A stretch of 64,000 bases of DNA from Halomarina oriensis. GTDB lineage: Archaea; Halobacteriota; Halobacteria; Halobacteriales; Haloarculaceae. The stretch spans positions 1-64,000 of the forward strand of contig NZ_WSZK01000039.1 of NCBI RefSeq assembly GCF_009791395.1. The letters are read 5' to 3'. How positions within the stretch are numbered: position 1 is the first letter of the stretch; each line of letters opens with the position of its first letter. The position numbers were made by a program, and so were the translations under genes. Under the pieces are notes generated by a model that saw only the letters and a program-made list of their open reading frames with translations, was not told where the DNA came from and made no database searches. Positions 1 through 64,000 of this stretch are shown in pieces.

Positions 1-207
1 GGGGGACTTGATGTCGTCGACGGGGATAGCGACCTTCTCCTTGACGCGGGGGTTGCGGATACAGCGGTGGGCCTCGTGGAGCACCAGGTGGTGGTCCACG
101 TCCGACACCCACGTCAGGTCGACACGGTCGCCGAGTTGCTTCTCGATGGACTTGACCGCGCCTGCCCCGGCGTACCCCGAGCCGAGGACCACAACGTTCT
201 CAGTCAT
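1..207 (-). CDS. NAD(P)/FAD-dependent oxidoreductase, N-terminal part (runs off the window)
   Basis: Only the first 69 codons are present; the gene continues past base 1. The N-terminus is a dinucleotide-binding Rossmann motif (VVVLGSGYAGAGAVK, GxGxxG at about residues 8-13), followed by a stretch around HHLVLHEAHR that resembles type II NADH dehydrogenase and sulfide:quinone reductase-like flavoproteins, which have a similar HxxxHE segment there. I infer a membrane-associated FAD oxidoreductase feeding electrons to quinone or to another acceptor. The start is the ATG at 205-207. The substrate cannot be decided from this fragment. Confidence 0.8.
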   Translation of the reverse strand, partial: MTENVVVLGSGYAGAGAVKSIEKQLGDRVDLTWVSDVDHHLVLHEAHRCIRNPRVKEKVAIPVDDIKSP

Positions 208-333
208 GTCCACCTGTCCAACCCCATCGGATACAAAGGCTTTGGATAGAGAACGAGTCCCGAAGCCGACGCCTGCGGCCGGCCCGGTGGGGTCGGGAGC
301 GACGTGGGGCCGCCACGGCCCCGTTCCGACCGG

Positions 334-867
334 TCAGTGGTCGGGTTCTTCGGCGGGCGCGATCATCTCGGTCGTCGAGACGACGAGGACGTTCTTCGAC
401 TCGTCTTTCCCGTCGACGACGCCCTCGATGAGCAGTTTCGAGCGTGGCGTCGGGCCGACCCGGACGGTGTCGCCGTCGTGGAAGTCGGTGATAGAGCCGT
501 GGAGTCGAATCTCCGCCCGGCAGAGTTCGGGGTGGTGGACGCTCGTCAGGTCGATCTCCTGGACGTTCGCGTCGGGGACGCGCTCACCGTTGTGGAACAG
601 CGGGACCTCGGCGGGTTCGTCGAGATCCTGAATCTCCAGCGCCTCGTAGGCGTTGGCGGTCGGCTTGTAGCCTCCTTTCGGCCCCGGTACCCCTTCGACC
701 AGTTGGAGCGCCTTCAGTGACTGCATCTGGTTGCGAATCGTTCCCGGATTGCGGTCGGTGCGGTCGGCGATATCCTCGCCTTTGACCGCACGCTCCGACG
801 AGCCGTACAGGTTGATGAGTTCCTGCAGTATCTTCTTCTGGCTCGACGTAAGCTCGATTGATGACAT
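334..867 (-). CDS. Winged-helix (Rrf2/TrmB-like) transcriptional regulator
   Basis: A 177-residue protein. Residues 1-75 form a winged helix: the segment KGEDIADRTDRNPGTIRNQM is the recognition region, and the next helix and wing (LQLVEGVPGPKGGYKPT) resemble haloarchaeal proteins annotated as Rrf2-type HTH regulators. The C-terminal half (about 85-177) is a small beta-rich domain of unknown ligand. An upstream in-frame ATG exists at 958-960, but the residues between it and the ATG at 865-867 (rich in Pro and Gly) look non-coding, so I use 867. It is divergent from the epimerase at 975. No target can be read from the sequence. Confidence 0.82.
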   Translation of the reverse strand: MSSIELTSSQKKILQELINLYGSSERAVKGEDIADRTDRNPGTIRNQMQSLKALQLVEGVPGPKGGYKPTANAYEALEIQDLDEPAEVPLFHNGERVPDANVQEIDLTSVHHPELCRAEIRLHGSITDFHDGDTVRVGPTPRSKLLIEGVVDGKDESKNVLVVSTTEMIAPAEEPDH

Positions 868-974
868 GCAGTAGGCTTCGAAACTCCCGTTCATAAGTCC
901 GACGGTGGTGCCACCGGTCGGCGGCGGGGTGGAGGGACCGACAAACCTTTGACACGGCATCGAGGCCTTCCGAC

Positions 975-1886
975 ATGGAAGACAGACGAGTCCTCGTCAC
1001 TGGTGGGGCCGGGTTCATCGGCTCGAACCTCGCCAACACGCTCGCGGCGGACAACGACGTGGTCGCACTCGACGACCTCTATCTCGGCACCCCGGAGAAC
1101 CTCTCCGACGACGTCGAGTTCGTCGAGGGGTCGGTCCTCGACGACGACCTGCCGACGGACGTCGACGTGGTCTACCACCTCGCCGCCCTCTCCTCCCGTC
1201 AGATGCTCGAAGAGAACCCCCGCGAGGGCGCACGCGTGAACGTCGAGGGGTTCGTCAACACCGTCGAGCAGGCACGACGCGACGGCTGTGGCACCGTCGT
1301 CTACGCCTCGACCTCCTCGGCGTACGGCAGTCGGACCGACCCCTCCCCCGAGGACCTCGACCTCGAAGCCTCGACGGGGTACGACGCCTCGATGCTCGGC
1401 CGCGAGCGCTACGCCGAGTACTACAGCGACTTCCACGGCCTCTCGCTCGCCGGGATGCGATTCTTCTCGGTCTATCAGGGCTACGGCGGCAACGAGGAGC
1501 ACAAGGGAACCTACGCCAACACCGTCTCGCAGTTCGCCAGCAAGGTCGCCGAGGGCGTGGCTCCCGTCCTCTGGGGTGACGGGACCCAGACCCGCGACTT
1601 CACGCACGTCACCGACATCGTCCGCGGTCTAGAACTCGCCGCGGAACACCGTCTCGACGGCGTGTTCAACCTCGGCACCGGCGAGAGCTACACGTTCAAC
1701 GAGACGGTCGCGCTCATCAACGACGCTCTCGGCACCGACGTCGAACCGGAGTACGAACCCGTCCCGCTGACGAACTACGTCTACCACACCTGTGCGGACC
1801 CGACGAAGATGAAGGAGGCGACCGGCTGGGAACCGGAAATCGAGTTCGAGGAGGGCGTTCGACGCGTCTGCGCGGCGTATCAGTAA
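975..1886 (+). CDS. NAD-dependent epimerase/dehydratase (extended SDR) with the catalytic Lys replaced
   Basis: A 303-residue extended short-chain dehydrogenase of the UDP-glucose 4-epimerase/dehydratase class. The N-terminus has the NAD motif VTGGAGFIGSNLA (residues 8-20), then YHLAALSS near 67-74 and ASTSSAYG at 111-118. The catalytic motif is normally YxxxK; here it reads Y136-D-A-S-M140, so the Lys is Met (codon ATG at 1392-1394). The rest of the fold, including the C-terminal substrate half (RDFTHVTDIV, FNLGTGESYT), is intact, so this is not a decayed gene. It probably acts on a sugar nucleotide for glycan synthesis, but activity with a missing Lys is uncertain. It overlaps the convergent DUF389 gene by 7 bases. 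Confidence 0.85.
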   Translation: MEDRRVLVTGGAGFIGSNLANTLAADNDVVALDDLYLGTPENLSDDVEFVEGSVLDDDLPTDVDVVYHLAALSSRQMLEENPREGARVNVEGFVNTVEQARRDGCGTVVYASTSSAYGSRTDPSPEDLDLEASTGYDASMLGRERYAEYYSDFHGLSLAGMRFFSVYQGYGGNEEHKGTYANTVSQFASKVAEGVAPVLWGDGTQTRDFTHVTDIVRGLELAAEHRLDGVFNLGTGESYTFNETVALINDALGTDVEPEYEPVPLTNYVYHTCADPTKMKEATGWEPEIEFEEGVRRVCAAYQ

Positions 1887-3232
1887 GCGAGTGAGCGAGC
1901 CATCGCCGGCGATGGAGCGTCGAACGTCCCCGCCAGCGACCCCGACGGCGTCGCACGCGAGCGGTCGTTGTACTGCACCTCGACGACGACCTGCTCTCCG
2001 GTCGTCTCCTCGATACGTGTCGCCAGTTCGTCGGCCAGGTCGGGGAACTGCTCGCCCGACGGCCGCGAGACGACGACGCTGACCGTCGGTGTCTCGTCGA
2101 GCAGCTGGAGCGTGCTGACCTCCGTCTGGACGCTCACGAGCGTGAGTTGGTCGTACTCGTCGCTCTCGACGGTGTCGGTGACGATGCCGTTGACGTCGTT
2201 CTCCAGTGCGACGGTCCCACCGACGAACCCACCTGCGAGCGCCAGGACACCGACGAGGACGACCAGCGCACCGGCGGTGGGAGCGTAGCGGCGAATCGCT
2301 CCCACTTCGGCGCGGTTCCACGAGTCGGGACGGTAGCCCAGATACCAGAGGACGAGGAACGCCGAGAGGTTGACCGCGACGGCGTTGACCGCCAGCAGCA
2401 GGAACGCGCCGATGGCGACGGCCGGCAGGCCCCACGCGATGCCGATACCGACCGCGGCCGCGGCGGGGACCAGTGCGGCGGCGATCATGACGCCGACGAG
2501 CGAGACCGGCAGGGCGGTCGCCAGACCGAACGCGCCGGCCGCCCCCGCACAGAACGCGACCGAGACCGACAGCAGTCCCGGCGAGATACGCTTCGATATC
2601 TGCCCGACGGTCGTCACGTCGAGCGCGTTCGGTACGAACCCGCCCGCTTTGAGGAGGAAGCCGAACCCGATGGCCCCGACGATGGCGATGGTGAAGCCGA
2701 CGATCTGGGTCCGAATCCCCATCAGCAGCATCCGCCGGTCGTCGAGGACCATCCCGACGCTGGCGATGAGTGCGGACCCGACCTGCGGGGCGATGACCAT
2801 CGCCCCCACGACGACGGCGGGCGAGTCGAGCATGAGGCCCGCCGCGGCGACGATGGCCGAGAACGCCGTCAGCGAGTAGTAGGTGAGCGCGTTGCGGTAC
2901 ATGTCGAGGGCCTTCGCGCGAATCTCCTCGGGGGCGACCGAGTCGTCCTCCTCGACGCCCGCGACGAACCGGTCTTCGAGTTCGTGGTAGTGTTCGGTCT
3001 TGGCCGTCTCCGCGCTCCCGATGATGGTGTACTCGTGGTCGTCGATACCGGCGTCACGGAGTTTCCCGAGGACGAACTCGACGGCCTGTGTCGGGAGCGG
3101 GAACTCGATGAGCGACCGGTTTCGCTGCTCCGTCGCGTCCTTCGTCACGACGAAGTCGATGTTCTCCCCGTCGAGGATGTCGAGAGCCGTGTCGAGTTGC
3201 TCCTCCGGGACGAGGAGCTTGATGACGCGCAT
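1880..3232 (-). CDS. DUF389 / TIGR00341 family membrane protein
   Basis: A 450-residue protein. The first ~100 residues form a soluble domain (MRVIKLLVPEEQLDTALDIL) of the kind that precedes DUF389. The core (about 120-330) contains several membrane helices with the conserved-looking PAVVVGAMVIAPQVGSALIA segment that marks this family, and a polar tail of ~120 residues follows. Function in the family is not established; transport or sensing at the membrane is possible. It is transcribed alone on the minus strand, convergent with the epimerase and divergent from the arginase. Confidence 0.88.
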   Translation of the reverse strand: MRVIKLLVPEEQLDTALDILDGENIDFVVTKDATEQRNRSLIEFPLPTQAVEFVLGKLRDAGIDDHEYTIIGSAETAKTEHYHELEDRFVAGVEEDDSVAPEEIRAKALDMYRNALTYYSLTAFSAIVAAAGLMLDSPAVVVGAMVIAPQVGSALIASVGMVLDDRRMLLMGIRTQIVGFTIAIVGAIGFGFLLKAGGFVPNALDVTTVGQISKRISPGLLSVSVAFCAGAAGAFGLATALPVSLVGVMIAAALVPAAAAVGIGIAWGLPAVAIGAFLLLAVNAVAVNLSAFLVLWYLGYRPDSWNRAEVGAIRRYAPTAGALVVLVGVLALAGGFVGGTVALENDVNGIVTDTVESDEYDQLTLVSVQTEVSTLQLLDETPTVSVVVSRPSGEQFPDLADELATRIEETTGEQVVVEVQYNDRSRATPSGSLAGTFDAPSPAMARSLAY

Positions 3233-3361
3233 ACCGTCACGGCGGCGGCCTGTGGCTTAGCCTTGGTGCCCTCTCGTGTCGCTCGAAACGAAGCCGAGCG
3301 TGGCTCGGTCGGCGGGGGTCGAACCGGCGACACTTTACCGCCGGGTAGAGCACGTTCGAGC

Positions 3362-4264
3362 ATGACCGGACCACTGCGAATCATCGGCGTGCCGATGGAC
3401 CTCGGCGCTGACCGACGTGGTGTCGACATGGGTCCCTCCGCGATTCGGTACGCGGGACTCGGTGACGAACTGACCGCGCTCGACTACGACCCCTCGGACG
3501 TGGGTGACCTGCCCGTCACCCACCCCGAGGTCGGCGACCCGGACGCGGTCGAACCGGCGACCGGCCACGCGAAGTACGTCGCCGAGGTACGGGACGTCTG
3601 TACGCGACTCGCCGACGAGGTGAGCGAGACGCTCGCCGACGGCGCGTTCCCGCTCGTGCTCGGTGGCGACCACTCCATCGCCATCGGGTCGGTCAACGGG
3701 AGTGCCCGCGACGCCGATATCGGTGTCGTCTGGTTCGACGCGCACGCCGACTTCAACACGCCCGCGACGACGCCCTCGGGGAACGTCCACGGGATGCCCG
3801 TCGCCGCCTTCCTGGGCGAGGGGGAGTTCGCCGACAGCGACTGGGCACCGGCCGGTGTCGACCCGTCGAACGTCGCGCTCGTCGGCATCCGTAGCGTCGA
3901 CGCGTCCGAGCGCGCAGCGCTCGCCGACAGCGACGTCACCGTGTTCACGATGAGCGACATCGACGAACGGGGTATCACCGACGTCACGGAGGACGCACTG
4001 GACGTGGCCAGTGACGGCACCGACGGTATCCACGTCAGTCTCGACCTGGACTGGCTCGACCCGAACGAGGCCCCCGGCGTCGGGACGCCCGTCCGTGGCG
4101 GCGTCACCTACCGCGAGGCCCACGCCGCACTCGAACGGACCGCCCAGCGCGACGTGCGCTCGATGGAGGTCGTCGAAGTCAACCCCATCCTCGACCGCTC
4201 GAACCGGACGGCCGAACTCGCCGTCGAACTCGCCGCCAGCGGCCTCGGAAAGCGTATCATCTGA
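3362..4264 (+). CDS. Arginase family hydrolase, probably arginase
   Basis: A 300-residue ureohydrolase that should split L-arginine to ornithine and urea with two Mn(II) ions. The N-terminal GVPMDLGADRRGVDMGPSAI (residues 9-28) is typical of arginases rather than agmatinases. Metal-ligand motifs are all present: GGDHS (H104), DAHAD (D126, H128, D130) and SLDLDWLDP (D228, D230). The ATG at 3362 starts right at the GVPM segment; a much longer open frame extends upstream to 2147 but lies opposite DUF389 and is not coding. One base separates its stop from the methyltransferase, so the two are likely co-transcribed. The substrate is inferred from the N-terminal signature only. Confidence 0.88.
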   Translation: MTGPLRIIGVPMDLGADRRGVDMGPSAIRYAGLGDELTALDYDPSDVGDLPVTHPEVGDPDAVEPATGHAKYVAEVRDVCTRLADEVSETLADGAFPLVLGGDHSIAIGSVNGSARDADIGVVWFDAHADFNTPATTPSGNVHGMPVAAFLGEGEFADSDWAPAGVDPSNVALVGIRSVDASERAALADSDVTVFTMSDIDERGITDVTEDALDVASDGTDGIHVSLDLDWLDPNEAPGVGTPVRGGVTYREAHAALERTAQRDVRSMEVVEVNPILDRSNRTAELAVELAASGLGKRII

Positions 4265-4265
4265 G

Positions 4266-4967
4266 ATGCCCGATGCCGACCCGGACGAACCGGAGGACTC
4301 GCTCCCCGGCGACGCTCCGTCTCCCGACCCGGACCGACGCGGCGTCCACGAGACCTACGACCGTATCGCGGACCACTTCGCGCGGACCCGCGCTCACCCG
4401 TGGCCCGAGGTGCGCGAGTTCTGTGAGACCGCCGACCGCTGCGGGACGGCACTCGACCTCGCGTGTGGCAACGGCCGACACGCCGAGTTGCTCGCCGCCC
4501 CCGCCGAGCGCGTCGTCGGCCTCGACGCCAGTCGTAAGCTCCTCCGGGTCGCCCACGAGCGAGCGGTCGAACGGGGGTACGCCGACAGCCTCTCGCTGGT
4601 CGCGGGCGACGCCGCGAGACTCCCCCTCGCGGCCGACAGCGTCGAACTGGGGGTGTACGTCGCCGCACTTCACCACCTCCCGACCCGCGAGACCCGCCGA
4701 GCGAGTCTCGACGACCTCGCACGCGTCCTCGCGCCGGGTGGCCGCGTGCTCGTCAGCGTCTGGGCGGTCACGCACTCGAAGTTCGACCGCGAGTCGGGGT
4801 TCGACACCACCGTCGACTGGACCTTGCCAGGGGGTGAGACGGTAGGCCGGTTCTACCACGTCTACGACCTCGCGGAGTTCGAGGCCGACCTGCGAGCGAG
4901 CACACTGACCCTCGAGACGGTCTACGAGAGCGAGGGCAACTGCTACGCCGTCGTCGGTGGCGCGTAG
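4266..4967 (+). CDS. Class I SAM methyltransferase, Trm9/ALKBH8-like
   Basis: A 233-residue protein starting one base after the arginase stop. After a 25-residue acidic, Pro-rich leader comes VHETYDRIADHFARTR (about 27-42) followed by HPWPEVREF, a segment very like the start of yeast Trm9 and human ALKBH8 methyltransferase domains. SAM motif I is ALDLACGNGRHAELL, with the acidic motif II in VGLDAS, and YVAALHHLPT is motif IV. Trm9 proteins methylate carboxymethyl-uridine at the tRNA wobble position; a role in tRNA modification is inferred here, and the window also encodes Elp3, which makes that precursor. A generic small-molecule methyltransferase is the alternative. Confidence 0.78.
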   Translation: MPDADPDEPEDSLPGDAPSPDPDRRGVHETYDRIADHFARTRAHPWPEVREFCETADRCGTALDLACGNGRHAELLAAPAERVVGLDASRKLLRVAHERAVERGYADSLSLVAGDAARLPLAADSVELGVYVAALHHLPTRETRRASLDDLARVLAPGGRVLVSVWAVTHSKFDRESGFDTTVDWTLPGGETVGRFYHVYDLAEFEADLRASTLTLETVYESEGNCYAVVGGA

Positions 4968-5078
4968 CACAAAGGGAAACGCACATAGGGAGCGGCGAGA
5001 AGTAACGAACGAACTTCGAGGGCACCGGTGTCTCACCGAGCGAAGCGAGGTGGGGCACGGGGCGCGAACGGAGTGAGC

Positions 5079-5149
5079 GCACCGGTGGTCTAGTGGCAGG
5101 ACCTGAGCCTTCCAAGCTCATGGCCCGGGTTCGAATCCCGGCCGGTGCA
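5079..5149 (+). tRNA. tRNA-Gly (anticodon TCC)
   Basis: A 71-base cloverleaf without intron. The acceptor stem GCACCGG (5079-5085) pairs fully with CCGGTGC (5142-5148), and the discriminator is A5149. The anticodon stem TGAGC/GCTCA encloses the loop CTTCCAA with anticodon TCC at 5111-5113, and the T arm CGGGTTCGAATCCCG is intact. CCA is not encoded. It reads GGA and, by wobble, GGG glycine codons. Confidence 0.97.
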
Positions 5150-5367
5150 TTCTGTTCGGACCGAACACGACGAGCGAACGCTCTACGGAGGCCTCGACCC
5201 AGCGAGCACGCAGCACCGAGCGAAGTGCTGTGGTCGGTCACGTCGGAGACACCGGATCCGTCACAGGAGGCAGGTGGGACGGTCCGTGCGTCGGATCCCG
5301 GACTCGCCGGCCGTCCATCGCCGAGTTCGTGCCGGAACCGATAGCTCGTCGGTAACGACCTCCTGAA

Positions 5368-5383
5368 CAGACTATATTGTCTG
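5368..5383. promoter_or_regulatory. 16-base inverted repeat over a TATA-like core
   Basis: CAGAC-TATATT-GTCTG: two perfect 5-base arms flank an AT-rich core about 50 bases before the HalOD1 start at 5431. The surrounding 40 bases are clearly more AT-rich than the neighbourhood. A regulator bound here would cover a TATA-like box, so I read it as a candidate operator; which protein binds is unknown. Confidence 0.4.
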
Positions 5384-5430
5384 ACAAACATTCATTACCC
5401 TGTGGTTGATGTTCTCGAAAGAGGCTCCAG

Positions 5431-5742
5431 ATGAGCACTATCGAATCAGCAGACGGGCGGATGGAATCGCTACCCAGTTCCGAGTTCGACCACCGTGTCC
5501 GGTACGACCCGAGCGCCAGCGGCTCGCTCAGCGTGACGGTCGCCGCCGCAGTCGGTGAGGCGCTCGACACCGACCCGATGGCGGTCGCACCGCTCTACCG
5601 GAGCGTCGACCCGGACGCGCTCGACTCGCTGTTCGTCGAATCGAACGTCACGGCGGAGGCACAGCTCAGCTTCGTCCACGACGGCTGTTCCGTGACGGTC
5701 CGGGGTGACGGCGACGTGCTCGTCACCGTCCTCGACGACTGA
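5431..5742 (+). CDS. HalOD1 output-domain protein
   Basis: A 103-residue protein made of one haloarchaeal output domain. Features are the SLSVTVAAAVGEALDTDPM segment (about 31-49), then VAPLYRSVDPDALDSLF and a C-terminal beta hairpin ending in DVLVTVLDD. HalOD1 domains occur alone or behind receiver/PAS domains in haloarchaea and are thought to act in signalling, without a known biochemical activity. It stands alone, preceded by the inverted repeat at 5368-5383. Confidence 0.85.
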   Translation: MSTIESADGRMESLPSSEFDHRVRYDPSASGSLSVTVAAAVGEALDTDPMAVAPLYRSVDPDALDSLFVESNVTAEAQLSFVHDGCSVTVRGDGDVLVTVLDD

Positions 5743-5834
5743 CCGATTCTCGCCACACAGTGGCTCAGGTCCGTGATATCAGCAGTCTCGCAACCGTTAA
5801 TATCTGAGCAGTCCCTACTGTATCCTGTTCGATT

Positions 5835-6284
5835 ATGACTACCCGACGAACCCCCTTCGACGAGATGGACCGCATGTTCGACCAGATGCGCCGGTCGATG
5901 CTCAGCCCGTGGCCGGGCAGCGTCGCCGAGTGGGACCGCCCTGCGATGGAGTCGTGGCGGAACCACAGCGACTCCAACATGACCGTCGAGCGCCGTGAGG
6001 GCGGTTACGTCGTCCTCGCCGACCTCCCCGGCTTCGAGAAGGAGGAACTCGACGTCCGCTTCGACGACGGCGTCCTGACCGTCCGCGGCGACCACGAGGT
6101 CAGCGAGGAGTCCGAGCACGGCCGCTCGATGCGCTCTCGGTCGGTGTTCGAGCAGGTCCACGTCCCCGGCGACGTCGTCGAGGGAGACATCGCCGCGACT
6201 TACCGCAACGGCGTCCTCGAAATCGACCTCCCCACGACGACCGAGGCCGAAGACGACGACGCTCACCGCATCGACATCGACTGA
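5835..6284 (+). CDS. Hsp20/alpha-crystallin small heat-shock protein
   Basis: A 149-residue small chaperone that binds unfolding proteins as an oligomer. The N-terminal arm (1-48) is rich in Met, Arg and Trp. The alpha-crystallin domain runs from about 49 to 140, with VLADLPGFEKEELDVRFDDG, then VLTVRGDHE, and the typical GVLEIDLP near 130-137. There is no IxI motif at the C-terminus apart from the weak RIDID end. A TATA-like TTAATAT at 5798-5804 lies about 33 bases upstream, so the transcript is probably nearly leaderless. The phrase GATATCAGCAGT / ATATCTGAGCAGT is repeated imperfectly around it and could serve regulation. Confidence 0.93.
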   Translation: MTTRRTPFDEMDRMFDQMRRSMLSPWPGSVAEWDRPAMESWRNHSDSNMTVERREGGYVVLADLPGFEKEELDVRFDDGVLTVRGDHEVSEESEHGRSMRSRSVFEQVHVPGDVVEGDIAATYRNGVLEIDLPTTTEAEDDDAHRIDID

Positions 6285-6430
6285 CCGGCTTTCGTTCGCT
6301 CTTGATTCTACGAGAGAAACTCTCAGAACACGTAAAATGTATGGCTGTCTGTCGGTTCGGCCCCGTGTTCGGGGACACTTGCTAGTACACGACAACATTC
6401 ATAAGCGGCACTTCCAATCTATCGTCAACG

Positions 6431-8434
6431 ATGAGTAGAGACGCACCCGGAGCATCCACCCCATCGTGGTTGGAGCACGAACGGGAGTACGACGACGAGG
6501 TCATCGGTGACGACACGCTGGGCGAGATGTTCGAGGAGAGCGCCGAGCGACATCAGACGCGCACGGCACAGCGGTACAAGGGCGGCATCTACGACCGTTC
6601 GCTGGTCGCCGAGGGAATCGTCGATGCGGCACCGCGTGGTGACTACGCGTCGCTGTCGTACGGCGAGATGCGCGACATCGTCCACAGCCTCGCCGCGGGG
6701 TTCCGTGACCTCGGCCTGACCGCGGGCGAGCGCGTCGGCATCTTCGCCGACACCCGAATGGAGTGGGCACAGACCGACTTCGGCGTCCTCCAGGCGGGTG
6801 GCGTCGTGACGACCGTCTACGCCGAGTCCTCCCCCAGGCAGGTCGAGTACCTGCTCGACGACCCCGGCGCGTCCGGCGTCGTCGTCGAGAACGAGGAACT
6901 GCTCGAACGCGTGCTGGAGGTCGAAGACGACCTCGACCTCTCGTTCGTCGTCGTGATGGACGAGACGTCGTTCTACGACGGCCGGGACGACATCCTCACG
7001 CTCGGCGAACTCCACGACCGCGGAGCGGAGGCGTTCGACGCCGACGAACACGCCTCGTGGCTCGACGAGCAGTCGTCCGAGGACCTCGCCAGCCTCATCT
7101 ACACGTCGGGGACGACCGGGCGACCGAAAGGGGTCGAACTCACCCACCGTAACCTCAGAGCGAACGTCAACCAGTGCCGTCGTCGGATGGGGCCACGCCC
7201 CGACAAGCCCGCCGACATGCCCGCACTGACCGCCGGCAGCGAGACGCTCTCGTTCCTCCCGCTGGCACACGTCTTCGAGCGCACGGCGGGGCACTTCCTC
7301 ACGTTCGCCTCGGGGGCGACCGTCGGCTACGCGGAGTCGTCGGACACCGTCGCCGACGACATCCAGACGCTCGCGCCGACGACGGTCACCTCCGTCCCGC
7401 GTATCTACGAACGCATCTACGACTCGATGCGCGAGCAGGCCGGCGACGGCGCGAAAGAGCGCATCTTCGAGTGGGCCGTCGACGTCGCCCGCGAGTACGC
7501 CCGGACCGACTCGCCCGGCGCGGCGCTGAAGGCGAAACGCCGCGTCGCCGACCGTCTCGTCTACTCGAACGTCCGCGAGAAGATGGGCGGCAACGTCGAG
7601 TTCTTCGTCTCGGGCGGTGGTAGCCTCTCGAAGGACCTCGCCGAACTGTTCATGGGGATGGGCCTGACCATCCTCGAAGGCTACGGCCTGACCGAGACGG
7701 CACCCGTCCTCACCGTCAACCCGATGGAGGATATCCGTCCCGGAACCCTCGGCGTTCCGCTCGTCGACGTCGAGAGCCGCGTCGACGACTCACAACTGGA
7801 CGACGACCAGAGACGTCGTGCCCGCCCCGGCAGCGACATCGGCGAACTCCAGGTCAAGGGGCCGAACGTCACGAGAGGCTACTGGGAGCGCCCCGACGCC
7901 ACCGAAGCGGCGTTCACCGACGACGGGTTCCTCAAGACCGGCGACATCGTCGAGGTGACCGACGACGGCTACCTCGTCTTCCACGAACGTCTCAAGCAGA
8001 TCCTCGTCCTCTCGACGGGCAAGAACGTCGCCCCCGGCCCCATCGAGGACCAGTTCGTCACCAGCGAGCGCATCGACCAGGTGATGGTCATCGGCGACTC
8101 CCGGAAGTTCGTCAGCGCGCTCATCGTCCCGAACTTCGAGGCCATCGAGAAGTGGGCCGACAAGTACGACGTCGACCTGCCCGAGGACAGAGCGGCCATC
8201 TGCGACCACGACCGCGTGAAGGCGTACATCCGAACGGTGGTCGAGTCGGTCAACGAGGGGCTAGAGAAAGAAGAGTCCATCAAGCAGTTCGAACTCGTCC
8301 CCGACGAGTGGACCGCCGAGAACGACCTGATGACGCCGTCGTTGAAGAAGAAACGCCGCAACATCCTCGAACGCTACCGCGGGGAGGTCGACCAGATCTA
8401 CGCCGACGCCGAGAGGGAGAAAGCACAGGCGTAG
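6431..8434 (+). CDS. Long-chain fatty-acid--CoA ligase (AMP-forming)
   Basis: A 667-residue acyl-adenylate synthetase that activates fatty acids with ATP and CoA. The AMP-binding signature LIYTSGTTGRPKGVELTHRN lies near residue 225. FFVSGGGSLSKDLAELFMG and ILEGYGLTETAP (near 415-425) follow, and the hinge motif is FLKTGDIVEV. The large insert and C-terminal YADAEREKAQA tail fit the FadD15/ACSBG-like long form. A TATA-like TTCATAAG about 28 bases upstream serves as promoter. It is not next to other beta-oxidation genes here; the acyl-CoA dehydrogenase family gene at 60755 is far away. Confidence 0.9.
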   Translation: MSRDAPGASTPSWLEHEREYDDEVIGDDTLGEMFEESAERHQTRTAQRYKGGIYDRSLVAEGIVDAAPRGDYASLSYGEMRDIVHSLAAGFRDLGLTAGERVGIFADTRMEWAQTDFGVLQAGGVVTTVYAESSPRQVEYLLDDPGASGVVVENEELLERVLEVEDDLDLSFVVVMDETSFYDGRDDILTLGELHDRGAEAFDADEHASWLDEQSSEDLASLIYTSGTTGRPKGVELTHRNLRANVNQCRRRMGPRPDKPADMPALTAGSETLSFLPLAHVFERTAGHFLTFASGATVGYAESSDTVADDIQTLAPTTVTSVPRIYERIYDSMREQAGDGAKERIFEWAVDVAREYARTDSPGAALKAKRRVADRLVYSNVREKMGGNVEFFVSGGGSLSKDLAELFMGMGLTILEGYGLTETAPVLTVNPMEDIRPGTLGVPLVDVESRVDDSQLDDDQRRRARPGSDIGELQVKGPNVTRGYWERPDATEAAFTDDGFLKTGDIVEVTDDGYLVFHERLKQILVLSTGKNVAPGPIEDQFVTSERIDQVMVIGDSRKFVSALIVPNFEAIEKWADKYDVDLPEDRAAICDHDRVKAYIRTVVESVNEGLEKEESIKQFELVPDEWTAENDLMTPSLKKKRRNILERYRGEVDQIYADAEREKAQA

Positions 8435-8449
8435 AGCGACGACTAGCGG

Positions 8450-8507
8450 CCTTTTTATCCACGAGTCGAGGTCGCTACGCGACCCCGACAGGGTAAAAGC
8501 TCAACCA
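8450..8507 (+). repeat. Structured intergenic element, copy A
   Basis: Begins 15 bases after the acyl-CoA ligase stop. The left arm CCTTTTTATCCACGAGT (8450-8466) is followed by an inner hairpin with stem GGTCGC/GCGACC and loop TAC (8470-8484). The right arm is ACAGGGTAAAAGCTCAACCA (8488-8507). TTTTATCC in the left arm can pair with GGGTAAAA in the right arm (one G-T pair). Copy B at 49198-49252 on the other strand has the same arms except for one T and one A/G change, but a different inner hairpin. I infer a conserved RNA structure at the 3' end of transcripts or a small non-autonomous mobile element. Confidence 0.8.
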
Positions 8508-8510
8508 TCA

Positions 8511-8644
8511 CCAGAACGGCTCCACCGTTCTGGTTAGTAGCCAGAAATCGCCGATTTCTGGCGACAAGAGCATCTCCTCACCCCCTCAGTCGCTACGTCA
8601 CCGGCGGCGAAGCCGCCGGTTCCGTGCGGGACCGGAGGTCCCGC
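8511..8644 (+). repeat. Row of four further near-perfect hairpins in a 363-base gene-free spacer
   Basis: The spacer 8435-8797 holds copy A and then four hairpins: CCAGAACGG/CCGTTCTGG (8511-8533, 5-base loop); CCAGAAATCG/CGATTTCTGG (8541-8561); CCGGCGGC/GCCGCCGG with loop GAA (8601-8619); GCGGGACC/GGTCCCGC with loop GGA (8626-8644). The first two share the outer pairs CCAGAA/TTCTGG but differ inside. No protein-coding signal is seen here. From 8645 to 8797 there is only further GC-rich sequence and then a more AT-rich stretch leading to the lipoprotein start. Confidence 0.7.
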
Positions 8645-8797
8645 TCTCGCTCCTTCGACGGTTCAGTTACCCCGCTTGCTCACTGCGTTCGCTCACGGCG
8701 CAGCGTCTCGACAGCACTGCACCTTGTTCGGCGGGACCCCTACGTCTTCACTTCACTCTACGAGAAAGTACTTGCATCGCGTCGCTTCAGTGCTACC

Positions 8798-9226
8798 ATG
8801 AGACGCCGTCAGGTCCTCGCGGCACTCGGTACTACAACACTCGCGTCGATAGCGGGGTGTGCGACGATAGAAGCTGAACTCGGGGTGCGTCAGGAAACAC
8901 TCGGTCCCGTCACAATAGAGAACACAGAGACGGAACCGTTCGACGTTCGTCTCGAAGTGCTCCGTGACGGAGAGCAGGTTCACACATCGATGCACGAACT
9001 CTCCGCAGTGTCGGCCTCGGAGTATTCTCCTGTGGTCGTCAATGACTGGGAAGACAATCCCGATGCTCGACGCTGGATTGTTCGAGCCAAAAACGATGGG
9101 CACGACTGGGTTTATGCCACGCTTGACGCTGCACGACCCGAGAACTGCCATACGGTCAACGTTCAGGTCGTTGATATCGGTCCGAATCCGATAGTCGTCC
9201 TTCCGATGATGTGCCCTTCAGGGTAG
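8798..9226 (+). CDS. Small Tat-type lipoprotein, function unknown
   Basis: A 142-residue secreted protein. The N-terminus MRRRQVLAALGTTTLASIAG ends at a lipobox Cys21 (IAGC) and carries the RR of Tat substrates. The mature part (about 30-142) looks beta-rich, with ETLGPVTIENTETEPFDVRL and VVNDWEDNPDARRWIVRAKN, and resembles haloarchaeal Ig-like lipoproteins in general style only. Its third codon positions are visibly more AT-rich than those of its neighbours (many ACA, AAC, GAT, ATA codons), which may mark recent acquisition. I chose the ATG at 8798 because it begins the signal peptide; the frame is open further upstream without coding character. Confidence 0.75.
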   Translation: MRRRQVLAALGTTTLASIAGCATIEAELGVRQETLGPVTIENTETEPFDVRLEVLRDGEQVHTSMHELSAVSASEYSPVVVNDWEDNPDARRWIVRAKNDGHDWVYATLDAARPENCHTVNVQVVDIGPNPIVVLPMMCPSG

Positions 9227-9313
9227 CGTCGACACCCCGCTCCCTGTTAGACTCGCGGCACGCGTCTACCACGAGCACGTGACGGAGGAGACGAGTGATG
9301 CCTCCGCCGAGTA

Positions 9314-10759
9314 CTACAACCGCTCGTCTTGCAACTCGGAGTGACGCTGGTCGACGTCGATGACCGGTCGCGGGTAGTCGAGGCCCAACTCGACGCCGTA
9401 CTCCGCTTGCTCGTCTGGCGAGAGCGTCCACGGTTCGTGGACCTGCGCTCCCGGAACCCCGTCCAGTTCCGGGAGCCAGTGACGGACGTACTCGCCGTCG
9501 CCGTCGTAGTCGGTGGCCTGCTTGACGACGTTGAAGTACATGTTCCGCGAGTCGTTGCCGACGCCCGCTTGATACGCCCAGTTCCCCCAGTTCGAGCAGA
9601 CGTCGTAGTCCACGAGGCGTTCCTCGAAGTACGCCGCACCGCGTCGCCAGTCGACTTCCAGCCAGTCGGCGAGGAAGGAGGCGACGTTCTGGCGACCACG
9701 GTTACTCATGAAGCCCGTCTCGTTCAGTTCGCGCATGTTCGCGTCCACGAACGGGACGCCCGTCTCGCCGGCCGCCCAGCGCTCGAACCGATCGTCGCCG
9801 CCCGGCCACTCCCGTTCGACGTCGCGGATGCCGGTCGCCGAGAAGAACTCCGCGCCGTGTTTGACGAACTGGAACTGGAAGAAGTCACGCCACATGAGTT
9901 CGAACAGGAGCCAGTACGTCGACTCGTTGGAGACGTGCCGGTCCTCGTAGCGTCGCACCTCGTCGTGGAGGTAGCGTGGCGAGAGCGCACCGACCGCGAG
10001 CCACGGCGAGAACTTCGAGGAGTAGTCGCTTCCGAGCAGGCCGTTGCGCGTCTCCTTGTACTCCCGGAGGTAGTCGCCCGCCCAGACGTAGTCGTGGACG
10101 CGCGCTCTCCCGACGGACTCGCCGCCCTCGAAGGGCAGGACGGAACGGTCGTCCACCGTGGCGTCGGCCTCCGCCCACGGCCCGAACTCGTCGATAGCCG
10201 GGAGGTCCCCCGATTCGAGGGGCGCCGCCTCCTCGGCGAGCGTCAGCGAGTCCGGCGTCGGGACCTGGTTCCTGACCGGCCGTGACTCGGTGGCCTTCCG
10301 CCACGACGTGAACGTGTCGTCGATGGCCGTGACGTCGCTGGCGAGGTCGTCGAGGTGGTAGAGCGTGTGCGTCCAGTAGCGGTCCGTCTCGACGTCCGCG
10401 TCGTGGAGGGCCTCCCGCGTCGCGTTCTCCACCTCGAACTCCTCGGTAGCGGGCGTCGTCTGGAGGGTCACGGTGTCCGCCCCGACCGCCTCGGCCAGGT
10501 CGGGGAGCACGTCCTCGGGACTGCCGCGTCGGATCAGCAGGTCCGCGCCCTTCTCTCGGAGGGACTCGCGGTAGTCCGCCAGACTCTCGCGGAGGAATCG
10601 GGCGCGGTACGGGCCGACGCGCTGGGGACCGTAGCGAGTCTCGCCGACGAACCGCGGGTCGTGGACGTAGACGGGAACGACGTCACCGGTCGCGGCGCTG
10701 GCGAGCGTCGGGTTGTCGTGGACCCGCAGGTCACGGCGAACCCAGACGAGCGTGGTCAT
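9314..10759 (-). CDS. CRY-DASH family cryptochrome/photolyase
   Basis: A 481-residue flavoprotein. The N-terminal photolyase domain begins LVWVRRDLRVHDNPTLASAA (residues 4-23) and binds an antenna cofactor. The FAD-binding helical domain contains LGSDYSSKFSPWLAVGALSP (near 250), STYWLLFELMWRDFFQFQF (near 290) and NRGRQNVASFLADWLEVDW (near 365), which are characteristic of the DASH subgroup. DASH proteins repair UV pyrimidine dimers, mainly in single-stranded DNA, using blue light. Its presence fits a sun-exposed halophile. It stands alone, with its promoter side facing the DUF7344-like gene region. Confidence 0.92.
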   Translation of the reverse strand: MTTLVWVRRDLRVHDNPTLASAATGDVVPVYVHDPRFVGETRYGPQRVGPYRARFLRESLADYRESLREKGADLLIRRGSPEDVLPDLAEAVGADTVTLQTTPATEEFEVENATREALHDADVETDRYWTHTLYHLDDLASDVTAIDDTFTSWRKATESRPVRNQVPTPDSLTLAEEAAPLESGDLPAIDEFGPWAEADATVDDRSVLPFEGGESVGRARVHDYVWAGDYLREYKETRNGLLGSDYSSKFSPWLAVGALSPRYLHDEVRRYEDRHVSNESTYWLLFELMWRDFFQFQFVKHGAEFFSATGIRDVEREWPGGDDRFERWAAGETGVPFVDANMRELNETGFMSNRGRQNVASFLADWLEVDWRRGAAYFEERLVDYDVCSNWGNWAYQAGVGNDSRNMYFNVVKQATDYDGDGEYVRHWLPELDGVPGAQVHEPWTLSPDEQAEYGVELGLDYPRPVIDVDQRHSELQDERL

Positions 10760-10819
10760 ACCGGGGGTACGGCCGCCGCTGAAAAAGTGCTACAGGTGCC
10801 GGTGAGCGGTGCCGGTGGC

Positions 10820-11371
10820 TCAGAGCAGTCCGTCCTCGTCGTGCGGGTCCGCCATGAACGGGAGGCGGCCGTGCTGTGCCGTCGTCTGGACGACGGCCGA
10901 GACGCCGAGCAGGACGAAGAAGCCGACCGCCCAGACCGTCGGCCGGAGCGTCCCGACGAGCGGTGCGGAGAGGTCCGCGGCGACGGTCGCACACGCCCCC
11001 AGTGCGGCCAGCGAGACGTAGTACGCCCCCCAGTCGAGGTCGCGCGACGGCACCCCCATGTACGCCTCGATGTCCCGGATACGGTCCTCGAGACGGACCA
11101 CCTTCTCCTCGGCGTCGTAGTCGACGATGCCCAACTCGTCGAGTTTCGGCAGATGGGTCTGATGCAGCGAGACGTACGCGCTCTGCCGTTTCTGTCGTGG
11201 CGGCGGCGTCTCTCCGGTCTCGGCGGCGGCGACCTGCTCGGACAGTTCGCCGACGCTCAGTCGCTTCCCGTCCGCCTCACGGAGACGCTCCAGCGCCAAC
11301 CGACGTCGGTCGTTCCGCAGTACGTCGTATATCTCCCCCTCTTCGAGTGGTTGGTGTGCCTGTATTGCCAT
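10820..11371 (-). CDS. DUF7344-like winged-helix regulator with two C-terminal membrane helices
   Basis: A 183-residue protein. Residues 10-110 form a winged helix typical of haloarchaea: EIYDVLRNDRRRLALERL, then LSVGELSEQVAAAE, and the signature SAYVSLHQTHLPKLDELGIV before DYD. After RIRDIEAYM come two hydrophobic segments (about 117-135 and 142-162), so the DNA-binding part is probably tethered to the membrane. Its role is unknown. It precedes and is on the same strand as the cryptochrome gene, with a gap of 60 bases, so co-transcription is possible. Confidence 0.8.
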   Translation of the reverse strand: MAIQAHQPLEEGEIYDVLRNDRRRLALERLREADGKRLSVGELSEQVAAAETGETPPPRQKRQSAYVSLHQTHLPKLDELGIVDYDAEEKVVRLEDRIRDIEAYMGVPSRDLDWGAYYVSLAALGACATVAADLSAPLVGTLRPTVWAVGFFVLLGVSAVVQTTAQHGRLPFMADPHDEDGLL

Positions 11372-11521
11372 TCTCTCACCGGACCTGACAGGTCGTCAAA
11401 CGAAACTATTCTTGCGGATGCAAAAACCTGTGGGATACCACCGTCGACCCGATAGGCTATCGTTACTCTATCACCGAAGAAAGAATAACTCGAATTCGGT
11501 TCTTTCGAGCGTTCCGGCCGC

Positions 11522-13516
11522 TCAGGCGAGCCACTCGTCGGGTTTCGTGTCGTAGTCGACGTCCGTCGCCGCGAGGTGCTCGACGGCCTCCCACGGGAGT
11601 TCCTCCGTGGTGATACGTTCGCCGTCGTAGCGGATGAGCAGTCCTACCTCCTCCGGGACCGGTTCGCGGTCACGGCGGCGGGCGACCTCGACGTCGTGGT
11701 CGTCTAGCTGCTTCGAGATGGTCTTGAGGTTCACCGGGCGGCCCCACAGCTCGAACACCCGCTTGAGGACCTGTTTCGCCTGTCGGGCGTCGACGATGAC
11801 GCCGTTGTACTGGTGGGAGAGGAGCAGTTCGTTCCGGTTGTTGTAGTTCCCGTCCTCGACGACCACCGTGGGCTTCCCGAAGTTCGTGAACTGCAACATC
11901 AGCTTCTTCTTCACGTCCTCGACGTCGGTGCTGGTCGCGCGGTAGTCACGCGTCGAGTGGGTGAACTCGTAGGTGAAGTAGTGGTTCTGGTCGACGAACT
12001 CCTGACTGAGGAACTCGTCCAAGAACGTCACGTCGTTGTGGCTCTCGCGGATCTCTCGCATCCGGTCCCAGCCGGCACACCGGTCGACGTCCGCCAGCGC
12101 CTCCTCGACGTCCGCGTACCGCGCGTCGTCGAACATGTACCGGGCGATCCGTTCGAGGTCCGACTGCGAGAGGCGCTTGAGGAACCCACGGTGCTGTGGC
12201 TTGACGAGCGAGTAGTGGCGCTCACACAGCCCCTCGTAGGTCAGCACCTTCCACGGGTAGCGGTTCACGTCGACGTCGTCCGCCCGTGCTCGCGCCAGTT
12301 CCTCGGCGTCGACCCGCGGGTCGTCGGCGTCCAGCAGGTCCAGTCGGTCCGCGGCGATACGGTCGAGTGCCGGGTCGGGTTCGAGTGCGGTCTGTACCTC
12401 GTCCAGGTCGATACGCTCGTGGAAGTTCCGCCACGTCACGCCCTCGACGCGCAGGAGTCGTTCGGCTACCTCCCGGCGGTTGGTGGCGTTCTCGATGTAC
12501 TCCCAGAGCTCCTTGCCGAGTTTGTAGGGGTTGAACCCTGGCGAGTTCAGCACCCGTGCCTGGTGGTCGGCGTAGTGGAGGAACTCGTCGGCCGCCGCGA
12601 ACCCCTCCTCGCCCATCATCATCGACTCCCAGTAGGCGGCCCACCCCTCGTTCATCACCTTCGTCATCTTCTGAGGGGCGAAGTAGTACGACTCCCGGCG
12701 CAGGAGTTCGAGCGTCTCGCGTTGCCAGTCCTCGAACTCGACGGCACGCTCTGCGTCCTCGTCGTAGGCCATCCCGTGTCTCCGGAGGAAGGCAAGCACG
12801 TCGAGTTCCGGTTCCTCGGGGAACGACCCCGCCTCCTCCTCGGGACGCTGTGACTCCACCCACTCCTCGTCGAACACCTGCCGGCGCACCTCGTCGCTCA
12901 ACCCGAGACTGTCGAGTTGGTCGGCGATGTCCGCCAGGTCGCGCTCTACGCCCTCGCCCTCCACGGTCGAGAACGGACTGTGCTGGTCGATGCAGTCCTC
13001 CAGACAGAGCACGTGGTCGATCCACCGCTCGACGGCCTCCCGGTCGACCTCCGGGTCGTCCATGAACGCCTCGATGGCGTCGGCGTGGTTCGACAGCATC
13101 GCGGCGGCGTTCGGGTCGTCGGCGAACAGACCGAACCACTGGTTGTTCTTGAAGAAATCGGCGTGGGCCTCGACGTGCGTGATGACCGCCTTCTGGTCGG
13201 CCAGCGCGTTCGACTCCTGCAAGAAGGCGTGGGAGGGGTTGTCGTTGTTGACGATCTCGAACGCCTTCCCGCCGAGGAACTGGGTCTGTTTCTGCTGGCG
13301 GTCGTAGGCCATCCCCCACCGCCAGTGGGGGTACCGCTCCTGGAACCCGCCGTAGGCGATGAGTTCGTTCATCTCGTCGTAGTCGATAATCCAGTACTTC
13401 ACGGGGAACGGGTCGAGACCCAGCTTTCGCGCGAGGTGGTTCGCCTCCCGCACTGGCTCTTCTAACTCCCCGGCGATGCGCTGTTTCTGTCTGCGTTCGG
13501 TGTCCGAATCACTCAT
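11522..13516 (-). CDS. SpoVR family protein
   Basis: A 664-residue homologue of bacterial SpoVR/YcgB. It starts with an acidic/basic leader ([20 protein letters not shown]), then the family hallmark [20 protein letters not shown] (about 42-61) and [34 protein letters not shown] and [15 protein letters not shown] follow, as does [20 protein letters not shown] (the region with conserved His/Glu/Asp-like residues). Function is unknown; in Bacillus SpoVR affects spore cortex formation, and in enterobacteria it belongs with yeaGH in stress responses. It is the last gene of the PrkA operon and overlaps DUF444 by 8 bases, indicating translational coupling. The ATG at 13516 is preferred over 13600. 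Confidence 0.93.
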
Positions 13517-14828
13517 CGTTGCTCTCCGTGCTGAGGATGGTGTAGATGGCGTCGACCACGTCCTCCGGCCCGGTGACGTAGGCGACGGCCACGTCGTCAC
13601 TTCCCTCGAAGTGACGTTCGACCTCCTCGGCGTGGGTCGCGTTGATGGCGTTGCCGCTGGGTTGGGTCTCCACGTACGCGTGGAGGTTGGCCGGAATCCG
13701 CTCCATCAGCGGGATGACGCGCTCCTCGGTGTCGTTCGAGGAGTTCTCCGAGTCACCCGCCGCGAAGACGTAGCGGTTCCACTCGTCCCAGGGGTACTCT
13801 TCGAGCAACTCCGCGGCGAGTTCGTACGCACTGGAGATGCGCGTCCCCCCACCGGAACGGATGCCGAAGAACTCGTCGCGTTCGACCGACCAGGCGTCGG
13901 CGTCGTGGGCGATGTAGACGAACTCCGCGTTGTCGTACTTACCCGTCAGATACCAGTCGAGCGGGGTGAACGTCCGCTCGACCAGTTCGCGTTTCTTTTC
14001 GCGCATGCTCCCCGAGACGTCGCGGATGTTGACCACGACGACGTTCTTCTCTTTCTCCTCGACGATTTCGGGGTAGCGGTAGCGCTCGTCCTCCCGTCGG
14101 AACGGGACCTGCTTCAGCCCCTTCCGTCGGATACGCTCGACGGGCGACTCGCGCTCGACGTGCTCGGTCATCTCGTCGATGCTCGTCCAGCGGTCGCGCT
14201 CGTCGTCGGGCAGGTTCGAGTCGGCGTCCACGATCCACGCGTGTGAGACGGGGATGTTCTGCTGGCGGGCCCACGCGTACACCTCGTCGGGGCCCCAGTC
14301 CTCCACTCTGAGGGCCTCCTCGATGTAGTTCTCGTCGAACTCCATCGCCAGTTTCCGCTTCAGGCCCTGCTTGAACAGGCGCTCGAAGTCGAGCGTGCTG
14401 GCCGGCCCCGTCCGGGTGATGTCGGTGTAGTCCCCTTCCGTCTCCTCGATGACTTTCTTCCCTTTCGGGTCCAGGTCGAGACCCAACTCCTCGTCGAGTT
14501 CCTGGGCGAACTCCTCGGGGTCCATCTCGTAGTACTCGTGTTCGCCGCCCTCCTCGCCGGGGTCGCCCTCTTCGTCGCCGTCGCCGGGCTGGGGCTGTGG
14601 CTGGCCGACGGGGTCGCCCGGTTGGGGGGTGCCGCCGTCGCCCTGGCCGACGCCGCCCTTGTCGAGTTGGTCGTACTCGAAGGCGGGGAGGTCGACGATC
14701 TTGATGGGAATCTTCACCTCGCCAGGGAGGCTCTGGCCCAGGTCGCCGTACTGGATGAACTCCGAGAGGTCCTGCCGGCGCTGTTCTCCGACGTCACGGT
14801 ACCGTTCGAGGTCGTCTCTCAGTCCCAT
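13509..14828 (-). CDS. DUF444/YeaH family VWA-domain protein
   Basis: A 439-residue protein of the YeaH (UPF0229) family. The first ~100 residues hold a Pro/Gly/Gln/Glu-rich low-complexity linker. The C-terminal half is a von Willebrand A-type domain with the metal-binding MIDAS motif DVSGSM in [20 protein letters not shown], followed by [20 protein letters not shown]. Such domains bind protein partners through a divalent metal. Family knowledge places it with the PrkA kinase and SpoVR in one functional unit. It overlaps PrkA by 10 bases upstream and SpoVR by 8 downstream. The ATG at 14828 fits these overlaps; longer upstream frames lie inside the kinase gene. Confidence 0.93.
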
Positions 14829-17095
14829 CGGTAGCTCACCTGGCTCATGACGTGTCTGCTGGTCAGTTCCGCCGACGCCTCGCTGTAGCCGAACAGTTCC
14901 TGCATGTTCCCCACCGTCCGTTCCTTGACGCTCGCCGTCTCCGTCCCGCTCGGCGGGTCGTCCCACAGGCGGGGGTCGAAGTCCTCGAACGCCCGGCGGA
15001 CGTCGTCCCAGTCGTGACTCCCGAGGATGGTCGAGATGATGGGAATCTCCTTCAGGTCGACGTCGCCGACGCGGAACTCCTCGTCGCGGTTGCGCCACGC
15101 GTGGCGGTTGAGCGCCGTGATGACCTTCTCGGTCCGGAAGTCCGTCACGGCGGGGCCGGCGTCGGTGCCCTCGTAGTACGTCTCGTCGAACCGGCCGAGC
15201 TGTTCGATCTCGAACACCTTCATCTTCAGCGGGTCGGGCTCGACGCTCTCGCCGCGTTCGTTCTCTATCTGCTCGTTCTCGACCCACGCGTAGACGTGCT
15301 CGACGTACTCCTCGACCGTCTCCTCGTCGACGCGCTTCTCGCGCATGATGCCCGCCAGCACGTCCTCCTCCTGTCTGGCGAAGACGCGGTTTTTCACCTG
15401 CACGACCCGGTTCTCGTACTCGGTGCGTTCGGAGTCCGAGAAGACGGGCGCGTCGACGAACCCGCGTGCCATCGTGTTCAGCACGTCCCTGGGCATGATG
15501 ACGTGCTCGACGGGGAGGTCCGGGTGGTGGCGTTCGGACTCCTCGTTGAGCAGGTCCGCCACGGTGTCGCGGGTGTAGGTGACGGGGATACCCTGCTCGC
15601 CGTCACGCGAGTTCGGCCCGAAGTCGAAGTCCTCCTTCTCGCGGCGCTCGTCGCCGTCGCGGATGAACCCCGCGTCGAACAGGAGCGCCTTGTCCACCAG
15701 GTCCAGCCCCGTCGGCAGGTCCTCGGTGTCCAGCCTGCTGACCACGTCGTACAGCGCCGCCGCCTCGATGGCGTGGGGGGCGAGTTCCTTCGTGTTCACC
15801 CGCCGGTCGCTGTCGCGGACGTCGAGGTGGACCGGCTCCCTGATCTTGGCCTCCAGTTCGCCGTAGCTGTCGGCGGTCCAGACGGACGTCTCGTTGGTCA
15901 ACTCGCGGCGGAGTAGCTCCGCTTCGAGCGAGAGGTTCGTCAGGTAGTGGAACTCGTGTTTGTCCAGCCGACGCTTCAGGGCCTTCAGCGGGTCCTGTCC
16001 CGCCCGGTCGGCGTGCTGGTTGAGTTGGGCTTCGAGGTCCGGGTTCGAGATGATGATCATCTGGGTGTCGATGTCCATCCCGATCCCCTTGTCCAGTTTC
16101 ACGTGTGCCTCGTCGGGCACGTTCAGCAGTTTCTGGAGCAGGTCGGCGTGCTGGGCGGCGTCCTCGACGAGCGTCAGCAGGCCGTTGCCCTGCGAGAGGA
16201 CGCCGTCGTAGCTGAACGCCTGCGGGTTCTTCCGGCCCCGCGAGTCGAGCACCTGCAACATACCGTGCATCCACGACCCGACCAGTCGCTCCTTGGGCGA
16301 CCCGTCGTCCTCCGAGTGGAGGACGCCGATACCCTGGCCCACGTCCATCACGACGTTCTTCACGCGGAGGTGCTGGGGGTCGGTGACCGCCGAGAACAGG
16401 TCTTCGCGGCCCTCTCGCCGGTACCGTTCTTCGAGGAAGTCGTACGCCTCCCGGCAGAACGGGTCGAGCGCCGTCTCGACGACGATCGGGATGTGGTCGT
16501 CGTGGCGCTCGTTCAACTCGTCGAGGAGGCGCTGGCGGACCTCGCGGGGGAAGACGCTGAGCGGGTGTGCCTGGACCGGACTCTCGTACCACTCGTCGTC
16601 GTTCGTGCGCGGCGCGTCGTCGTAGGTCAGACCACCGCCGCCGTCCGTACCGGAGACGTTCCACTCGACGGTGTAGCGCCGTCCCGCGTCGGTCTTCGAG
16701 AACTCCCGCAGACCGTTGATGAGACAGCGCTTGAGTTCGGACTTCCCCGTGGCGGTGGGGCCTTCGAGCCAGACGATTTTCTCTTCTTTCCCGCGTTTGG
16801 CGGCGATAGAGCGCAGGTCGTCGACGAACTCGTTGAGCACTTCGGTGTTGCCGAGGATGGCGTGTTCGCCGTCGTTGTACGGGTCGTCGAAGAACCGGTA
16901 GCGTTCTTTCTCCTCGCCCTCCTCGACGACGCTCCGGGTGCCGGAGGCCTCGATGGCTTCGAGGAGGTACTTCGAGGCGTGAGCCGCCAGTTGCGGGCGC
17001 TCGAAGAGGCGGTCGACGTACTCCGCGAGGCTCATCGGTTCCTCGTACGTGTCGGTCAGCGCGCGGTCGGCGTCGGTGATGAAATCGTGGGTCAT
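14819..17095 (-). CDS. PrkA-family serine protein kinase, second copy
   Basis: A 758-residue PrkA/YeaG-type protein. An AAA-like nucleotide-binding region has a Walker A motif [12 protein letters not shown] (about residue 112) and NPDLEAQLN near a sensor position. The C-terminal PrkA kinase-like domain follows, including [20 protein letters not shown]. It is divergent from the neighbouring copy at 17126 and longer than bacterial PrkA (about 640 residues), so it is an old paralogue rather than a recent duplicate. PrkA proteins phosphorylate Ser/Thr in vitro, and AAA protease-like behaviour has been proposed; the archaeal target is unknown. The gap from the upstream kinase is 30 bases. Confidence 0.92.
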
Positions 17096-17125
17096 GGTGG
17101 GTCTGTCGTGGCTGTCACCGGGCCA

Positions 17126-19198
17126 TCAGTCCTCCATCTCCGTCTTGGCCACCTCCGCGCCGGCGAACTCCAGCACCTCGCGGGCACCCTCGGGGGAGTA
17201 GCCCTGGTCGACGAGCGCGTCGATCCAGGCGTTGCGCTCGTCGTCTTCCATCTCGCCGGAGGAGACCAGCGCCGAGAAGTTGATGTTGTGTTTCTTGTCC
17301 TCCCAGAGCTTGCGTTCCAGAGCACGCCGGAGTCGGTCGTTGTCCTGTGGGTTGAACGACGTCCCCTCGCGGGCACGACGGCTGACCCAGTTCGACACCT
17401 CCTGGCGGAAGTCGTTCTTGCGGTCCTCGGGGATGTTGAGGCGTTCCTCGACCGACCGGAGGAACTGCTCGTCCGGTTCGGTCTCCCGACCCGTTATCTC
17501 GTCTTCGATGGTGTCGTCGTCGATGTACGCCATGACGTGGTCCATGTACTTCTCGCCCTGGCGCTGTATCTCGTCGACGTCGTACGCGAGTGCGTGGCGG
17601 ACGTCCTCGATGGCACGCTCCTTGTACTCCTCGCGGACCATCTCCAGGTAGCGGTAGTAGCGCTCGAAACGGTCCTCGGGGATGGAGCCGTGGTTCTCCA
17701 GGTTGCCTTCGAGGTGGTTGAACGTCGTCAGCGGCGAGAGGAAGTCGCGCCCCCGGTGCATCGAGTCCATGATGGCCTCGGCTATCTCGTCGCCGATGAA
17801 CCGGGGGCTGACGCCCTCCATGCCCTCGCCGATCTCGGCGAGTTCGCCGGCCTCGTCGCGGAGTTTCTTCACGTCGATGTCGTCGGCGTCGTCGACCTCG
17901 CCGTTGTAGGCTTTCGCCTTCTGGACGATGTCGACGGTGCCACCCGACGGCTCCTCGATACGCGTGAGGACGCCGAACAGGCCCGCCATCTCCAGGGTAT
18001 GGGGTTCGACGTTGATGTCGGGGACGTCGGCGTTCTTCAGCATCTTGCTGTAGATGCGCGACTCCTCCTCGTACTGGAGGACGTAGGGGAAGTCGATGCG
18101 TTTCGTCCGGTCGTTGAACGCCTCCATCTTCTCGTCGCCCTTCTTGTCCTTGTACTCGGGCATGTTGGTGCGTCCGACGATGACCTGGTCGATGTCGATA
18201 CGGGGGTTGTTCTTCGGCTTGATCGTCTGTTCTTGGGTCGCGTGCAGGAAGTCGTAGAGGAACTCCCGCTGGAGTTTCAACAGCTCCTCGCCGGAGAACA
18301 GCCCCCGGTTGGCGTTACAGAACGCTCCGGAGTAGTCGAACGCGCGCGGGTCGGACTCGCCGTAGATGGCGATTTTCGAGTAGTTGACGTCGCCGGTGAG
18401 TTCGGTCTCGTCCTGGTTCTTCTTGTCCTTCGGCTCGAACGTCTCGACGCACTGCCGTTTGTTCTCGTCGGCGACCAGCCGGATGATCTCGACGTGGTTC
18501 TCGAGGACCTGCTGGAGGTCGTCGTCGTAGTGGTCGAGCAGGCGGTCCATGTAGAACTCGCTGGCGGGGTCGAGCGCCTGCTCGTTGCGGATGGTGTACG
18601 GTGCGTCGAGGTGGTCGTTGAGTTCGTCGATGATGCGGTCGCGCTGGGCCTGGGGTACCAACACGAGCGGGTCCTGGTTCATCGGACTGCGGACCACGTC
18701 GTCGGCCGGGTCCTGGTCTCTGATGACGTCACAGAGGTTCGTCCAGCGGAAGGTGTACATCCGACCCTCGTCGAGGGCGGTGTAGTCCTCGAAGTAGGTC
18801 CGGACCTGCCGGTCGAAGTCGGACTTCCCGGAGCCGACCGGCCCGAGGAGCAGTTTGATGCGTTTCTCGGGACCGAGCCCTCTCGCGCCGGATTTTACCT
18901 TGTTGACGAACTCGTGGATGGACTCGTGGATGTTGCGCCCGTAGAAGGTGTTCTCACCCTCGTTCAGGGGGTCCTCGCTGGCGAGGCGGTACTCGACGAC
19001 GCCGAGGTCCTCGTCGTACTCGGTGCCGTAGTGATCGAACATGTCCGCCACGCGCTGGTGTGCGTTCCGCGCGATGTGCGGGTCCTCGAAGACCTCTTCG
19101 AGATACCAGTCGAACGTGTGTGTCTGACGGAGATCCGACGGTATCGAATCACGGTACTCCTGGCTGAGGTCTGCGAGCGTTTCCATGTCGCCTTTCAT
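17126..19198 (-). CDS. prkA: PrkA-family serine protein kinase, first copy
   Basis: A 690-residue PrkA and the first gene of the four-gene operon. Walker A is LLLGPVGSGKSDFDRQV (near residue 115). NMPEYKDKKGDEKMEAFNDR and RTKRIDFPYVLQYEEE (middle) and IEDVRHALAYDVDEIQRQGE (C-terminal region) match the well-conserved bacterial/archaeal PrkA. In E. coli the homologue YeaG with YeaH acts in sustained nitrogen starvation, and in Bacillus PrkA acts in sporulation. A general starvation or stress role is inferred here. The start is ATG 19198, with a second in-frame ATG four codons later. About 200 bases of leader separate it from the best TATA-like element near 19417-19428. Confidence 0.93.
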   Translation of the reverse strand: MKGDMETLADLSQEYRDSIPSDLRQTHTFDWYLEEVFEDPHIARNAHQRVADMFDHYGTEYDEDLGVVEYRLASEDPLNEGENTFYGRNIHESIHEFVNKVKSGARGLGPEKRIKLLLGPVGSGKSDFDRQVRTYFEDYTALDEGRMYTFRWTNLCDVIRDQDPADDVVRSPMNQDPLVLVPQAQRDRIIDELNDHLDAPYTIRNEQALDPASEFYMDRLLDHYDDDLQQVLENHVEIIRLVADENKRQCVETFEPKDKKNQDETELTGDVNYSKIAIYGESDPRAFDYSGAFCNANRGLFSGEELLKLQREFLYDFLHATQEQTIKPKNNPRIDIDQVIVGRTNMPEYKDKKGDEKMEAFNDRTKRIDFPYVLQYEEESRIYSKMLKNADVPDINVEPHTLEMAGLFGVLTRIEEPSGGTVDIVQKAKAYNGEVDDADDIDVKKLRDEAGELAEIGEGMEGVSPRFIGDEIAEAIMDSMHRGRDFLSPLTTFNHLEGNLENHGSIPEDRFERYYRYLEMVREEYKERAIEDVRHALAYDVDEIQRQGEKYMDHVMAYIDDDTIEDEITGRETEPDEQFLRSVEERLNIPEDRKNDFRQEVSNWVSRRAREGTSFNPQDNDRLRRALERKLWEDKKHNINFSALVSSGEMEDDERNAWIDALVDQGYSPEGAREVLEFAGAEVAKTEMED

Positions 19199-19598
19199 GC
19201 TATCACGGAGACGGATGTCTCAGTTCCCCCGGTGGGGGACCGGGCAGCGTCGCTGCTCGGTAGCGTCGACGACCCACCGTCCGTGACCGACATCGGCCAC
19301 GACAGCACCGCCTCCCCCTGCGACACCCACGATCCGGTGGTTGGTGCGGGGGCGGGCAGAGAAAAGCGGCGAGCGGGTGGGACCACCGATACTGTGAATA
19401 GTGTGTTATCGCTTGTCATTGATAAGCCTTACCACACCGACAGGAATTCCGACACGTTCGGGTGGAGCTTCCGGTCGACAAATCGCTACGCGTAACCAGT
19501 TTCGGATAACCGTTCCGAGTTCGGAGGAGTCGTTCGTTTAAGAGTGGGAGCGTCGGGGGGACCGCACGACTCTTGGCTGCGTCGACAGAACGGACGGT
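19199..19598. other. 400-base divergent spacer upstream of the PrkA operon
   Basis: No gene seen. A minus-strand TATA-like box GGCTTATCAA (about 19417-19427) lies inside an inverted repeat, TTATC (19406-19410) and GATAA (19421-19425) ten bases apart. If it is used, the PrkA operon has a leader of nearly 200 GC-rich bases, unusually long for a haloarchaeal mRNA. The half near 19440-19560 is more AT-rich and may carry the promoter for the plus-strand gene at 19599 (GTTTAAGAG at 19537-19545). Confidence 0.5.
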
Positions 19599-20033
19599 AT
19601 GGACGGTGACGCCAACCCGACGGACGACGGTCCGCCTGTAACCGTCGACGACGACTCGCTCGCCGAGGGATGGCGGGTCTGGAGCGACGCGGACAACCGC
19701 CTCGTCCTCGCGTACCGACCGGACGTGTTCGACGGCGACGAGTACCCCCCCGCCTGTCTCCCGACCATCTACGTCACCCACGGCCGGCGGAGCAAGCGTC
19801 CCGGAACGCCCCGGAACCCCGCACCGGGCGACCCCTGGGTCCTCACGCTCTTCCTCGAACCCGACGTGAAACGCGACCCGGAGTTCTTCGACGGACGGGA
19901 GGACGCCATCGAGCGGGCGCGCACCCTCGCCGCCGAGTTCGCCGCCGGCGAGGTGGACTACCGGGCGCTCTACCAGGTCCCCCGCGAGACGTACTTCGAG
20001 GCGCTCGACGAGTTGACCGGGCGGACCGACTGA
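19599..20033 (+). CDS. DUF5820-like conserved haloarchaeal protein
   Basis: A 144-residue soluble protein. GWRVWSDADNRLVLAYRPDV (about 27-46), then ACLPTIYVTHGRRSKRPG and WVLTLFLEPDVKRDPEFF, form a compact alpha/beta domain that I recall from haloarchaeal proteins labelled DUF5820. The C-terminus is helical (DAIERARTLAAEFAAGEVDY). No active-site motif is obvious. It is followed at a 103-base distance by UPF0179 on the same strand. Confidence 0.72.
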   Translation: MDGDANPTDDGPPVTVDDDSLAEGWRVWSDADNRLVLAYRPDVFDGDEYPPACLPTIYVTHGRRSKRPGTPRNPAPGDPWVLTLFLEPDVKRDPEFFDGREDAIERARTLAAEFAAGEVDYRALYQVPRETYFEALDELTGRTD

Positions 20034-20136
20034 CCACCGGCGGACCGTCTCCCCTCCCTCCGCCCACGACGGACCGACACCTGCGGCCGGTCCCCGCGAC
20101 GGGAGGCTTAACACCGCCGACGGCGCACTGTCGCGT

Positions 20137-20583
20137 ATGGCCAAAGTCACCCTCATCGGTCCTCGTCTCGCCGAACCCGGAACGGAGTTCGTCTTCGAGG
20201 GCGAGTCGACGCGCTGTGAGGGCTGTCCGTACCGCGGACAGTGTCTCAACCTCACCGAGGGCGTCCGGTATCGCGTGACGGGCGTCCGGGACTCGGGGCT
20301 GCTCGACTGTGCCGTCCACGACCAGGGCGTCACCGCCGTCGAAGTCGAACCGGCCCCCGTCCGCGCGAACGTCGCCGCCACCGGCGCGTACGCCGGGTCG
20401 AGCGCGACGCTCGACGGCCCCTGTCCCTACACCGAGTGCCCGAGCCACGAGTACTGCGAACCGCTGGGCGTCGAGTTCGACGAGTCCCGGAAGATCCGAG
20501 AGGTGGTCGGCGAACCGCCACACGACCACTGTGCGCTCGACCGGGACCTGAAGCTCGTCGAGTTCGAACCGAGCAGCGACTGA
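20137..20583 (+). CDS. UPF0179 family cysteine-rich protein
   Basis: A 148-residue archaeal protein of unknown function. It begins AKVTLIGPRLAEPGTEFVFE. Two cysteine groups stand out: CEGCPYRGQCLNL (about 28-40) and GPCPYTECPSHEYCEP (about 94-109), with a further Cys at DHC near residue 132. The spacing suggests a bound metal or Fe-S cluster, which is an inference. A role in regulation or RNA/DNA handling has not been shown for this family. Confidence 0.85.
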   Translation: MAKVTLIGPRLAEPGTEFVFEGESTRCEGCPYRGQCLNLTEGVRYRVTGVRDSGLLDCAVHDQGVTAVEVEPAPVRANVAATGAYAGSSATLDGPCPYTECPSHEYCEPLGVEFDESRKIREVVGEPPHDHCALDRDLKLVEFEPSSD

Positions 20584-20624
20584 CCGGTCTGCCGCCCACG
20601 GCTATCGTCTCTCCACCCCCACGG

Positions 20625-21413
20625 ATGCCCCTCCCCGACCCGACGACGCTCGACGACCGGACGCTTCGCTGTGCCGACGCCGACGTCCCAGACGTGCTGG
20701 TCGCACTGGTCCGCGCGCTCGCCCCCGACTGTGAGGAGGCGTTCGCTCTCCTCGAACGACCACCGGCGGCCGTCGACGAACCGGGCGTTCCGAACCCGCG
20801 AGCGGTGTGGGCCGACGTCCGGGCCGCGTGTGTCCCGACGTGGACCGGGTGGACGAACGAGGACGCCACGCGACGGTGGCACCGCCTCGCACTCCCCGAC
20901 CACACCGAGGAACTCACAGCGCTCGCCGACCTCACGAGGACCGGCGTCGGCCAGTGGTTCGTCCACACGCTGGCGCTCGCCCGCGACGACGAGTGGGTAC
21001 TGGTCGCCGTCCCACACTCGCAGTTCGTCGCACTCGCCGACGGGCGGACCGTTCGAGCGACGGTGAGCGAGGCGCTCGCCCCGTTCCACGCTGCGCTCGT
21101 CGACCCCGAGGTGAGCCTCCGGTGGACGGACGGCGACGAGACGTTCCGTCTCGAAACGGGCACCCTCCGCGTCCGGAACGGCCGCACACGGGGCTGGCCG
21201 CTCGCGCGTGTCGAAGGGGTCGAGCGCGTCGGTGAGCGCACGGTCCGCCTCCGGTGGACTCCGCCGGACCACGGCACGGTTCGCCGCGTGGCCGGGCGAC
21301 TGCTCCGGACGCCCGACCCACCCGAGGGACTCGACTGCCCCGACGAGGCGACTCGTGAACGCGTCGCCGACGCTATCGAGTCGTACCTGTCCGCGTACCG
21401 ACCGTCGACGTAG
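20625..21413 (+). CDS. Hypothetical haloarchaeal protein
   Basis: A 262-residue protein that I do not recognise. It starts MPLPDPTTLDDRTLRCADAD and has no signal peptide or membrane segment. Conserved-looking stretches are WTGWTNEDATRRWHRLALPD, FVHTLALARDDEWVLVAVPH and a beta-rich middle with paired WTDGDETFRLETGTLRVRNG. The C-terminus contains helices (EATRERVADAIESYLSAY). The start is 41 bases after the UPF0179 stop, so a shared transcript is likely, and it ends 7 bases from the convergent AstE-like gene. Confidence 0.65.
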   Translation: MPLPDPTTLDDRTLRCADADVPDVLVALVRALAPDCEEAFALLERPPAAVDEPGVPNPRAVWADVRAACVPTWTGWTNEDATRRWHRLALPDHTEELTALADLTRTGVGQWFVHTLALARDDEWVLVAVPHSQFVALADGRTVRATVSEALAPFHAALVDPEVSLRWTDGDETFRLETGTLRVRNGRTRGWPLARVEGVERVGERTVRLRWTPPDHGTVRRVAGRLLRTPDPPEGLDCPDEATRERVADAIESYLSAYRPST

Positions 21414-21420
21414 CGCTGCG

Positions 21421-22248
21421 CTATCCGGACGAAGAACGGGTCGCGCTGTCGCGCTGGACCGGGTCGCCACCCAGTTGGCCGGAGAGTTCGCCGGCGTAAC
21501 CGAACTCCTCTTCGTAGCCGTAGGGTGACATCAACACGGGGTAGAACGGCTCGTCGGCGACGAGTTTCTCGCCGTCGATGGCCGCGAACGGTTCGCCCGC
21601 CGCGACGCGCTGGAAGTTGGCGGCGAAGACGGCGTACTCCTCGGCGGTCCGTTTCGGGACCAGTTTCCGAAGTCGGAACACCGGCACCTCCTCGGCAGGC
21701 GTCCGTTCGCTCGGGAGCGCACCGACCGCCGCGAGGAACTCGTAGGCGAGCGTGACCGCGTTCTCGGCGGCCTTCGAGGTGCCCTGGAGGCCACACTCGA
21801 CTTCCACCACGTCGGCGTACTCGACGAGTCGGCCCTCGGTGAACCCCGTCGCCTCGACGACGGCGTCGACCGAGAGGTACGGACAGATGCTGTCGGCGAG
21901 CGCCCCGGCCTCGTCGACGACGGCGAACGGTTCGTCGTAGGACTGCGTCGAGTGCATCGAGAAGGTAGTCAGGCCGCGAAGTTCGTTCAGCAGGTAGTGT
22001 GCCAGTCGCTCCTCGTGAGAGTCGGCGTCGGGACTCCCCGGAAAGACGCGGTTGAGGTCGGACTCGGTGTAGCGCACCCCACGGGCCAGCGCCCGCTCGT
22101 TGGCGACGACGAACTTGACCGGTCGCTCGACGGCAGGGTCGTCGGCGAGGAGCCGTTCGACAGCGTGGACGCCACACGGTTCGTCGCCGTGGACGGCCGC
22201 GAGTATCGCAATTTCCGGTTCACCGTCGCCCAACTGCTCGATTCGCAT
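21421..22248 (-). CDS. Succinylglutamate desuccinylase/aspartoacylase-like zinc hydrolase
   Basis: A 275-residue M14-type amidohydrolase. The zinc ligands appear as AVHGDEPCG (H20 and E23) and the later His of FSMHSTQSYD; the substrate Arg is probably in SDLNRVFPG. DVVEVECGLQGTS has the Glu-rich segment expected near the catalytic Glu. Members remove acyl groups from amino acids such as N-succinylglutamate or N-acetylaspartate; the specific substrate is not evident. It follows DUF309 on the same strand with a 97-base gap. Confidence 0.8.
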   Translation of the reverse strand: MRIEQLGDGEPEIAILAAVHGDEPCGVHAVERLLADDPAVERPVKFVVANERALARGVRYTESDLNRVFPGSPDADSHEERLAHYLLNELRGLTTFSMHSTQSYDEPFAVVDEAGALADSICPYLSVDAVVEATGFTEGRLVEYADVVEVECGLQGTSKAAENAVTLAYEFLAAVGALPSERTPAEEVPVFRLRKLVPKRTAEEYAVFAANFQRVAAGEPFAAIDGEKLVADEPFYPVLMSPYGYEEEFGYAGELSGQLGGDPVQRDSATRSSSG

Positions 22249-22345
22249 TCGTCCGACTTAGACGAGGGGGCGTTATCAGTGGCGCGGTCTCTCTCGTCAA
22301 CCGACCAATGCGTCCTCTCCGTCCCGCCCGCTTCGAGACGGCCGT

Positions 22346-22879
22346 TCAGTGCTCCAGCGACTCGGCGTACAGGACGTCCTCCTCGCGGGCCGTGGGGGTC
22401 CCACCGTCCAGCCGAATCCGCCAGTCGTGGAGCGCTTCGGGGTCGTTCAGCGCGTTCGTCAGGACGGTCCGCACGTCCAGCAGGTCGACGCCGTAGAAGT
22501 CGTTGGGGACGCCGTGGAAGTACTGGAGCGCCGTCTCGAACAGCGAGCGCATCCCGGCGTCGCCGCCGGACTCCGTCCGGCTTCCAGAGGCGCTCTGCGC
22601 CTCGCTGTCCTCGAAGTCGAAGTGCTTGTACGCGCCGGCGGCCACCTGCACCATCCCGTGGAGGAACTTCGACTCGGTGTTGCCACGCCCGTAGTTGTAC
22701 CACTCGTCCTCGAAGCAGTCGTGTGACTCGTGGAACTCGCCGGAGTTGTAGAGGCGGACGCCGTGGACCGTCGCGCGCCTGAGAGTGGCGTGCTCCCACA
22801 CGTCGCGGTCTGCGTGCCAGCCGGTCGGCGCACCGGCGAGTGGCGGGCCGACGCTCGGGTCGCGGGTGTGGTCGTCCAT
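22346..22879 (-). CDS. DUF309 family protein
   Basis: A 177-residue mainly helical protein. The family hallmark is [20 protein letters not shown] (about 40-59) followed by [16 protein letters not shown] and the late [20 protein letters not shown]309 proteins have a His/Glu-rich helical core and no assigned activity. A longer in-frame start at 23101 exists, but the added residues lack coding character, so the ATG at 22879 is used. Residues 90-110 contain a low-complexity insert ([14 protein letters not shown]). Confidence 0.8.
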
Positions 22880-23053
22880 CGTCCGGGGTTCGAGAGCGAG
22901 GCGGTTGAATCTGCCGTCGAGTCCACGCGGAAGCCCCGATTTGTCGCACTCGGCGACTGACCGCCTGCCACGCCGATAGCCACCGGCCGGCGGACAGTCG
23001 GTCGACGGTGTACTCACGCCGTATTCGGTTCGGTCGCCTAACCGTGTGTCACG

Positions 23054-23245
23054 ATGGCACGGACCACCGACTACCCCGAAGCGTGGCTGTTCGGCGAACA
23101 CGACGGCGACCCGTACTGGTCACTCGACTCGCTCACCGTTCTCAAAGCGACCGCAGAGAACACCGACGGCCTGTTCTCGATGATCGAAGAACTCGTCCCC
23201 GCCGGTGTCTCACCCCCACGTTACCGTCACCGCGAGGAGCGGCGG
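23054..23245 (+). pseudogene. Truncated cupin-domain protein
   Basis: The first ~64 residues read like the start of a haloarchaeal cupin: [20 protein letters not shown], then LTVLKATAENTDGLFSMIEE and LVPAGVSPPRYRHREE. In cupins of this kind SPPxHxH carries the metal-binding His and should continue with a beta-barrel (EDEAFYVLEG-like). Here one of the expected His is Tyr (RYRH), and after about 23245 the frame runs as Arg-rich nonsense over the opposite-strand gene that ends at 23282. I infer loss of the C-terminal two thirds by deletion or replacement. The start and early codons still look coding, so the loss may be recent. Confidence 0.6.
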
Positions 23246-23281
23246 CGATGGCCCTGTCGGCTGAACGACGGACCGACCCGC

Positions 23282-23755
23282 TCAGAGGTCGCGTACGATG
23301 TCGTTGAGCGACCCCACTTTCTCGGTGCGCCCGCGCAGTTCGTCGGGGTCGAGATACTCCGAGAGGCGCGTCCGTTCGACGTGTTCGCGGAGCGTATCGA
23401 GCGCCCGGTCCTCGACGGTCAGTCGTCGCAGGTAGGTCGCCAGTTCCCGCAGGTCGTCGTCGGTGGCGTCGCGGCCGCCGTCCGCACCTTTGATGGCCCA
23501 CGTGGTCTCGCGGGCGTCGTTACCCTCCGGGAGGTGTGCGCCGCCGACGATGACCAGCGCCTTGGCGACAGTCCACGGGACGACGTCGGCCTTCTCGTAC
23601 CCGCAGTCCCGCAGCAGGTTCTCCGCGCCGTCGGTGAGCCGAAAGCGTCGACGTCGATGTCCGATGCCGAGGTCGAGTTTCAGTTCGGCTTCGCTGGCTT
23701 CTCGGGACGTCCTCGACGTCCCACCCTCTTCGACGAGGTGCGGTGGGGTGGCCAT
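23282..23755 (-). CDS. Hypothetical haloarchaeal protein
   Basis: A 157-residue soluble protein, not recognised. Features are GHRRRRFRLTDGAENLLRDC (about 32-51), YEKADVVPWTVAKALVIVGG and a helical C-terminus with RLTVEDRALDTLREHVERTR. The middle part looks like a small alpha/beta domain with a hydrophobic strand (ALVIVGGAHL). It lies 71 bases downstream of NikR on the same strand, so it may be in its transcript. Its end abuts the broken cupin. Confidence 0.6.
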   Translation of the reverse strand: MATPPHLVEEGGTSRTSREASEAELKLDLGIGHRRRRFRLTDGAENLLRDCGYEKADVVPWTVAKALVIVGGAHLPEGNDARETTWAIKGADGGRDATDDDLRELATYLRRLTVEDRALDTLREHVERTRLSEYLDPDELRGRTEKVGSLNDIVRDL

Positions 23756-23826
23756 GTGCCACGTTGGAGCGCCGGAAGCAAGTGCTCGGCGGTGTGTGAC
23801 GCTCGACGGCGAGGAGTAGCCCGCCC

Positions 23827-24261
23827 TCAGGAGGAGTCCGCCGCCAGCGTCTCCTCGACGTTCTCGACGGGGATGACCGAGTAGTCGACGCTCAGCGTGT
23901 CGCGCGTGGCACGAATCTTCCCGACGAACGTCGAGATGTCCGCGAGCGTCCCTTCGAGGATGAACAGTTCCATGCAGTAGTGGTCGCCGACGTGGTTGTG
24001 GACGTTCGAGGCGACGAGGTCCTCGTGTTCGTGGCGGAGCTGCATCATCCGCTCTTCGACGCTCGTCGTCTCGTAGTTGAACAGTACCGTGACGACGCCG
24101 ATGAGCTTCCGGTCTTCGAGCCGTTTGTCCTCGAACTCGCCCAGCAGGTTGCGAGCGGCCTCCCGGACCACCTCGCTCCGGCCGGTGTAACCGTGCTCGT
24201 CGGAGAACTCGTCGAGACGCTCCAGCAGGGAATCGGGCATCGAGACGCTGACGACTGCCAT
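23827..24261 (-). CDS. nikR: Nickel-responsive regulator NikR
   Basis: A 144-residue ribbon-helix-helix repressor. Residues 2-40 form the DNA-binding strand and helices ([20 protein letters not shown]). The C-terminal ACT-like domain has all four residues that match the square-planar nickel ligands of E. coli NikR: H77, H88, H90 and C96, in the segment [20 protein letters not shown]. That agreement makes metal sensing very likely. No nickel transporter, urease or hydrogenase gene is in the window, so targets lie elsewhere. An AT-rich region with ATTGATAAGGATTGATA immediately upstream may be its own promoter or operator. Confidence 0.9.
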
Positions 24262-24364
24262 GTATTAACTCAACCGCGCTGAATTGATAAGGATTGATAT
24301 TGTGGCCAGTGCCTCGGCGAAACCAGCGCGTTTAACACCCTCTCTTGCGTCGGTCCGACCGCGT

Positions 24365-24448
24365 GCGAGGGTAGCCAAGTCTGGAAACGGCGGCGGATTC
24401 AAGCTCCGCTCCTGTAGAGGTCCGTGGGTTCAAATCCTACCCCTCGCA
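24365..24448 (+). tRNA. tRNA-Leu (anticodon CAA)
   Basis: An 84-base tRNA with a long variable arm, as expected for leucine. The acceptor stem GCGAGGG (24365-24371) pairs with CCCTCGC (24441-24447), and the discriminator is A24448. The anticodon stem GCGGA/TCCGC encloses TTCAAGC with anticodon CAA at 24400-24402. The T loop is GTTCAAAT. There is no intron, and CCA is not encoded. It reads UUG codons. Confidence 0.97.
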
Positions 24449-24475
24449 TGGCCGCGCTCACCGCGCGACACATGC

Positions 24476-24498
24476 GGAAGACCGCAGGGCGGTCTTCC
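24476..24498 (+). other. 10-base-pair hairpin after tRNA-Leu
   Basis: GGAAGACCGC (24476-24485), loop AGG, then GCGGTCTTCC (24489-24498), a perfect 10-bp stem 28 bases after the tRNA. It is directly followed by CCCTCGCA (24497-24504), the same eight bases that end the tRNA. It may help end or process the transcript, or mark the edge of an inserted piece. Confidence 0.55.
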
Positions 24499-24528
24499 CT
24501 CGCAAACTTCTCACGACGTCACGACCGA

Positions 24529-24580
24529 GTAGCCACACCCGGAAACGGCGGCGGATTCAAGCTCCGCTCTGGAGAGGTCC
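24529..24580 (+). pseudogene. Partial copy of tRNA-Leu
   Basis: 52 bases copy the inner part of the tRNA-Leu 80-158 bases upstream. 29 bases are identical (24541-24569 against 24383-24411), covering the D-loop end, the whole anticodon arm and the start of the variable arm. GTAGCC before and AGAGGTCC after also match with small gaps. Both halves of the acceptor stem and the T arm are absent, so it cannot be a working tRNA. It is a relic of a tandem duplication or of integration into the tRNA gene. Confidence 0.8.
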
Positions 24581-24690
24581 CGCGAGCGAAGCGAGTGGGA
24601 GCAGGGAAGACACAGCGGACGAGCGGAGCGCGTCCGACCGTGGTTCCACGTACCGCAACGCTCGTAGCGGCGCGTTCACTGTTCTACTGC

Positions 24691-25533
24691 ATGACCGACG
24701 ACACCCCGCGACTCGCGCGACTGACGACGTACCCCCTCAAGTCACTCGACCCGACAGACCACGAGTCGAGGGCCGTCGAGTACGGCACGCTCGCGGGCGA
24801 CCGGGAGTACGCGATGGTCGCCAAGCCCGCCGACGCGGCCCACGACCCCGAGACGGCCTCCGTCGGCGGGCAGGGCGACTACGTCAACGGGAAGCGGACG
24901 GCGGCGGTCCACCGCCTGCGCTCGTCGGTCGACCGCGAGGCGAGTACCGTGACGCTCCGCGAGCAGGGCGGTGACGACGCTCGGACCTTCTCGCTCGACG
25001 CACCCGGAGAGCTGAACGCGTACCTGAGCGACTACTTCGACGAACCGGTCAGCCTGCGACACGAACCGCGTGGCGGCTACCCCGACGACCGGGAGTACGA
25101 CGGGCCGACGCTCGTCTCGACGGCCACACTTCGGGAGGTGGCGTCGTGGTTCGGTATCACGGTCGACGGTGCCCGGCGACGGTTCCGCGCGAACCTCGAA
25201 GTCGACGGGGTTCCGGCGTTCTGGGAGGACCGCCTCTACGCCGACCGCGGCGAGGCCGTGGCGTTCCGGGTCGGCGAGGTCGAACTGCTCGGTCTCAACC
25301 CGTGTCGGCGCTGTGTCGTCCCGTCACGCGACCCCGACACCGGCGAGGAGACCCCCGGCTTCCGCGAGGCGTTCCTCCGCGAGCGTGAGCGGACGCTCCC
25401 GCCGTGGCTCGACAGCGACCGGTACGAGGGGAACTTCCGACTGATGGTCAACACGCGTATCCCCGAGTCGGAGTGGGGAGCGGGACTCTCCGTCGGTGAC
25501 CGCGTCGAGGTGCTCGGAACGCGTCAGTGCTGA
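24691..25533 (+). CDS. MOSC domain-containing protein (mARC-like)
   Basis: A 280-residue protein with an N-terminal beta-barrel (RLARLTTYPLKSLDPTDHES, about 6-25) and a C-terminal MOSC domain. The key segment is LLGLNPCRRCVVPSRDPDTG (near 205-224), whose Cys would coordinate molybdenum cofactor in mARC/YcbX proteins, which reduce N-hydroxylated compounds. The C-terminal FRLMVNTRIPESEWGAGLSV is typical. The ATG at 24691 begins the PLKS segment; the open frame to 24424 crosses the tRNA relic and is rejected. It overlaps the convergent DUF3006 gene by 10 bases. Confidence 0.85.
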   Translation: MTDDTPRLARLTTYPLKSLDPTDHESRAVEYGTLAGDREYAMVAKPADAAHDPETASVGGQGDYVNGKRTAAVHRLRSSVDREASTVTLREQGGDDARTFSLDAPGELNAYLSDYFDEPVSLRHEPRGGYPDDREYDGPTLVSTATLREVASWFGITVDGARRRFRANLEVDGVPAFWEDRLYADRGEAVAFRVGEVELLGLNPCRRCVVPSRDPDTGEETPGFREAFLRERERTLPPWLDSDRYEGNFRLMVNTRIPESEWGAGLSVGDRVEVLGTRQC

Positions 25534-25847
25534 GTCCCCGAGCGAGAAGTCGCCAGTCGGTCGAACCGACGCCGCACCGACCGCGACCGCTGCCGTGTCG
25601 CGCTCGCGTCGTACTCGGCACTCGTGAGCGTGCCGTGCGCGAGACTTACCCGGAAGACGGCGTCGACGTGCCGGCCACGCTCCGGGAGTCGCGCTCGCTC
25701 GACGGTGACCTGCCGACCGTCGTCGGTGACGAGCACCGCGTCGTCGCCCTCGAACCGGTCGACGACGGCAGTGGTCAGTGGGTGGCCGAGCGGGGTGACG
25801 AGCGTCAGTACCAGGAGCAGGCCGAGCGCGTACGGGGGAGTGGACAT
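25524..25847 (-). CDS. Exported DUF3006-like protein
   Basis: A 107-residue protein with an N-terminal hydrophobic segment (PPYALGLLLVLTLVTPLG, residues 4-21), so probably membrane-anchored or secreted. It is followed by a DUF3006-like beta-barrel: AVVDRFEGDDAVLVTDDGRQ, then VTVERARLPERGRHVDAVF. The tail RSVRRRFDRLATSRSG resembles the tail of the next upstream gene (VQSRFDRLARRR), so the two are probably paralogues, one with and one without a signal. It is the last gene of the 27988-25524 cluster. Confidence 0.72.
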   Translation of the reverse strand: MSTPPYALGLLLVLTLVTPLGHPLTTAVVDRFEGDDAVLVTDDGRQVTVERARLPERGRHVDAVFRVSLAHGTLTSAEYDASATRQRSRSVRRRFDRLATSRSGTQH

Positions 25848-25917
25848 ACCGCAGGCTGGTCGCGTTCCGGTACAAGAAGCCTCGGCGTCGGTCGGGGGCC
25901 GTCGTGCTCCGCGGTCG

Positions 25918-26250
25918 CTACTCCCGGTCGTCCTCGGGGGCCGTCGTCTCGTCGCGCCGTCGGGCGAGTCGGTCGAACCGCGACTGCACGCGCTCACGTC
26001 GTCGCTCGGTCGCTCGCTCCTCGAAGCGCACCTCGGCCAGTCGCCCGTCCTCGACCGTGAGGTCCACCACCGCGTCCGCCTGTCGGGCACCGTCCGGAAG
26101 GGAGTCCGGAGGAATGTCGACCCGTCCGGTCGTCGTCTCGTCGTCGAGGATCAGGGTGGCGAGTCCGTCCTCGATGCGGTCGACGACCGCACGATACTCT
26201 CCGTCGGGGACGCCGTCACCGGCCCCGCACTCCGCCGGGTCGTCACTCAT
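25918..26250 (-). CDS. DUF3006 family protein
   Basis: A 110-residue acidic protein with the DUF3006 core (YRAVVDRIEDGLATLILDDE at 19-38, then TTTGRVDIPPDSLPDGARQA). The family is known to sit beside ComEC-like metallo-beta-lactamases, as it does here, where the start overlaps the hydrolase end by 8 bases. It has no signal peptide. Its job is unknown; an accessory or inhibitor of the hydrolase is a reasonable inference. Confidence 0.85.
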   Translation of the reverse strand: MSDDPAECGAGDGVPDGEYRAVVDRIEDGLATLILDDETTTGRVDIPPDSLPDGARQADAVVDLTVEDGRLAEVRFEERATERRRERVQSRFDRLARRRDETTAPEDDRE

Positions 26251-27679
26251 ACTGTTCCTCCAGGACGCGCGTTCCGTTGGCCCTTTCGACGACGACGGTG
26301 TCGCCGTCGTTGTTCCACAGCGGGGCGTCGGCGTTCCAGTAGACGTCGGTCGCGGTGTCGTCGCCCCGTCCGGTGTGGAGCGTCAGGCGCTCGCCAGGGT
26401 CGAGCGTCACGTCGCCGAAGGTGTACTCGTGGGTCGCCGCGTCGCGCACGGTCCACCCCGAGAGGTCGAGCGGCCGGTCGCCGGCGTTCTCGAAGACGAC
26501 GTACTCGTCGTTCAGGTTCTCGCCGTCGCGGCCGGCGGCGTCCGCGTTGACTGTGACGAGTCGCAGTTCGCCGGCCCCGTCGGCCGTGGCCGTCTCCACC
26601 GTCCCGCCGTCGGCCGCGACGGCCGACGTACCGGGGCCCCCGCCAGCGGCCGCTCCGAACCCGAGGCGCGGTTCGACGGGGTCGCTCGCGCTCGGAGCGA
26701 CGGCCTCGCCGGACCGAAGCGTGGCCGCGTCGGTCGGTGCGGCCCGCTGACTGGCGACGACGACGCGCTGACCGTCGGTCCTGACGACGACGTCGCCGTG
26801 TGTGCCGGTCCAGAACGTCGGAATCGAGCGCGCTACGAGGCGGTCGAGCACCTCCTCGTGGGGGTGGCCGTACTCCGAGTCGAAGGCGCTGGAGACGACC
26901 GCGACACGCGGCGAGACGGCGTCGAGGAACGCCGCCGTACTCGACGAGGAACTCCCGTGGTGGCCGACTTTCAGCACCGTCGCGTCGAGGCCGTCGCCGT
27001 AGCGGTCGAGCAGCCACGACTCCGCGCCCGCCTCGACGTCGCCGGTCAGCAGGAACGACCGCTCGCCGTGTCCGAGTCGGAGGACGATGCTGTTCTCGTT
27101 GCGGTCACGGCCGTCGAGATACTCCTCGGGCGGGCCGAGGACCGCGAGTTCGACGCCCGCCAGCGGGACGTCGTCGCCCGCGTGTGTCTCGTAGAGCGGG
27201 ACGTCGTAGCGTTCGACCGCGTCGAGATACTCCTCGTAGGTGCGCGTGCTGGCGACGATACCGGGGTCGTACACCGCTCCGACGCCGTCGCCTTCCGTCT
27301 CCAGGTACTCGATGACGGCGGCGTGCCCGCCGACGTGGTCCGCGTCGGCGTGGGTCGTCACGAGGTGGTCGATACGGTCGATACCGTGGGCGCGGAGGTA
27401 GTCGACGACGTGCTCACCGTCGTCTTCGTAGTCGCCCGTATCGACGAGCATCGTCTCGCCGGAGGGAGCGACGACGAGCGTCGCGTCGCCCTGCCCGACG
27501 GCGACGAAGTGGACCGCGAGCGCCCCGTCGGCGGGAGCGTCGAGCGTCCCGACGCTGTCACCGTCTCCGGTGCCGCCAGCGGCGTCGTCACCGCCCGGTG
27601 TCGGTGCGACCCCGGTCCCCGAACAGCCGGCGAGCACGACGAGGAGACAACAGCAGACCACTCGAAGCGCCGTCTTCAT
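26243..27679 (-). CDS. Lipoprotein metallo-beta-lactamase hydrolase with lamin-tail domain
   Basis: A 478-residue secreted enzyme. The signal ends at the lipobox LAGC (Cys about 19), anchoring it outside the membrane. The hydrolase domain (about 60-310) has LVTTHADADHVGGHAAVIEY, i.e. the metal motif HxDxDH, and later VLKVGHHGSSSSSTAAF and VSSAFDSEYGHPHEEVLDRL, matching the ComEC/Rec2 C-terminal hydrolase family. The C-terminal ~100 residues form a lamin-tail domain (DEYVVFENAGDRPLDLSGWT), often found on extracellular nucleases. A strong Shine-Dalgarno GGAGG precedes the ATG at 27679. Likely role: hydrolysis of extracellular DNA or phosphodiesters. Confidence 0.88.
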   Translation of the reverse strand: MKTALRVVCCCLLVVLAGCSGTGVAPTPGGDDAAGGTGDGDSVGTLDAPADGALAVHFVAVGQGDATLVVAPSGETMLVDTGDYEDDGEHVVDYLRAHGIDRIDHLVTTHADADHVGGHAAVIEYLETEGDGVGAVYDPGIVASTRTYEEYLDAVERYDVPLYETHAGDDVPLAGVELAVLGPPEEYLDGRDRNENSIVLRLGHGERSFLLTGDVEAGAESWLLDRYGDGLDATVLKVGHHGSSSSSTAAFLDAVSPRVAVVSSAFDSEYGHPHEEVLDRLVARSIPTFWTGTHGDVVVRTDGQRVVVASQRAAPTDAATLRSGEAVAPSASDPVEPRLGFGAAAGGGPGTSAVAADGGTVETATADGAGELRLVTVNADAAGRDGENLNDEYVVFENAGDRPLDLSGWTVRDAATHEYTFGDVTLDPGERLTLHTGRGDDTATDVYWNADAPLWNNDGDTVVVERANGTRVLEEQYE

Positions 27680-27733
27680 CGTCCCTCCTCCGACCGCTCG
27701 GGACAAGAGGCTACGGGTGGCGACGCGGGTCGC

Positions 27734-27988
27734 TCAGGCGGCCTCGACGGTCTCGACCTCACCGAGCATCTCCCACCCGGTGTCGGTCTCGCGGGCGACG
27801 ACCAGCGGGTCGTCCTCGCCGTCGGTCACCATCCGGTAGGTCGTCCCGTCGGCCGTCCCCTCACCCTGGAACGACTCCTGGAAGAACTCCGCCGAGCGCA
27901 TCTCCAGCGTGAGCGACTCGCCGCCGGCGAGCGTGAGTCGGACGGCTCTCGGCGTGATGTTGTGAATCCGCTTTGCGAGCGTGTGCAT
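27734..27988 (-). CDS. Small conserved-looking protein
   Basis: An 84-residue protein, not recognised. It begins MHTLAKRIHNITPRAVRLTL and continues with GGESLTLEMRSAEFFQESFQ and a beta-rich C-terminus (YRMVTDGEDDPLVVARETDT). There is no signal peptide. Codon use is normal for the window. A TATA-like GATTAAGAG lies about 28 bases before its start. It may be transcribed with the lipoprotein hydrolase 54 bases downstream. Confidence 0.65.
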   Translation of the reverse strand: MHTLAKRIHNITPRAVRLTLAGGESLTLEMRSAEFFQESFQGEGTADGTTYRMVTDGEDDPLVVARETDTGWEMLGEVETVEAA

Positions 27989-28054
27989 ATCCTCGGGGTC
28001 GTCGCCGTCGCTCTTAATCGGTGGCACTTTGGGGACGCCAGACCCGCTCTCGGT

Positions 28055-28909
28055 ATGAACGACGACACCAGCGTCCGTCTCGCGGTCGCCGAGCGAGCGG
28101 CCCGCGCGGGCGCTGCCGTCGCGGACGACCGCTTCCGGGACGGTATCGACGTGGAGACCAAAGACGGGAAGACCGACGTCGTCACCGAGGCCGACCGCCG
28201 GACCCAGCGGCGAGTGGTCGAGGTCGTCCGCGAGACGTTCCCGGACGACGCCATCGTGGGAGAGGAAGACGAGGAGTTGAAGCAGGTTCCGGAGTCGGGC
28301 CCGGTCTGGATAATCGACCCCATCGACGGCACGAACAACTTCGTCCGTGACTCGCGCATCTGGGCGACGAGCGTCGCGGCCGTCGTCGACGGTGAGGCCG
28401 TCGCCGCGGTCAACGTCTTCCCCGCCCTCGGCGACACCTACGTTGCGGGTCCCGGCGAGCGGCGCGAACAGGGAGCAGGGAGCGCCAGTGACCGTGACGC
28501 GACCGGCGTCACCCGAAACGGCCACCCCGTGACGGTCAACGACCAGTCCGACCCCGAGCAGTGTGCCGTCGTGCCGACCATCTGGTGGGAGTTCGACGCA
28601 CGCGACGAGTACGCCGCCGCCTGCGAGGCCATCGTGACGCGCTTCGGCGACATGCGCCGGTACGGCTGTGCGCAGGCCGCCCTCTCGCTCCTCGCGGGCG
28701 GGAGCGTCGACGGCGTCCTGACGAACGTCGACCCGAACCCGTGGGACAGCGTCGCCGGCGCGTTCATGGTCGAGCAGGCCGGCGGGACCGTGACGGGCCT
28801 CGACGGCGAACCGTGGCGGCACGACTCGCCCGGCCTCGTCGCCTCCTCGGGGGCGTGTCACGACGCCGTCCTCGCGGCGGCCCGCGACGTCGACGACCGG
28901 ACGTGGTGA
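28055..28909 (+). CDS. Inositol monophosphatase family phosphatase
   Basis: A 284-residue Mg-dependent, lithium-type sugar phosphatase. Metal-binding motifs are present: TEADRRTQ, then GEEDEEL (about 70-76) and WIIDPIDGTNNFVRD (near 90), with the C-terminal Asp in NPWDSVAGAFMVEQAGGTVT. Archaeal members dephosphorylate inositol-1-phosphate or fructose-1,6-bisphosphate, and here the exact substrate is open. The ATG at 28055 is used; the open frame extends more than 2 kb upstream as a high-GC artefact. Confidence 0.9.
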   Translation: MNDDTSVRLAVAERAARAGAAVADDRFRDGIDVETKDGKTDVVTEADRRTQRRVVEVVRETFPDDAIVGEEDEELKQVPESGPVWIIDPIDGTNNFVRDSRIWATSVAAVVDGEAVAAVNVFPALGDTYVAGPGERREQGAGSASDRDATGVTRNGHPVTVNDQSDPEQCAVVPTIWWEFDARDEYAAACEAIVTRFGDMRRYGCAQAALSLLAGGSVDGVLTNVDPNPWDSVAGAFMVEQAGGTVTGLDGEPWRHDSPGLVASSGACHDAVLAAARDVDDRTW

Positions 28910-28925
28910 GGCCGGCCGGGCGTGA

Positions 28926-30182
<1,257 letters not shown>

Positions 30183-30211
30183 CACCGTTTTCTTCGTCGA
30201 GTGTCCTCGCT

Positions 30212-30294
30212 CGCGCTTCGCGCTCGCTGTGGGCACCACTCCTCGAAAACCCTGCACGAAAAAGGCCGAGAGTTCGGCTTCGCCTCACTCTCGG
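30212..30294 (+). other. Hairpin-containing spacer after DUF63
   Basis: In the 173-base gap to the next gene, CGCG-CTT-CGCG (30212-30222) is followed by CTCGAAAACCCTGCACGAAAAA and a strong hairpin, CCGAGAGT (30266-30273) with ACTCTCGG (30287-30294) around TCGGCTTCGCCTC. A-rich words between hairpins recall intergenic phrases that I associate with other haloarchaeal genomes, but I cannot check that here. It is probably transcript-end structure. Confidence 0.45.
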
Positions 30295-30355
30295 TGAACC
30301 GCGCTTATTCGTTTCACTCACTCGCGCGGATGCTACGTCGTACTGTTCTCTCGCC

Positions 30356-30844
30356 CTATGTCGTCTCGTTCAGCCCGTCACCTGTCCCGAGAATCGACCC
30401 GTCGTAGGTGTCGGTCGCGGCGAACCGCTCGCCGTCGAGTTCGACCACGACCCGGTCGGGTGGGGCGTCGACGTCGACGGCCGCCCGGAACTCCCAGAGC
30501 TTCGCGCTGTCGCCACAGCCCCCGCCGATACCGGACGTGTCCGCTCCGGGCGTGACGCCGACGACGAGCGTGCCGTTCTCGCGGGCGGCGGCGACGTCCA
30601 TGGTGAGACACGACTCGTCGCCGATTCCCGTGACACGACCGGTGACGACGACCCGTCCGTCGGCGTACTCGACGGCTGCGAGGTGGCTGTACTCGCTCCC
30701 GTTGTCGTCGAGGTAGTCGCCGGCGTACTCCAATGTGGCCGACCCGTTAGTCGTCACGTCCGAGTCACTCTCGGGGAGGCCGAGACAGCCAGCGAGAACC
30801 AGCAGAGCGACGAGCACCGCGACACCGCGTCCGATGGAGGGCAT
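30356..30844 (-). CDS. Small lipoprotein, function unknown
   Basis: A 162-residue secreted protein. MPSIGRGVAVLVALLVLAG is followed by a lipobox Cys20, then an acidic linker and a beta-rich domain of the haloarchaeal FxLYD/Ig-like type (EYSHLAAVEYADGRVVVTGR; LWEFRAAVDVDAPPDRVVVE). Two Cys (SCLTMD and GGCGD) may form a disulfide. It lies 56 bases downstream of the YcaO gene on the same strand. The ATG at 30844 marks the signal peptide. Confidence 0.72.
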   Translation of the reverse strand: MPSIGRGVAVLVALLVLAGCLGLPESDSDVTTNGSATLEYAGDYLDDNGSEYSHLAAVEYADGRVVVTGRVTGIGDESCLTMDVAAARENGTLVVGVTPGADTSGIGGGCGDSAKLWEFRAAVDVDAPPDRVVVELDGERFAATDTYDGSILGTGDGLNETT

Positions 30845-30900
30845 GACGTATCGAACGACGAGACTGTCAGGAATACCTCTTCCGGTGGTTCGACCCGCCG

Positions 30901-32634
30901 CTACGGGAACGGGTGGTGTTCTCGGTCCAGTCGTGGCTCGAACCCGAGCGACTCCGGGACGGTCGTCGCCCGCTCGCCGAAGTACGGACCGTCGATGAAC
31001 AGGGGCTGGGCCTGCGGGACGAGCACGCGGACGGCCTCGAACCCGAGGACGTCGAGGTCGCGTGTCGTCAGCCGCGCGGCGTAGGCGTCGAGGTCGACCT
31101 TCCCCAGCGCCTCCAGCAGGGCGTCGAGTTCCTCCTCGGCGTCCGGCACGTCGCTGGCGACGCTCCCGATGGGGATGGTCGTCTCGGGGTCGGTGAACGC
31201 CCGCGCCGAGTCGGGCAGCGAGGCGAAGTGACCGATGCGACCACCGGCGTCCGTCGCCCCCGCCTTCCCCATCCGCCGGAGCTCCGTCCAGTTCTGGAGC
31301 GCCTCCGCGCAGGCGCTCTCGGCGGCGGCAACGGGGTCGAGTGCCGCGGCCGTCCCGAGTGCGAACTGCGGCCACTCCCTCTCGCGGTGGACCGCACACG
31401 CGACGACGGGCACGTCGACGTTCTGCGTCAGGAGCGTCGCACTCACCGTCAACCCCTCGGCACGGGCACGTCTTCGCAACGTCCCGAATCCGGGGTCCGA
31501 GCCGTCGCCGGCCTCCCCGGCCCCCGTCGCGCTCGACACCTCCTCGTCGTCGATTCGGAGACCGAGCGGGTCGAACGTCGAGTACCACGCCAGCATCGCG
31601 GCGTCGCGCTCGACGACCTCGGTGAGGCCGGCGACGAGCGCCTCGACGCCGGAGTTCCCGAGGCCGAGGCCCGTCGTGATGGTCGGACCGGCCCCGGCGA
31701 GCGGGAACTGGACGCGCGGAGCGGGGAGGTGGACCGACTCGCCGGTGTGGAGGCTCTCGCCGGGCACCCACGCGAGCGGACCGCCCGTGTCGGCGTCCTC
31801 GGGCAACACGAACGACGAGAGCGGGACGGCACCGTCGACCTGTTCGGCGGGAGCGCGGACGAGTTCCGCCTCGCGGAAGACGCCGGCGGCGTAGCGCTCG
31901 AACCCCTCGCCGACGGCCTTCATGTACGCCGCGTTCCAGTCCGCCGAGACGCCTGCGGCCTGCTGTGCGGCCTGCACGTCGCTGAACGCCTCCGTCCCGC
32001 TCAGGACCGAGAGGTAGTACGGGAGCGGAAACGACTCGACCTCACCCACCTCGGAGACGATACCGACCCGGTCGTCGACGGCCACCTCCGCACGGCCGAG
32101 CGACGCTTCGAGCGGCCGGTCGACGTGGTCACGTCGGATCTGCCGGTCGGGGGCATCGCTACACGAACAGTGCGGGAGCGGGAGCACCCGGCGGTCTGCG
32201 TACGGAACCTCGACGAGTCCACCGAAGACGTTCGACGTTCCCTCCAGGGCCCGGACGGCCTCGCGGCCGGCGAGCGCCCCCGCGAACCGGGCGGTCGAGG
32301 CCCCGACGCTCCCGTCGTCGGTCCCCTCCTCGCCGAGGTTCGCGGCGACCCGCCCCCGCAGGCAGTCGAGGCAGGCGGTGTCCGGCGAGAAGCCGGCGAC
32401 ACTGGCCTCGACTCCCGCGACGGCGTGGCCACCGACACCGCCGAGTTCGAGCGCCAGCCACGGCGTTTCCGACCGATTCGCGGCCGCGAACGCCTCGTCG
32501 CCGACGGCTCCGACGACGACGCCGAGCGTGCAGTCGCCCACCGTCTCACGCCACTCGACCTCCTCCTCGACGTCCTCCAGCGCGGCGGCGACGGCCTCCG
32601 CGGCCGGCCCCTCCCCGACGAGCGCGACAGTCAT
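30901..32634 (-). CDS. YcaO protein fused to a cyclodehydratase-type N-terminal domain
   Basis: A 577-residue two-domain protein. The N-terminal ~190 residues begin with a Rossmann-like VALVGEGPAAEAVAAALED and carry a zinc-type tetrad, CLDC (about 89-92) plus CSC in LPLPHCSCSDA, as in the C subunit of azoline-forming (TOMM) enzymes. The YcaO domain follows, with AVGEGFERYAAG, EVVERDAAMLAW and ESACAEALQNWTEL carrying the Mg/ATP-binding Glu residues, and the protein ends in HHPFP, similar to the Pro-rich end of TOMM YcaOs. YcaO enzymes activate peptide amides with ATP to form azolines or thioamides. No precursor peptide, dehydrogenase or TfuA is adjacent, so the substrate is unknown. Confidence 0.85.
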   Translation of the reverse strand: MTVALVGEGPAAEAVAAALEDVEEEVEWRETVGDCTLGVVVGAVGDEAFAAANRSETPWLALELGGVGGHAVAGVEASVAGFSPDTACLDCLRGRVAANLGEEGTDDGSVGASTARFAGALAGREAVRALEGTSNVFGGLVEVPYADRRVLPLPHCSCSDAPDRQIRRDHVDRPLEASLGRAEVAVDDRVGIVSEVGEVESFPLPYYLSVLSGTEAFSDVQAAQQAAGVSADWNAAYMKAVGEGFERYAAGVFREAELVRAPAEQVDGAVPLSSFVLPEDADTGGPLAWVPGESLHTGESVHLPAPRVQFPLAGAGPTITTGLGLGNSGVEALVAGLTEVVERDAAMLAWYSTFDPLGLRIDDEEVSSATGAGEAGDGSDPGFGTLRRRARAEGLTVSATLLTQNVDVPVVACAVHREREWPQFALGTAAALDPVAAAESACAEALQNWTELRRMGKAGATDAGGRIGHFASLPDSARAFTDPETTIPIGSVASDVPDAEEELDALLEALGKVDLDAYAARLTTRDLDVLGFEAVRVLVPQAQPLFIDGPYFGERATTVPESLGFEPRLDREHHPFP

Positions 32635-32719
32635 GGCTGGTGGAACGGCCGACCGAAGTAAAAACGATAGTGGTTACGCGGTGACGCGTGCCGGTTCGTG
32701 CGTACGAGCGAGGGCCGAA

Positions 32720-33532
32720 TCAGCTGGCCATCAGCGACTGCGCGACGTTGGCGAGTTCGCCGCTGTCGGCTCCGCGCAGACGGTCGTCGCCGAGCACGAG
32801 GCGGAGACGCGGGCGGCCGACGTCGATGGGCACCTTCTCGGTGTCGATGAGACCGAGCTCCTCCAGACGGGTCTTCGTCCGGGAAAACGTCGCCTTCGAG
32901 GCGATACCGACGTCCTCGCCCCACTTCGAGATGTCGTAGAGCAGTTCCTCGTTCTTCGCGGCGACGAGCAGCGAGATGGTGACCTCGTCGAGGCCGTCAC
33001 CGTCGCCACGGGCCGTCTCCATCGAGGCGAGCACGGTGTCGAAGTCCTCGGCGACGTCCGGACCGATGTCGTCCGAGAGCGACTGGCGGACGCGCGTGAT
33101 AGCCGGCGTGCGGAGGTTGAACTGGGACGCTTCGTCCCACGCGGCGGCGTACTGCTCGGTCGCGCTCTCGACGAAGGCGTCGTCGTCGGTGGTCAGGCCG
33201 GCGACGTGGTCGCCGGTGTCGACGATGGCCATCACGTGCTCGCCGGTCACGAGGAGCGTGTTCGACGGTTCGTCGAGCACGCGCAGTTCGAGACGCCCCG
33301 CGTCCATCAGGTTCGCGGCGGTGCTCGCCACGATGAAGTCGTCGAGCACGTCCTTCAGCATCCGTTCGTCACCGAACAGACGAACGGAGACGTCGTCGTC
33401 CTCCTCGACGCCCTCGACGAGCGCCTCGAACGTCTCCGCGTCCGGATTGACGAGGTACGCCGTCCCGTCGACGTCCGCCAGTGCCGTGGTGAGCAACGAC
33501 TCCACACTCGACTCCAGTACGTTGGAACTCAT
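32720..33532 (-). CDS. tbsP: Transcriptional regulator TbsP
   Basis: A 270-residue haloarchaeal regulator (formerly DUF5821). The N-terminal ~190 residues are a sensor-like alpha/beta region (MSSNVLESSVESLLTTALAD). The C-terminal winged helix contains EDVGIASKATFSRTKTRLEE, then LGLIDTEKVPIDVGRPRLRL. In Haloferax volcanii TbsP was described as acting with TrmB on glucose-dependent control of gluconeogenic genes such as gapII; I rely on memory for that. The start is 24-33 bases after a TATA box, so the transcript is nearly leaderless. The gap to the YcaO gene downstream is 85 bases. Confidence 0.85.
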   Translation of the reverse strand: MSSNVLESSVESLLTTALADVDGTAYLVNPDAETFEALVEGVEEDDDVSVRLFGDERMLKDVLDDFIVASTAANLMDAGRLELRVLDEPSNTLLVTGEHVMAIVDTGDHVAGLTTDDDAFVESATEQYAAAWDEASQFNLRTPAITRVRQSLSDDIGPDVAEDFDTVLASMETARGDGDGLDEVTISLLVAAKNEELLYDISKWGEDVGIASKATFSRTKTRLEELGLIDTEKVPIDVGRPRLRLVLGDDRLRGADSGELANVAQSLMAS

Positions 33533-33556
33533 TGGTAAATCTATAGGGGAACCTGG

Positions 33557-33566
33557 TATTTAATTT
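33557..33566 (-). promoter_or_regulatory. TATA box of tbsP
   Basis: On the minus strand the sequence reads AAATTAAATACC, an AT-rich TATA element in GC-rich surroundings, centred about 29 bases before the tbsP ATG. The upstream GTG and purines could form the TFB element. The spacing implies transcription starting at or just before the start codon. Confidence 0.7.
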
Positions 33567-33725
33567 CACCGCTCGTGCAAACCGCAAAACGTGTCTACCG
33601 TTTATTCAGACGATTCGGCCGCAGGATTACGGTTTCAGCGGCTCTCCCGCCATTTCTGTCCGTTTCGGCGAACTTCCCGTTCGTGAACTAGTTGGTGTTA
33701 CCGGTTCGCACGCTCTCGTGGCGGA

Positions 33726-35408
33726 CTACCGACCCGCACTGTCGAGGACCGGTGCGAGGTCCGTCGACCAGCGGAGGTCACCGTCGAAGATGACGGGTCG
33801 CTGGCGGTCCGCGAGGAGCGCTCGCGTGCCCTCGGCGTCGAGGGTGTCGCTCGCCGTCGTCCCACGGAGGCGGCGACAGGACTCGAACGGAGCGACGAAC
33901 GTCCCGCCGACGCGTCCCTCCGCGGGCACCGAGTAACGGACCGCGTAGTCGCCGTCGCTCCTGGGGTCGACGTGGAGCAACGCGGGGTCGGTGTCCGGGG
34001 TGAGCGCGAACGTCCCGTCGCCGACGACGGCGTAGTCCGTACTCATCAGGACCTGTCGCCGTGCGAGGCGCATCGCCCGTTCGATGCCGAACCCTCGGAC
34101 GAGCAGGCGGGCGAAGGCCGTGCCGACGGCCGCGGCCTGTTCGTCGAGCACCGTCCGGATGGTGACCGCGCCCGCGACGCTCCCGCGCTCGACGAGGGTC
34201 CGACCCTGGTGGTACGAGCCACAGGCGTTGAGGAAGAACGTCCGTGCCCCCGACTCCGAGAGGCTCGAACAGTCCAGTCCGCCGTCGGTACAGCGCAGTC
34301 CCGACACCTCACAGTGACCGATGTAGTGGACGAAGTCGTGGTCGGCCTCGAAGACCCGTGCGAGTTCGTCCGTCGAGAGCGACTCGTGGACGCTGACGCG
34401 GGCGGGAAACGAGTCGGCGTTCTCCCGGTAGGTCCGGGCGACGGCGTCGTGTTCGGCGCTCATCCGGTCGTCGTTGAGGACGACGGCGACGTCGAGGTGG
34501 TCGTCGGTGCGGTGGTCGCCCGAGGACGCCGCGAGTCGGTGTTCGTAGGCCGCCCGCGAGGGCGTGAACGCCGAGACGGGGACGCCCTCGGCCAGCCACG
34601 CGTGGAGGTCGCCGTCGTGGAGTTCCGGTGCGAGCACGTCGACCGACGCCACGTCGCCCTCGGGGCGTGCCCGATAGAAGTCGTCCAGTGAGTGTTTGAG
34701 TAGCCCCTGTGCGTCGATGGCCGAGGACTGCGGTAGGTAGACGAGACTCATCGCGTCGAGCAGGTACGGCAGACAGCGGACCTCCTCGTCGCCCTGGTCG
34801 GTGTAGGTCGCCAGGTGCCACTCCGGGCGCTCGTCGGCGACCCGGCCGCGGTCACAGTCGAGGTACTGCGCGACCCGTTCACCGGGGGTCGCCGAGGCGA
34901 GGGCGTACGGACAGCCACCGGTCGACGGGAGGAGGTCTTCGAGACACGCGTCGGCCTCGCTGGGGAGTTCACGGACCAGTCCGTCGAGGAAGAACGTGTC
35001 GCCGAGCAGCGTGGCAACCTCGTGTTGGAACGCCGGAAGCGGCGAGAACTCGTGCTCTCGGTCGGGAAGCACGAGCGTCGGTGGTCCGTCGTGGAGTTCG
35101 ACGTGCGCACCGAGGTAGTAGACGAGCGGTGCCGCGACGAACAGCGTCGCACGGTCGGCCGGAAGCCGGGCGGTCACGTCGGTCTCCGGTCGACTCGTCG
35201 ACACCTCGTCGGGAATCGACACCTCGCCGAACTCGACGAGCGGGGGGTGTGGTCTGCAGTCGGGGTGTGACCGGTCCGGACCGGTCACGGCGATGCCTGC
35301 CCCCGAGTACGTCAGTGCGGTGGCGAGACCGTCGACGGTCGCGGGGACAGTGAGCGCTGGCAGGGTGTCCGGTCCTGTCGGCGAAGCGTCACCAGCACGC
35401 TCACTCAT
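33726..35408 (-). CDS. CHAT-domain (caspase-like) protein
   Basis: A 560-residue protein. The first ~330 residues form a domain that I do not recognise (beta-rich start, then FDDFYRARPEG-like helices). The last third is a CHAT peptidase-like domain: DHDFVHYIGHCEVSGLRCTD has the catalytic His (HYIGHC), and RTFFLNACGSYHQGRTLVER has the catalytic Cys (NACGS). AAAVGTAFARLLVRGFGIER then follows as in CHAT proteins. CHAT proteases in bacteria cleave partners in defence and cell-death systems. No obvious partner lies beside it; tbsP is 194 bases downstream and glyA is divergent. Role in this archaeon is unknown. Confidence 0.82.
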   Translation of the reverse strand: MSERAGDASPTGPDTLPALTVPATVDGLATALTYSGAGIAVTGPDRSHPDCRPHPPLVEFGEVSIPDEVSTSRPETDVTARLPADRATLFVAAPLVYYLGAHVELHDGPPTLVLPDREHEFSPLPAFQHEVATLLGDTFFLDGLVRELPSEADACLEDLLPSTGGCPYALASATPGERVAQYLDCDRGRVADERPEWHLATYTDQGDEEVRCLPYLLDAMSLVYLPQSSAIDAQGLLKHSLDDFYRARPEGDVASVDVLAPELHDGDLHAWLAEGVPVSAFTPSRAAYEHRLAASSGDHRTDDHLDVAVVLNDDRMSAEHDAVARTYRENADSFPARVSVHESLSTDELARVFEADHDFVHYIGHCEVSGLRCTDGGLDCSSLSESGARTFFLNACGSYHQGRTLVERGSVAGAVTIRTVLDEQAAAVGTAFARLLVRGFGIERAMRLARRQVLMSTDYAVVGDGTFALTPDTDPALLHVDPRSDGDYAVRYSVPAEGRVGGTFVAPFESCRRLRGTTASDTLDAEGTRALLADRQRPVIFDGDLRWSTDLAPVLDSAGR

Positions 35409-35522
35409 CCAACGGCCATTCGACGGGAGTCGTAAAGACCTATCGCCACCGGACGAGGTTCCGAGCGCTCCGTGTCCCTCCGGAGAGGTAGATTATTGGC
35501 GTGGCCCTCCGCACCACCGCAC

Positions 35523-36770
35523 ATGGACTTCGAACACGTACGGGCGACGGACCCGGCCGTGGCCGACGCGCTGCTCGCCGAGCGCGACCGCCAGCGGGAC
35601 TCCCTCGCCATGATCGCCAGCGAGAACCACGTCAGTCGGGCCGTCCTCGAAGCACAGGGGTCGGCGCTGACCAACAAGTACGCCGAGGGCTACCCCGGCG
35701 AGCGCTACTACGCCGGCTGTGAACACGCCGACGAGGTCGAGAACCTCGCCATCGACCGTGCGAAGGAGCTGTGGGGCGCGGAACACGTCAACGTCCAGCC
35801 ACACTCCGGCACGCAGGCGAACATGGGCGTCTACCTCGCCATGCTCGACCCCGGCGACAGGATTCTCTCGCTCGACCTGACCCACGGCGGCCACCTGAGC
35901 CACGGTCACCCCGCGAACTTCACGGGCAAGACCTACGAGGTCGAACAGTACGAGGTCGACCCCGAGACGGGCTACATCGACTACGACGCTCTCCACGAAC
36001 ACGCCGAGGCGTTCGACCCCGACATCGTCGTCTCGGGCTACTCGGCGTACCCCCGCGAGGTCGACTTCGAGCGCGTCCAGGAGGCCGCCGAGGCCGCCGA
36101 CGCCTACCACCTCGCGGACATCGCGCACATCACCGGTCTCGTCGCCGCGGGCGTCCACCCCTCGCCCGTCGGCGTCGCCGACTTCGTCACCGGGTCGACG
36201 CACAAGACCATCCGCGCCGGGCGGGGCGGCATCATCATGACGACCGAGGAGCACGCCGACGCCGTCGACTCGGCGGTGTTCCCCGGCGCACAGGGCGGTC
36301 CGCTGATGCACAACGTCGCGGGGAAGGCCGTCGGCTTCGAGGAGGCGCTCCAGCCCGAGTTCGGGGAGTACGCCCAGCAGGTCGTCGACAACGCGAAGGC
36401 GCTCGCCGGGCGGTTCCAGGAGCACGGTTTCGAGGTCGTCTCGGGGGGTACTGACACCCACCTCGTGCTCGTGGACCTGCGGGAGTCCCACCCGGAGACG
36501 ACCGGCGGCGAGGCCGAGGAGGCCCTGGAGGAGGTCGGCATCGTCCTCAACAAGAACACCGTCCCCGGCGAGACGCGCTCGCCGTTCAACCCCTCGGGCA
36601 TCCGCGTGGGCACGCCCGCCCTGACGACCCGCGGGTTCGACGAGGAGGCCTGCGAGCAGGTCGCGGACGTCATCTACCGCGTCGTCGACGCCCACGACGA
36701 CGAGAGCGTGAAAGCCGAAGCCAGCGACGAGGTCGACGCGCTCTGCGAGGAGTATCCGCTGTACGAGTGA
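35523..36770 (+). CDS. glyA: Serine hydroxymethyltransferase
   Basis: A 415-residue PLP enzyme that interconverts serine and glycine and passes the one-carbon unit to a folate-type carrier. SENHVSRAVLEAQGSALTNK with YAEGYPGERYYAGCEHAD (about 30-60) and the PLP-binding TGSTHKTIRAGRGG with K228 are diagnostic. NTVPGETRSPFNPSGIRVGT is near the C-terminus. Length is normal. The ATG at 35523 matches the family start. It lies 1.2 kb before folD on the same strand, and together they make the one-carbon section of the window. Confidence 0.96.
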   Translation: MDFEHVRATDPAVADALLAERDRQRDSLAMIASENHVSRAVLEAQGSALTNKYAEGYPGERYYAGCEHADEVENLAIDRAKELWGAEHVNVQPHSGTQANMGVYLAMLDPGDRILSLDLTHGGHLSHGHPANFTGKTYEVEQYEVDPETGYIDYDALHEHAEAFDPDIVVSGYSAYPREVDFERVQEAAEAADAYHLADIAHITGLVAAGVHPSPVGVADFVTGSTHKTIRAGRGGIIMTTEEHADAVDSAVFPGAQGGPLMHNVAGKAVGFEEALQPEFGEYAQQVVDNAKALAGRFQEHGFEVVSGGTDTHLVLVDLRESHPETTGGEAEEALEEVGIVLNKNTVPGETRSPFNPSGIRVGTPALTTRGFDEEACEQVADVIYRVVDAHDDESVKAEASDEVDALCEEYPLYE

Positions 36771-36823
36771 GCCAGCGGCCCCGTCGGCCGTTCGGCACTG
36801 ACCGTCCCACCTCGACTGTCCCG

Positions 36824-36855
36824 CCCCGACCGTTCAGCGCCCCGACCGTTCAGCG
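36824..36855. repeat. Tandem 16-base repeat (two copies)
   Basis: CCCCGACCGTTCAGCG occurs twice in direct succession (36824-36839 and 36840-36855), followed by a partial third copy ACCCCGACC. The second copy contains the stop codon (36850-36852) of the minus-strand membrane protein. It is probably a slippage product. Confidence 0.75.
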
Positions 36856-37194
36856 ACCCCGACCGTACCGCATGTCCTGCTGGACGCCGGTCCAGATTTC
36901 GACCACGACGACGAGTATCGTCCCGCCGACGAGGACGACCGGCCAGAGCCACGGGTCGACCAGCGCCAGCACGTCGAGGACGCCGACGGAGTCCCGTGCG
37001 ACCACCGTCATCAGCGCCTCCTGTCTGAAGACGAGCAGGTACGCCCCGACGAGCATGACGATGCCCGTGACGACCTTCAGCCCCGTCCGGATGGGGTGTC
37101 CCAGCACCCGTCGCGTGTGGTACGACAGCGAGCGAACGAACGGTAATCGCCCCAGCGCCCCCGGCCCCGGTCCCCCTGGCAGCCCTCGTGACAT
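36850..37194 (-). CDS. Small membrane protein with two helices
   Basis: A 114-residue protein of unknown function. After a Gly/Pro-rich start and VRSLSYHTRRVLGHPIRTGL come hydrophobic segments at about 44-63 (VVTGIVMLVGAYLLVF) and 82-102 (LWPVVLVGGTILVVVVEIWT). An in-frame ATG five codons earlier (37209) is also possible. The stop codon lies in the 16-base tandem repeat. Confidence 0.62.
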   Translation of the reverse strand: MSRGLPGGPGPGALGRLPFVRSLSYHTRRVLGHPIRTGLKVVTGIVMLVGAYLLVFRQEALMTVVARDSVGVLDVLALVDPWLWPVVLVGGTILVVVVEIWTGVQQDMRYGRGR

Positions 37195-37269
37195 GGTATC
37201 GTATCGCACTCAGTCGAGATAGTCGTATCCCTCCGGCGGAGTTTCCCCTCCGCAGGTCGTACACGGGGC

Positions 37270-37881
37270 ATGGACCGACCGACGCGACGACGACTCCTCG
37301 GCAGTGTCGCGGCAGGCGTGACCGTGCTCGCCGGATGTGCCGACGGCGGGGAGAGTGGAGCGACCACCGCCGCCGACCCCACGGTGACCACGGACCCGTC
37401 GGTCGAGGGGCCGACGGTCACGGCGAGCGGTGAGGGAGAACAGTCCAGTGGCGGCGAGACACCGGCGGAGTCGTCGCGTACCGGGTCCGCGACGACCACG
37501 ACGACCACCGACCTGGACCTCCGAGAGGCCAACGTCACGGCCGTCACCGTCGACCCGACCGAGGAGGGGAGCTACGAGTTCTCGGTGACACTCTACCACG
37601 ACGACTCGGGGGAGGACGGCTACGCGAACTGGTGGCAGGTCGAGTCGCTCGACGGCGACCGACTGGGTCGCCGCGAGTTGCTCCACGCCCACGGGACCCA
37701 GGAGTTCACGCGCTCGGCGACCGTCGAGGTGCCCGACGGCGACTGTGTCGTCGTCCGCGGACACGACCAGACCCACGGCTACGGCGGACAGGCGATGACC
37801 GTGAACGTCGAGACGGGGGCGACGCGCGTCGTCGCACAGGGGAGCGAGCGGCGACCGGTCACGACCGAACGGTGCCCGTGA
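37270..37881 (+). CDS. Tat-type lipoprotein, function unknown
   Basis: A 203-residue exported protein. RRRLLGSVAAGVTVLAG ends at lipobox Cys23. About 60 residues of Thr/Ser/Glu-rich linker follow. The mature domain (about 80-195) is beta-rich: NVTAVTVDPTEEGSYEFSVT, ANWWQVESLDGDRLGRRELL, CVVVRGHDQTHGYGGQAMTV. The last two segments resemble the repeated pattern of some haloarchaeal secreted domains of unknown role. No catalytic residues are evident. Confidence 0.75.
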   Translation: MDRPTRRRLLGSVAAGVTVLAGCADGGESGATTAADPTVTTDPSVEGPTVTASGEGEQSSGGETPAESSRTGSATTTTTTDLDLREANVTAVTVDPTEEGSYEFSVTLYHDDSGEDGYANWWQVESLDGDRLGRRELLHAHGTQEFTRSATVEVPDGDCVVVRGHDQTHGYGGQAMTVNVETGATRVVAQGSERRPVTTERCP

Positions 37882-37975
37882 CCGACTACACGAACGTGCA
37901 TAGAATCTCTTTCTGCACGTTTCAGATAGACACGTACCCGAGGGTTGAAGGTCTCCGGCCTCGCCCCTTCGAGTG

Positions 37976-38869
37976 ATGACGGACATCATCGACGGGAACG
38001 CGGTCGCGGCCGACGTACGCGACGGTCTCGGGGCGGCCATCGGGACGCTCACCGACGCGGGTCACACGCCGGGGCTGGCGACCGTGCTGATGAGCGACGA
38101 CCCCGCCAGCGAGACCTACGTCTCGATGAAACAGCGCGACTGCGCGGAGGTCGGTATCGAGAGTCGCCACGTCGAACTCGCCCCCGACGCGCCCGCCGAG
38201 GACCTCTACGACACCGTCGACGATCTGAACGCCGACCCCGAGATACACGGTATCCTCGTCCAGATGCCGGTCCCCGACCACGTCGACACCCGCCGCGTGT
38301 TGCGCTCGGTCGACCCCGCGAAGGACGTCGACGGCTTCCACCCCGAGAACGTGGGGCGGATGGTCGCCGGCCACGCCCGGTTCAAGCCCTGTACCCCGCA
38401 CGGCATCCAGAAACTGCTGGAAGCGTACGACGTCGAGACGGCGGGGGCGGAGGCCGTCGTCGTCGGCCGCTCGGACATCGTCGGGAAGCCGATGGCGAAC
38501 CTGCTCATCCAGAAAGCGCCCCTCGGGAACGCGACGACGACGATCTGCCACTCCCGTACCGAGGACCTCGCGGCACACACGCGAGCGGCGGACGTCGTCG
38601 TCGCCGCCGCCGGCGTCCCGGAGTTCATCACCGGCGACATGCTCTCCGAGGGCACCACCGTCGTCGACGTGGGTGTCAACCGAGTCGAGGCGGACACCGA
38701 GAAGGGCTACGAACTCGTCGGCGACGTGGCGTTCGAGAGCGCCGAGGCGGTGGCCGGAGCCATCACACCCGTCCCCGGCGGCGTCGGGCCGATGACCCGC
38801 GCGATGCTGCTCTGGAACACCGTCAAGGCGACGAGCGAGCAGACGGGTGTCGACGTGACCCTGCCGTGA
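37976..38869 (+). CDS. folD: Methylenetetrahydrofolate dehydrogenase/cyclohydrolase
   Basis: A 297-residue bifunctional enzyme that interconverts methylene-, methenyl- and formyl-tetrahydrofolate. SDDPASETYVSMKQRDCAEV holds the YxxxK motif (Y and K for cyclohydrolase), HGILVQMPVP is present, and the NAD(P) site VVVGRSDIVGKPMANLLIQK is followed by PVPGGVGPMTRAML. Length is as expected. ATG 37976 is chosen; a GTG one codon earlier overlaps it and is less likely. The stop overlaps the Nudix gene start (GTGA), so the two are co-translated. Confidence 0.95.
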   Translation: MTDIIDGNAVAADVRDGLGAAIGTLTDAGHTPGLATVLMSDDPASETYVSMKQRDCAEVGIESRHVELAPDAPAEDLYDTVDDLNADPEIHGILVQMPVPDHVDTRRVLRSVDPAKDVDGFHPENVGRMVAGHARFKPCTPHGIQKLLEAYDVETAGAEAVVVGRSDIVGKPMANLLIQKAPLGNATTTICHSRTEDLAAHTRAADVVVAAAGVPEFITGDMLSEGTTVVDVGVNRVEADTEKGYELVGDVAFESAEAVAGAITPVPGGVGPMTRAMLLWNTVKATSEQTGVDVTLP

Positions 38870-39459
38870 GCGGGAACGAGGGCGACGACGATGCGGTGGC
38901 GGGCACGTCGAGCGGCGTGCCCGACTCGACCGGCGAGGGACGTGACGACCGGACACTCGACCCGGACACGCTGGCGGCCCGCTACGAGGGCGTCCAGCGC
39001 CGGGCGAACCGTATCGAACTCTCCCCGGAACAGTGGACGGGCCTCGTCACCGACGAGGGGCGGTGGGGCGTCGGGGCGCTCGTCAGGCACGACGGGGCAG
39101 CCCTGCTCGTCCGCGAGGACTCGAAGGACAGCGACTGGGTGCTCCCCGGCGGGAAACTCGAGGTCGGCGAGACGCACGCCGAGGGAGCGGCCCGCGAGGT
39201 CCGCGAGGAGACCGGTATCGGGGTCGCTGTCGACGGACTGCTCGCCGTCTCCGAGCAGACGTTCGTCGACGCGACGAGCGGTCGGGAGTTCGTCTACTAC
39301 TTCGCCACCTTCGGCGCGACGCCCGTCGCGGACGGGCGACCAGTTCCCGACGCCGACCCCGGCCTCACCGAGGAGGCCATCGCCGAAGTGCGCTGGCACA
39401 CCGACCCCCCCGACGACGTGCTGGACCGCGAGCAGCTCGTCGACCTGATGGGCTGGTAG
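38866..39459 (+). CDS. Nudix hydrolase
   Basis: A 197-residue protein that should hydrolyse a nucleoside diphosphate linked to another group. The Nudix box is complete: GGKLEVGETHAEGAAREV then REETGIGV, with the metal-binding REVREE. About 45 residues of acidic leader precede the domain. The GTG at 38866 overlaps the folD stop by four bases; no in-frame ATG lies near. The folD coupling hints at a folate- or nucleotide-cleaning role, but that is inference. Confidence 0.85.
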   Translation: MSGNEGDDDAVAGTSSGVPDSTGEGRDDRTLDPDTLAARYEGVQRRANRIELSPEQWTGLVTDEGRWGVGALVRHDGAALLVREDSKDSDWVLPGGKLEVGETHAEGAAREVREETGIGVAVDGLLAVSEQTFVDATSGREFVYYFATFGATPVADGRPVPDADPGLTEEAIAEVRWHTDPPDDVLDREQLVDLMGW

Positions 39460-39688
39460 TCCGGAGTCGCCCGGCTACCGGCCGGCCGGTCGAGCGCTTC
39501 GGGACGACCCAGGAGAGGGACGCGTCGGTCGAACGTGTCTGCAACCGGACGGTACCGTCGCCGCCGACCTCCGCGACCGACCCCCGCCGCTGGCGAGCGT
39601 CGACGTCAGCCCACCGAGACCGTCGATGTCGGAGGGAATCCGACGGTCGGGGGCCCCTCGGTGGTCGGTGGACGTCGTGGAGGTGTCG

Positions 39689-40396
39689 TCAGTCGATGTC
39701 GTCGAGGCGGCGGCGGGCGGTCGACAGGACGCTCTCGTCGCCGTCGCGGAGGTAGTCGCCGACGTCCTGCGTGGCGCGGGCGAGTCGTTCGCTGTCCGCG
39801 GGCGAGACGGCCCCGTCGAGGGCCTCGAACCGGCGGACGTGCTCGCCGACGCTCTGGAGGACGGCGCTCGCCGCCTGGTCGGGGTGGTCGTCGAGGTAGG
39901 TCCGCAGGTCGCTCCGGTAGTCGTCGACGGCCCGAGCGTACGCGAGCGCTCGCGGGGCCCGCAACGACTCGGGGACGTCCGCCGGACCGGGCCGGTCGTC
40001 GAGGTCAGCGCCGCGGAGCAACGACAGCAGGTAGAGTTCCTCGGCGTCGGAGACACGCATCGACCGGTCGAGACTGCGAGCGACGGCGCTCAACTCGGCG
40101 GCGGCGAGGTAGGTGTCCGTCAGTGGTTTCAGTTCGCCGCCGTTGATGAACCCGGCGCGGCGGACGTACTCCCGACACGCTTCGGCGGCGTCCGTCGCGG
40201 CGTCGAGCAGGCCGTCGTCGACCCGGTTCCGTGCGGCCGTCAGGTCGAGCGTGACCGGCGCGTCGGTGTGTTCGGTCCGGTCGTCGAGACCCGTCGAGCG
40301 GAGACTACCGCAGTTCGGACACGCCACCTCGCCGGTCTCGTAGTACGACCAGCGGTGCCCACAGTCGCCACACTCCCGGCGACCACGAATCTTCAT
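39689..40396 (-). CDS. Zinc-ribbon protein with helical domain
   Basis: A 235-residue haloarchaeal protein. The N-terminus is a TFIIB-like zinc ribbon: RRECGDCGHRWSYYETGEVA, then CPNCGSL, giving CxxC (9 and 12) and CxxC (26 and 29). The rest is mostly helical, with REYVRRAGFINGGELKPLTD and TYLAAAELSAVARSLDRSMR. I recall similar proteins labelled DUF7117 but am not certain. It may bind nucleic acid or another protein through the ribbon. The ATG at 40396 is used, since nine upstream codons lack coding character. Confidence 0.75.
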   Translation of the reverse strand: MKIRGRRECGDCGHRWSYYETGEVACPNCGSLRSTGLDDRTEHTDAPVTLDLTAARNRVDDGLLDAATDAAEACREYVRRAGFINGGELKPLTDTYLAAAELSAVARSLDRSMRVSDAEELYLLSLLRGADLDDRPGPADVPESLRAPRALAYARAVDDYRSDLRTYLDDHPDQAASAVLQSVGEHVRRFEALDGAVSPADSERLARATQDVGDYLRDGDESVLSTARRRLDDID

Positions 40397-40509
40397 ACCC
40401 GACGGTCGGGCCCGCGGCGGCAAAACCGTAGGTGGTCGGGTGCCGATGCGTCGAGCGGAGTCCCCGCCGGCTACCGGGTCCGACAGGTCGACCTGTCCGA
40501 CCGTCGGGG

Positions 40510-40516
40510 TTTATAT
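40510..40516 (+). promoter_or_regulatory. TATA box of the frameshifted gene
   Basis: TTTATAT lies 27-33 bases before the ATG at 40543, the normal spacing for a near-leaderless haloarchaeal transcript. This supports 40543 as the true start of the gene even though its frame is broken soon after. Confidence 0.65.
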
Positions 40517-40542
40517 CGATGGCGTCGCTCTGTCGGGTCGTA

Positions 40543-41167
40543 ATGGCACGAGCAGGCCTCACCGAGGCAGCCGAGGATAGAGGAAGTCGCCGCAAGGCGG
40601 CTGGTCGAGAAATTCTCCGATGCGGATAGCCCGCTGCCTCCACACACCGTCAGTGACCGTTCGGACCGTTCTTCCGAAGTAGACGCGACAGCCACCCGCA
40701 GTGGCAACGACGATGCCACGCCGCGCGACGACACCGCCGACGGCGACGACCACGCCGTCGACACCGACGGTCCGCTCGGCGTCGCCGTCGACGGCGTCGA
40801 GGTGACGCTCGCGCTGGGCGAGGACCGGCACGTCCTCTCACACGAGGACGCCCGACAGTTACGGGCGGCGCTCGACGACGCGCTCTACCGGGTCCGGGAG
40901 TTCACCCACACGACCGGTGAGCACCGTCCCGACGGGAGCTACGTCGTCGCCCGACGACGGGCGTCCTCGGCGGGTCACCGCAAGGTGTTCGAGGACGCCC
41001 ACGCGGTCCAGTCGTGTTACGACGCGCTCCCCGAGGCGTTCACCGCCGAGGACGTGACCTGTGCGTCGGGCGGGCGTCGGCACATGCTCGTCTGGCACTT
41101 CGCGGAGCATCCGGGCTACGACTGCGAGATAGTGTCGAGACAGCCACTGACCGCGAGGAAGGGGTGA
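40543..41167 (+). pseudogene. Conserved haloarchaeal protein gene with a frameshift near codon 12
   Basis: From the ATG at 40543 the frame reads MARAGLTEAAED and then fails at the TAG at 40627. The next frame (+1) picks up without a start codon at IEEVAARRLVEKFSDADSPL and stays open to 41167, giving about 200 residues in all, with HVLSHEDARQLRAALDDALY and HAVQSCYDALPEAFTAED. Joining the two halves gives the natural sequence ED-IEEV. A single AT dinucleotide lost from GATATAGAG to give GATAGAG (near 40577) explains the break. The only in-frame start for the long part is a GTG at 40802, inside a domain. I do not know the function. Confidence 0.75.
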
Positions 41168-41276
41168 ACTGACGCGCACCGACGGCCGTCGAGCGGGGCA
41201 GGCAGCACCGACCGCACAACCAGCCGTGACTGCCGCCATCGCCCGCGTTTTTGTCGGTGGCGACCCTCGCACCACC

Positions 41277-42245
41277 ATGCAGCCACGGCCGAGTACGTTC
41301 TCCATCGTCGCCCGAGACCCAGAGACGGACGCCGTCGGCGTCGCCGTCCAGTCGAAGTTCGTCGGCGTCGGGGCGGTCGTCCCGTTCGTCAGTGCGGACG
41401 CGGGCGCCGTCGCCACCCAGAGCTTCGCCAACGTCGCGTACGGCCCGGACGGCCTCGACTTACTCCGCGAAGGTCACAGCGCCGCGGCGGCCATCGAGGA
41501 ACTGACCGAAGACGACGAGGAACGCGCTTCCCGACAGGTCGGCGTCGTCGGCACCGACGGCACCGACGGCTCCGTCGCGGCGTTCACCGGCGAGGAGTGT
41601 TTCGACTACGCGAGCGACCGGCAGGGCGAGCACTACACGGTCCAGGGGAACATCCTGGAGAACGCCGAGACGCTCGACGCGATGGCCGAAACGTTCGAGG
41701 AGAGCGAGGGCGGCCTCCCCGAGCGCCTCATCGCGGCGCTCCACGCGGGCAACGATGCGGGCGGCGACAAGCGTGGCGAGCAGTCCGCGGCGCTCTCCGT
41801 CGCCAAACCCGAGGGCGGCTACGACGGGAAGAACGACCGTTGGGTGGACGTGCGCGTCGACGACCACAACCACCCCATCGACGAACTCGAACGGGTGTTC
41901 AAGATATACGACGTCACACTGCTCGCCCGCGAGGAACCCGACGAGACCCGCGAACTGTCCGGTGAGACGGCGACACAGGTGCAGGCCGCGCTCGCCGCGC
42001 TGGGCTTCCTCGACGCCGAGACGGAGACCACCAACGGCACGTTCGGCGGGACACAGCGCGACGCGCTGGAGGACTTCCGCGGGATGAACAACTTCGAGAA
42101 CCACTCGCTGACGGTCATCGAGGACGCGCTGACACGGGGGTGGGACGAGGCCGACGGCGAGGCCGTCCCCACCGACGCGCGTGCCGCCGAGGACCGGCTG
42201 GTCGACGCCATCTGGCACGGTCTGGCTCGACTCGACCGGCTCTGA
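41277..42245 (+). CDS. DUF1028 protein with putative peptidoglycan-binding-like C-terminus
   Basis: A 322-residue protein. The first ~215 residues form the DUF1028 (Ntn-hydrolase-like) domain: TFSIVARDPETDAVGVAVQS (residues 6-25), VGAVVPFVSADAGAVATQSF and AALSVAKPEGGYDGKNDRWV. The family is widespread and its activity is not established, though the fold suggests an amidohydrolase; the N-terminal Thr/Ser nucleophile would need processing. The C-terminal ~75 residues (ETATQVQAALAALGFLDAET and TFGGTQRDALEDFRGMNNFE) look like a small PGB-like domain that often follows DUF1028. The ATG at 41277 starts at the domain. Confidence 0.85.
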   Translation: MQPRPSTFSIVARDPETDAVGVAVQSKFVGVGAVVPFVSADAGAVATQSFANVAYGPDGLDLLREGHSAAAAIEELTEDDEERASRQVGVVGTDGTDGSVAAFTGEECFDYASDRQGEHYTVQGNILENAETLDAMAETFEESEGGLPERLIAALHAGNDAGGDKRGEQSAALSVAKPEGGYDGKNDRWVDVRVDDHNHPIDELERVFKIYDVTLLAREEPDETRELSGETATQVQAALAALGFLDAETETTNGTFGGTQRDALEDFRGMNNFENHSLTVIEDALTRGWDEADGEAVPTDARAAEDRLVDAIWHGLARLDRL

Positions 42246-42295
42246 GTCCGTTCGCGGGCCACGCACCTTTGGTCGCCGCGTGCGTAGCCCGAGCC

Positions 42296-42442
42296 ATGCG
42301 AGACGAAGAGGAGATCCGAGAGCAGTACGAGTTCCTGAAAGAGGAGTTGGAGAGCGACGAGATGCGCCACGAAGGCGTCAGACAGATGTTCACGTACTAC
42401 AAACGGGCCATCGGCTGGGTACTGGAGGAGGAGCACATCTGA
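42296..42442 (+). CDS. Very small acidic protein
   Basis: 48 residues, starting MRDEEEIREQYEFLKEELES and ending in RAIGWVLEEEHI. It is strongly helical, acidic, and without a membrane segment. It lies 50 bases after DUF1028, so it could be translated from the same mRNA. Length and composition match small haloarchaeal proteins of unknown function. Codon use is normal. Confidence 0.68.
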   Translation: MRDEEEIREQYEFLKEELESDEMRHEGVRQMFTYYKRAIGWVLEEEHI

Positions 42443-42457
42443 GCCGGTGCCGGTAGG

Positions 42458-42575
42458 TTTATGCCCCTGTGGCGATTTGTAGAATTCGACGCTTCGCTTG
42501 GAGGGCCGAAGCGTCAGCGGGGACCAATTTCAGGGCGGCGGGCCCGGCCGTGTTTTCGGCTCGGCCCGCTTCCTT
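42458..42575 (+). ncRNA. Possible structured small RNA with its own TATA box
   Basis: In the 284-base gap 42443-42726, a TATA-like TTTATG (42458-42463) is followed 25 bases later by a hairpin with stem GACGCTTCG/CGAAGCGTC (42488-42515, 9 perfect pairs, 10-base loop). After 22 bases comes a second, 32-base hairpin: GCGGGCC/GGCCCGC (42538-42569) with an inner GGCCG/CGGCT, then TTCCTTTCC, which is poly-T-like. The gap has no convincing ORF on either strand. The order promoter, structure, T-rich end suggests a small RNA; no known family is recognised. Confidence 0.42.
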
Positions 42576-42726
42576 TCCTACGTCACGACACGGAGCGACC
42601 GCTTCGTCGTTCTCGTCGACCGCTTCGAGACGTCGAGCCGACGGCCCGGAGCGTCCGGTGTCGACCGACCGGTCGACACACGAACGGCAGAGTCAGAGGT
42701 AGTCGCCGGCGGGGACGGAGCGCGGT

Positions 42727-43008
42727 CTACTCGACGGAGAACGACCCGTCCGTGCCGCCGTCGTCGTCCTGTCCTTCGTCCCACTCCAACTCGAACTCGA
42801 CGCTCAACTCGGGCGCACCGGACCCCGTCTCGCGTTCGGCTTTCACCTCGAACGTCGGGCGGGCGGGGACGTCCATCGTCACGGACTCGCTGCCCGCCGA
42901 GAGGACGACCGGGTCGCCGGCTTCCAGCTTGTCTGCGACCGCTCGGAGGTGTTCGGCGATGGTTGCACGGTCGAGTCGCGTCTCGGATTCGAAGAGCACT
43001 TCTTCCAT
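42727..43008 (-). CDS. Amphi-Trp domain protein
   Basis: A 93-residue protein with the haloarchaeal amphi-Trp domain (VLFESETRLDRATIAEHLRA, then LEAGDPVVLSAGSESVTMDV, and SVEFELEWDEGQDDDGG). The family is named for amphipathic strands with Trp and has no known function; here the single Trp is in ELEW near residue 77. It is likely a single-gene transcript. A PadR regulator lies 190 bases away in the other direction. Confidence 0.85.
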   Translation of the reverse strand: MEEVLFESETRLDRATIAEHLRAVADKLEAGDPVVLSAGSESVTMDVPARPTFEVKAERETGSGAPELSVEFELEWDEGQDDDGGTDGSFSVE

Positions 43009-43159
43009 ACCACACCTACTCGTCGGAAGCGAGATAAGTCAGTCGTTCGCTCCGGGGCCTGCGGGTGAGAGATGGGCACCCGGTGTCGCCCACGTGGCCG
43101 GATTTCTCCCGACGCCCCGCCGACGGTGCCGGTCGTTCGTTGCTACCCGGATGCCGACA

Positions 43160-43169
43160 TGTTTATACA
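43160..43169 (+). promoter_or_regulatory. TATA box/possible operator of padR
   Basis: GTTTATACAT, with the inverted repeat ATGT-TTAT-ACAT (43159-43170) around it, lies about 33 bases before the PadR start. The repeat overlies the promoter, so PadR could repress its own gene here; this is only an inference from position. Confidence 0.5.
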
Positions 43170-43197
43170 TCCGTCCGTGATAGTTTCAAGAAGACAT

Positions 43198-43491
43198 ATG
43201 TACGACTTGACCGGGTTTCAACGTGACCTGCTGTACGTCATCTCCGGGAGCGAGCGACCACACGGTCTCGCGATCAAAGACGAACTGGAAGAGTACTACG
43301 AGAAGGAGATCCATCACGGCCGTCTCTACCCGAACCTCGACACGCTCGTCGAGAAGGCACTCATCGAGAAGGGTGAACAGGACCGCCGGACGAACTTCTA
43401 CACGATGACCGCTCGCGGGCGGCGTGAACTCGAAGCGCGCCAGGAGTGGGAGGCACAGTACGTCGACCGGGAAGTCGACGTCGAGGCCTAA
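43198..43491 (+). CDS. PadR family transcriptional regulator
   Basis: A 97-residue winged-helix protein without the usual long C-terminal dimer extension, as is normal for the short (type s) PadR proteins. FQRDLLYVISGSERPHGLAI (residues 7-26) is followed by HHGRLYPNLDTLVEKALIEK (recognition helix and wing) and TNFYTMTARGRRELEA. The HGRLYP matches the PadR consensus with LYP. It overlaps the convergent AI-2E transporter gene end by four bases. The target is unknown; it may control itself or the nearby transporter. Confidence 0.88.
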   Translation: MYDLTGFQRDLLYVISGSERPHGLAIKDELEEYYEKEIHHGRLYPNLDTLVEKALIEKGEQDRRTNFYTMTARGRRELEARQEWEAQYVDREVDVEA

Positions 43492-44678
43492 TCGGTCCCG
43501 TCCGCCGAGGCTCCGCCTGCGGGCCCCTCCCCGGTCGGGTCGTCGGTGAGCGGTTCCGTCGTCGTTCGTTCTTCGAGCGACTGCGCCGTCATCGCACCGG
43601 GGTCGACGGCGTAAGGCGTCATCTCCTCGCCGGCGAGCAGTTCCGGGAGGACGAGGCTGGCGAAGTTGTACGCGAGGACGAGGACGATGGGGCCGAGGAA
43701 GATGCCGTACCACCCGAACAGCAACGGCCCGAAGATGTACGCGAACATCACCATCCCGATGTGGAGGTTCCGGCCGCTGACGTAGGGCCGCAACAGGAAG
43801 TCGGGGATGGAGTCGACGACGACGAACGAGACGGCGAAGAAGACGGCGACGAACCAGAGGTTGTCGAGTTCCGGGAGACCGCTGTAGACGAGGTAGCCCG
43901 TGACGGGCAGGTAGACGAGTTTCATACCGACGACGGGAATCAGGCTGGCGACGCCGGTAAGCAGACCGAGGAGCGTCGGATACGGAACCGGCGTCCCCGG
44001 TGCGACTTCGTTGAGGAGCGTGTAGGCGATGGCCCCGATGAGGCCGGTCATGATGGCGTTGAGGATGTTGCCGAAGAAGACGGAGGCGAAGTCCGTGTCG
44101 ACGGCCCGCGCGTACTGCTCGAACACCCCCCGGTCGTCGGCGAAGCGGTTGCGGACCCACCGAGAGAGGCGGGGGCCGTCCCGCAGGAGGTAGAACGCCA
44201 GTGCGAGCATGATGAACAGGTGGAACAGGCCGTTACCGATGAACCCCACCGAGTCGAGTAGCTGTCTCGTGCCGCCCTCCAGCAGCGACAGGTTGTTCGG
44301 GTCGTTCAGGAGTTCCTGTGGGTTCTGGAACTCACTGGAGAGGTCGAAGTACGGTGTGACGTACGGTTCCAGCGGGCCGAGGTCGGCGTTCTCCGCGCTG
44401 GTGAAGCTACTGACCTCCTGTAACGCGATGAGGACGACGTACACCAACAGCAAGAGCGCCGGGAGCGCGAGGACGAAGATGGAGACGGCCGCGGCGAGAC
44501 TCGGCGGGTAGATGTGCCGTTTCAGTCGGCGGTAGACGGGTCTCGTGGCGTAGTAGAGGAACAGACCGAACACGAACGTCCCGACGAACGAGTAGAACAC
44601 CAGGAGGAGCGAGACGGCGAGAACGAGACCGAGGAGCGCCCACGCGGCCCGTCCCCGGTCGAGAGCGGACCAATCCAT
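43488..44678 (-). CDS. AI-2E family transporter
   Basis: A 396-residue membrane protein with eight or so helices. It begins WALLGLVLAVSLLLVFYSFV. Family marks are FLYYATRPVYRRLKRHIYPP (about 38-57), then NILNAIMTGLIGAIAYTLLN and LVYLPVTGYLVYSG near the C-terminal pore helices, and DFLLRPYVSGRNLHIGMVMF at about 295. Members export small molecules or sodium; the role in signalling after which the family is named is not general. The C-terminus is a 50-residue acidic tail. The TATA box at 44700-44707 gives a near-leaderless transcript. Confidence 0.9.
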   Translation of the reverse strand: MDWSALDRGRAAWALLGLVLAVSLLLVFYSFVGTFVFGLFLYYATRPVYRRLKRHIYPPSLAAAVSIFVLALPALLLLVYVVLIALQEVSSFTSAENADLGPLEPYVTPYFDLSSEFQNPQELLNDPNNLSLLEGGTRQLLDSVGFIGNGLFHLFIMLALAFYLLRDGPRLSRWVRNRFADDRGVFEQYARAVDTDFASVFFGNILNAIMTGLIGAIAYTLLNEVAPGTPVPYPTLLGLLTGVASLIPVVGMKLVYLPVTGYLVYSGLPELDNLWFVAVFFAVSFVVVDSIPDFLLRPYVSGRNLHIGMVMFAYIFGPLLFGWYGIFLGPIVLVLAYNFASLVLPELLAGEEMTPYAVDPGAMTAQSLEERTTTEPLTDDPTGEGPAGGASADGTD

Positions 44679-44699
44679 ACCGCTCCGTGGGAACGAACT

Positions 44700-44733
44700 G
44701 TTAAAAACCCCGTCGCAAGCTACCGAGTTAAGT
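44700..44733. promoter_or_regulatory. Divergent TATA boxes for AI-2E transporter and DUF4010 genes
   Basis: Minus strand: GGTTTTTAAC at 44700-44708, 22-29 bases before the transporter ATG. Plus strand: GAGTTAAGTAC (core 44728-44733), about 30 bases before the ATG at 44761. The 82-base region between the genes thus holds two promoters, nearly back to back. Confidence 0.6.
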
Positions 44734-44760
44734 ACTGTTGAGTGCTATGTAGAACTACGT

Positions 44761-46017
44761 ATGTCACAACAGCTCGCCACGCTCGACGGGGCACTCCTCC
44801 GGGTGCTCGTCGCCGGGGCACTCGGTCTGTTCATGGGGATGGAGCGGGAGTGGTCACACCGGTCTGCGGGCGTGCGGACGTTCTCGCTCATCACGCTCAT
44901 GGGAGCGGTCTTCACCGTCGTCGAGCGTGACGGACTCCTCACCGTGGGTGCCGTGCTGGTCGTCGTGATGGGGGTGGCGCTCGTCGTCCGTGGTCTACTC
45001 GACGAGGACGAGGGGTTGTCGCTGACCACGGCGACGTCGATGCTCGTCGCCTACGGCGTGGGCGTACTCGTCGGGTCGGGCTACGTCAGCGTCGGTGCGA
45101 CCGTCGCCATCCTCTCGACGCTGCTGCTGGTGTTGAAACGCGAACTCCACTCGTTCGCGTGGGGGTTGAGCCGCGACGAACTCCGGTCGACCGTCGAGTT
45201 CGGCGTGCTCGCGTTCGTCGTCTACCCCCTGCTCCCGGCCGGCGAGACGCGTATCGCGGTCGGTGACGTCCCGCTCACCTTCGAGCCACGGACCGTCTGG
45301 CTACTGGTCGTGAGCGTCGCCGCCATCGGTATCGTCAACTACGCCATCGTGAAGTCCTACGGCTCTCGGGGAATCGCCGTGACCGGCTTCTTCGGCGGCC
45401 TCGTCTCCTCGACGGCCGTCGTCGGGACGATGCTCGACCACGTCCGCCAGCGTCCGGACGCCGTCTCCTACGCCGTCGCGGCCGTCCTGCTCGCCGACGC
45501 CGCGATGGCCGCACGGAACCTGCTCATCGTCCTCGCGTTCACGTTCGGGGGGGACCCGCTGTACGGTCTCGTGCTCCCGCTGGGGGTGGTCATCCTCGGA
45601 AGCGTCGGTATCGCGGCGTTCACCGCCGACTGGACGCAGTCGGTCGAGGTCGACCTGGAGAGTCCGTTCTCGCTCCGGAACGCGCTGGGGTTCGGTGCGC
45701 TGTTCGCCGTCGTCCTCGTCGGGAGCGCCATCGCACAGGCGACGCTCGGCGACCAGGGGTTCTACCTCGCGGCGGCGCTCTCCGGACTCGTCTCCAGTGC
45801 CGGCGCGACCACTTCGGCCGTCGTCCTCTACACGGGTGGGACCGTCTCGGCACAGACCGCCGTCGTCGGCGTGATGGTCGCCACCATCTCCAGCATCGCC
45901 GTCAAGGCCGCACTCACGCTCGCCGGGCCGACCCGCTCGTTCGGCTACCGCGTCTCGATGTGGAGCGGCGGCCTGACCCTCGCTGCGGCGGGGGTGAGCC
46001 TCGTCGTCCTGCTCTGA
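44761..46017 (+). CDS. MgtC/SapB-DUF4010 family membrane protein
   Basis: A 418-residue protein with an N-terminal MgtC-like domain (LRVLVAGALGLFMGMEREWS at 13-32, RSAGVRTFSLITLMGAVFTV) and a C-terminal DUF4010 domain (GIAVTGFFGGLVSSTAVVGT at 201-220). About twelve hydrophobic segments are present. MgtC proteins act in magnesium/phosphate homeostasis in bacteria; the fused DUF4010 form is common in archaea and has no assigned function. It is divergently transcribed from the AI-2E transporter. Confidence 0.86.
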   Translation: MSQQLATLDGALLRVLVAGALGLFMGMEREWSHRSAGVRTFSLITLMGAVFTVVERDGLLTVGAVLVVVMGVALVVRGLLDEDEGLSLTTATSMLVAYGVGVLVGSGYVSVGATVAILSTLLLVLKRELHSFAWGLSRDELRSTVEFGVLAFVVYPLLPAGETRIAVGDVPLTFEPRTVWLLVVSVAAIGIVNYAIVKSYGSRGIAVTGFFGGLVSSTAVVGTMLDHVRQRPDAVSYAVAAVLLADAAMAARNLLIVLAFTFGGDPLYGLVLPLGVVILGSVGIAAFTADWTQSVEVDLESPFSLRNALGFGALFAVVLVGSAIAQATLGDQGFYLAAALSGLVSSAGATTSAVVLYTGGTVSAQTAVVGVMVATISSIAVKAALTLAGPTRSFGYRVSMWSGGLTLAAAGVSLVVLL

Positions 46018-46077
46018 CGGCGGGCGGCCGACGGATAACCCCCCGGCGTTCGCAAGTTTCGTCCCGAACCCGTAGCC

Positions 46078-46084
46078 TTATTTA
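46078..46084 (+). promoter_or_regulatory. TATA box of the class III aminotransferase
   Basis: TTATTTA lies 24-30 bases before the ATG at 46108, with purine-rich GTAGCC just upstream. Sequence and spacing match a near-leaderless haloarchaeal promoter. Confidence 0.65.
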
Positions 46085-46107
46085 GTGAGTTAGTACCAAA
46101 CGGCGGC

Positions 46108-47445
46108 ATGAACCGAGAGACGGCGGAACCACAGGTGCGCTCCATGCCGGGCGAGAAGGCCCGGCGATGGGCGGCCGAACACCGAGAGTACGCCGCACGG
46201 AGCACGTACGTCTACGACTTCGTCTGGGACCTCACGGGCGACGCGGCCGGACCGTTCTGTACCGACGTCGACGGGAACGTCCTCATGGACTTCACGAGCC
46301 ACGTCGGGGCCGCACCGCTCGGCTACAACAGCCCCAAGATCCTCGACCCGCTCGCGGAGTTCGACCTCGTCGACCCGATGAAGATCGCCGGCCAGGACTT
46401 CTACGTCTCCGGCGAGGACGTCACCGAAGACGGGATGCCCGGCCCAGCGGGTCTGATGCGCCGACTCACCGAGGCGACGAGTCACTACGACATGGACACC
46501 GTCTTCCTCTCGAACTCCGGCGCGGAGGCCGTCGAGAACGCGATCAAGATCTGTTACGACCACACCGAGGGGCAGTACGGCATCACGACCCACGGCGCGT
46601 TCCACGGCCGGACGCTCGGTGCGCTCTCGCTCAACCGCTCGAAGTCCGTCTACCGCCGCGACTACCCCGAGGTGGCCGGCATCCACGACGTACCGTACTG
46701 CGACGATAGCGCGTGTGACGCCTCGACCTGCTCGTGTGGCTTCTTCACCGACGACGGTTCACAGCTTCGGCGGATGCTCGACCCCGACACCGGGTTCGTC
46801 GACCCGAACGAGGTGGCCTACCTCATCCTCGAACCCATCCAGGGCGAGGGCGGCTACCGCATCCCCAGCGACGCGTTCATGGACGAGGTCGCCGCCGTCA
46901 CCGAGGAACTGGGTATCCCCATCGTCGCCGACGAGATACAGTCCGGGATGGGCCGGACCGGGAAGATGTGGGGCGCGGACCACTACCCCATCGAACCGGA
47001 CGTCATCACCGGCGCGAAGGGTCTGCGTGTCGGAGCGACCGTCGCCAACGAGGACCTGTTCCCCGACGAGGGGTCGCGCATCTCCTCGACGTGGGGCGCG
47101 GGCGACATCCTCGCCAGCGCGCAGGGGGCGCTCACCATCGACGCCATCCACGAACACGACCTGCTCGACAACGCCACCGAACGTGGTCGGCAGATGGTCG
47201 AACGCCTCGAAGACGCGAGCCTCGACTGTATCACCGACGTTCGTGGCCTCGGGTTGATGCTCGCACTCGACTTCGAGACGAAGGCGCTCCGCGACGCCGT
47301 CATCGAGTCGGCGCTCAAGCGTGGGTTCCTCACGCTCGGCTGTGGCTACCGCACCCTCCGTCTCCTCCCGCCGCTCGACGTGACCGAACGGGAAATCGAC
47401 CTCGCGGCTGACCTGCTGCTGGAGTCCATCGCGGACGTGAGCTGA
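46108..47445 (+). CDS. Class III (omega/4-aminobutyrate-type) aminotransferase
   Basis: A 445-residue PLP enzyme. LSNSGAEAVENAIKICYDHT (residues 130-149) binds the cofactor phosphate; THGAFHGRTLGALSLNRSKS has the Phe/His aromatic site. LILEPIQGEGGY and PIVADEIQSGMGRTGKMWGA carry the Glu and Asp, and the PLP Lys is in VITGAKGLRVGATV. The insert CDDSACDASTCSCGFF with four Cys is unusual and may bind a metal or disulfide. Substrates in this group are 4-aminobutyrate, ornithine and beta-amino acids, and I cannot tell which applies. Confidence 0.9.
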   Translation: MNRETAEPQVRSMPGEKARRWAAEHREYAARSTYVYDFVWDLTGDAAGPFCTDVDGNVLMDFTSHVGAAPLGYNSPKILDPLAEFDLVDPMKIAGQDFYVSGEDVTEDGMPGPAGLMRRLTEATSHYDMDTVFLSNSGAEAVENAIKICYDHTEGQYGITTHGAFHGRTLGALSLNRSKSVYRRDYPEVAGIHDVPYCDDSACDASTCSCGFFTDDGSQLRRMLDPDTGFVDPNEVAYLILEPIQGEGGYRIPSDAFMDEVAAVTEELGIPIVADEIQSGMGRTGKMWGADHYPIEPDVITGAKGLRVGATVANEDLFPDEGSRISSTWGAGDILASAQGALTIDAIHEHDLLDNATERGRQMVERLEDASLDCITDVRGLGLMLALDFETKALRDAVIESALKRGFLTLGCGYRTLRLLPPLDVTEREIDLAADLLLESIADVS

Positions 47446-47652
47446 ACCGGACATCCGTTTTGCCGGTATTGATAGACACGTGCCGCGTGTGTATCTCCAG
47501 CCAGCTATCAGTAACGAGATGATTCTATTCGTCGCGCCGAGCACGGAGGGCGCGTTCAGCAACCACTCGACTCGAACAGTCGAGGTTGCGAAGCCATAAC
47601 CGTACGGACCTGCGCAACGCTCATCGCCTAATCAGGCGTGTAGGACCATGTA

Positions 47653-48900
47653 ATGGACGCTCACTACGATGCCGTTGTCATTGGCGGGGGACAGGCGGGG
47701 CTGGCAACGAGTTTCCACCTGACAGAGGCAAAAAGTAACCACATCGTCCTCGAACGAGATCGCGTCGGTGAGCGGTGGCGGACCGAACGCTGGGACTCGT
47801 TCACGCTCGTCACCCCGAATTCGTGGAATCGACTCCCCGGGTTCCCGTACGATGGGGACGATCCGGAGGGCTTCCTCTCACGCGAGGAGGTGATCGCGTA
47901 CCTCGAGGAGTACGCCGAGCGGTTCGACCTCCCGGTACGACTCGGCGTCGAGGTGACGGCGGTTCGAGCCGACACCACAGGCTTCAGCATCGAAACGACG
48001 GACGGGACCTACGAGGCGGCGAACGTCGTGGTGGCGACGGGATCATTTCAAGAACCCCGGACTCCCGACGTTACGGACGGGATTCCTATGGCAGTTCATC
48101 AGCTACACTCCAGCGAGTACACCAACCCCGACGCGCTTCCCAGGGGTCCCGTCCTCGTGGTTGGGTCCAGTCAGTCCGGCGCGCAGATTGCGTCGGAACT
48201 CCACGAAAGCGGTCGTGACGTCTACCTCTCGGTAGGTTCTGCACCCAAACTGCCACGTCGCTACCGAGGGCGGGACGTCGGGCACTGGCTGGAGATGATG
48301 GGTGGCTTCCAGACTACGGTCGATGACCTCGAATCACCTGCTGCCCGGTTCGCTCCGTCGGCGTACGTCTCGGGAAAAGATGGAGGTCAAGAGATTGACC
48401 TCCTCGAACTCGCAGACGATGGGATGACCCTGCTCGGACGAGTGGTCGGCGTCGAGGACGGCCGAATCCATCTTGCGGACGACGTAGAAGAGAACCTCCG
48501 TAACGCCTACCTGTTCTACGTCGAACTCGTCGAGGGCATCGAGCAGTTCCTGGAGACGGCCGACGTGGACGCTCCTGAGCCAGAGTTCACACTACCGGCT
48601 CCCAACGAGATTGCTGTCGAATCGGTTCCAGAACTTGACCTCGTCGCGGCGAACGTTCGGAGCATAGTCTGGGCGACCGGCTACCAGGCCGACTTCTCGT
48701 GGATCGAATCCGTGGACCGTGACGAGTTTGATTATCCGGTGCACCGACGAGGCGTAACCGATACACCAGGACTGTACTTTGTCGGCCTCCACTGGCTCTA
48801 CACTCGTGGATCGGGCCTCCTCTACGGCGTCGGTGAGGACGCGAGATACGTCGTCGAACACCTCATAGAGCGGCTGGAGAGTACCAAGGGTCGCCCGTGA
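47653..48900 (+). CDS. Flavin-containing monooxygenase-like oxidoreductase
   Basis: A 415-residue flavoprotein of the FMO/CzcO type. The FAD site is YDAVVIGGGQAGLATSFHL (residues 5-23), then RWRTERWDSFTLVTPNSWN. The NADPH site is PVLVVGSSQSGAQIASEL (about 165-182), and the late VWATGYQADFSWIE (about 340) carries the ATG motif of this family. The segment GFPYDGDDPEGFLSREEVIA is like bacterial MSMEG_0569-type proteins. Its third codon positions and the flanking DNA are more AT-rich than anything nearby (GAT, AAA, ATT, TCA), suggesting recent gain. A hairpin CGCCT-aatc-AGGCG lies just upstream. Confidence 0.88.
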   Translation: MDAHYDAVVIGGGQAGLATSFHLTEAKSNHIVLERDRVGERWRTERWDSFTLVTPNSWNRLPGFPYDGDDPEGFLSREEVIAYLEEYAERFDLPVRLGVEVTAVRADTTGFSIETTDGTYEAANVVVATGSFQEPRTPDVTDGIPMAVHQLHSSEYTNPDALPRGPVLVVGSSQSGAQIASELHESGRDVYLSVGSAPKLPRRYRGRDVGHWLEMMGGFQTTVDDLESPAARFAPSAYVSGKDGGQEIDLLELADDGMTLLGRVVGVEDGRIHLADDVEENLRNAYLFYVELVEGIEQFLETADVDAPEPEFTLPAPNEIAVESVPELDLVAANVRSIVWATGYQADFSWIESVDRDEFDYPVHRRGVTDTPGLYFVGLHWLYTRGSGLLYGVGEDARYVVEHLIERLESTKGRP

Positions 48901-49197
48901 AGTGACCAGAAACGTACTTCGAATCACCGCCAGCGGACTATTTGGCCACTCTCCGCTGTAACCAACTCGCCCCCTATATGCAAGCACGACGAAGCTGGCA
49001 GAATCGTGGGAGATTGAGCCTCTTTTTGACACACTTACGCTCTGTGTCTAACAGTTGAATCAGCTGAGGTCGGCTGGAAAAAACACACTATCCGCGCGAG
49101 TGTAACGAGCGCGGTTCGCCGTGAGGCGCACCAGCGCCGAGCGGGGTGAGGAGCGAACGGAGCGCTCGGAGAGCGCGAAGTGAGTGACGAATCCTTT
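48901..49197. other. AT-richer spacer, nothing recognised
   Basis: About 300 bases after the monooxygenase gene, without a convincing gene. 48901-49090 is AT-richer, continuing the composition of the upstream gene, and contains TTTTTGACACACTTACGCTC and a run GGAAAAAACACAC. From 49091 the normal GC-rich composition returns, with small repeated words such as GAGCGAACGGAGCGCTCGG typical of haloarchaeal intergenic hairpins. Confidence 0.5.
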
Positions 49198-49252
49198 TGG
49201 TCGAGCTTTTACCCTGTGGGGCGGCTTCGCCGCCCCACTCGTGGATAAAAGG
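49198..49252 (-). repeat. Structured intergenic element, copy B
   Basis: On the minus strand this element begins 4 bases after the stop of the 106-residue gene. The left arm CCTTTTATCCACGAGT is followed by a hairpin with stem GGGGCGGC/GCCGCCCC and loop GAA. The right arm is ACAGGGTAAAAGCTCGACCA. Arms match copy A at 8450 except for T4 against T5 and G against A, while the inner stem is wholly different. Outer arms TTTTATCC and GGGTAAAA pair with each other, as in copy A. Confidence 0.8.
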
Positions 49253-49256
49253 TCGG

Positions 49257-49577
49257 TTAGAACTGATACCGGCGTCCGTCGTTCTCGGGCGGGTCCGGCG
49301 CGCCGGTCATCTCCTCGTAGGTCATCCCCGAGAGGTACTCGTCGTAGGTGACGCCGTACTCGCGGCGGAGGTGGGCGTCGAGGCGGCCGGTCTCGACGGT
49401 CGACTGGAAGAGCAGGTGGACCGCACGCTTGAGCAGGTCGTCGGTCTCCTCGGGGCCGAGACCGGCTTCGAGGAGCGCGAGTTCGGTCTTCGTCTCCCGG
49501 TCGAGGGCGAGCGCGTGGCCGTCGCCGAGGTCCGCGTAGGCGGCGTCGACGGCGTCGGTGAGGTCGTCGAGACTCAT
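49257..49577 (-). CDS. Conserved-looking small protein, function unknown
   Basis: A 106-residue acidic, helical protein: MSLDDLTDAVDAAYADLGDG, then LDRETKTELALLEAGLGPEE, and a C-terminal REYGVTYDEYLSGMTYEEMT that may be the most conserved segment. No signal peptide or membrane helix. I do not recognise it. It is followed on the same strand by copy B of the structured element and is divergent from mutY. Confidence 0.7.
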   Translation of the reverse strand: MSLDDLTDAVDAAYADLGDGHALALDRETKTELALLEAGLGPEETDDLLKRAVHLLFQSTVETGRLDAHLRREYGVTYDEYLSGMTYEEMTGAPDPPENDGRRYQF

Positions 49578-49677
49578 TCCCCCTGACGTGGTGTGGCGTG
49601 GGTCAAACCGGTTTCGCTCGGGGCCGGTGCGCCAGTCGAATCACCACCGCTAAACCGCCCGCGAGCGACACACGGGT

Positions 49678-50580
49678 ATGACAGAGACGGCGTTCGCCGA
49701 CGGCGAGCGTGAGGGCGTCAGGCGGGCGCTCGTCGAGTGGTACGAGGCCGACCACCGCTCGTTCCCGTGGCGCGAGACGACCGACCCGTACCGCATCCTC
49801 GTCAGCGAGGTGATGAGCCAGCAGACCCAACTCGGCCGCGTCGCCGAAGCGTACCGCGAGTTCCTCGCGGAGTGGCCCACCGTCGAGGACCTCGCGGCCG
49901 CGGACCGCGCCGACGTGGTCGGGTTCTGGACGGACCACTCGCTGGGGTACAACAACCGCGCGAAGTACCTCCACACCTCGGCCAACCAGGTCGTCGACGA
50001 CTTCGACGGCGCGTTCCCCGAGACACCCGACGCGCTCCAGGAACTCCACGGCGTCGGTCCCTACACCGCCAACGCCGTGGCGTCGTTCGCGTTCGACCGG
50101 GGCGACGCCGTCGTGGACACGAACGTCAAGCGCGTCCTCCACCGCGCGTTCTCGGTGCCGGACGACGACGGTGCGTTCGAGGCGGCGGCCAACGACCTCA
50201 TGCCCGACGGCGAGTCCCGCGTCTGGAACAACGCCATCATGGAACTGGGTGGGGTCGCGTGCGGGCAGACCCCGCGCTGTGACGAGGCCGACTGTCCGTG
50301 GCGCGAGTGGTGTGACGCCTACGCGTCGGGTGACTTCACCGCGCCCGACGTACCGACACAGCCGGAGTTCGAGGGCTCCCGGCGGATGTTCCGCGGCCGG
50401 GTCGTCAAACTCCTGCGCGAACACGACGAACTGGCGCTCGACACGCTCGGCCACCGTGTCAGGGTGGACTACACGCCCGACGGCGAGTTCGGTCGCGAGT
50501 GGCTGGAGGGACTCCTCGCGGACCTCGAGTCGGACGGCCTCGTGGAGGTGACGGCGGGGAGCGCCCGCCTCCAGCGATGA
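49678..50580 (+). CDS. mutY: A/G-specific adenine glycosylase MutY
   Basis: A 300-residue base-excision enzyme that removes adenine opposite 8-oxoguanine or G. PYRILVSEVMSQQTQLGRV holds the catalytic Glu, LHGVGPYTANAVASFAF is the helix-hairpin-helix, and VVDTNVKRVLHR the catalytic Asp. The Fe-S cysteines are C-x5-C-x4-C-x5-C (ACGQTPRCDEADCPWREWC); E. coli MutY has x6, x2, x5. The C-terminal ~90 residues lack the NUDIX-like domain that recognises 8-oxoG in E. coli and instead resemble a winged helix. Its stop overlaps the next gene start (ATGA). Confidence 0.92.
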   Translation: MTETAFADGEREGVRRALVEWYEADHRSFPWRETTDPYRILVSEVMSQQTQLGRVAEAYREFLAEWPTVEDLAAADRADVVGFWTDHSLGYNNRAKYLHTSANQVVDDFDGAFPETPDALQELHGVGPYTANAVASFAFDRGDAVVDTNVKRVLHRAFSVPDDDGAFEAAANDLMPDGESRVWNNAIMELGGVACGQTPRCDEADCPWREWCDAYASGDFTAPDVPTQPEFEGSRRMFRGRVVKLLREHDELALDTLGHRVRVDYTPDGEFGREWLEGLLADLESDGLVEVTAGSARLQR

Positions 50581-50756
50581 GGGTCGGGTTTCGCCGGGAG
50601 AACCTCGGGCGTGCCGTCGTCGGGTTCCTGGCCGCGATGACCGGCGTCGTGGTGGTCGGGACGCTCGTCGGGATGTCGCTCCCGGAGGTGCTAGTGTTCG
50701 GGGTGGCGCTGGGCATCGGGTTCTCCCTGGGCGTGCTGTTCTTCGACCAGCGTTAG
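50577..50756 (+). CDS. Small membrane protein coupled to mutY
   Basis: 59 residues with two hydrophobic helices (AVVGFLAAMTGVVVVGTLVG and LVFGVALGIGFSLGVLFF). The start codon overlaps the mutY stop by four bases, so translation is coupled. The function is not known. Its end overlaps the convergent HMA-like gene by four bases. Confidence 0.68.
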   Translation: MRVGFRRENLGRAVVGFLAAMTGVVVVGTLVGMSLPEVLVFGVALGIGFSLGVLFFDQR

Positions 50757-50965
50757 CGGACCGAGTAGCCCAGCGCCCGAATCGCCTCGGCCGCTCGCTC
50801 GACGGCCCCGTCCTCGCCGACGACGTCGACCCAGCCACTACCGAGGTCGATTTCGAGTTCGTGGACGCCCTCGACGCCGAGCACCGCTCGACGAACCGCG
50901 TTCTCGGCGGCGACGCCGGTCGCTCCATCGACTCCGAGGAGACGGCGCGTCTGTTCTCGTCTCAC
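50753..50965 (-). CDS. HMA-like domain without the metal-binding cysteines
   Basis: A 70-residue protein with the beta-alpha-beta-beta-alpha-beta look of a heavy-metal-associated domain: VDGATGVAAENAVRRAVLGV where a normal HMA has GMxCxxC, then VHELEIDLGSGWVDVVGEDG, and a final AIRALGYSV typical of HMA C-termini. Both metal-binding Cys are missing (ATG-VAA), so copper transport is unlikely. It may serve as a binding adaptor or be a decaying remnant. Confidence 0.6.
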   Translation of the reverse strand: MRREQTRRLLGVDGATGVAAENAVRRAVLGVEGVHELEIDLGSGWVDVVGEDGAVERAAEAIRALGYSVR

Positions 50966-50992
50966 GTCGAGAGCGGTTCGGCCGGTCGGTAA

Positions 50993-51190
50993 TCACTGTT
51001 CTGGCTGCCGGTCGCCGACGCCCCACGAGTCCGGTTCGGACGACGTCGACGACTGGTCGCGTGCCTCGCGGTCCGGGGCCGTCGACTCGGGAGTGTGTTC
51101 GGCGCTCGACCGTCCGAGGCAGCCCGCTAGCGTCACGGTCCGCCCGAGGAGCCCGACCGCGAGCAACCGTCGCCTCGAGATGTCTTTCAC
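50993..51190 (-). CDS. Very small lipoprotein
   Basis: A 65-residue Tat-type lipoprotein precursor: MKDISRRRLLAVGLLGRTVT with lipobox Cys24 (LAGC). The mature part is only about 41 residues, Ser/Asp/Glu-rich and probably disordered (AEHTPESTAPDREARDQSST). The function is unknown. An AT-rich promoter-like region (TATATAAC) lies between it and the Yip1 gene. Confidence 0.62.
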   Translation of the reverse strand: MKDISRRRLLAVGLLGRTVTLAGCLGRSSAEHTPESTAPDREARDQSSTSSEPDSWGVGDRQPEQ

Positions 51191-51258
51191 GAAATACTGT
51201 TATTACAGAAAGCTTATATAACTTTGGTCCGGCGGCCGGCCACGACTCCGGAACCCTC

Positions 51259-52014
51259 ATGCGCCGACCGCTACTCTCTCGACCCGTGACGCAGTGGGTG
51301 GAGACCACCGAGGGGGGTCGTGACCGCGGACCGTTCGGCATCGCCCGAGCGTGGGTCGAGGTACTGATTCGCCCCCGCCGCTTCTTCGTCACCGGCATCG
51401 CGCCGGGCGACCAGGCTCCGGGGCTGGTGTTCGCCGTCGTCGTCGCGCTCTGCCACGTCGGCGTCCGTCTCACTCTCGAATCCGACCCACTGCCCGGCGT
51501 CGACGGCCGGCCGACCGGCCTGCTCGTCTTCGCCTTCCTCGTGGCCGCCCTCATCCTCGCGCCGCTGGCGCTCCACCTCGCCGCGGCGCTCCAGACGCTC
51601 GTCTTCCTCGCGCTCTCGGTCGTCGGTCTCGCGGAGAACCGGGGCGGTGTGAGCCAGACCGTCCAGGTCGTCGCCTACGCGACCGCTCCCTGTGCGCTGT
51701 CGGGAGCGCCGATACCCGCGCTCCGTGTCCTCACCGCGGCGTACGGGTTCGTCCTGCTGGTCGTCGGCCTCGTCGTCGTCCACGACCTCTCGCCGCCCGT
51801 CGCCCTCCTCGCGGCGCTGGTTCCTGGGCTGTTCGTCTTCGGCTACGCCTTCGGCGGCGTCTTCGCGCTGGAGGCGCTCCTCGGCGTGAATCTCGTCGGC
51901 CCGGCGACGAACGTGACCGAGGAGACGGCCGCGGCCACGGGGCGGAGGACGGCGCGGCGCGGCGCGGCCGTCGCCGCCGGAAGCTCGTCCACCGGGTCGA
52001 CGGTCGGCCGCTGA
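51259..52014 (+). CDS. Yip1 domain membrane protein
   Basis: A 251-residue haloarchaeal Yip1 protein. PFGIARAWVEVLIRPRRFFV (about 25-44) precedes five hydrophobic segments, including LLVFAFLVAALILAPLALHL and the Yip1-like VVAYATAPCALSGAPIPALR. A role in membrane trafficking is known only for eukaryotic relatives. The start may instead be the GTG at 51286 (GTGACGCAGTGG), because related proteins begin near MTxWVE; the ATG at 51259 follows a TATA box, CTTATATAAC (about 51210), by ~45 bases, and I prefer it weakly. Confidence 0.8.
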   Translation: MRRPLLSRPVTQWVETTEGGRDRGPFGIARAWVEVLIRPRRFFVTGIAPGDQAPGLVFAVVVALCHVGVRLTLESDPLPGVDGRPTGLLVFAFLVAALILAPLALHLAAALQTLVFLALSVVGLAENRGGVSQTVQVVAYATAPCALSGAPIPALRVLTAAYGFVLLVVGLVVVHDLSPPVALLAALVPGLFVFGYAFGGVFALEALLGVNLVGPATNVTEETAAATGRRTARRGAAVAAGSSSTGSTVGR

Positions 52015-52130
52015 GGGTCGCTACCCCTCGGTCTGGGCCGATACGGCGTCCACACGTCCGAGCGTTCGCACGGGATGTCGGTGTAAGCCAATCCGACAAC
52101 CGTTTCAAGCCGGGCAGGAACAGTCGAGTA

Positions 52131-54275
52131 ATGGGTAGCTGTATCATCTGCGGCACGTCGACCGACGGCCGCATCTGTTCGAGTCACGAAGAAGACGTCG
52201 TCTTCGAGTTCAAAGGCACCACTCCCAACCAGCTCACCAAGGGTCGGTTCTACCGCGGGACCGTCGACGGCTACGCCGAGTTCGGCGTCTTCGTCAACAT
52301 CGGCGACCACGTCACCGGTCTTCTCCACCGCAGCGAAATCGACCGCCGACTGGAGAGTCTCACGTGGGAGCAGGGCGACGACGTCTACGTGCAGGTGAAG
52401 GGCGTCCGTGACAACGGCAACATCGACCTCGGCTGGTCCATCCGGCAGGCCGACCGCGAGTTCCGCGGCGCGCTCGTCGACGACCCCTCCAGCGACGAGG
52501 GGACCTACCTCGCCGACGAGGACGACGAGGACGACGACCCCGAGCCGACCGTCACGACCTCCAGCCCCGAACCGTCGAACGCCTCGCACGACGACGACGG
52601 GACCGACGACGCCCAGTCGGACGACGCCTCGAACGCGTCCGCTGCGGCTGACGCCGACGCCGACACCGACGCCGACCGTCGTGAGGGCACGGCGGCCGAA
52701 ACGGCGACCGACGGCTCGGCCGTCGTCACGAAGGAGCGTGACGCCGAGACGAGCGCCGAGTCCGAACCGGAACCCGACGCGACTGCGGACGTCGAGCGTG
52801 TCAGTATCGACGTGCTGAGCGACCTGGTCGGCGATGTCGTCCGACTCGAGGGCCGTATCGTCGACGTGCGCCAGACCTCGGGGCCGACCGTCTTCGAGTT
52901 GCGAGACGAGTCCGGCCTCGTCGACTGTGCGGCGTTCGTCGAGGCTGGCGTCCGCGCGTACCCCGACGTCGAACAGAGGGACCTCGTCCGACTCGACGGG
53001 GAGGTCCGCGAACGCCGCGGCGAACTCCAGATCGAGACGGAGGCGCTGGTCGTCCTCGACGACGACGAGGCCGCGACGGTCACCGGCCGGATGGACGACG
53101 CGCTCGACGAGCGTGCTCGGCCGGCCGACGTCGACCCGCTCGCCGCCGACGACGCGGTCGACGCCGTCCTCGACGAGACCCGCGAGGCCGCCACCGCGAT
53201 TCGTCGCGCCATCATCGAGTCCCGACCCATCGTCGTCCGCCACGACGCGACGGTCGACGGCTACCTCGCCGGTGCCGCCATCGAGCGGGCCGTCCTCCCC
53301 CTGCTCCGCGAGGAACACGCCTCCAGCGACGCCGTCTACCACTACTTCGACCGCCGCCCGCTGGAGACGGTCTACGACCTCGACGACGCGACGAAGGACG
53401 TCTCCTCGATGCTCTCGAACCGCGACCGCCACGACGAGAAGATCCCGCTGATGGTGTTCGCGGGCGTCGGCGCGACCCGCGACTCGCTCGACGGGTTCGG
53501 CCTGCTCGACGTCTACGGTGCCGACCGCGTCGTCGTCGACGCGGGAACCGTCGACGAGGGTGTGTCCGAGGCGGCCGACGTGGTCGTCGCGCCGGCCGGC
53601 GAGAGCGAGACGGCGACGAGCGCCACCGCGCTCGCCACCGCCGTCGCCGTCCACGTCGACGACGCCGTCCGAGAGGACCTGCGTCACCTCCCCGCCGCCT
53701 CGTTCTGGGAGGAGGCTCCGAGCGAGTACGTGGACCTCGCGGCCGACGCGGGCTACAAGACGGGCGACGTCGAGCACCTCCAGGAGGCCATCGCGCTCGA
53801 AGCGTACTACCAGTCCTACGAGGACAAGCGCGAACTCGTCGAGGACCTCCTGTTCGAGGACAGCGAGGCGCTCGTCGACAGCGTCAGCGAGCAGTTCCGC
53901 GAGAAACTCGCCACCGAAGTCGAGACGGCCGAGGCCAACCTCGACGAACGCGCCGAGGGGGGCGTCGCCTTCGCCGTCCTCGACACGGACGCGTTCACCC
54001 ACCGCTTCGACTTCCCGTCGACGGACATCCTGCTGGACGAAGTCCACCGACGCAACCGTGACGGCGCGTTCGTCACGCTCGGCGTCGCGAAGGACGAACT
54101 CCGCGTCCGCTCGACGTTCGACCTCGACACCCGAGCGGTGGCCGACGCCGCCCGCGAGCACGTCGAGAACGCCGGTATCGAAGCCCGCGGCGGCCGTGAC
54201 CGCATCGAGTTCGTGGCCGGCGAACGCGACACCGTCGTCGACGCCGTCGTCGACGCCATCGCGGACCTCGCCTGA
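52131..54275 (+). CDS. Archaeal RecJ-like DHH protein with zinc finger, S1 and OB domains (COG1107 type)
   Basis: A 714-residue protein. It starts with a zinc knuckle CIICGTSTDGRICSSHEED, then an S1-like RNA-binding domain (FYRGTVDGYAEFGVFVNIGD). An acidic linker of about 100 residues follows (Asp, Glu, Ala, Ser, Thr repeats), then an OB fold (VVRLEGRIVDVRQTSGPTVF) and a DHH phosphoesterase part (VRHDATVDGYLAGAAIER near 370). Canonical DHH motifs are only partly visible. Archaeal relatives are linked to DNA/RNA processing and replication repair; an exonuclease role is plausible but the altered motif makes activity unsure. Confidence 0.85.
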   Translation: MGSCIICGTSTDGRICSSHEEDVVFEFKGTTPNQLTKGRFYRGTVDGYAEFGVFVNIGDHVTGLLHRSEIDRRLESLTWEQGDDVYVQVKGVRDNGNIDLGWSIRQADREFRGALVDDPSSDEGTYLADEDDEDDDPEPTVTTSSPEPSNASHDDDGTDDAQSDDASNASAAADADADTDADRREGTAAETATDGSAVVTKERDAETSAESEPEPDATADVERVSIDVLSDLVGDVVRLEGRIVDVRQTSGPTVFELRDESGLVDCAAFVEAGVRAYPDVEQRDLVRLDGEVRERRGELQIETEALVVLDDDEAATVTGRMDDALDERARPADVDPLAADDAVDAVLDETREAATAIRRAIIESRPIVVRHDATVDGYLAGAAIERAVLPLLREEHASSDAVYHYFDRRPLETVYDLDDATKDVSSMLSNRDRHDEKIPLMVFAGVGATRDSLDGFGLLDVYGADRVVVDAGTVDEGVSEAADVVVAPAGESETATSATALATAVAVHVDDAVREDLRHLPAASFWEEAPSEYVDLAADAGYKTGDVEHLQEAIALEAYYQSYEDKRELVEDLLFEDSEALVDSVSEQFREKLATEVETAEANLDERAEGGVAFAVLDTDAFTHRFDFPSTDILLDEVHRRNRDGAFVTLGVAKDELRVRSTFDLDTRAVADAAREHVENAGIEARGGRDRIEFVAGERDTVVDAVVDAIADLA

Positions 54276-54655
54276 GCGGGCCGTCGTCGGCCGACCCGAT
54301 TGGCCGCCGGCCAGGAGGCGACGCGGCTGACTCGTTGCTCACGACCCCTCGTCAATCTTGGTAACGTGGCTATCGGTTCGTGAGTGGCAGTGTACAGCAT
54401 CGGGTATGGGAGAGGGAACTCCACCGGGGTCGGATGGGTCTCCCCTCCGGTGCAGTGACGGGGAATCGGAGCGTCCTCAGACAGTGGACCGTCGGCGCGT
54501 AGCGTTCGATACCCGCCGTTGCCGACGTCCGGCCCCGACCGTCGGTGGGCGCTGTCGGATCTGGCCCGCGAAGGCCTCCGAACCGACCGGTCCGTGGGTG
54601 GCGACACACCGAAACCACAGCCTCTTGTCTCCCCGTCGCCTCGCTCCGGCAACGA
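54276..54655. other. 380-base spacer before elp3, no gene recognised
   Basis: No frame on either strand gives a credible protein. The only structure is a potential stem CCACCGG/CCGGTG around 54420-54454 inside GC-rich sequence. AATCTTGGTAACG near 54355 is a weak AT-rich element. The 5' leader of elp3 is therefore long or the promoter lies close to 54620. Confidence 0.45.
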
Positions 54656-56305
54656 ATGAGCAGCGAGGCGACCGAGACCGAGGCGTTCGAACAGGCGTGT
54701 GAGGCGCTCGTCCAGCGCATCCTCGACGGCGAGGTCGAACGCGACGACGTCGAGAGCGAGAAGCTATCGGTCTGTTCGGAGTTCTCCGCCCCGAAGGTCC
54801 CGAAGAACTCCGAGATTCTCGACCACGCCGGCCCCGAGCATCGCGCAGACCTCGAACCCGTCCTCCGGCGGAAACCGGTCCGCACCGCCTCCGGCGTCTC
54901 GCCCATCGCGGTGATGACCTCGCCGCACATGTGCCCCCACGGGAAGTGTCTCTACTGTCCCGGCGGCCCCGCGAGCGAGTTCGACTCCTCCCAGAGCTAC
55001 ACCGGCCACGAACCGGCCGCCGCCCGCGGCGTCCAGAACGACTACGACCCGTACGGGATGGTCACGCTCCGCCTCGAACAGTTGCGCGAAATCGGCCACC
55101 CCGTCGACAAGGCCGAACTCATCGTCATGGGGGGGACGATGACCGCCCGCTCTCACGACTACCAGGAGCACTTCGTCAAGCGGTGTCTGGAGGCGATGAA
55201 CGACTACGACGTCGAGAAGGAGCCCGAACCCGCCCAGGACGAGAGCTTCGCGCAGGACCCCGCGGACTACGAGTTCCGGTACCTCGAAGACGTCATCGCG
55301 GAGAACGAGACGGCCGACGTCAGGAACATCGGGACCACCTTCGAGACGAAACCCGACTGGTGTGACCCCGAGCAGATAGATCGGATGCTCGCGCTCGGTG
55401 GGACGAAGGTAGAGGTCGGCGTCCAGACGACCTACGAGCGCATCAACCGCGAGATGCACCGCGGCCACGGTATCCAGGCGAGCGTCGACGCCAACCGCCG
55501 TCTACGGGACGCGGGGTTCAAAGTCGGCTTCCACATGATGCCCGGCCAGCCCGGCATGACGAAGGAGATGTGTCTCCAGGACTTCCGGGAACTGTTCGAG
55601 AGCACCGACTGGCGGCCCGACTACCTGAAGATATACCCCACACTCGTCGTCCGCGGCACCCGAACGTACGACATGTGGCGACGCGACGAGTACGACCCGC
55701 TCACCAACGAGGAGGCCGCCGAGCTGGTCGCCGAGATCAAGTCGATGATTCCGAAGTACACCCGCCTCCAGCGCGTCCAGCGGGACATCCCCGCGGACTT
55801 CATCGACGCGGGTGTCTGGAAGTCGAACCTCCGCCAACTCGCCCGCAAGCGCATGGACGAACACGGCTGGACGTGTGACTGCATCCGCTGTCGAGAGGTC
55901 GGGATGAACGACGAGTCACCCGAGTCCGTCGAACTCGATACGCTCACCTACGAGGTGTGTGGCGGCACCGAGCAGTTCATCTCCTACGAGGACCCCGAGA
56001 AGGACCTGCTCGTGGGGTTCTGTCGCCTGCGGTTCCCGAACGACCCGGTCCGGCGCGAACTGGAGAACGCCGCCATCGTCCGCGAACTCCACGTCTACGG
56101 GAACGAAGTAGGGGTCGGATTGGACAGCGACGACGACTTCCAGCACAAGGGGTTCGGCAAGCGCCTGCTCGGCGAGGCCGAACGCCGCGCCCGCGACGCC
56201 GGCTTCGACAAACTCGCGGTCATCTCCGGCATCGGCGTCCGCCAGTACTACCGCGAGAAACTGGGCTACTACCAGGACGGACCGTACGTCTCCACGTCGC
56301 TGTAG
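54656..56305 (+). CDS. elp3: tRNA uridine-34 modification enzyme Elp3 (radical SAM/GNAT)
   Basis: A 549-residue enzyme that makes 5-carboxymethyluridine at tRNA position 34 using acetyl-CoA and SAM. The Fe-S motif is MCPHGKCLYCPGG (near residue 90). TTFETKPDWCDPEQIDRMLA and VEVGVQTTYERINREMHRGH belong to the radical SAM fold. The C-terminal ~120 residues are an acetyltransferase domain (KGFGKRLLGEAERRARDAGF and VRQYYREKLGYYQDGPYV). Archaeal Elp3 works without the eukaryotic Elongator subunits. The ATG at 54656 is preferred over longer frames upstream. Confidence 0.95.
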   Translation: MSSEATETEAFEQACEALVQRILDGEVERDDVESEKLSVCSEFSAPKVPKNSEILDHAGPEHRADLEPVLRRKPVRTASGVSPIAVMTSPHMCPHGKCLYCPGGPASEFDSSQSYTGHEPAAARGVQNDYDPYGMVTLRLEQLREIGHPVDKAELIVMGGTMTARSHDYQEHFVKRCLEAMNDYDVEKEPEPAQDESFAQDPADYEFRYLEDVIAENETADVRNIGTTFETKPDWCDPEQIDRMLALGGTKVEVGVQTTYERINREMHRGHGIQASVDANRRLRDAGFKVGFHMMPGQPGMTKEMCLQDFRELFESTDWRPDYLKIYPTLVVRGTRTYDMWRRDEYDPLTNEEAAELVAEIKSMIPKYTRLQRVQRDIPADFIDAGVWKSNLRQLARKRMDEHGWTCDCIRCREVGMNDESPESVELDTLTYEVCGGTEQFISYEDPEKDLLVGFCRLRFPNDPVRRELENAAIVRELHVYGNEVGVGLDSDDDFQHKGFGKRLLGEAERRARDAGFDKLAVISGIGVRQYYREKLGYYQDGPYVSTSL

Positions 56306-56363
56306 TCCGGCCGTATCGAGACGGAACACGAGAAGCTTAGTGTCTCGGCTTACGTGTCGGGGT

Positions 56364-56870
56364 ATGGACTGGTCCTCCGCCCCTCGAACCCGACTTCTCG
56401 CCGGTGTCCTGGCGGCGTTCGCGCTGACGGTTCTGCTCACTGCACCGGTCACGCTGGGTGCGCTCGGTGTGGTGGGGTTCGCTCTGTTCGTCTGCGTCCC
56501 GCTGTCGCTGCTCCTGTACGCGCTACGGTTGTCGAGACGTGAACGCTCGGTCGACGGTCCGACCGACGTATCCGAGCCGACAGGACGTGACCCGGCCGAC
56601 GAGTCGCCGGCTACCGACGACGCCCTCGCCGAACTCCGGCGGCGCTACGCGGCGGGCGAACTCAGCGAGGCGCAGTTCGAGGGCCGCGTCGAGCGACTGC
56701 TCGCCGACGAGGACGACACCGACGACGCGCGAGCGGTCCTCGAACTCAGGTACGCCCGTGGCGAACTGACCGACGAGCAGTTCGAGCGCAAGCGTGCTCG
56801 GCTCGACGGGACCGACAGCGTCGAGGCCGCAGAGAACCTGTTCGACCGGGACCCGGAACGGGAGACGTGA
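56364..56870 (+). CDS. Membrane-anchored protein with two SHOCT domains
   Basis: A 168-residue protein with two hydrophobic helices (LLAGVLAAFALTVLLTAPVT and VGFALFVCVPLSLLLYALRL) and two SHOCT-like motifs in the cytoplasmic part: LRRRYAAGELSEAQFEGRVE (about 91-110) and LELRYARGELTDEQFERKRA (about 128-147). SHOCT domains are short helical tails of unknown role. The protein 57708 has the same membrane-plus-SHOCT plan, so the two flank an MBL hydrolase as related neighbours. Confidence 0.82.
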   Translation: MDWSSAPRTRLLAGVLAAFALTVLLTAPVTLGALGVVGFALFVCVPLSLLLYALRLSRRERSVDGPTDVSEPTGRDPADESPATDDALAELRRRYAAGELSEAQFEGRVERLLADEDDTDDARAVLELRYARGELTDEQFERKRARLDGTDSVEAAENLFDRDPERET

Positions 56871-56939
56871 CCGACGACCCCTCGGCCGACCGCCCGGTTC
56901 GGTGGACGGGCTTTTCCCCACACGGTGCCTCCGTCGGGC

Positions 56940-57644
56940 ATGGAACGGGTTCGTGACGATACGGTACGCCTCCAGTTGGGCTGGACCGAACCGTTGGTCG
57001 TCAACGCCTACGTCTTCGACGACGGCGACGGCGTGACGCTCGTCGATACGGGGATGCCGGTCAATCGCCGGTCGCTCCGCTCGGAACTCGCCGCGGCGGG
57101 CTACCGTCCGACCGACGTCGAACGGGTCCTCCTGACGCACTACGACCTCGACCACGTCGGCGGTCTGACGCCGCTGGCACGACTGCTCGGGGGCCCACTG
57201 TTCGACGCCGAGGTCTACCTCGGAGCCGAGGACGTGGCACTCGCCCGGGGGGAGCGCGACCCGCCGTGGCTCCACCACAAGGGGTCGTTCCACCGCGTCG
57301 CCCGCGAGGTGTTCGACCTTGACGACGTGACGCTCACACCGGTCGACGAGGGCGACCGAATCGGCGGGTTCACCGCCTACCACACGCCGGGACACAACCC
57401 CGGCCACACGGCCTACGTCCACGACGACGGCGTCGCGTTCGTCGGCGACCTGCTGTGGGAGACCGACGGCGAACTGACCCCGCCGTTCTGGGGCGACAGC
57501 TACTCGATGCGGGAGTTGCGAGCGAGCGTCCGGGCGTTCGAGGGTAGGGCGGGAGCGTTCGAGGCGCTCTGTCCGGGCCACGGCGTTCCGTTCGTTCGTG
57601 GTGGCAGCGACCGTCTCCGGTCGCTCGCGTCCCGTCTGGGGTGA
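56940..57644 (+). CDS. MBL-fold metallo-hydrolase
   Basis: A 234-residue cytosolic metallo-beta-lactamase-fold enzyme. The metal site is THYDLDHVGG (about 62-71), with Asp at the usual second His; further ligands appear in YHTPGHNPGHTAYV and FVGDLLWE, and the last His in CPGHGVPF. The substitution occurs in related hydrolases. Substrate class is not evident (glyoxalase-like or lactonase-like). It lies 69 bases after one SHOCT gene and 63 before the other, on the same strand. Confidence 0.86.
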   Translation: MERVRDDTVRLQLGWTEPLVVNAYVFDDGDGVTLVDTGMPVNRRSLRSELAAAGYRPTDVERVLLTHYDLDHVGGLTPLARLLGGPLFDAEVYLGAEDVALARGERDPPWLHHKGSFHRVAREVFDLDDVTLTPVDEGDRIGGFTAYHTPGHNPGHTAYVHDDGVAFVGDLLWETDGELTPPFWGDSYSMRELRASVRAFEGRAGAFEALCPGHGVPFVRGGSDRLRSLASRLG

Positions 57645-57707
57645 GCGGTGGGACCGCCCCGGTGTGCCGGGAAGTACTTTTGCCGTCCTCGCCGAAACGT
57701 CCCGAGG

Positions 57708-58184
57708 ATGAGTGCCGACTCACCGATGGACCGCCTCCGCGAGAACCCGGTGAGCGTCGCCTCGACGGTTCTCACCGGTCTCTGGCTGGCCGCGCTGTTC
57801 ACGGGGCAGGAGTGGTGGCTCGCACTGATGCTCGTCAGCTACGTCGTCGTGATCCCGCTCGTGGCGCTCCTGTTCGGCAGCGACGAGGACCGCGAAGCGC
57901 ACTGGGAGAGCGAGCAGTGGTGGGGGAGCGCCGAGGACTGGTTCGGGACCGGGTCGAACTCCGACGCCGAGAGGGACCGGACCGAACCGGTCCCGTCGAG
58001 CGCCCCCGACGAGACGCCATTAGAGACACTTCGACGCCGGTACGCCGCGGGTGAACTCACCGACGCGCAGTTCGAGGCGAAACTCGAACGCCTGCTGGAG
58101 ACCGACACGCTGGAGAACGTCGAGGAACGAGCGGCACGAGACGAGCGCGACCGACTCCGGGACCGCGACCGGGAGTTCGAGTGA
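57708..58184 (+). CDS. Membrane-anchored SHOCT-domain protein
   Basis: A 158-residue protein with two hydrophobic segments (VASTVLTGLWLAALFTG and LALMLVSYVVVIPLVALLFG). A Trp-rich linker follows (HWESEQWWGSAEDWFG), then one SHOCT motif, LRRRYAAGELTDAQFEAKLE (about 111-130), and an Arg/Asp-rich tail. The SHOCT region is very close to that of 56364, so they are likely paralogues. Function is unknown. Confidence 0.82.
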   Translation: MSADSPMDRLRENPVSVASTVLTGLWLAALFTGQEWWLALMLVSYVVVIPLVALLFGSDEDREAHWESEQWWGSAEDWFGTGSNSDAERDRTEPVPSSAPDETPLETLRRRYAAGELTDAQFEAKLERLLETDTLENVEERAARDERDRLRDRDREFE

Positions 58185-58251
58185 AGGCAGCCACACCGCG
58201 GTGAACTACCGCTGTCCACGGCTTTTTGCGTCGGACGGCCGTTGATAGCCC

Positions 58252-59280
58252 ATGACCGTCGCTATCGTCGGGGCCGGGGCGGCAGGTGCGGCAATCGCGT
58301 ACAGCCTCCGCGAGGCCGGCGCGGACGTCACCGTCTTCGAGAAGTCACGCGGCGTCTGTGGTCGTGCGGCGACCCGCCGGAGAGAGGGCTGTCGCTACGA
58401 CTACGGCGCGAACTACGTCAAGGACGACGACGAGCGTGTGACCCGCCTGTTGACCGAGGAACTCGACACGGACGGTCTGGTCGAAATCGAGGACCCCGTC
58501 TGGACGTTCGACGGCGAGGGAGCCATCTCCGAGGGGCGAGACGGCGACGAGCGCAAGAGGACCTACGAGGCGGGTATCACGCAGATAGCGAAGCGTCTCT
58601 TCGCCCGGACCGACGCGACGGTCCACCGCGAGACGCGAGTCGGTGCCGTCTCGCGCGAGGACGGCGACTGGTCGCTCGCCGACACGGAGGACACCGACCT
58701 CGGCACCTTCGACACGCTCGTCCTCACGCCGCCCGCACCCCAGACCGCCGAGTTGCTGGCGACGACGCGGTGGGACGACGGTCGGCGGGTGACGCTCCAC
58801 GACGCCGTCGCGGCCGTCGACTACGCCTCGGTGTTCACCGCCGTCTGTCACTACCCGTTCACGCTCGACCGGCCGTGGTACGCGCTGGTAAACACCGACC
58901 GCAACCACCAGGTGGGCTGGCTCTCCCGCGAGGAACTGAAACCGGGCCACGTCCCCGACGGCGAGAGCCTGCTCGTCGCGCAGATGGGCCACGACTGGTC
59001 GGGCGAGCGTATCGACGACGACCCGCAGGACGTGCTCCGGCAGTCCGTCGGTCACGTCACGGAACTGCTCGGCGACGACCGGGTCGCCGACCCGGACTGG
59101 ACCGACACGCAGGGCTGGCGCTACGCGCTCCCGAACGACGGCCTCTCGGGCAACGCCCACCGCGAGTGTGAGGCCGCCGGTCTCTACGTCGCCGGCGACT
59201 GGGTCGTCGGCGAGGCACGGGTCCACGCCGCGCTTCGGAACGGACTCGACGTGGGGGAACGTATCGCCGAGCGGCACTGA
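58252..59280 (+). CDS. NAD(P)/FAD-dependent oxidoreductase, renalase-like
   Basis: A 342-residue flavoprotein. The dinucleotide motif is VAIVGAGAAGAAIAYSLREA (residues 3-22), then VTVFEKSRGVCGRAATRRRE, as in renalase-type amine oxidases. DTLVLTPPAPQTAELLA fits the second FAD contact. The C-terminal GLYVAGDWVVGEARVHAALR is the closing FAD motif. A TATA-like GCTTTTTGC and AT-richer spacing precede the start. The substrate is unknown. It is not obviously part of an operon. Confidence 0.85.
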   Translation: MTVAIVGAGAAGAAIAYSLREAGADVTVFEKSRGVCGRAATRRREGCRYDYGANYVKDDDERVTRLLTEELDTDGLVEIEDPVWTFDGEGAISEGRDGDERKRTYEAGITQIAKRLFARTDATVHRETRVGAVSREDGDWSLADTEDTDLGTFDTLVLTPPAPQTAELLATTRWDDGRRVTLHDAVAAVDYASVFTAVCHYPFTLDRPWYALVNTDRNHQVGWLSREELKPGHVPDGESLLVAQMGHDWSGERIDDDPQDVLRQSVGHVTELLGDDRVADPDWTDTQGWRYALPNDGLSGNAHRECEAAGLYVAGDWVVGEARVHAALRNGLDVGERIAERH

Positions 59281-59406
59281 CCGCTCCCGACCGCTCCGAC
59301 CCGCACGACCGTTCGTGACCGCCCGGACCGACCCGCGGCGTCCTCCCGCCGTCGTGTGAACGAGGCGAGGACTTTTCTCCCTGCTCTCGGACTGTTAGTC
59401 GTCATC

Positions 59407-59433
59407 ATGTCACAGGGGGTCGTTCCGCGGTGA
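59407..59433 (+). promoter_or_regulatory. Eight-codon leader ORF overlapping the permease start
   Basis: ATG TCA CAG GGG GTC GTT CCG CGG TGA: the stop overlaps the GTG start of the permease (GGTGA). It may be a leader peptide that couples or controls translation, or a sign that the permease N-terminus has lost its original ATG frame by a small indel. Confidence 0.3.
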
Positions 59434-60758
59434 CCGAACACGAGGGCGGTGACGTCGGGTTGCTCGACGCCGTCGCCATCGAGGTCGGTCTCGTCGTCGG
59501 CGGGGCACTGTTCAGTCTGACCGGGGTGGCGACCGGAATCGCCGGGACGGGCGTCTTCGTCTCGTTCGCGCTCGCGTTCGGCATCGTCGTGCTCGGTCTC
59601 GTCCCGACGGCGATGCTCGGCGCGGCGTTCCCGACGACCGGCGGGAACTACCGCTACCCCCGCGAGTTCGTCTCGCCGTTCCTCGCCTTCCTCGCGGCGT
59701 GGGGGCTCGGCGTGAGCATGTTCGGCGGCGGCCTGCCGCTCTACGCGCTCACGTTCGGTCAGTACGTGGAGTCGCTGGTCGCCGTCGACCCCGTCGTCGT
59801 CGGGTTCCTCGTCCTCACCGCGTTCTTCCTCGTGAACCTCGGAGGCATCCACGTCGCCGCCCGCGTGCAGGTGCTGCTGTTCGTCGCGCTGGTCGCCGCC
59901 CTCGGCGTGTTCGTCGTCTTCGGTGCGCCGGCCGTCGACACCGCGAACCTGACGCCGCTGTTCTCGACGGGGCCGGTCGGCGTCGTCGCGGGCGCGGCCA
60001 TCCTCTATTTCGTCTGTCTGGGCGCGAACTTCGTCGTCGACATCGGCGGCGACGTGCGGGAGGCGACGGTGACGCTCCCCCAGTCGCTCGCCATCAGCGT
60101 CCCCGTCGTCCTCACGCTCTACGTCGCCACGGCCGTCGTCGCCGTGGGGTCCGTCGGGGTCGCGGCGCTGTCGGACCAGCCGTTGACCGTCGCCGCCGCC
60201 GCCTTCCTCTCGCCCGGCCTGCGCGGGTTCTTCGTCGTCGGCGGTGCGCTGTTCGCCATCACGACGAGCATCAACGCCGTGTTCATCATCGTCCCGAAGT
60301 ACCTCGACGCGCTGGCGGCCGACGGCCTCGTCCCCGGCGTGCTGGCGGCGACCAACGACCGGTTCGGCACCGCTCACTGGGGCCTGCTCGTCGTCTACCT
60401 GCTGTCGGTCGCCGCGCTCGTCACTCCGATACCCGTCGCGGGACTCGGGACGCTGCTCGGCTTCGGCGGCATCTTCCTCATCGTCCCCGTCATGCTCGCC
60501 GCGATTCGAGCGGTGCGTCGTCGCCCCGAGGCGTTCGCGTCGGTACCGTCCTACGTCGGCCGCCGCACGACCACCACCCTCGCCGCGAGCGCCGTCGTCT
60601 GTAACGCGCTGTTGTTCGTCGTCCTCGCCACGCAGTCGCCGACGGTCTGTGCGGTGTGGGTCGGTCTCGTCGCCGTCGGTGCGGGCTACTACCTCGCCCG
60701 GACCAGACTCGGCACCGGCGAGCGCGACCCGGAACCGGTCGTGGAGGGGTCCGCATGA
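59430..60758 (+). CDS. APC-family amino-acid permease
   Basis: A 442-residue transporter with about 12 membrane helices. VGLLDAVAIEVGLVVGGALF (residues 9-28) is the APC start with the GGxLF helix-1 break, followed by GIAGTGVFVSFALAFGIVVL. The Na/proton and amino-acid site would lie in helices 1 and 6. The start is a GTG at 59430. It shares four bases with the following dehydrogenase gene (ATGA), so both are in one operon; the pair could import and break down an amino acid. Confidence 0.86.
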   Translation: MTEHEGGDVGLLDAVAIEVGLVVGGALFSLTGVATGIAGTGVFVSFALAFGIVVLGLVPTAMLGAAFPTTGGNYRYPREFVSPFLAFLAAWGLGVSMFGGGLPLYALTFGQYVESLVAVDPVVVGFLVLTAFFLVNLGGIHVAARVQVLLFVALVAALGVFVVFGAPAVDTANLTPLFSTGPVGVVAGAAILYFVCLGANFVVDIGGDVREATVTLPQSLAISVPVVLTLYVATAVVAVGSVGVAALSDQPLTVAAAAFLSPGLRGFFVVGGALFAITTSINAVFIIVPKYLDALAADGLVPGVLAATNDRFGTAHWGLLVVYLLSVAALVTPIPVAGLGTLLGFGGIFLIVPVMLAAIRAVRRRPEAFASVPSYVGRRTTTTLAASAVVCNALLFVVLATQSPTVCAVWVGLVAVGAGYYLARTRLGTGERDPEPVVEGSA

Positions 60759-61849
60759 GGACGGGCGTCGTCGGCGCGGGCGTCATGGGCCGGGACATCG
60801 CGGGCCTGCTCGCCAACGCCGGCAACAGCGTGACGCTCGTCGACGTAGATTCGGACGCGCTGGACGCGGCCCGGACGTACCACCGCGAGGAACTCCCGGA
60901 CGCGCTCGCGGAGGCAGGGCTCGGGCCGAACGGAACGCCCGCCGAGCGTCTCGACTACGACACGGACCTCGACGCACTCGCCGACGCCCGGTTCGTCGTG
61001 GAGGCCGTCCCGGAGCGCCTCGACCTCAAACGAGGGCTGCTCGCGGACCTCGACGCGGTCCTCGACCCGGACGCCGTCGTCGGGACGAACACCTCCTCGC
61101 TCACGCCGTCGGCCATCGCCGCCGACTCCGCGCACGCCGAGCGGGTCGTCCTCTTCCACTTCGCCAACCCTGCCATCCCGAGAGATATCGTGGAGATCTC
61201 GGGCGACGAGACGAGCACCGCGGCCCGCGACCTGACCGTCGAGGTGGCCGAGGCCATCGGCAAACACCCGGTCGTCCTCGGTGCGGAGTACCGCGCGAAC
61301 GGCCTCTCGCGGCTGTCGGCGAGCATCAAGTGCGCCGCGACGTGGGAGCTACTGGAGGCGTCGCCGGCGGCCATCGACGGCGCGGCCCAGGCCATCGGCT
61401 TCGAGCGCGGCCCACTGGAGTTCGTCGACCTCATCGGCCTGGACGTCCACCTCGCCACCGTCGACAACCTCGCCGAGGCCTACGGCGACCGGTACGCCCC
61501 GCCACCGGAGTCCCGCGAGCGCATGGAGCGGATGCGCGAGGAGGGCCGACTCGGGATGAAGACCGGCGAGGGGTTCTTCGAGTGGGACGGCGAGACCTGC
61601 ATCGTGCCCGATACCGACGAGACGTACGACGTGACGCCCGTCGTCGCGGCGCTGGTCAACGAGGCCCACCGTCTCGTCCGTGACGGCGTCGGCGACCCCG
61701 AGACGGTCGACGACATCCTCGAACGCGGGTCGGGCGGGGACGTCGGCCCGTTCGACGTCGAGGCGATGCTCGGTGAGGAGTACCTCCGCGAGGCGCTCGT
61801 CCGTCGCCACGAGGAGACCGGTGCGGGCGTCTACGACCCGGTGTTCTGA
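60755..61849 (+). CDS. 3-hydroxyacyl-CoA dehydrogenase family protein
   Basis: A 364-residue NAD-dependent dehydrogenase. TGVVGAGVMGRDIAGLLANA (residues 3-22) binds NAD. VLFHFANPAIPRDIVEIS (about 132-149) holds the His/Glu pair and NP of the active site, and VGTNTSSLTPSAIA is typical. Two C-terminal HCDH domains follow (SASIKCAATWELLEASPAAI and ALVNEAHRLVRDGVGDPETV). The family oxidises 3-hydroxyacyl-CoA or hydroxybutyryl-CoA. Its start overlaps the permease stop. Confidence 0.88.
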   Translation: MRTGVVGAGVMGRDIAGLLANAGNSVTLVDVDSDALDAARTYHREELPDALAEAGLGPNGTPAERLDYDTDLDALADARFVVEAVPERLDLKRGLLADLDAVLDPDAVVGTNTSSLTPSAIAADSAHAERVVLFHFANPAIPRDIVEISGDETSTAARDLTVEVAEAIGKHPVVLGAEYRANGLSRLSASIKCAATWELLEASPAAIDGAAQAIGFERGPLEFVDLIGLDVHLATVDNLAEAYGDRYAPPPESRERMERMREEGRLGMKTGEGFFEWDGETCIVPDTDETYDVTPVVAALVNEAHRLVRDGVGDPETVDDILERGSGGDVGPFDVEAMLGEEYLREALVRRHEETGAGVYDPVF

Positions 61850-61873
61850 GCGGCCGCACCCCCGGTTCGTTCG

Positions 61874-62035
61874 TCAGTTCGAGCGGTCGCGGAGGTAGAG
61901 TGCGCCACCGAACAGGAGCACGACCGGAAGGGCGGGGAGCGCACCCTCCGGGTACGCGAGGAGCACGACGGTGCCCATCACGACGACTTCGAGCGCGACG
62001 AGGACGCTGAGGAGGTGGGCCTGAGGGGGACCCAC
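61874..62035 (-). CDS. Small membrane protein, too short for usual ORF cut-offs
   Basis: 53 residues from a GTG at 62035, with two hydrophobic stretches (LLSVLVALEVVVMGTVVLLA and LPALPVVLLFGGALYL) and the ending RDRSN. The frame is open further upstream into the end of the TPP enzyme gene but without a start codon. It follows that gene by 55 bases on the same strand. Codon choice (G/C at third positions) supports it. Function is unknown. Confidence 0.5.
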   Translation of the reverse strand: MGPPQAHLLSVLVALEVVVMGTVVLLAYPEGALPALPVVLLFGGALYLRDRSN

Positions 62036-62090
62036 CGTCCAGTTCGACAGCCGACAGGTAACATCGTCGTTCGGGCGTGTTCCACCTCGG

Positions 62091-63740
62091 CTACACCAGC
62101 ACCGGCGGCGCGGCGTACGGGTCGACCACTACGTCGAGCAGCGTCGGGCGGTCGCTGTCGATGGCTTCGGCGAGCGCACCGGCCAGTCGAGTGGGGTCCT
62201 CGATACGTTCCGCGTCACAGCCGAAGCCACGAGCGACCTGTGCGTAGTCGACCGCCGCGAAATCGGTCGACTGGTCGACCGCGTAGTTCCCGAGTTGGCT
62301 CGCCTTCGACGACCCGAGCATGGCGTTGTCCGCGACGACGACGGTGACGGGGAGGTCCTCTCGGACGGCCGTCTCCAGGTCGGCGACGTGGTAGCCGACC
62401 CCGCCGTCGCCGGTCAGGGCGACGACGGGGTCGTCGGGTCGGGCGACCTGTACACCGAGCGCCTGTGGGAGCGCGTAGTTGATGCCGTCGCTGCCACGCG
62501 CCTGGACGTAGCCCAGTCCCGCGCGTGGCACCTCGAAGAACGCTCCCGAGAAGAACCCGGAGTAACTGGTCGCGCTGACGAGGACGCCGTTCTCGGGGAG
62601 CGCGACGCCGATATCCTCGACGACGCGGGCCGGCCGGATGGGCGTCCTCTCGCTCTCCAGTTCGTCGCGGTGGTGTTCGTACCAGTTCGCACGGTCGGCC
62701 GCCAGCGACTCGACGCGGGAGGCGCGGCCCGCGAAGTCGTCGGTGTCGAGGGCGTCGGTCAGCGCCTCGATAGCGGCCCGGAGGTCGGCGGCCATCGCCA
62801 CGTCCGCGTCGTAGTTCCGGCCGAGCCAGGCGGGGTCCCGGTCGACGTGGACCACCGCGGCGTCGTCGTCCAGTAGCGACCACCCGACCGTCGTGAGTTC
62901 GCCGAGTCGACAGCCCAGCGCGAGCACGAGGTCCGCGTCCTCGACGGCGTCGTTCGCCACCTGACAGAACCCCCAGCGACCGACGACACCGAGCGCGTAC
63001 GGTTCGGTCTCGGCGACCGCTCCCTTCCCGTTCATCGACGTGACGACGGGCGTGTTCGTCGCCTCGACGAACGCGACGAGCGCGTCCTGCGCACCCGCAC
63101 GGTGGACGCCCTCGCCGGCGACGACGACGGGTCGCTCGGCGTTCCGGAGGCGGTCGACGGTCCGGTCGACGTCGTCGAGGGCGGGACGCGGACGCTCCGC
63201 GGGGAACCGAGCGGAGACCGCTCGCTCCTCCGAGTCGTCGTTCGTCTCCGCGCGGAGCACGTCCTCGGGGACGTTGAGGTGGACAGGGCCGGGGACGCCG
63301 CCGACCGCCTCCCGGAGCGCGGCCGTCGCGTCCGCCACGGCCCGGTCGGGCGTCACCGCGTCGTACCCCGTCTTCACGTACGGGTCGAGGATGGCGCGGT
63401 TGTCGGCGTCCTGGATGACGCCGTCGCCGCGTGTCGCCACGGGGTTGTCGCCGGTGAGCGCGAGGACGGGCGAGGAGGCACCGGCCGCCTCGACGAGGCC
63501 GACGCCGAGGTTCGCCGCGCCGGGGCCGCCCACACCGTCGACGACGCCGACCCGTCCGCTGGCGCGGGCGTAGCCGTCGGCCATGACGGCCGCACTCGCC
63601 TCGCTCCGGGCGAGGACGTGACGTAACTCGGCGTCGGCGATGCTGGCGTAGTACGGGTCCATCTGCTCACACGGGAAGCCGAAGACGGTGTCGAGGCCGG
63701 CGCGTTCGAACAGCGCGACGAGGTCGTCGGTCACCGGCAT
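62091..63740 (-). CDS. Thiamine-pyrophosphate enzyme, acetolactate-synthase-like
   Basis: A 549-residue TPP enzyme of the acetolactate synthase/benzoylformate decarboxylase group. The activating Glu is E47 in HVLARSEASAAVMADGYARA. The middle domain reads ERPVVVAGEGVHRAGAQDAL. The TPP/Mg motif is ALTGDGGVGYHVADLETAVR followed by VVVADN near the C-terminus. Reactions include joining two pyruvates or decarboxylating 2-keto acids. A ribosome-binding GGAGG lies 8 bases before the ATG at 63740, which settles the start; an upstream start at 63794 is less likely. No small regulatory subunit (ilvN) is nearby, so a non-biosynthetic role is possible. Confidence 0.85.
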   Translation of the reverse strand: MPVTDDLVALFERAGLDTVFGFPCEQMDPYYASIADAELRHVLARSEASAAVMADGYARASGRVGVVDGVGGPGAANLGVGLVEAAGASSPVLALTGDNPVATRGDGVIQDADNRAILDPYVKTGYDAVTPDRAVADATAALREAVGGVPGPVHLNVPEDVLRAETNDDSEERAVSARFPAERPRPALDDVDRTVDRLRNAERPVVVAGEGVHRAGAQDALVAFVEATNTPVVTSMNGKGAVAETEPYALGVVGRWGFCQVANDAVEDADLVLALGCRLGELTTVGWSLLDDDAAVVHVDRDPAWLGRNYDADVAMAADLRAAIEALTDALDTDDFAGRASRVESLAADRANWYEHHRDELESERTPIRPARVVEDIGVALPENGVLVSATSYSGFFSGAFFEVPRAGLGYVQARGSDGINYALPQALGVQVARPDDPVVALTGDGGVGYHVADLETAVREDLPVTVVVADNAMLGSSKASQLGNYAVDQSTDFAAVDYAQVARGFGCDAERIEDPTRLAGALAEAIDSDRPTLLDVVVDPYAAPPVLV

Positions 63741-63883
63741 CGCTGGCCCTCCACGGGAGGGTCGGTTCGTGGTCGCATACCACATCCGATACACGGACCG
63801 TCAAATAACTAGCTGCCGACCGATTCCGACGGCGACGGGTGTGGGCGAGGTGGCGGCGCTGCTACGTGCTCGCGTGGTGGCGC

Positions 63884-64000
63884 TCAGACCAGCGGAAGCA
63901 GGGACGGGAGGAACTCGCCGGGAGCGACGGTTCCCGTCTCGGCGTCGAACGTGACGACGTCCGCGTCGGCGAACCTGGGGAGGTGACAGTGGTAGAGTCG
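63884..64000 (-). CDS. C-terminal end of a DUF7344-like winged-helix protein (runs off the window)
   Basis: Only 38 codons and the stop are present. LYHCHLPRFADADVVTFDAE followed by TGTVAP is the signature that closes the haloarchaeal winged helix also seen in 10820-11371 (SLHQTHLPKLDELGIVDYD there). The frame enters the window at base 64000. It is divergent to nothing visible and lies upstream of the TPP enzyme gene on the same strand. Confidence 0.7.
   Translation of the reverse strand, partial: RLYHCHLPRFADADVVTFDAETGTVAPGEFLPSLLPLV

Follow-up and report, generated by a model that had tools for sequence, protein, structure and literature searches.

The question raised by this locus is why two short palindromes, which share their arms and differ in the hairpin between them, should each lie directly past a stop codon. 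Archaeal transcription termination has been described in terms of U-tracts that mostly need no hairpin, and how transcripts end is still an open question. The two copies are found in a 64,000-nt stretch of the Halomarina oriensis genome (hereafter the window), where each of the arms, TTTATCCACGAGT and ACAGGGTAAAAGCTC, occurs exactly twice. The original prediction of a two-copy structured element holds essentially as it was described; its borders fell a few bases short, leaving out the downstream GACCAAAAGGATTC and the outer 3-bp helix, which in the conserved unit is CGA/TCG, CCA/TGG or GAA/TTC. As a whole unit, copy A spans 8448-8506 (+) and begins 13 nt 3' of the stop codon (TAG, 8432-8434) of a gene at 6470..8434 (+) coding for an AMP-binding acyl-CoA ligase/synthetase of 654 aa. 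Copy B spans 49255-49197 (-), 1 nt 3' of the stop codon (TAA, 49259-49257) of a gene at 49257..49577 (-), which codes for a 106-aa haloarchaeal protein of unknown function whose Halolamina homologue likewise carries the element 2 nt past its stop. Both copies fold better than shuffled sequences, with z-scores of -3.6 and -5.7 for the two.

The first hairpin, H1, occupies 8448..8502 (+) in copy A, with a T-run arm (8452-8460) and an A-run arm (8491-8499) enclosing an asymmetric ACGA loop (8461-8464) and a variable inner hairpin (8465-8489) with the loop TAC. In copy B, H1 (49202..49255, -) reads CGACCTTTTATCC-ACGA-GTGGGGCGGC-GAA-GCCGCCCCAC-A-GGGTAAAAGCTCG and is followed by the conserved 3' linker with a second A-run (49189..49201, -; ACCAAAAGGATTC) and by two further modules at 49120..49188 (-), namely H2 (GCGCTC-TCC-GAGCGC) and H3 (CCCCGCTCGGCGC..GCGCCTCACGG). 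The linker of copy A starts with AACCA (8503..8507, +) where the consensus is GACCA, and here the second A-run is interrupted by an extra two-hairpin module nested in the copy (8508..8572, +; ACCAGAACGG-CTCCA-CCGTTCTGGT, GGTTAGTAGCCAG, GCCAGAAATC-GCC-GATTTCTGGC), which recurs with other stems inside other copies of the element. H2 and H3 of copy A follow at 8573..8698 (+), H3 being CCCCGCTTGCTC..GCTCACGG, with two palindromes inserted in H2 at 8599-8648. We also observed a second modular palindrome pair (..CACC-stem-GGTTAGYAGCCAG-stem-CTGGC), nested in the linker after H1 and with exchanged stems, at 8510-8562 of the window and at loci L021, L058, L065, L074, L076, L084, L086, L108, L139 and L151, as well as the short palindromes CACCGGCGnCGnnGCCGCCGGTT and TGCGGGACCGGAGGTCCCGC, apparently inserted in hairpin loops, at 8599-8648 of the window and at L064, L132 and L151. 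The gap beside the element in the window further contains a small gene (8798-9226, +) with a lipobox-like N-terminus, and similar small genes lie beside elements in L001 (1828-2289, -) and L004 (1762-2262, +), the N-termini in the three gaps being ..LAGCG, ..IAGCA and ..IPGCS.

The original prediction had regarded chance or a local duplication as the better account should relatives hold no further copies and no transcript cover or end at either element, and the presence of just two copies within the window would fit such an account. A strict pattern, however, recovers 5 copies in the whole genome (4.07 Mb, G000) and none with the reversed-pattern controls. A covariance model gives 31 matches in the same genome, a few of them reverse-strand images of the same element, and, across seven Halomarina genomes, from about 13 to 64 per genome, nearly all of them intergenic. 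A class-wide strict pattern, ACC-T(4+)-N20-49-A(4+)-NCT[C/G]GACC-A(4+), is matched in 210 of 391 Halobacteria genomes, which represent 66 of the 86 genera, again with no match for the reversed controls, and its few matches outside Halobacteria look like chance; the pattern of the subtype to which we refer as subtype i was found only in Halomarina among 146 genomes of the family. With copies throughout the genome, the genus and the class, chance similarity or local duplication is barely credible and we reject it. The hairpins are members of an extensive palindrome family that is apparently undescribed and present in more than half of the sampled haloarchaea. A virus-borne origin was likewise rejected, as the element pattern had no match in 2.9 million viral contigs.

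Directly shown for the element are its copy number and distribution, its sequence, its covariation at the level of structure, its position and its strand. A first model (R1), built on 12 copies, had two-sided changes in 8 of 21 pairs, and a second (R2), built on 67 copies from seven genomes, has them in 15 of 21, with 94% of the alignment cells paired. In the inner stem two-sided changes affect all nine of nine pairs, its sequence being freely exchanged, and the outer helix covaries as well among the three forms given above. The covariation score of R2 is 0.43 as against 0.13 in shuffled alignments, with none of 500 shuffles reaching 0.43. The R2 alignment was fitted to the model and is hence biased towards it, a minor concern given the size of the effect and a slid-partner control in which 36-49% is paired. 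The general plan that emerges consists of the gene end, 0-19 nt, C[CG]ACC, a run of T4-6, a subtype-specific motif (ATCCACGA.., ATGCACGC.., GTACCCGA.. or GCTGCG..), the freely exchanged GC hairpin, A4-6, NCT[CG]GACC and A4-7. The cassette often comes with two further hairpins: a motif of the H2 type ([CG]CCGCTCG) lies 3' of the element in 45 of 78 copies and in 49 of 777 background flanks, and a GCGGTAC-like motif of the H3 type in 28 of 78 and 9 of 777, respectively.

The placement of the element was assessed in 1.66 Mb of two Halomarina genomes, with 800 kb taken from contig C7 and 800 kb from G007. Upstream of 29 of the 31 elements a gene ends in the sense direction, in 25 cases no more than 20 nt away and mostly at 0-4 nt. 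Convergent genes flank 16 of the 31, and just 2 precede an outward gene, the baseline gaps in this sample being 259 tandem, 72 convergent and 145 divergent. In a wider Halomarina set, 62 of 79 unique matches have a sense gene end within 25 nt. Together with the two-sided changes in R2, this is the combination of many copies after stop codons and compensatory changes that the original prediction had named as its test. The element is nonetheless carried by a subset of transcription units, and most genes are without it. In other genera three placements are seen, namely 2-6 nt past a sense stop, 11-58 nt past the stop of an antisense gene and 41-52 nt upstream of the start of an outward gene. At five loci in as many genomes (L029, L048, L033, L039 and L040; G008, G010, G041, G054 and G137) the element comes after one and the same conserved flank, ..TCGTTAGTGTTCCGGGCGTACATTA, which is non-coding and has ACA close to its end; this flank, seen in several genera, may represent the 3' terminus of an H/ACA-like RNA that is not annotated.

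Most copies start 0-4 nt past a stop codon, which recalls the REPs of E. coli that stall ribosomes when located within 15 nt of the stop codon (PMC12306157). By analogy, a hairpin at such a distance could slow the release of the ribosome and thereby act in translation. Such an explanation is very unlikely, and we reject it as the main reading, as untranslated RNA genes carry the element at the same spacing: it starts 2-3 nt 3' of the RNase P RNA gene in three Halomarina species (G000, G007 and G006) and, in three others (G003, G004 and G005), shortly 3' of the gene for SRP RNA, while the remaining congeners have no element at these positions. The element therefore marks the ends of transcription units rather than stop codons.

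Its U-tract, CC followed by T4 to T6, starts a few nucleotides past the stop or the RNA 3' end, and in Halomarina gaps of at least 80 nt T4 runs outnumber A4 runs within 40 nt past stops by 64 to 14, an excess consistent with U-tract termination. Termination at U-tracts is established in archaea including Haloferax (PMC7237163, PMC8716108). In Haloferax volcanii T-stretch terminators are functional, with T5C giving 95% and one hairpin 59% termination, and the median first 3' UTR there is 97 nt (PMC7237163), long enough to contain H1, so that read-through past H1 is plausible. On balance we favour, with slightly better than even confidence, the reading of the repeated palindromic cassette of about 55 nt as a lineage-wide haloarchaeal 3'-end element that combines a U-tract terminator with a hairpin barrier. 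Transcription leaving the gene would run into a signal known to terminate transcription in archaea, the U-tract (CCUUUU to CCUUUUUU). An RNA polymerase reading through it would produce H1, in which the U-tract pairs with the A-tract around the freely exchangeable GC hairpin, and H1 could then serve as a barrier to 3'-5' decay, defining the end region together with the A-tract linker, H2 and H3. As the opposite strand carries two T-tracts (T-GGTC[C/G]AGN-T), the element might also stop a converging transcript. It is an inference that transcripts cover the element and end there, and that its hairpin acts at the RNA level; in Halomarina the elements most likely help to end or protect the RNA made there.

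Several observations count against this 3'-end reading. The U-tract lies in the 5' arm, and a polymerase stopping there would never make the hairpin, which consequently matters only in read-through RNA or as DNA. Outside one conserved U.G position of subtype i, there are 26 G.U and 19 A.C mismatches and hence no excess of the former, and the loops have no strand preference (14 TTC and 13 GAA). Since neither count is biased, the covariation by itself, while indicating that the palindrome is maintained, does not establish action as RNA. The dissimilarity of hairpins at orthologous genes, the patchy presence of the element and the copies upstream of start codons in other genera also count on this side. 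Thus, where the original prediction proposed a selected RNA structure at transcript ends, the placement at the RNase P and SRP RNA genes upholds the transcript ends, and the mismatch and loop counts do not bear out the RNA action. The lack of either bias, the copies 41-52 nt before start codons, just upstream of promoters, and the T- and A-runs of matched length on both sides would all suit an inverted repeat that acts as DNA, one that insulates neighbouring transcription units because a dimeric protein binds it or torsional stress extrudes it. A strand-specific reader is a better fit for the 5'/3' asymmetry of the element, with ACGA opposite a single A in subtype i and the order ACC-T..A-NCTSGACC-A, as it is for the bias of Halomarina copies towards the sense strand of the neighbouring gene, and we consider such a DNA boundary quite improbable.

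The runs themselves offer a further clue, in that the T-run, the paired A-run and the unpaired second A-run are of equal length in most copies. Their lengths are 4,4,4 in 50 of 53 Halomarina copies, 5,5,5 in 10 of 13 copies of genus g2 (4,4,4 in the other 3) and 6,6,6-7 in genus g5; class-wide, the T-run and the second A-run agree in length in 77% of copies, as against 38% expected by permutation (maximum 55%). Pairing accounts for the equality of the T-run and the first A-run, and the equality of the second A-run lacks that explanation. Either the second A-run contacts the U-run or competes for it in RNA, or all of the runs are T-tracts on one strand or the other; the former is mildly favoured by the retention of the second A-run in tandem contexts in Halomarina, where there is no converging gene. 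One may go further and envisage a class-wide 3'-end RNA element with a tertiary fold, in which the second A-run would dock alongside the U-A helix to form a triple helix or act as a competitor for the U-run. This would make it a dedicated archaeal device for transcript ends, one that stays with its genes and exchanges its hairpin over and over, a proposal that we put forward tentatively and hold to be unlikely.

Conservation of the place is seen without conservation of the sequence. Among 526 ortholog pairs of G000 and G007, the element is present in both members of 8 pairs, in G000 only in 3 and in G007 only in 5, so that it is shared by 8 of the 16 element-bearing pairs (Fisher p 1.5e-12); in most of the other 8, judged by eye, an element-like structure is found in the flanks. 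Hairpins at orthologous genes resemble each other no more than those at unrelated loci do (median identity 0.67 and 0.66, respectively; p=0.32). In other genera, 15 of 33 genes with a sense-placed element are homologues of one of only 39 Halomarina clusters of element genes, including MenB, a protein ending in ..RKGMKTELP.. and, in Halolamina, the window's own gene with copy B. Deep conservation at RNase P was rejected, with the element at none of 29 haloarchaeal loci beyond Halomarina, and of 27 readable MenB loci 3 have it, these being from three families, with two fragments in addition. Across these two unbiased samples the presence of the element is patchy. A repeated and covarying palindrome fixed throughout the Halobacteria where housekeeping genes and those for RNase P and SRP RNA end would make a specific 3'-end signal that can be tested, and the conservation of its position while the sequence of the structure is replaced would amount to a natural experiment.

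The same data have to be weighed against a dispersed palindromic repeat of the REP/MITE/SPRITE kind, which would spread by unknown, trans-acting means and have no role in termination in the host; its copies would survive mainly at gene ends, insertion elsewhere being harmful, and its palindromes would be perfected by copying of DNA hairpins. Near-identical copies within genomes, such as the inverted pairs at L115 and L116 with the same hairpin, argue for it, as do tandem copies 131-152 nt apart, with at least five copies in about 2 kb of Halobellus among the matches listed, further palindromes nested by insertion, the gain at RNase P in Halomarina only, perfect palindromes with no wobble intermediates, and ortholog hairpins as dissimilar as any others. 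Set against these are the exact recurrence of the element at the same genes in different genera, with an unchanged spacing of 0-4 nt, the strong sense-strand bias (29/31), the want of viral matches noted above, and the lack of any obvious target-site duplication, with only ACC seen by eye on both sides. We hence regard a repeat with no such host role as rather unlikely, and more plausible than the DNA boundary. The short mobile element that the original prediction had offered as its other option finds a counterpart in the near-identical copies, the tandem arrays and the gain at new loci, signs of dispersal that keep a mobile repeat in play. Dispersal as a repeat is indeed also likely alongside the 3'-end role, and a repeat that has been domesticated would accommodate both sets of observations. 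Tandem near-identical copies in small-satellite-like arrangements, mostly about 110-160 nt apart among the matches listed, were observed in L286 (Halobellus), L236 (Halopiger), L223 (Halegenticoccus), G029, G053, G098 and G136.

The comparison with known systems begins with RNA families. Neither copy matches Rfam 15 at the gathering threshold, and no hit overlaps the element at E up to 1, by which a known RNA family is rejected; we found no description of similar haloarchaeal REP or terminator repeats in the open-licence literature, and the original prediction likewise knew of no named family that matches. Elsewhere in the window, at 40566-40618 (+), lies the leuA-Halobacteria RNA (RF03001; 74 bits), a known cis-regulatory RNA. 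A bacterial intrinsic (rho-independent) terminator was rejected, as every aligned copy has its T-run before the hairpin and an A-run after it. The element shares with archaeal U-tract terminators, such as T5C of Haloferax volcanii (PMC7237163), a sense U-tract of length 4-6 close downstream and at the ends of transcription units. Unlike those terminators, which need no hairpin, its U-tract is part of a conserved, repeated palindrome with shared sequence, and both paired and unpaired A-runs match the U-tract in length. The integron attC site is likewise an imperfect palindrome in sense orientation right after a stop, with conserved ends, a variable middle and asymmetric unpaired bases; in contrast to it, the arm consensus here (C[CG]ACCTTTT / AAAANCT[CG]GACC) contains no GTTRRRY core, and the element follows chromosomal housekeeping and RNA genes rather than cassettes. 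Of MITE features, the inverted arms are present, no constant duplication beyond ACC is seen by eye, and no clean empty site was found. Closer parallels are the REP/BIME sequences of bacteria, which are high-copy extragenic palindromes like the present element, often close after stops, numbering tens per genome and built of modular hairpins, and the SPRITE, BOX and RUP repeats of Streptococcus pneumoniae (PMC10969869), terminator-like hairpin repeats that cluster and insert in one another. However, REP stems are fixed, whereas here the inner stem is exchanged and only arms and runs are fixed; SPRITEs differ in sequence and lineage and have their T-run after the hairpin in rho-independent-like fashion, whereas here it comes before. 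Thus, the element resembles REP and SPRITE in kind, and is set apart from them by its exchangeable stems, its matched T- and A-runs, its very tight placement and its confinement to Halobacteria; if it turns out to be a mobile repeat, REP would have an archaeal counterpart that extends through a whole class and is placed with unusual precision.
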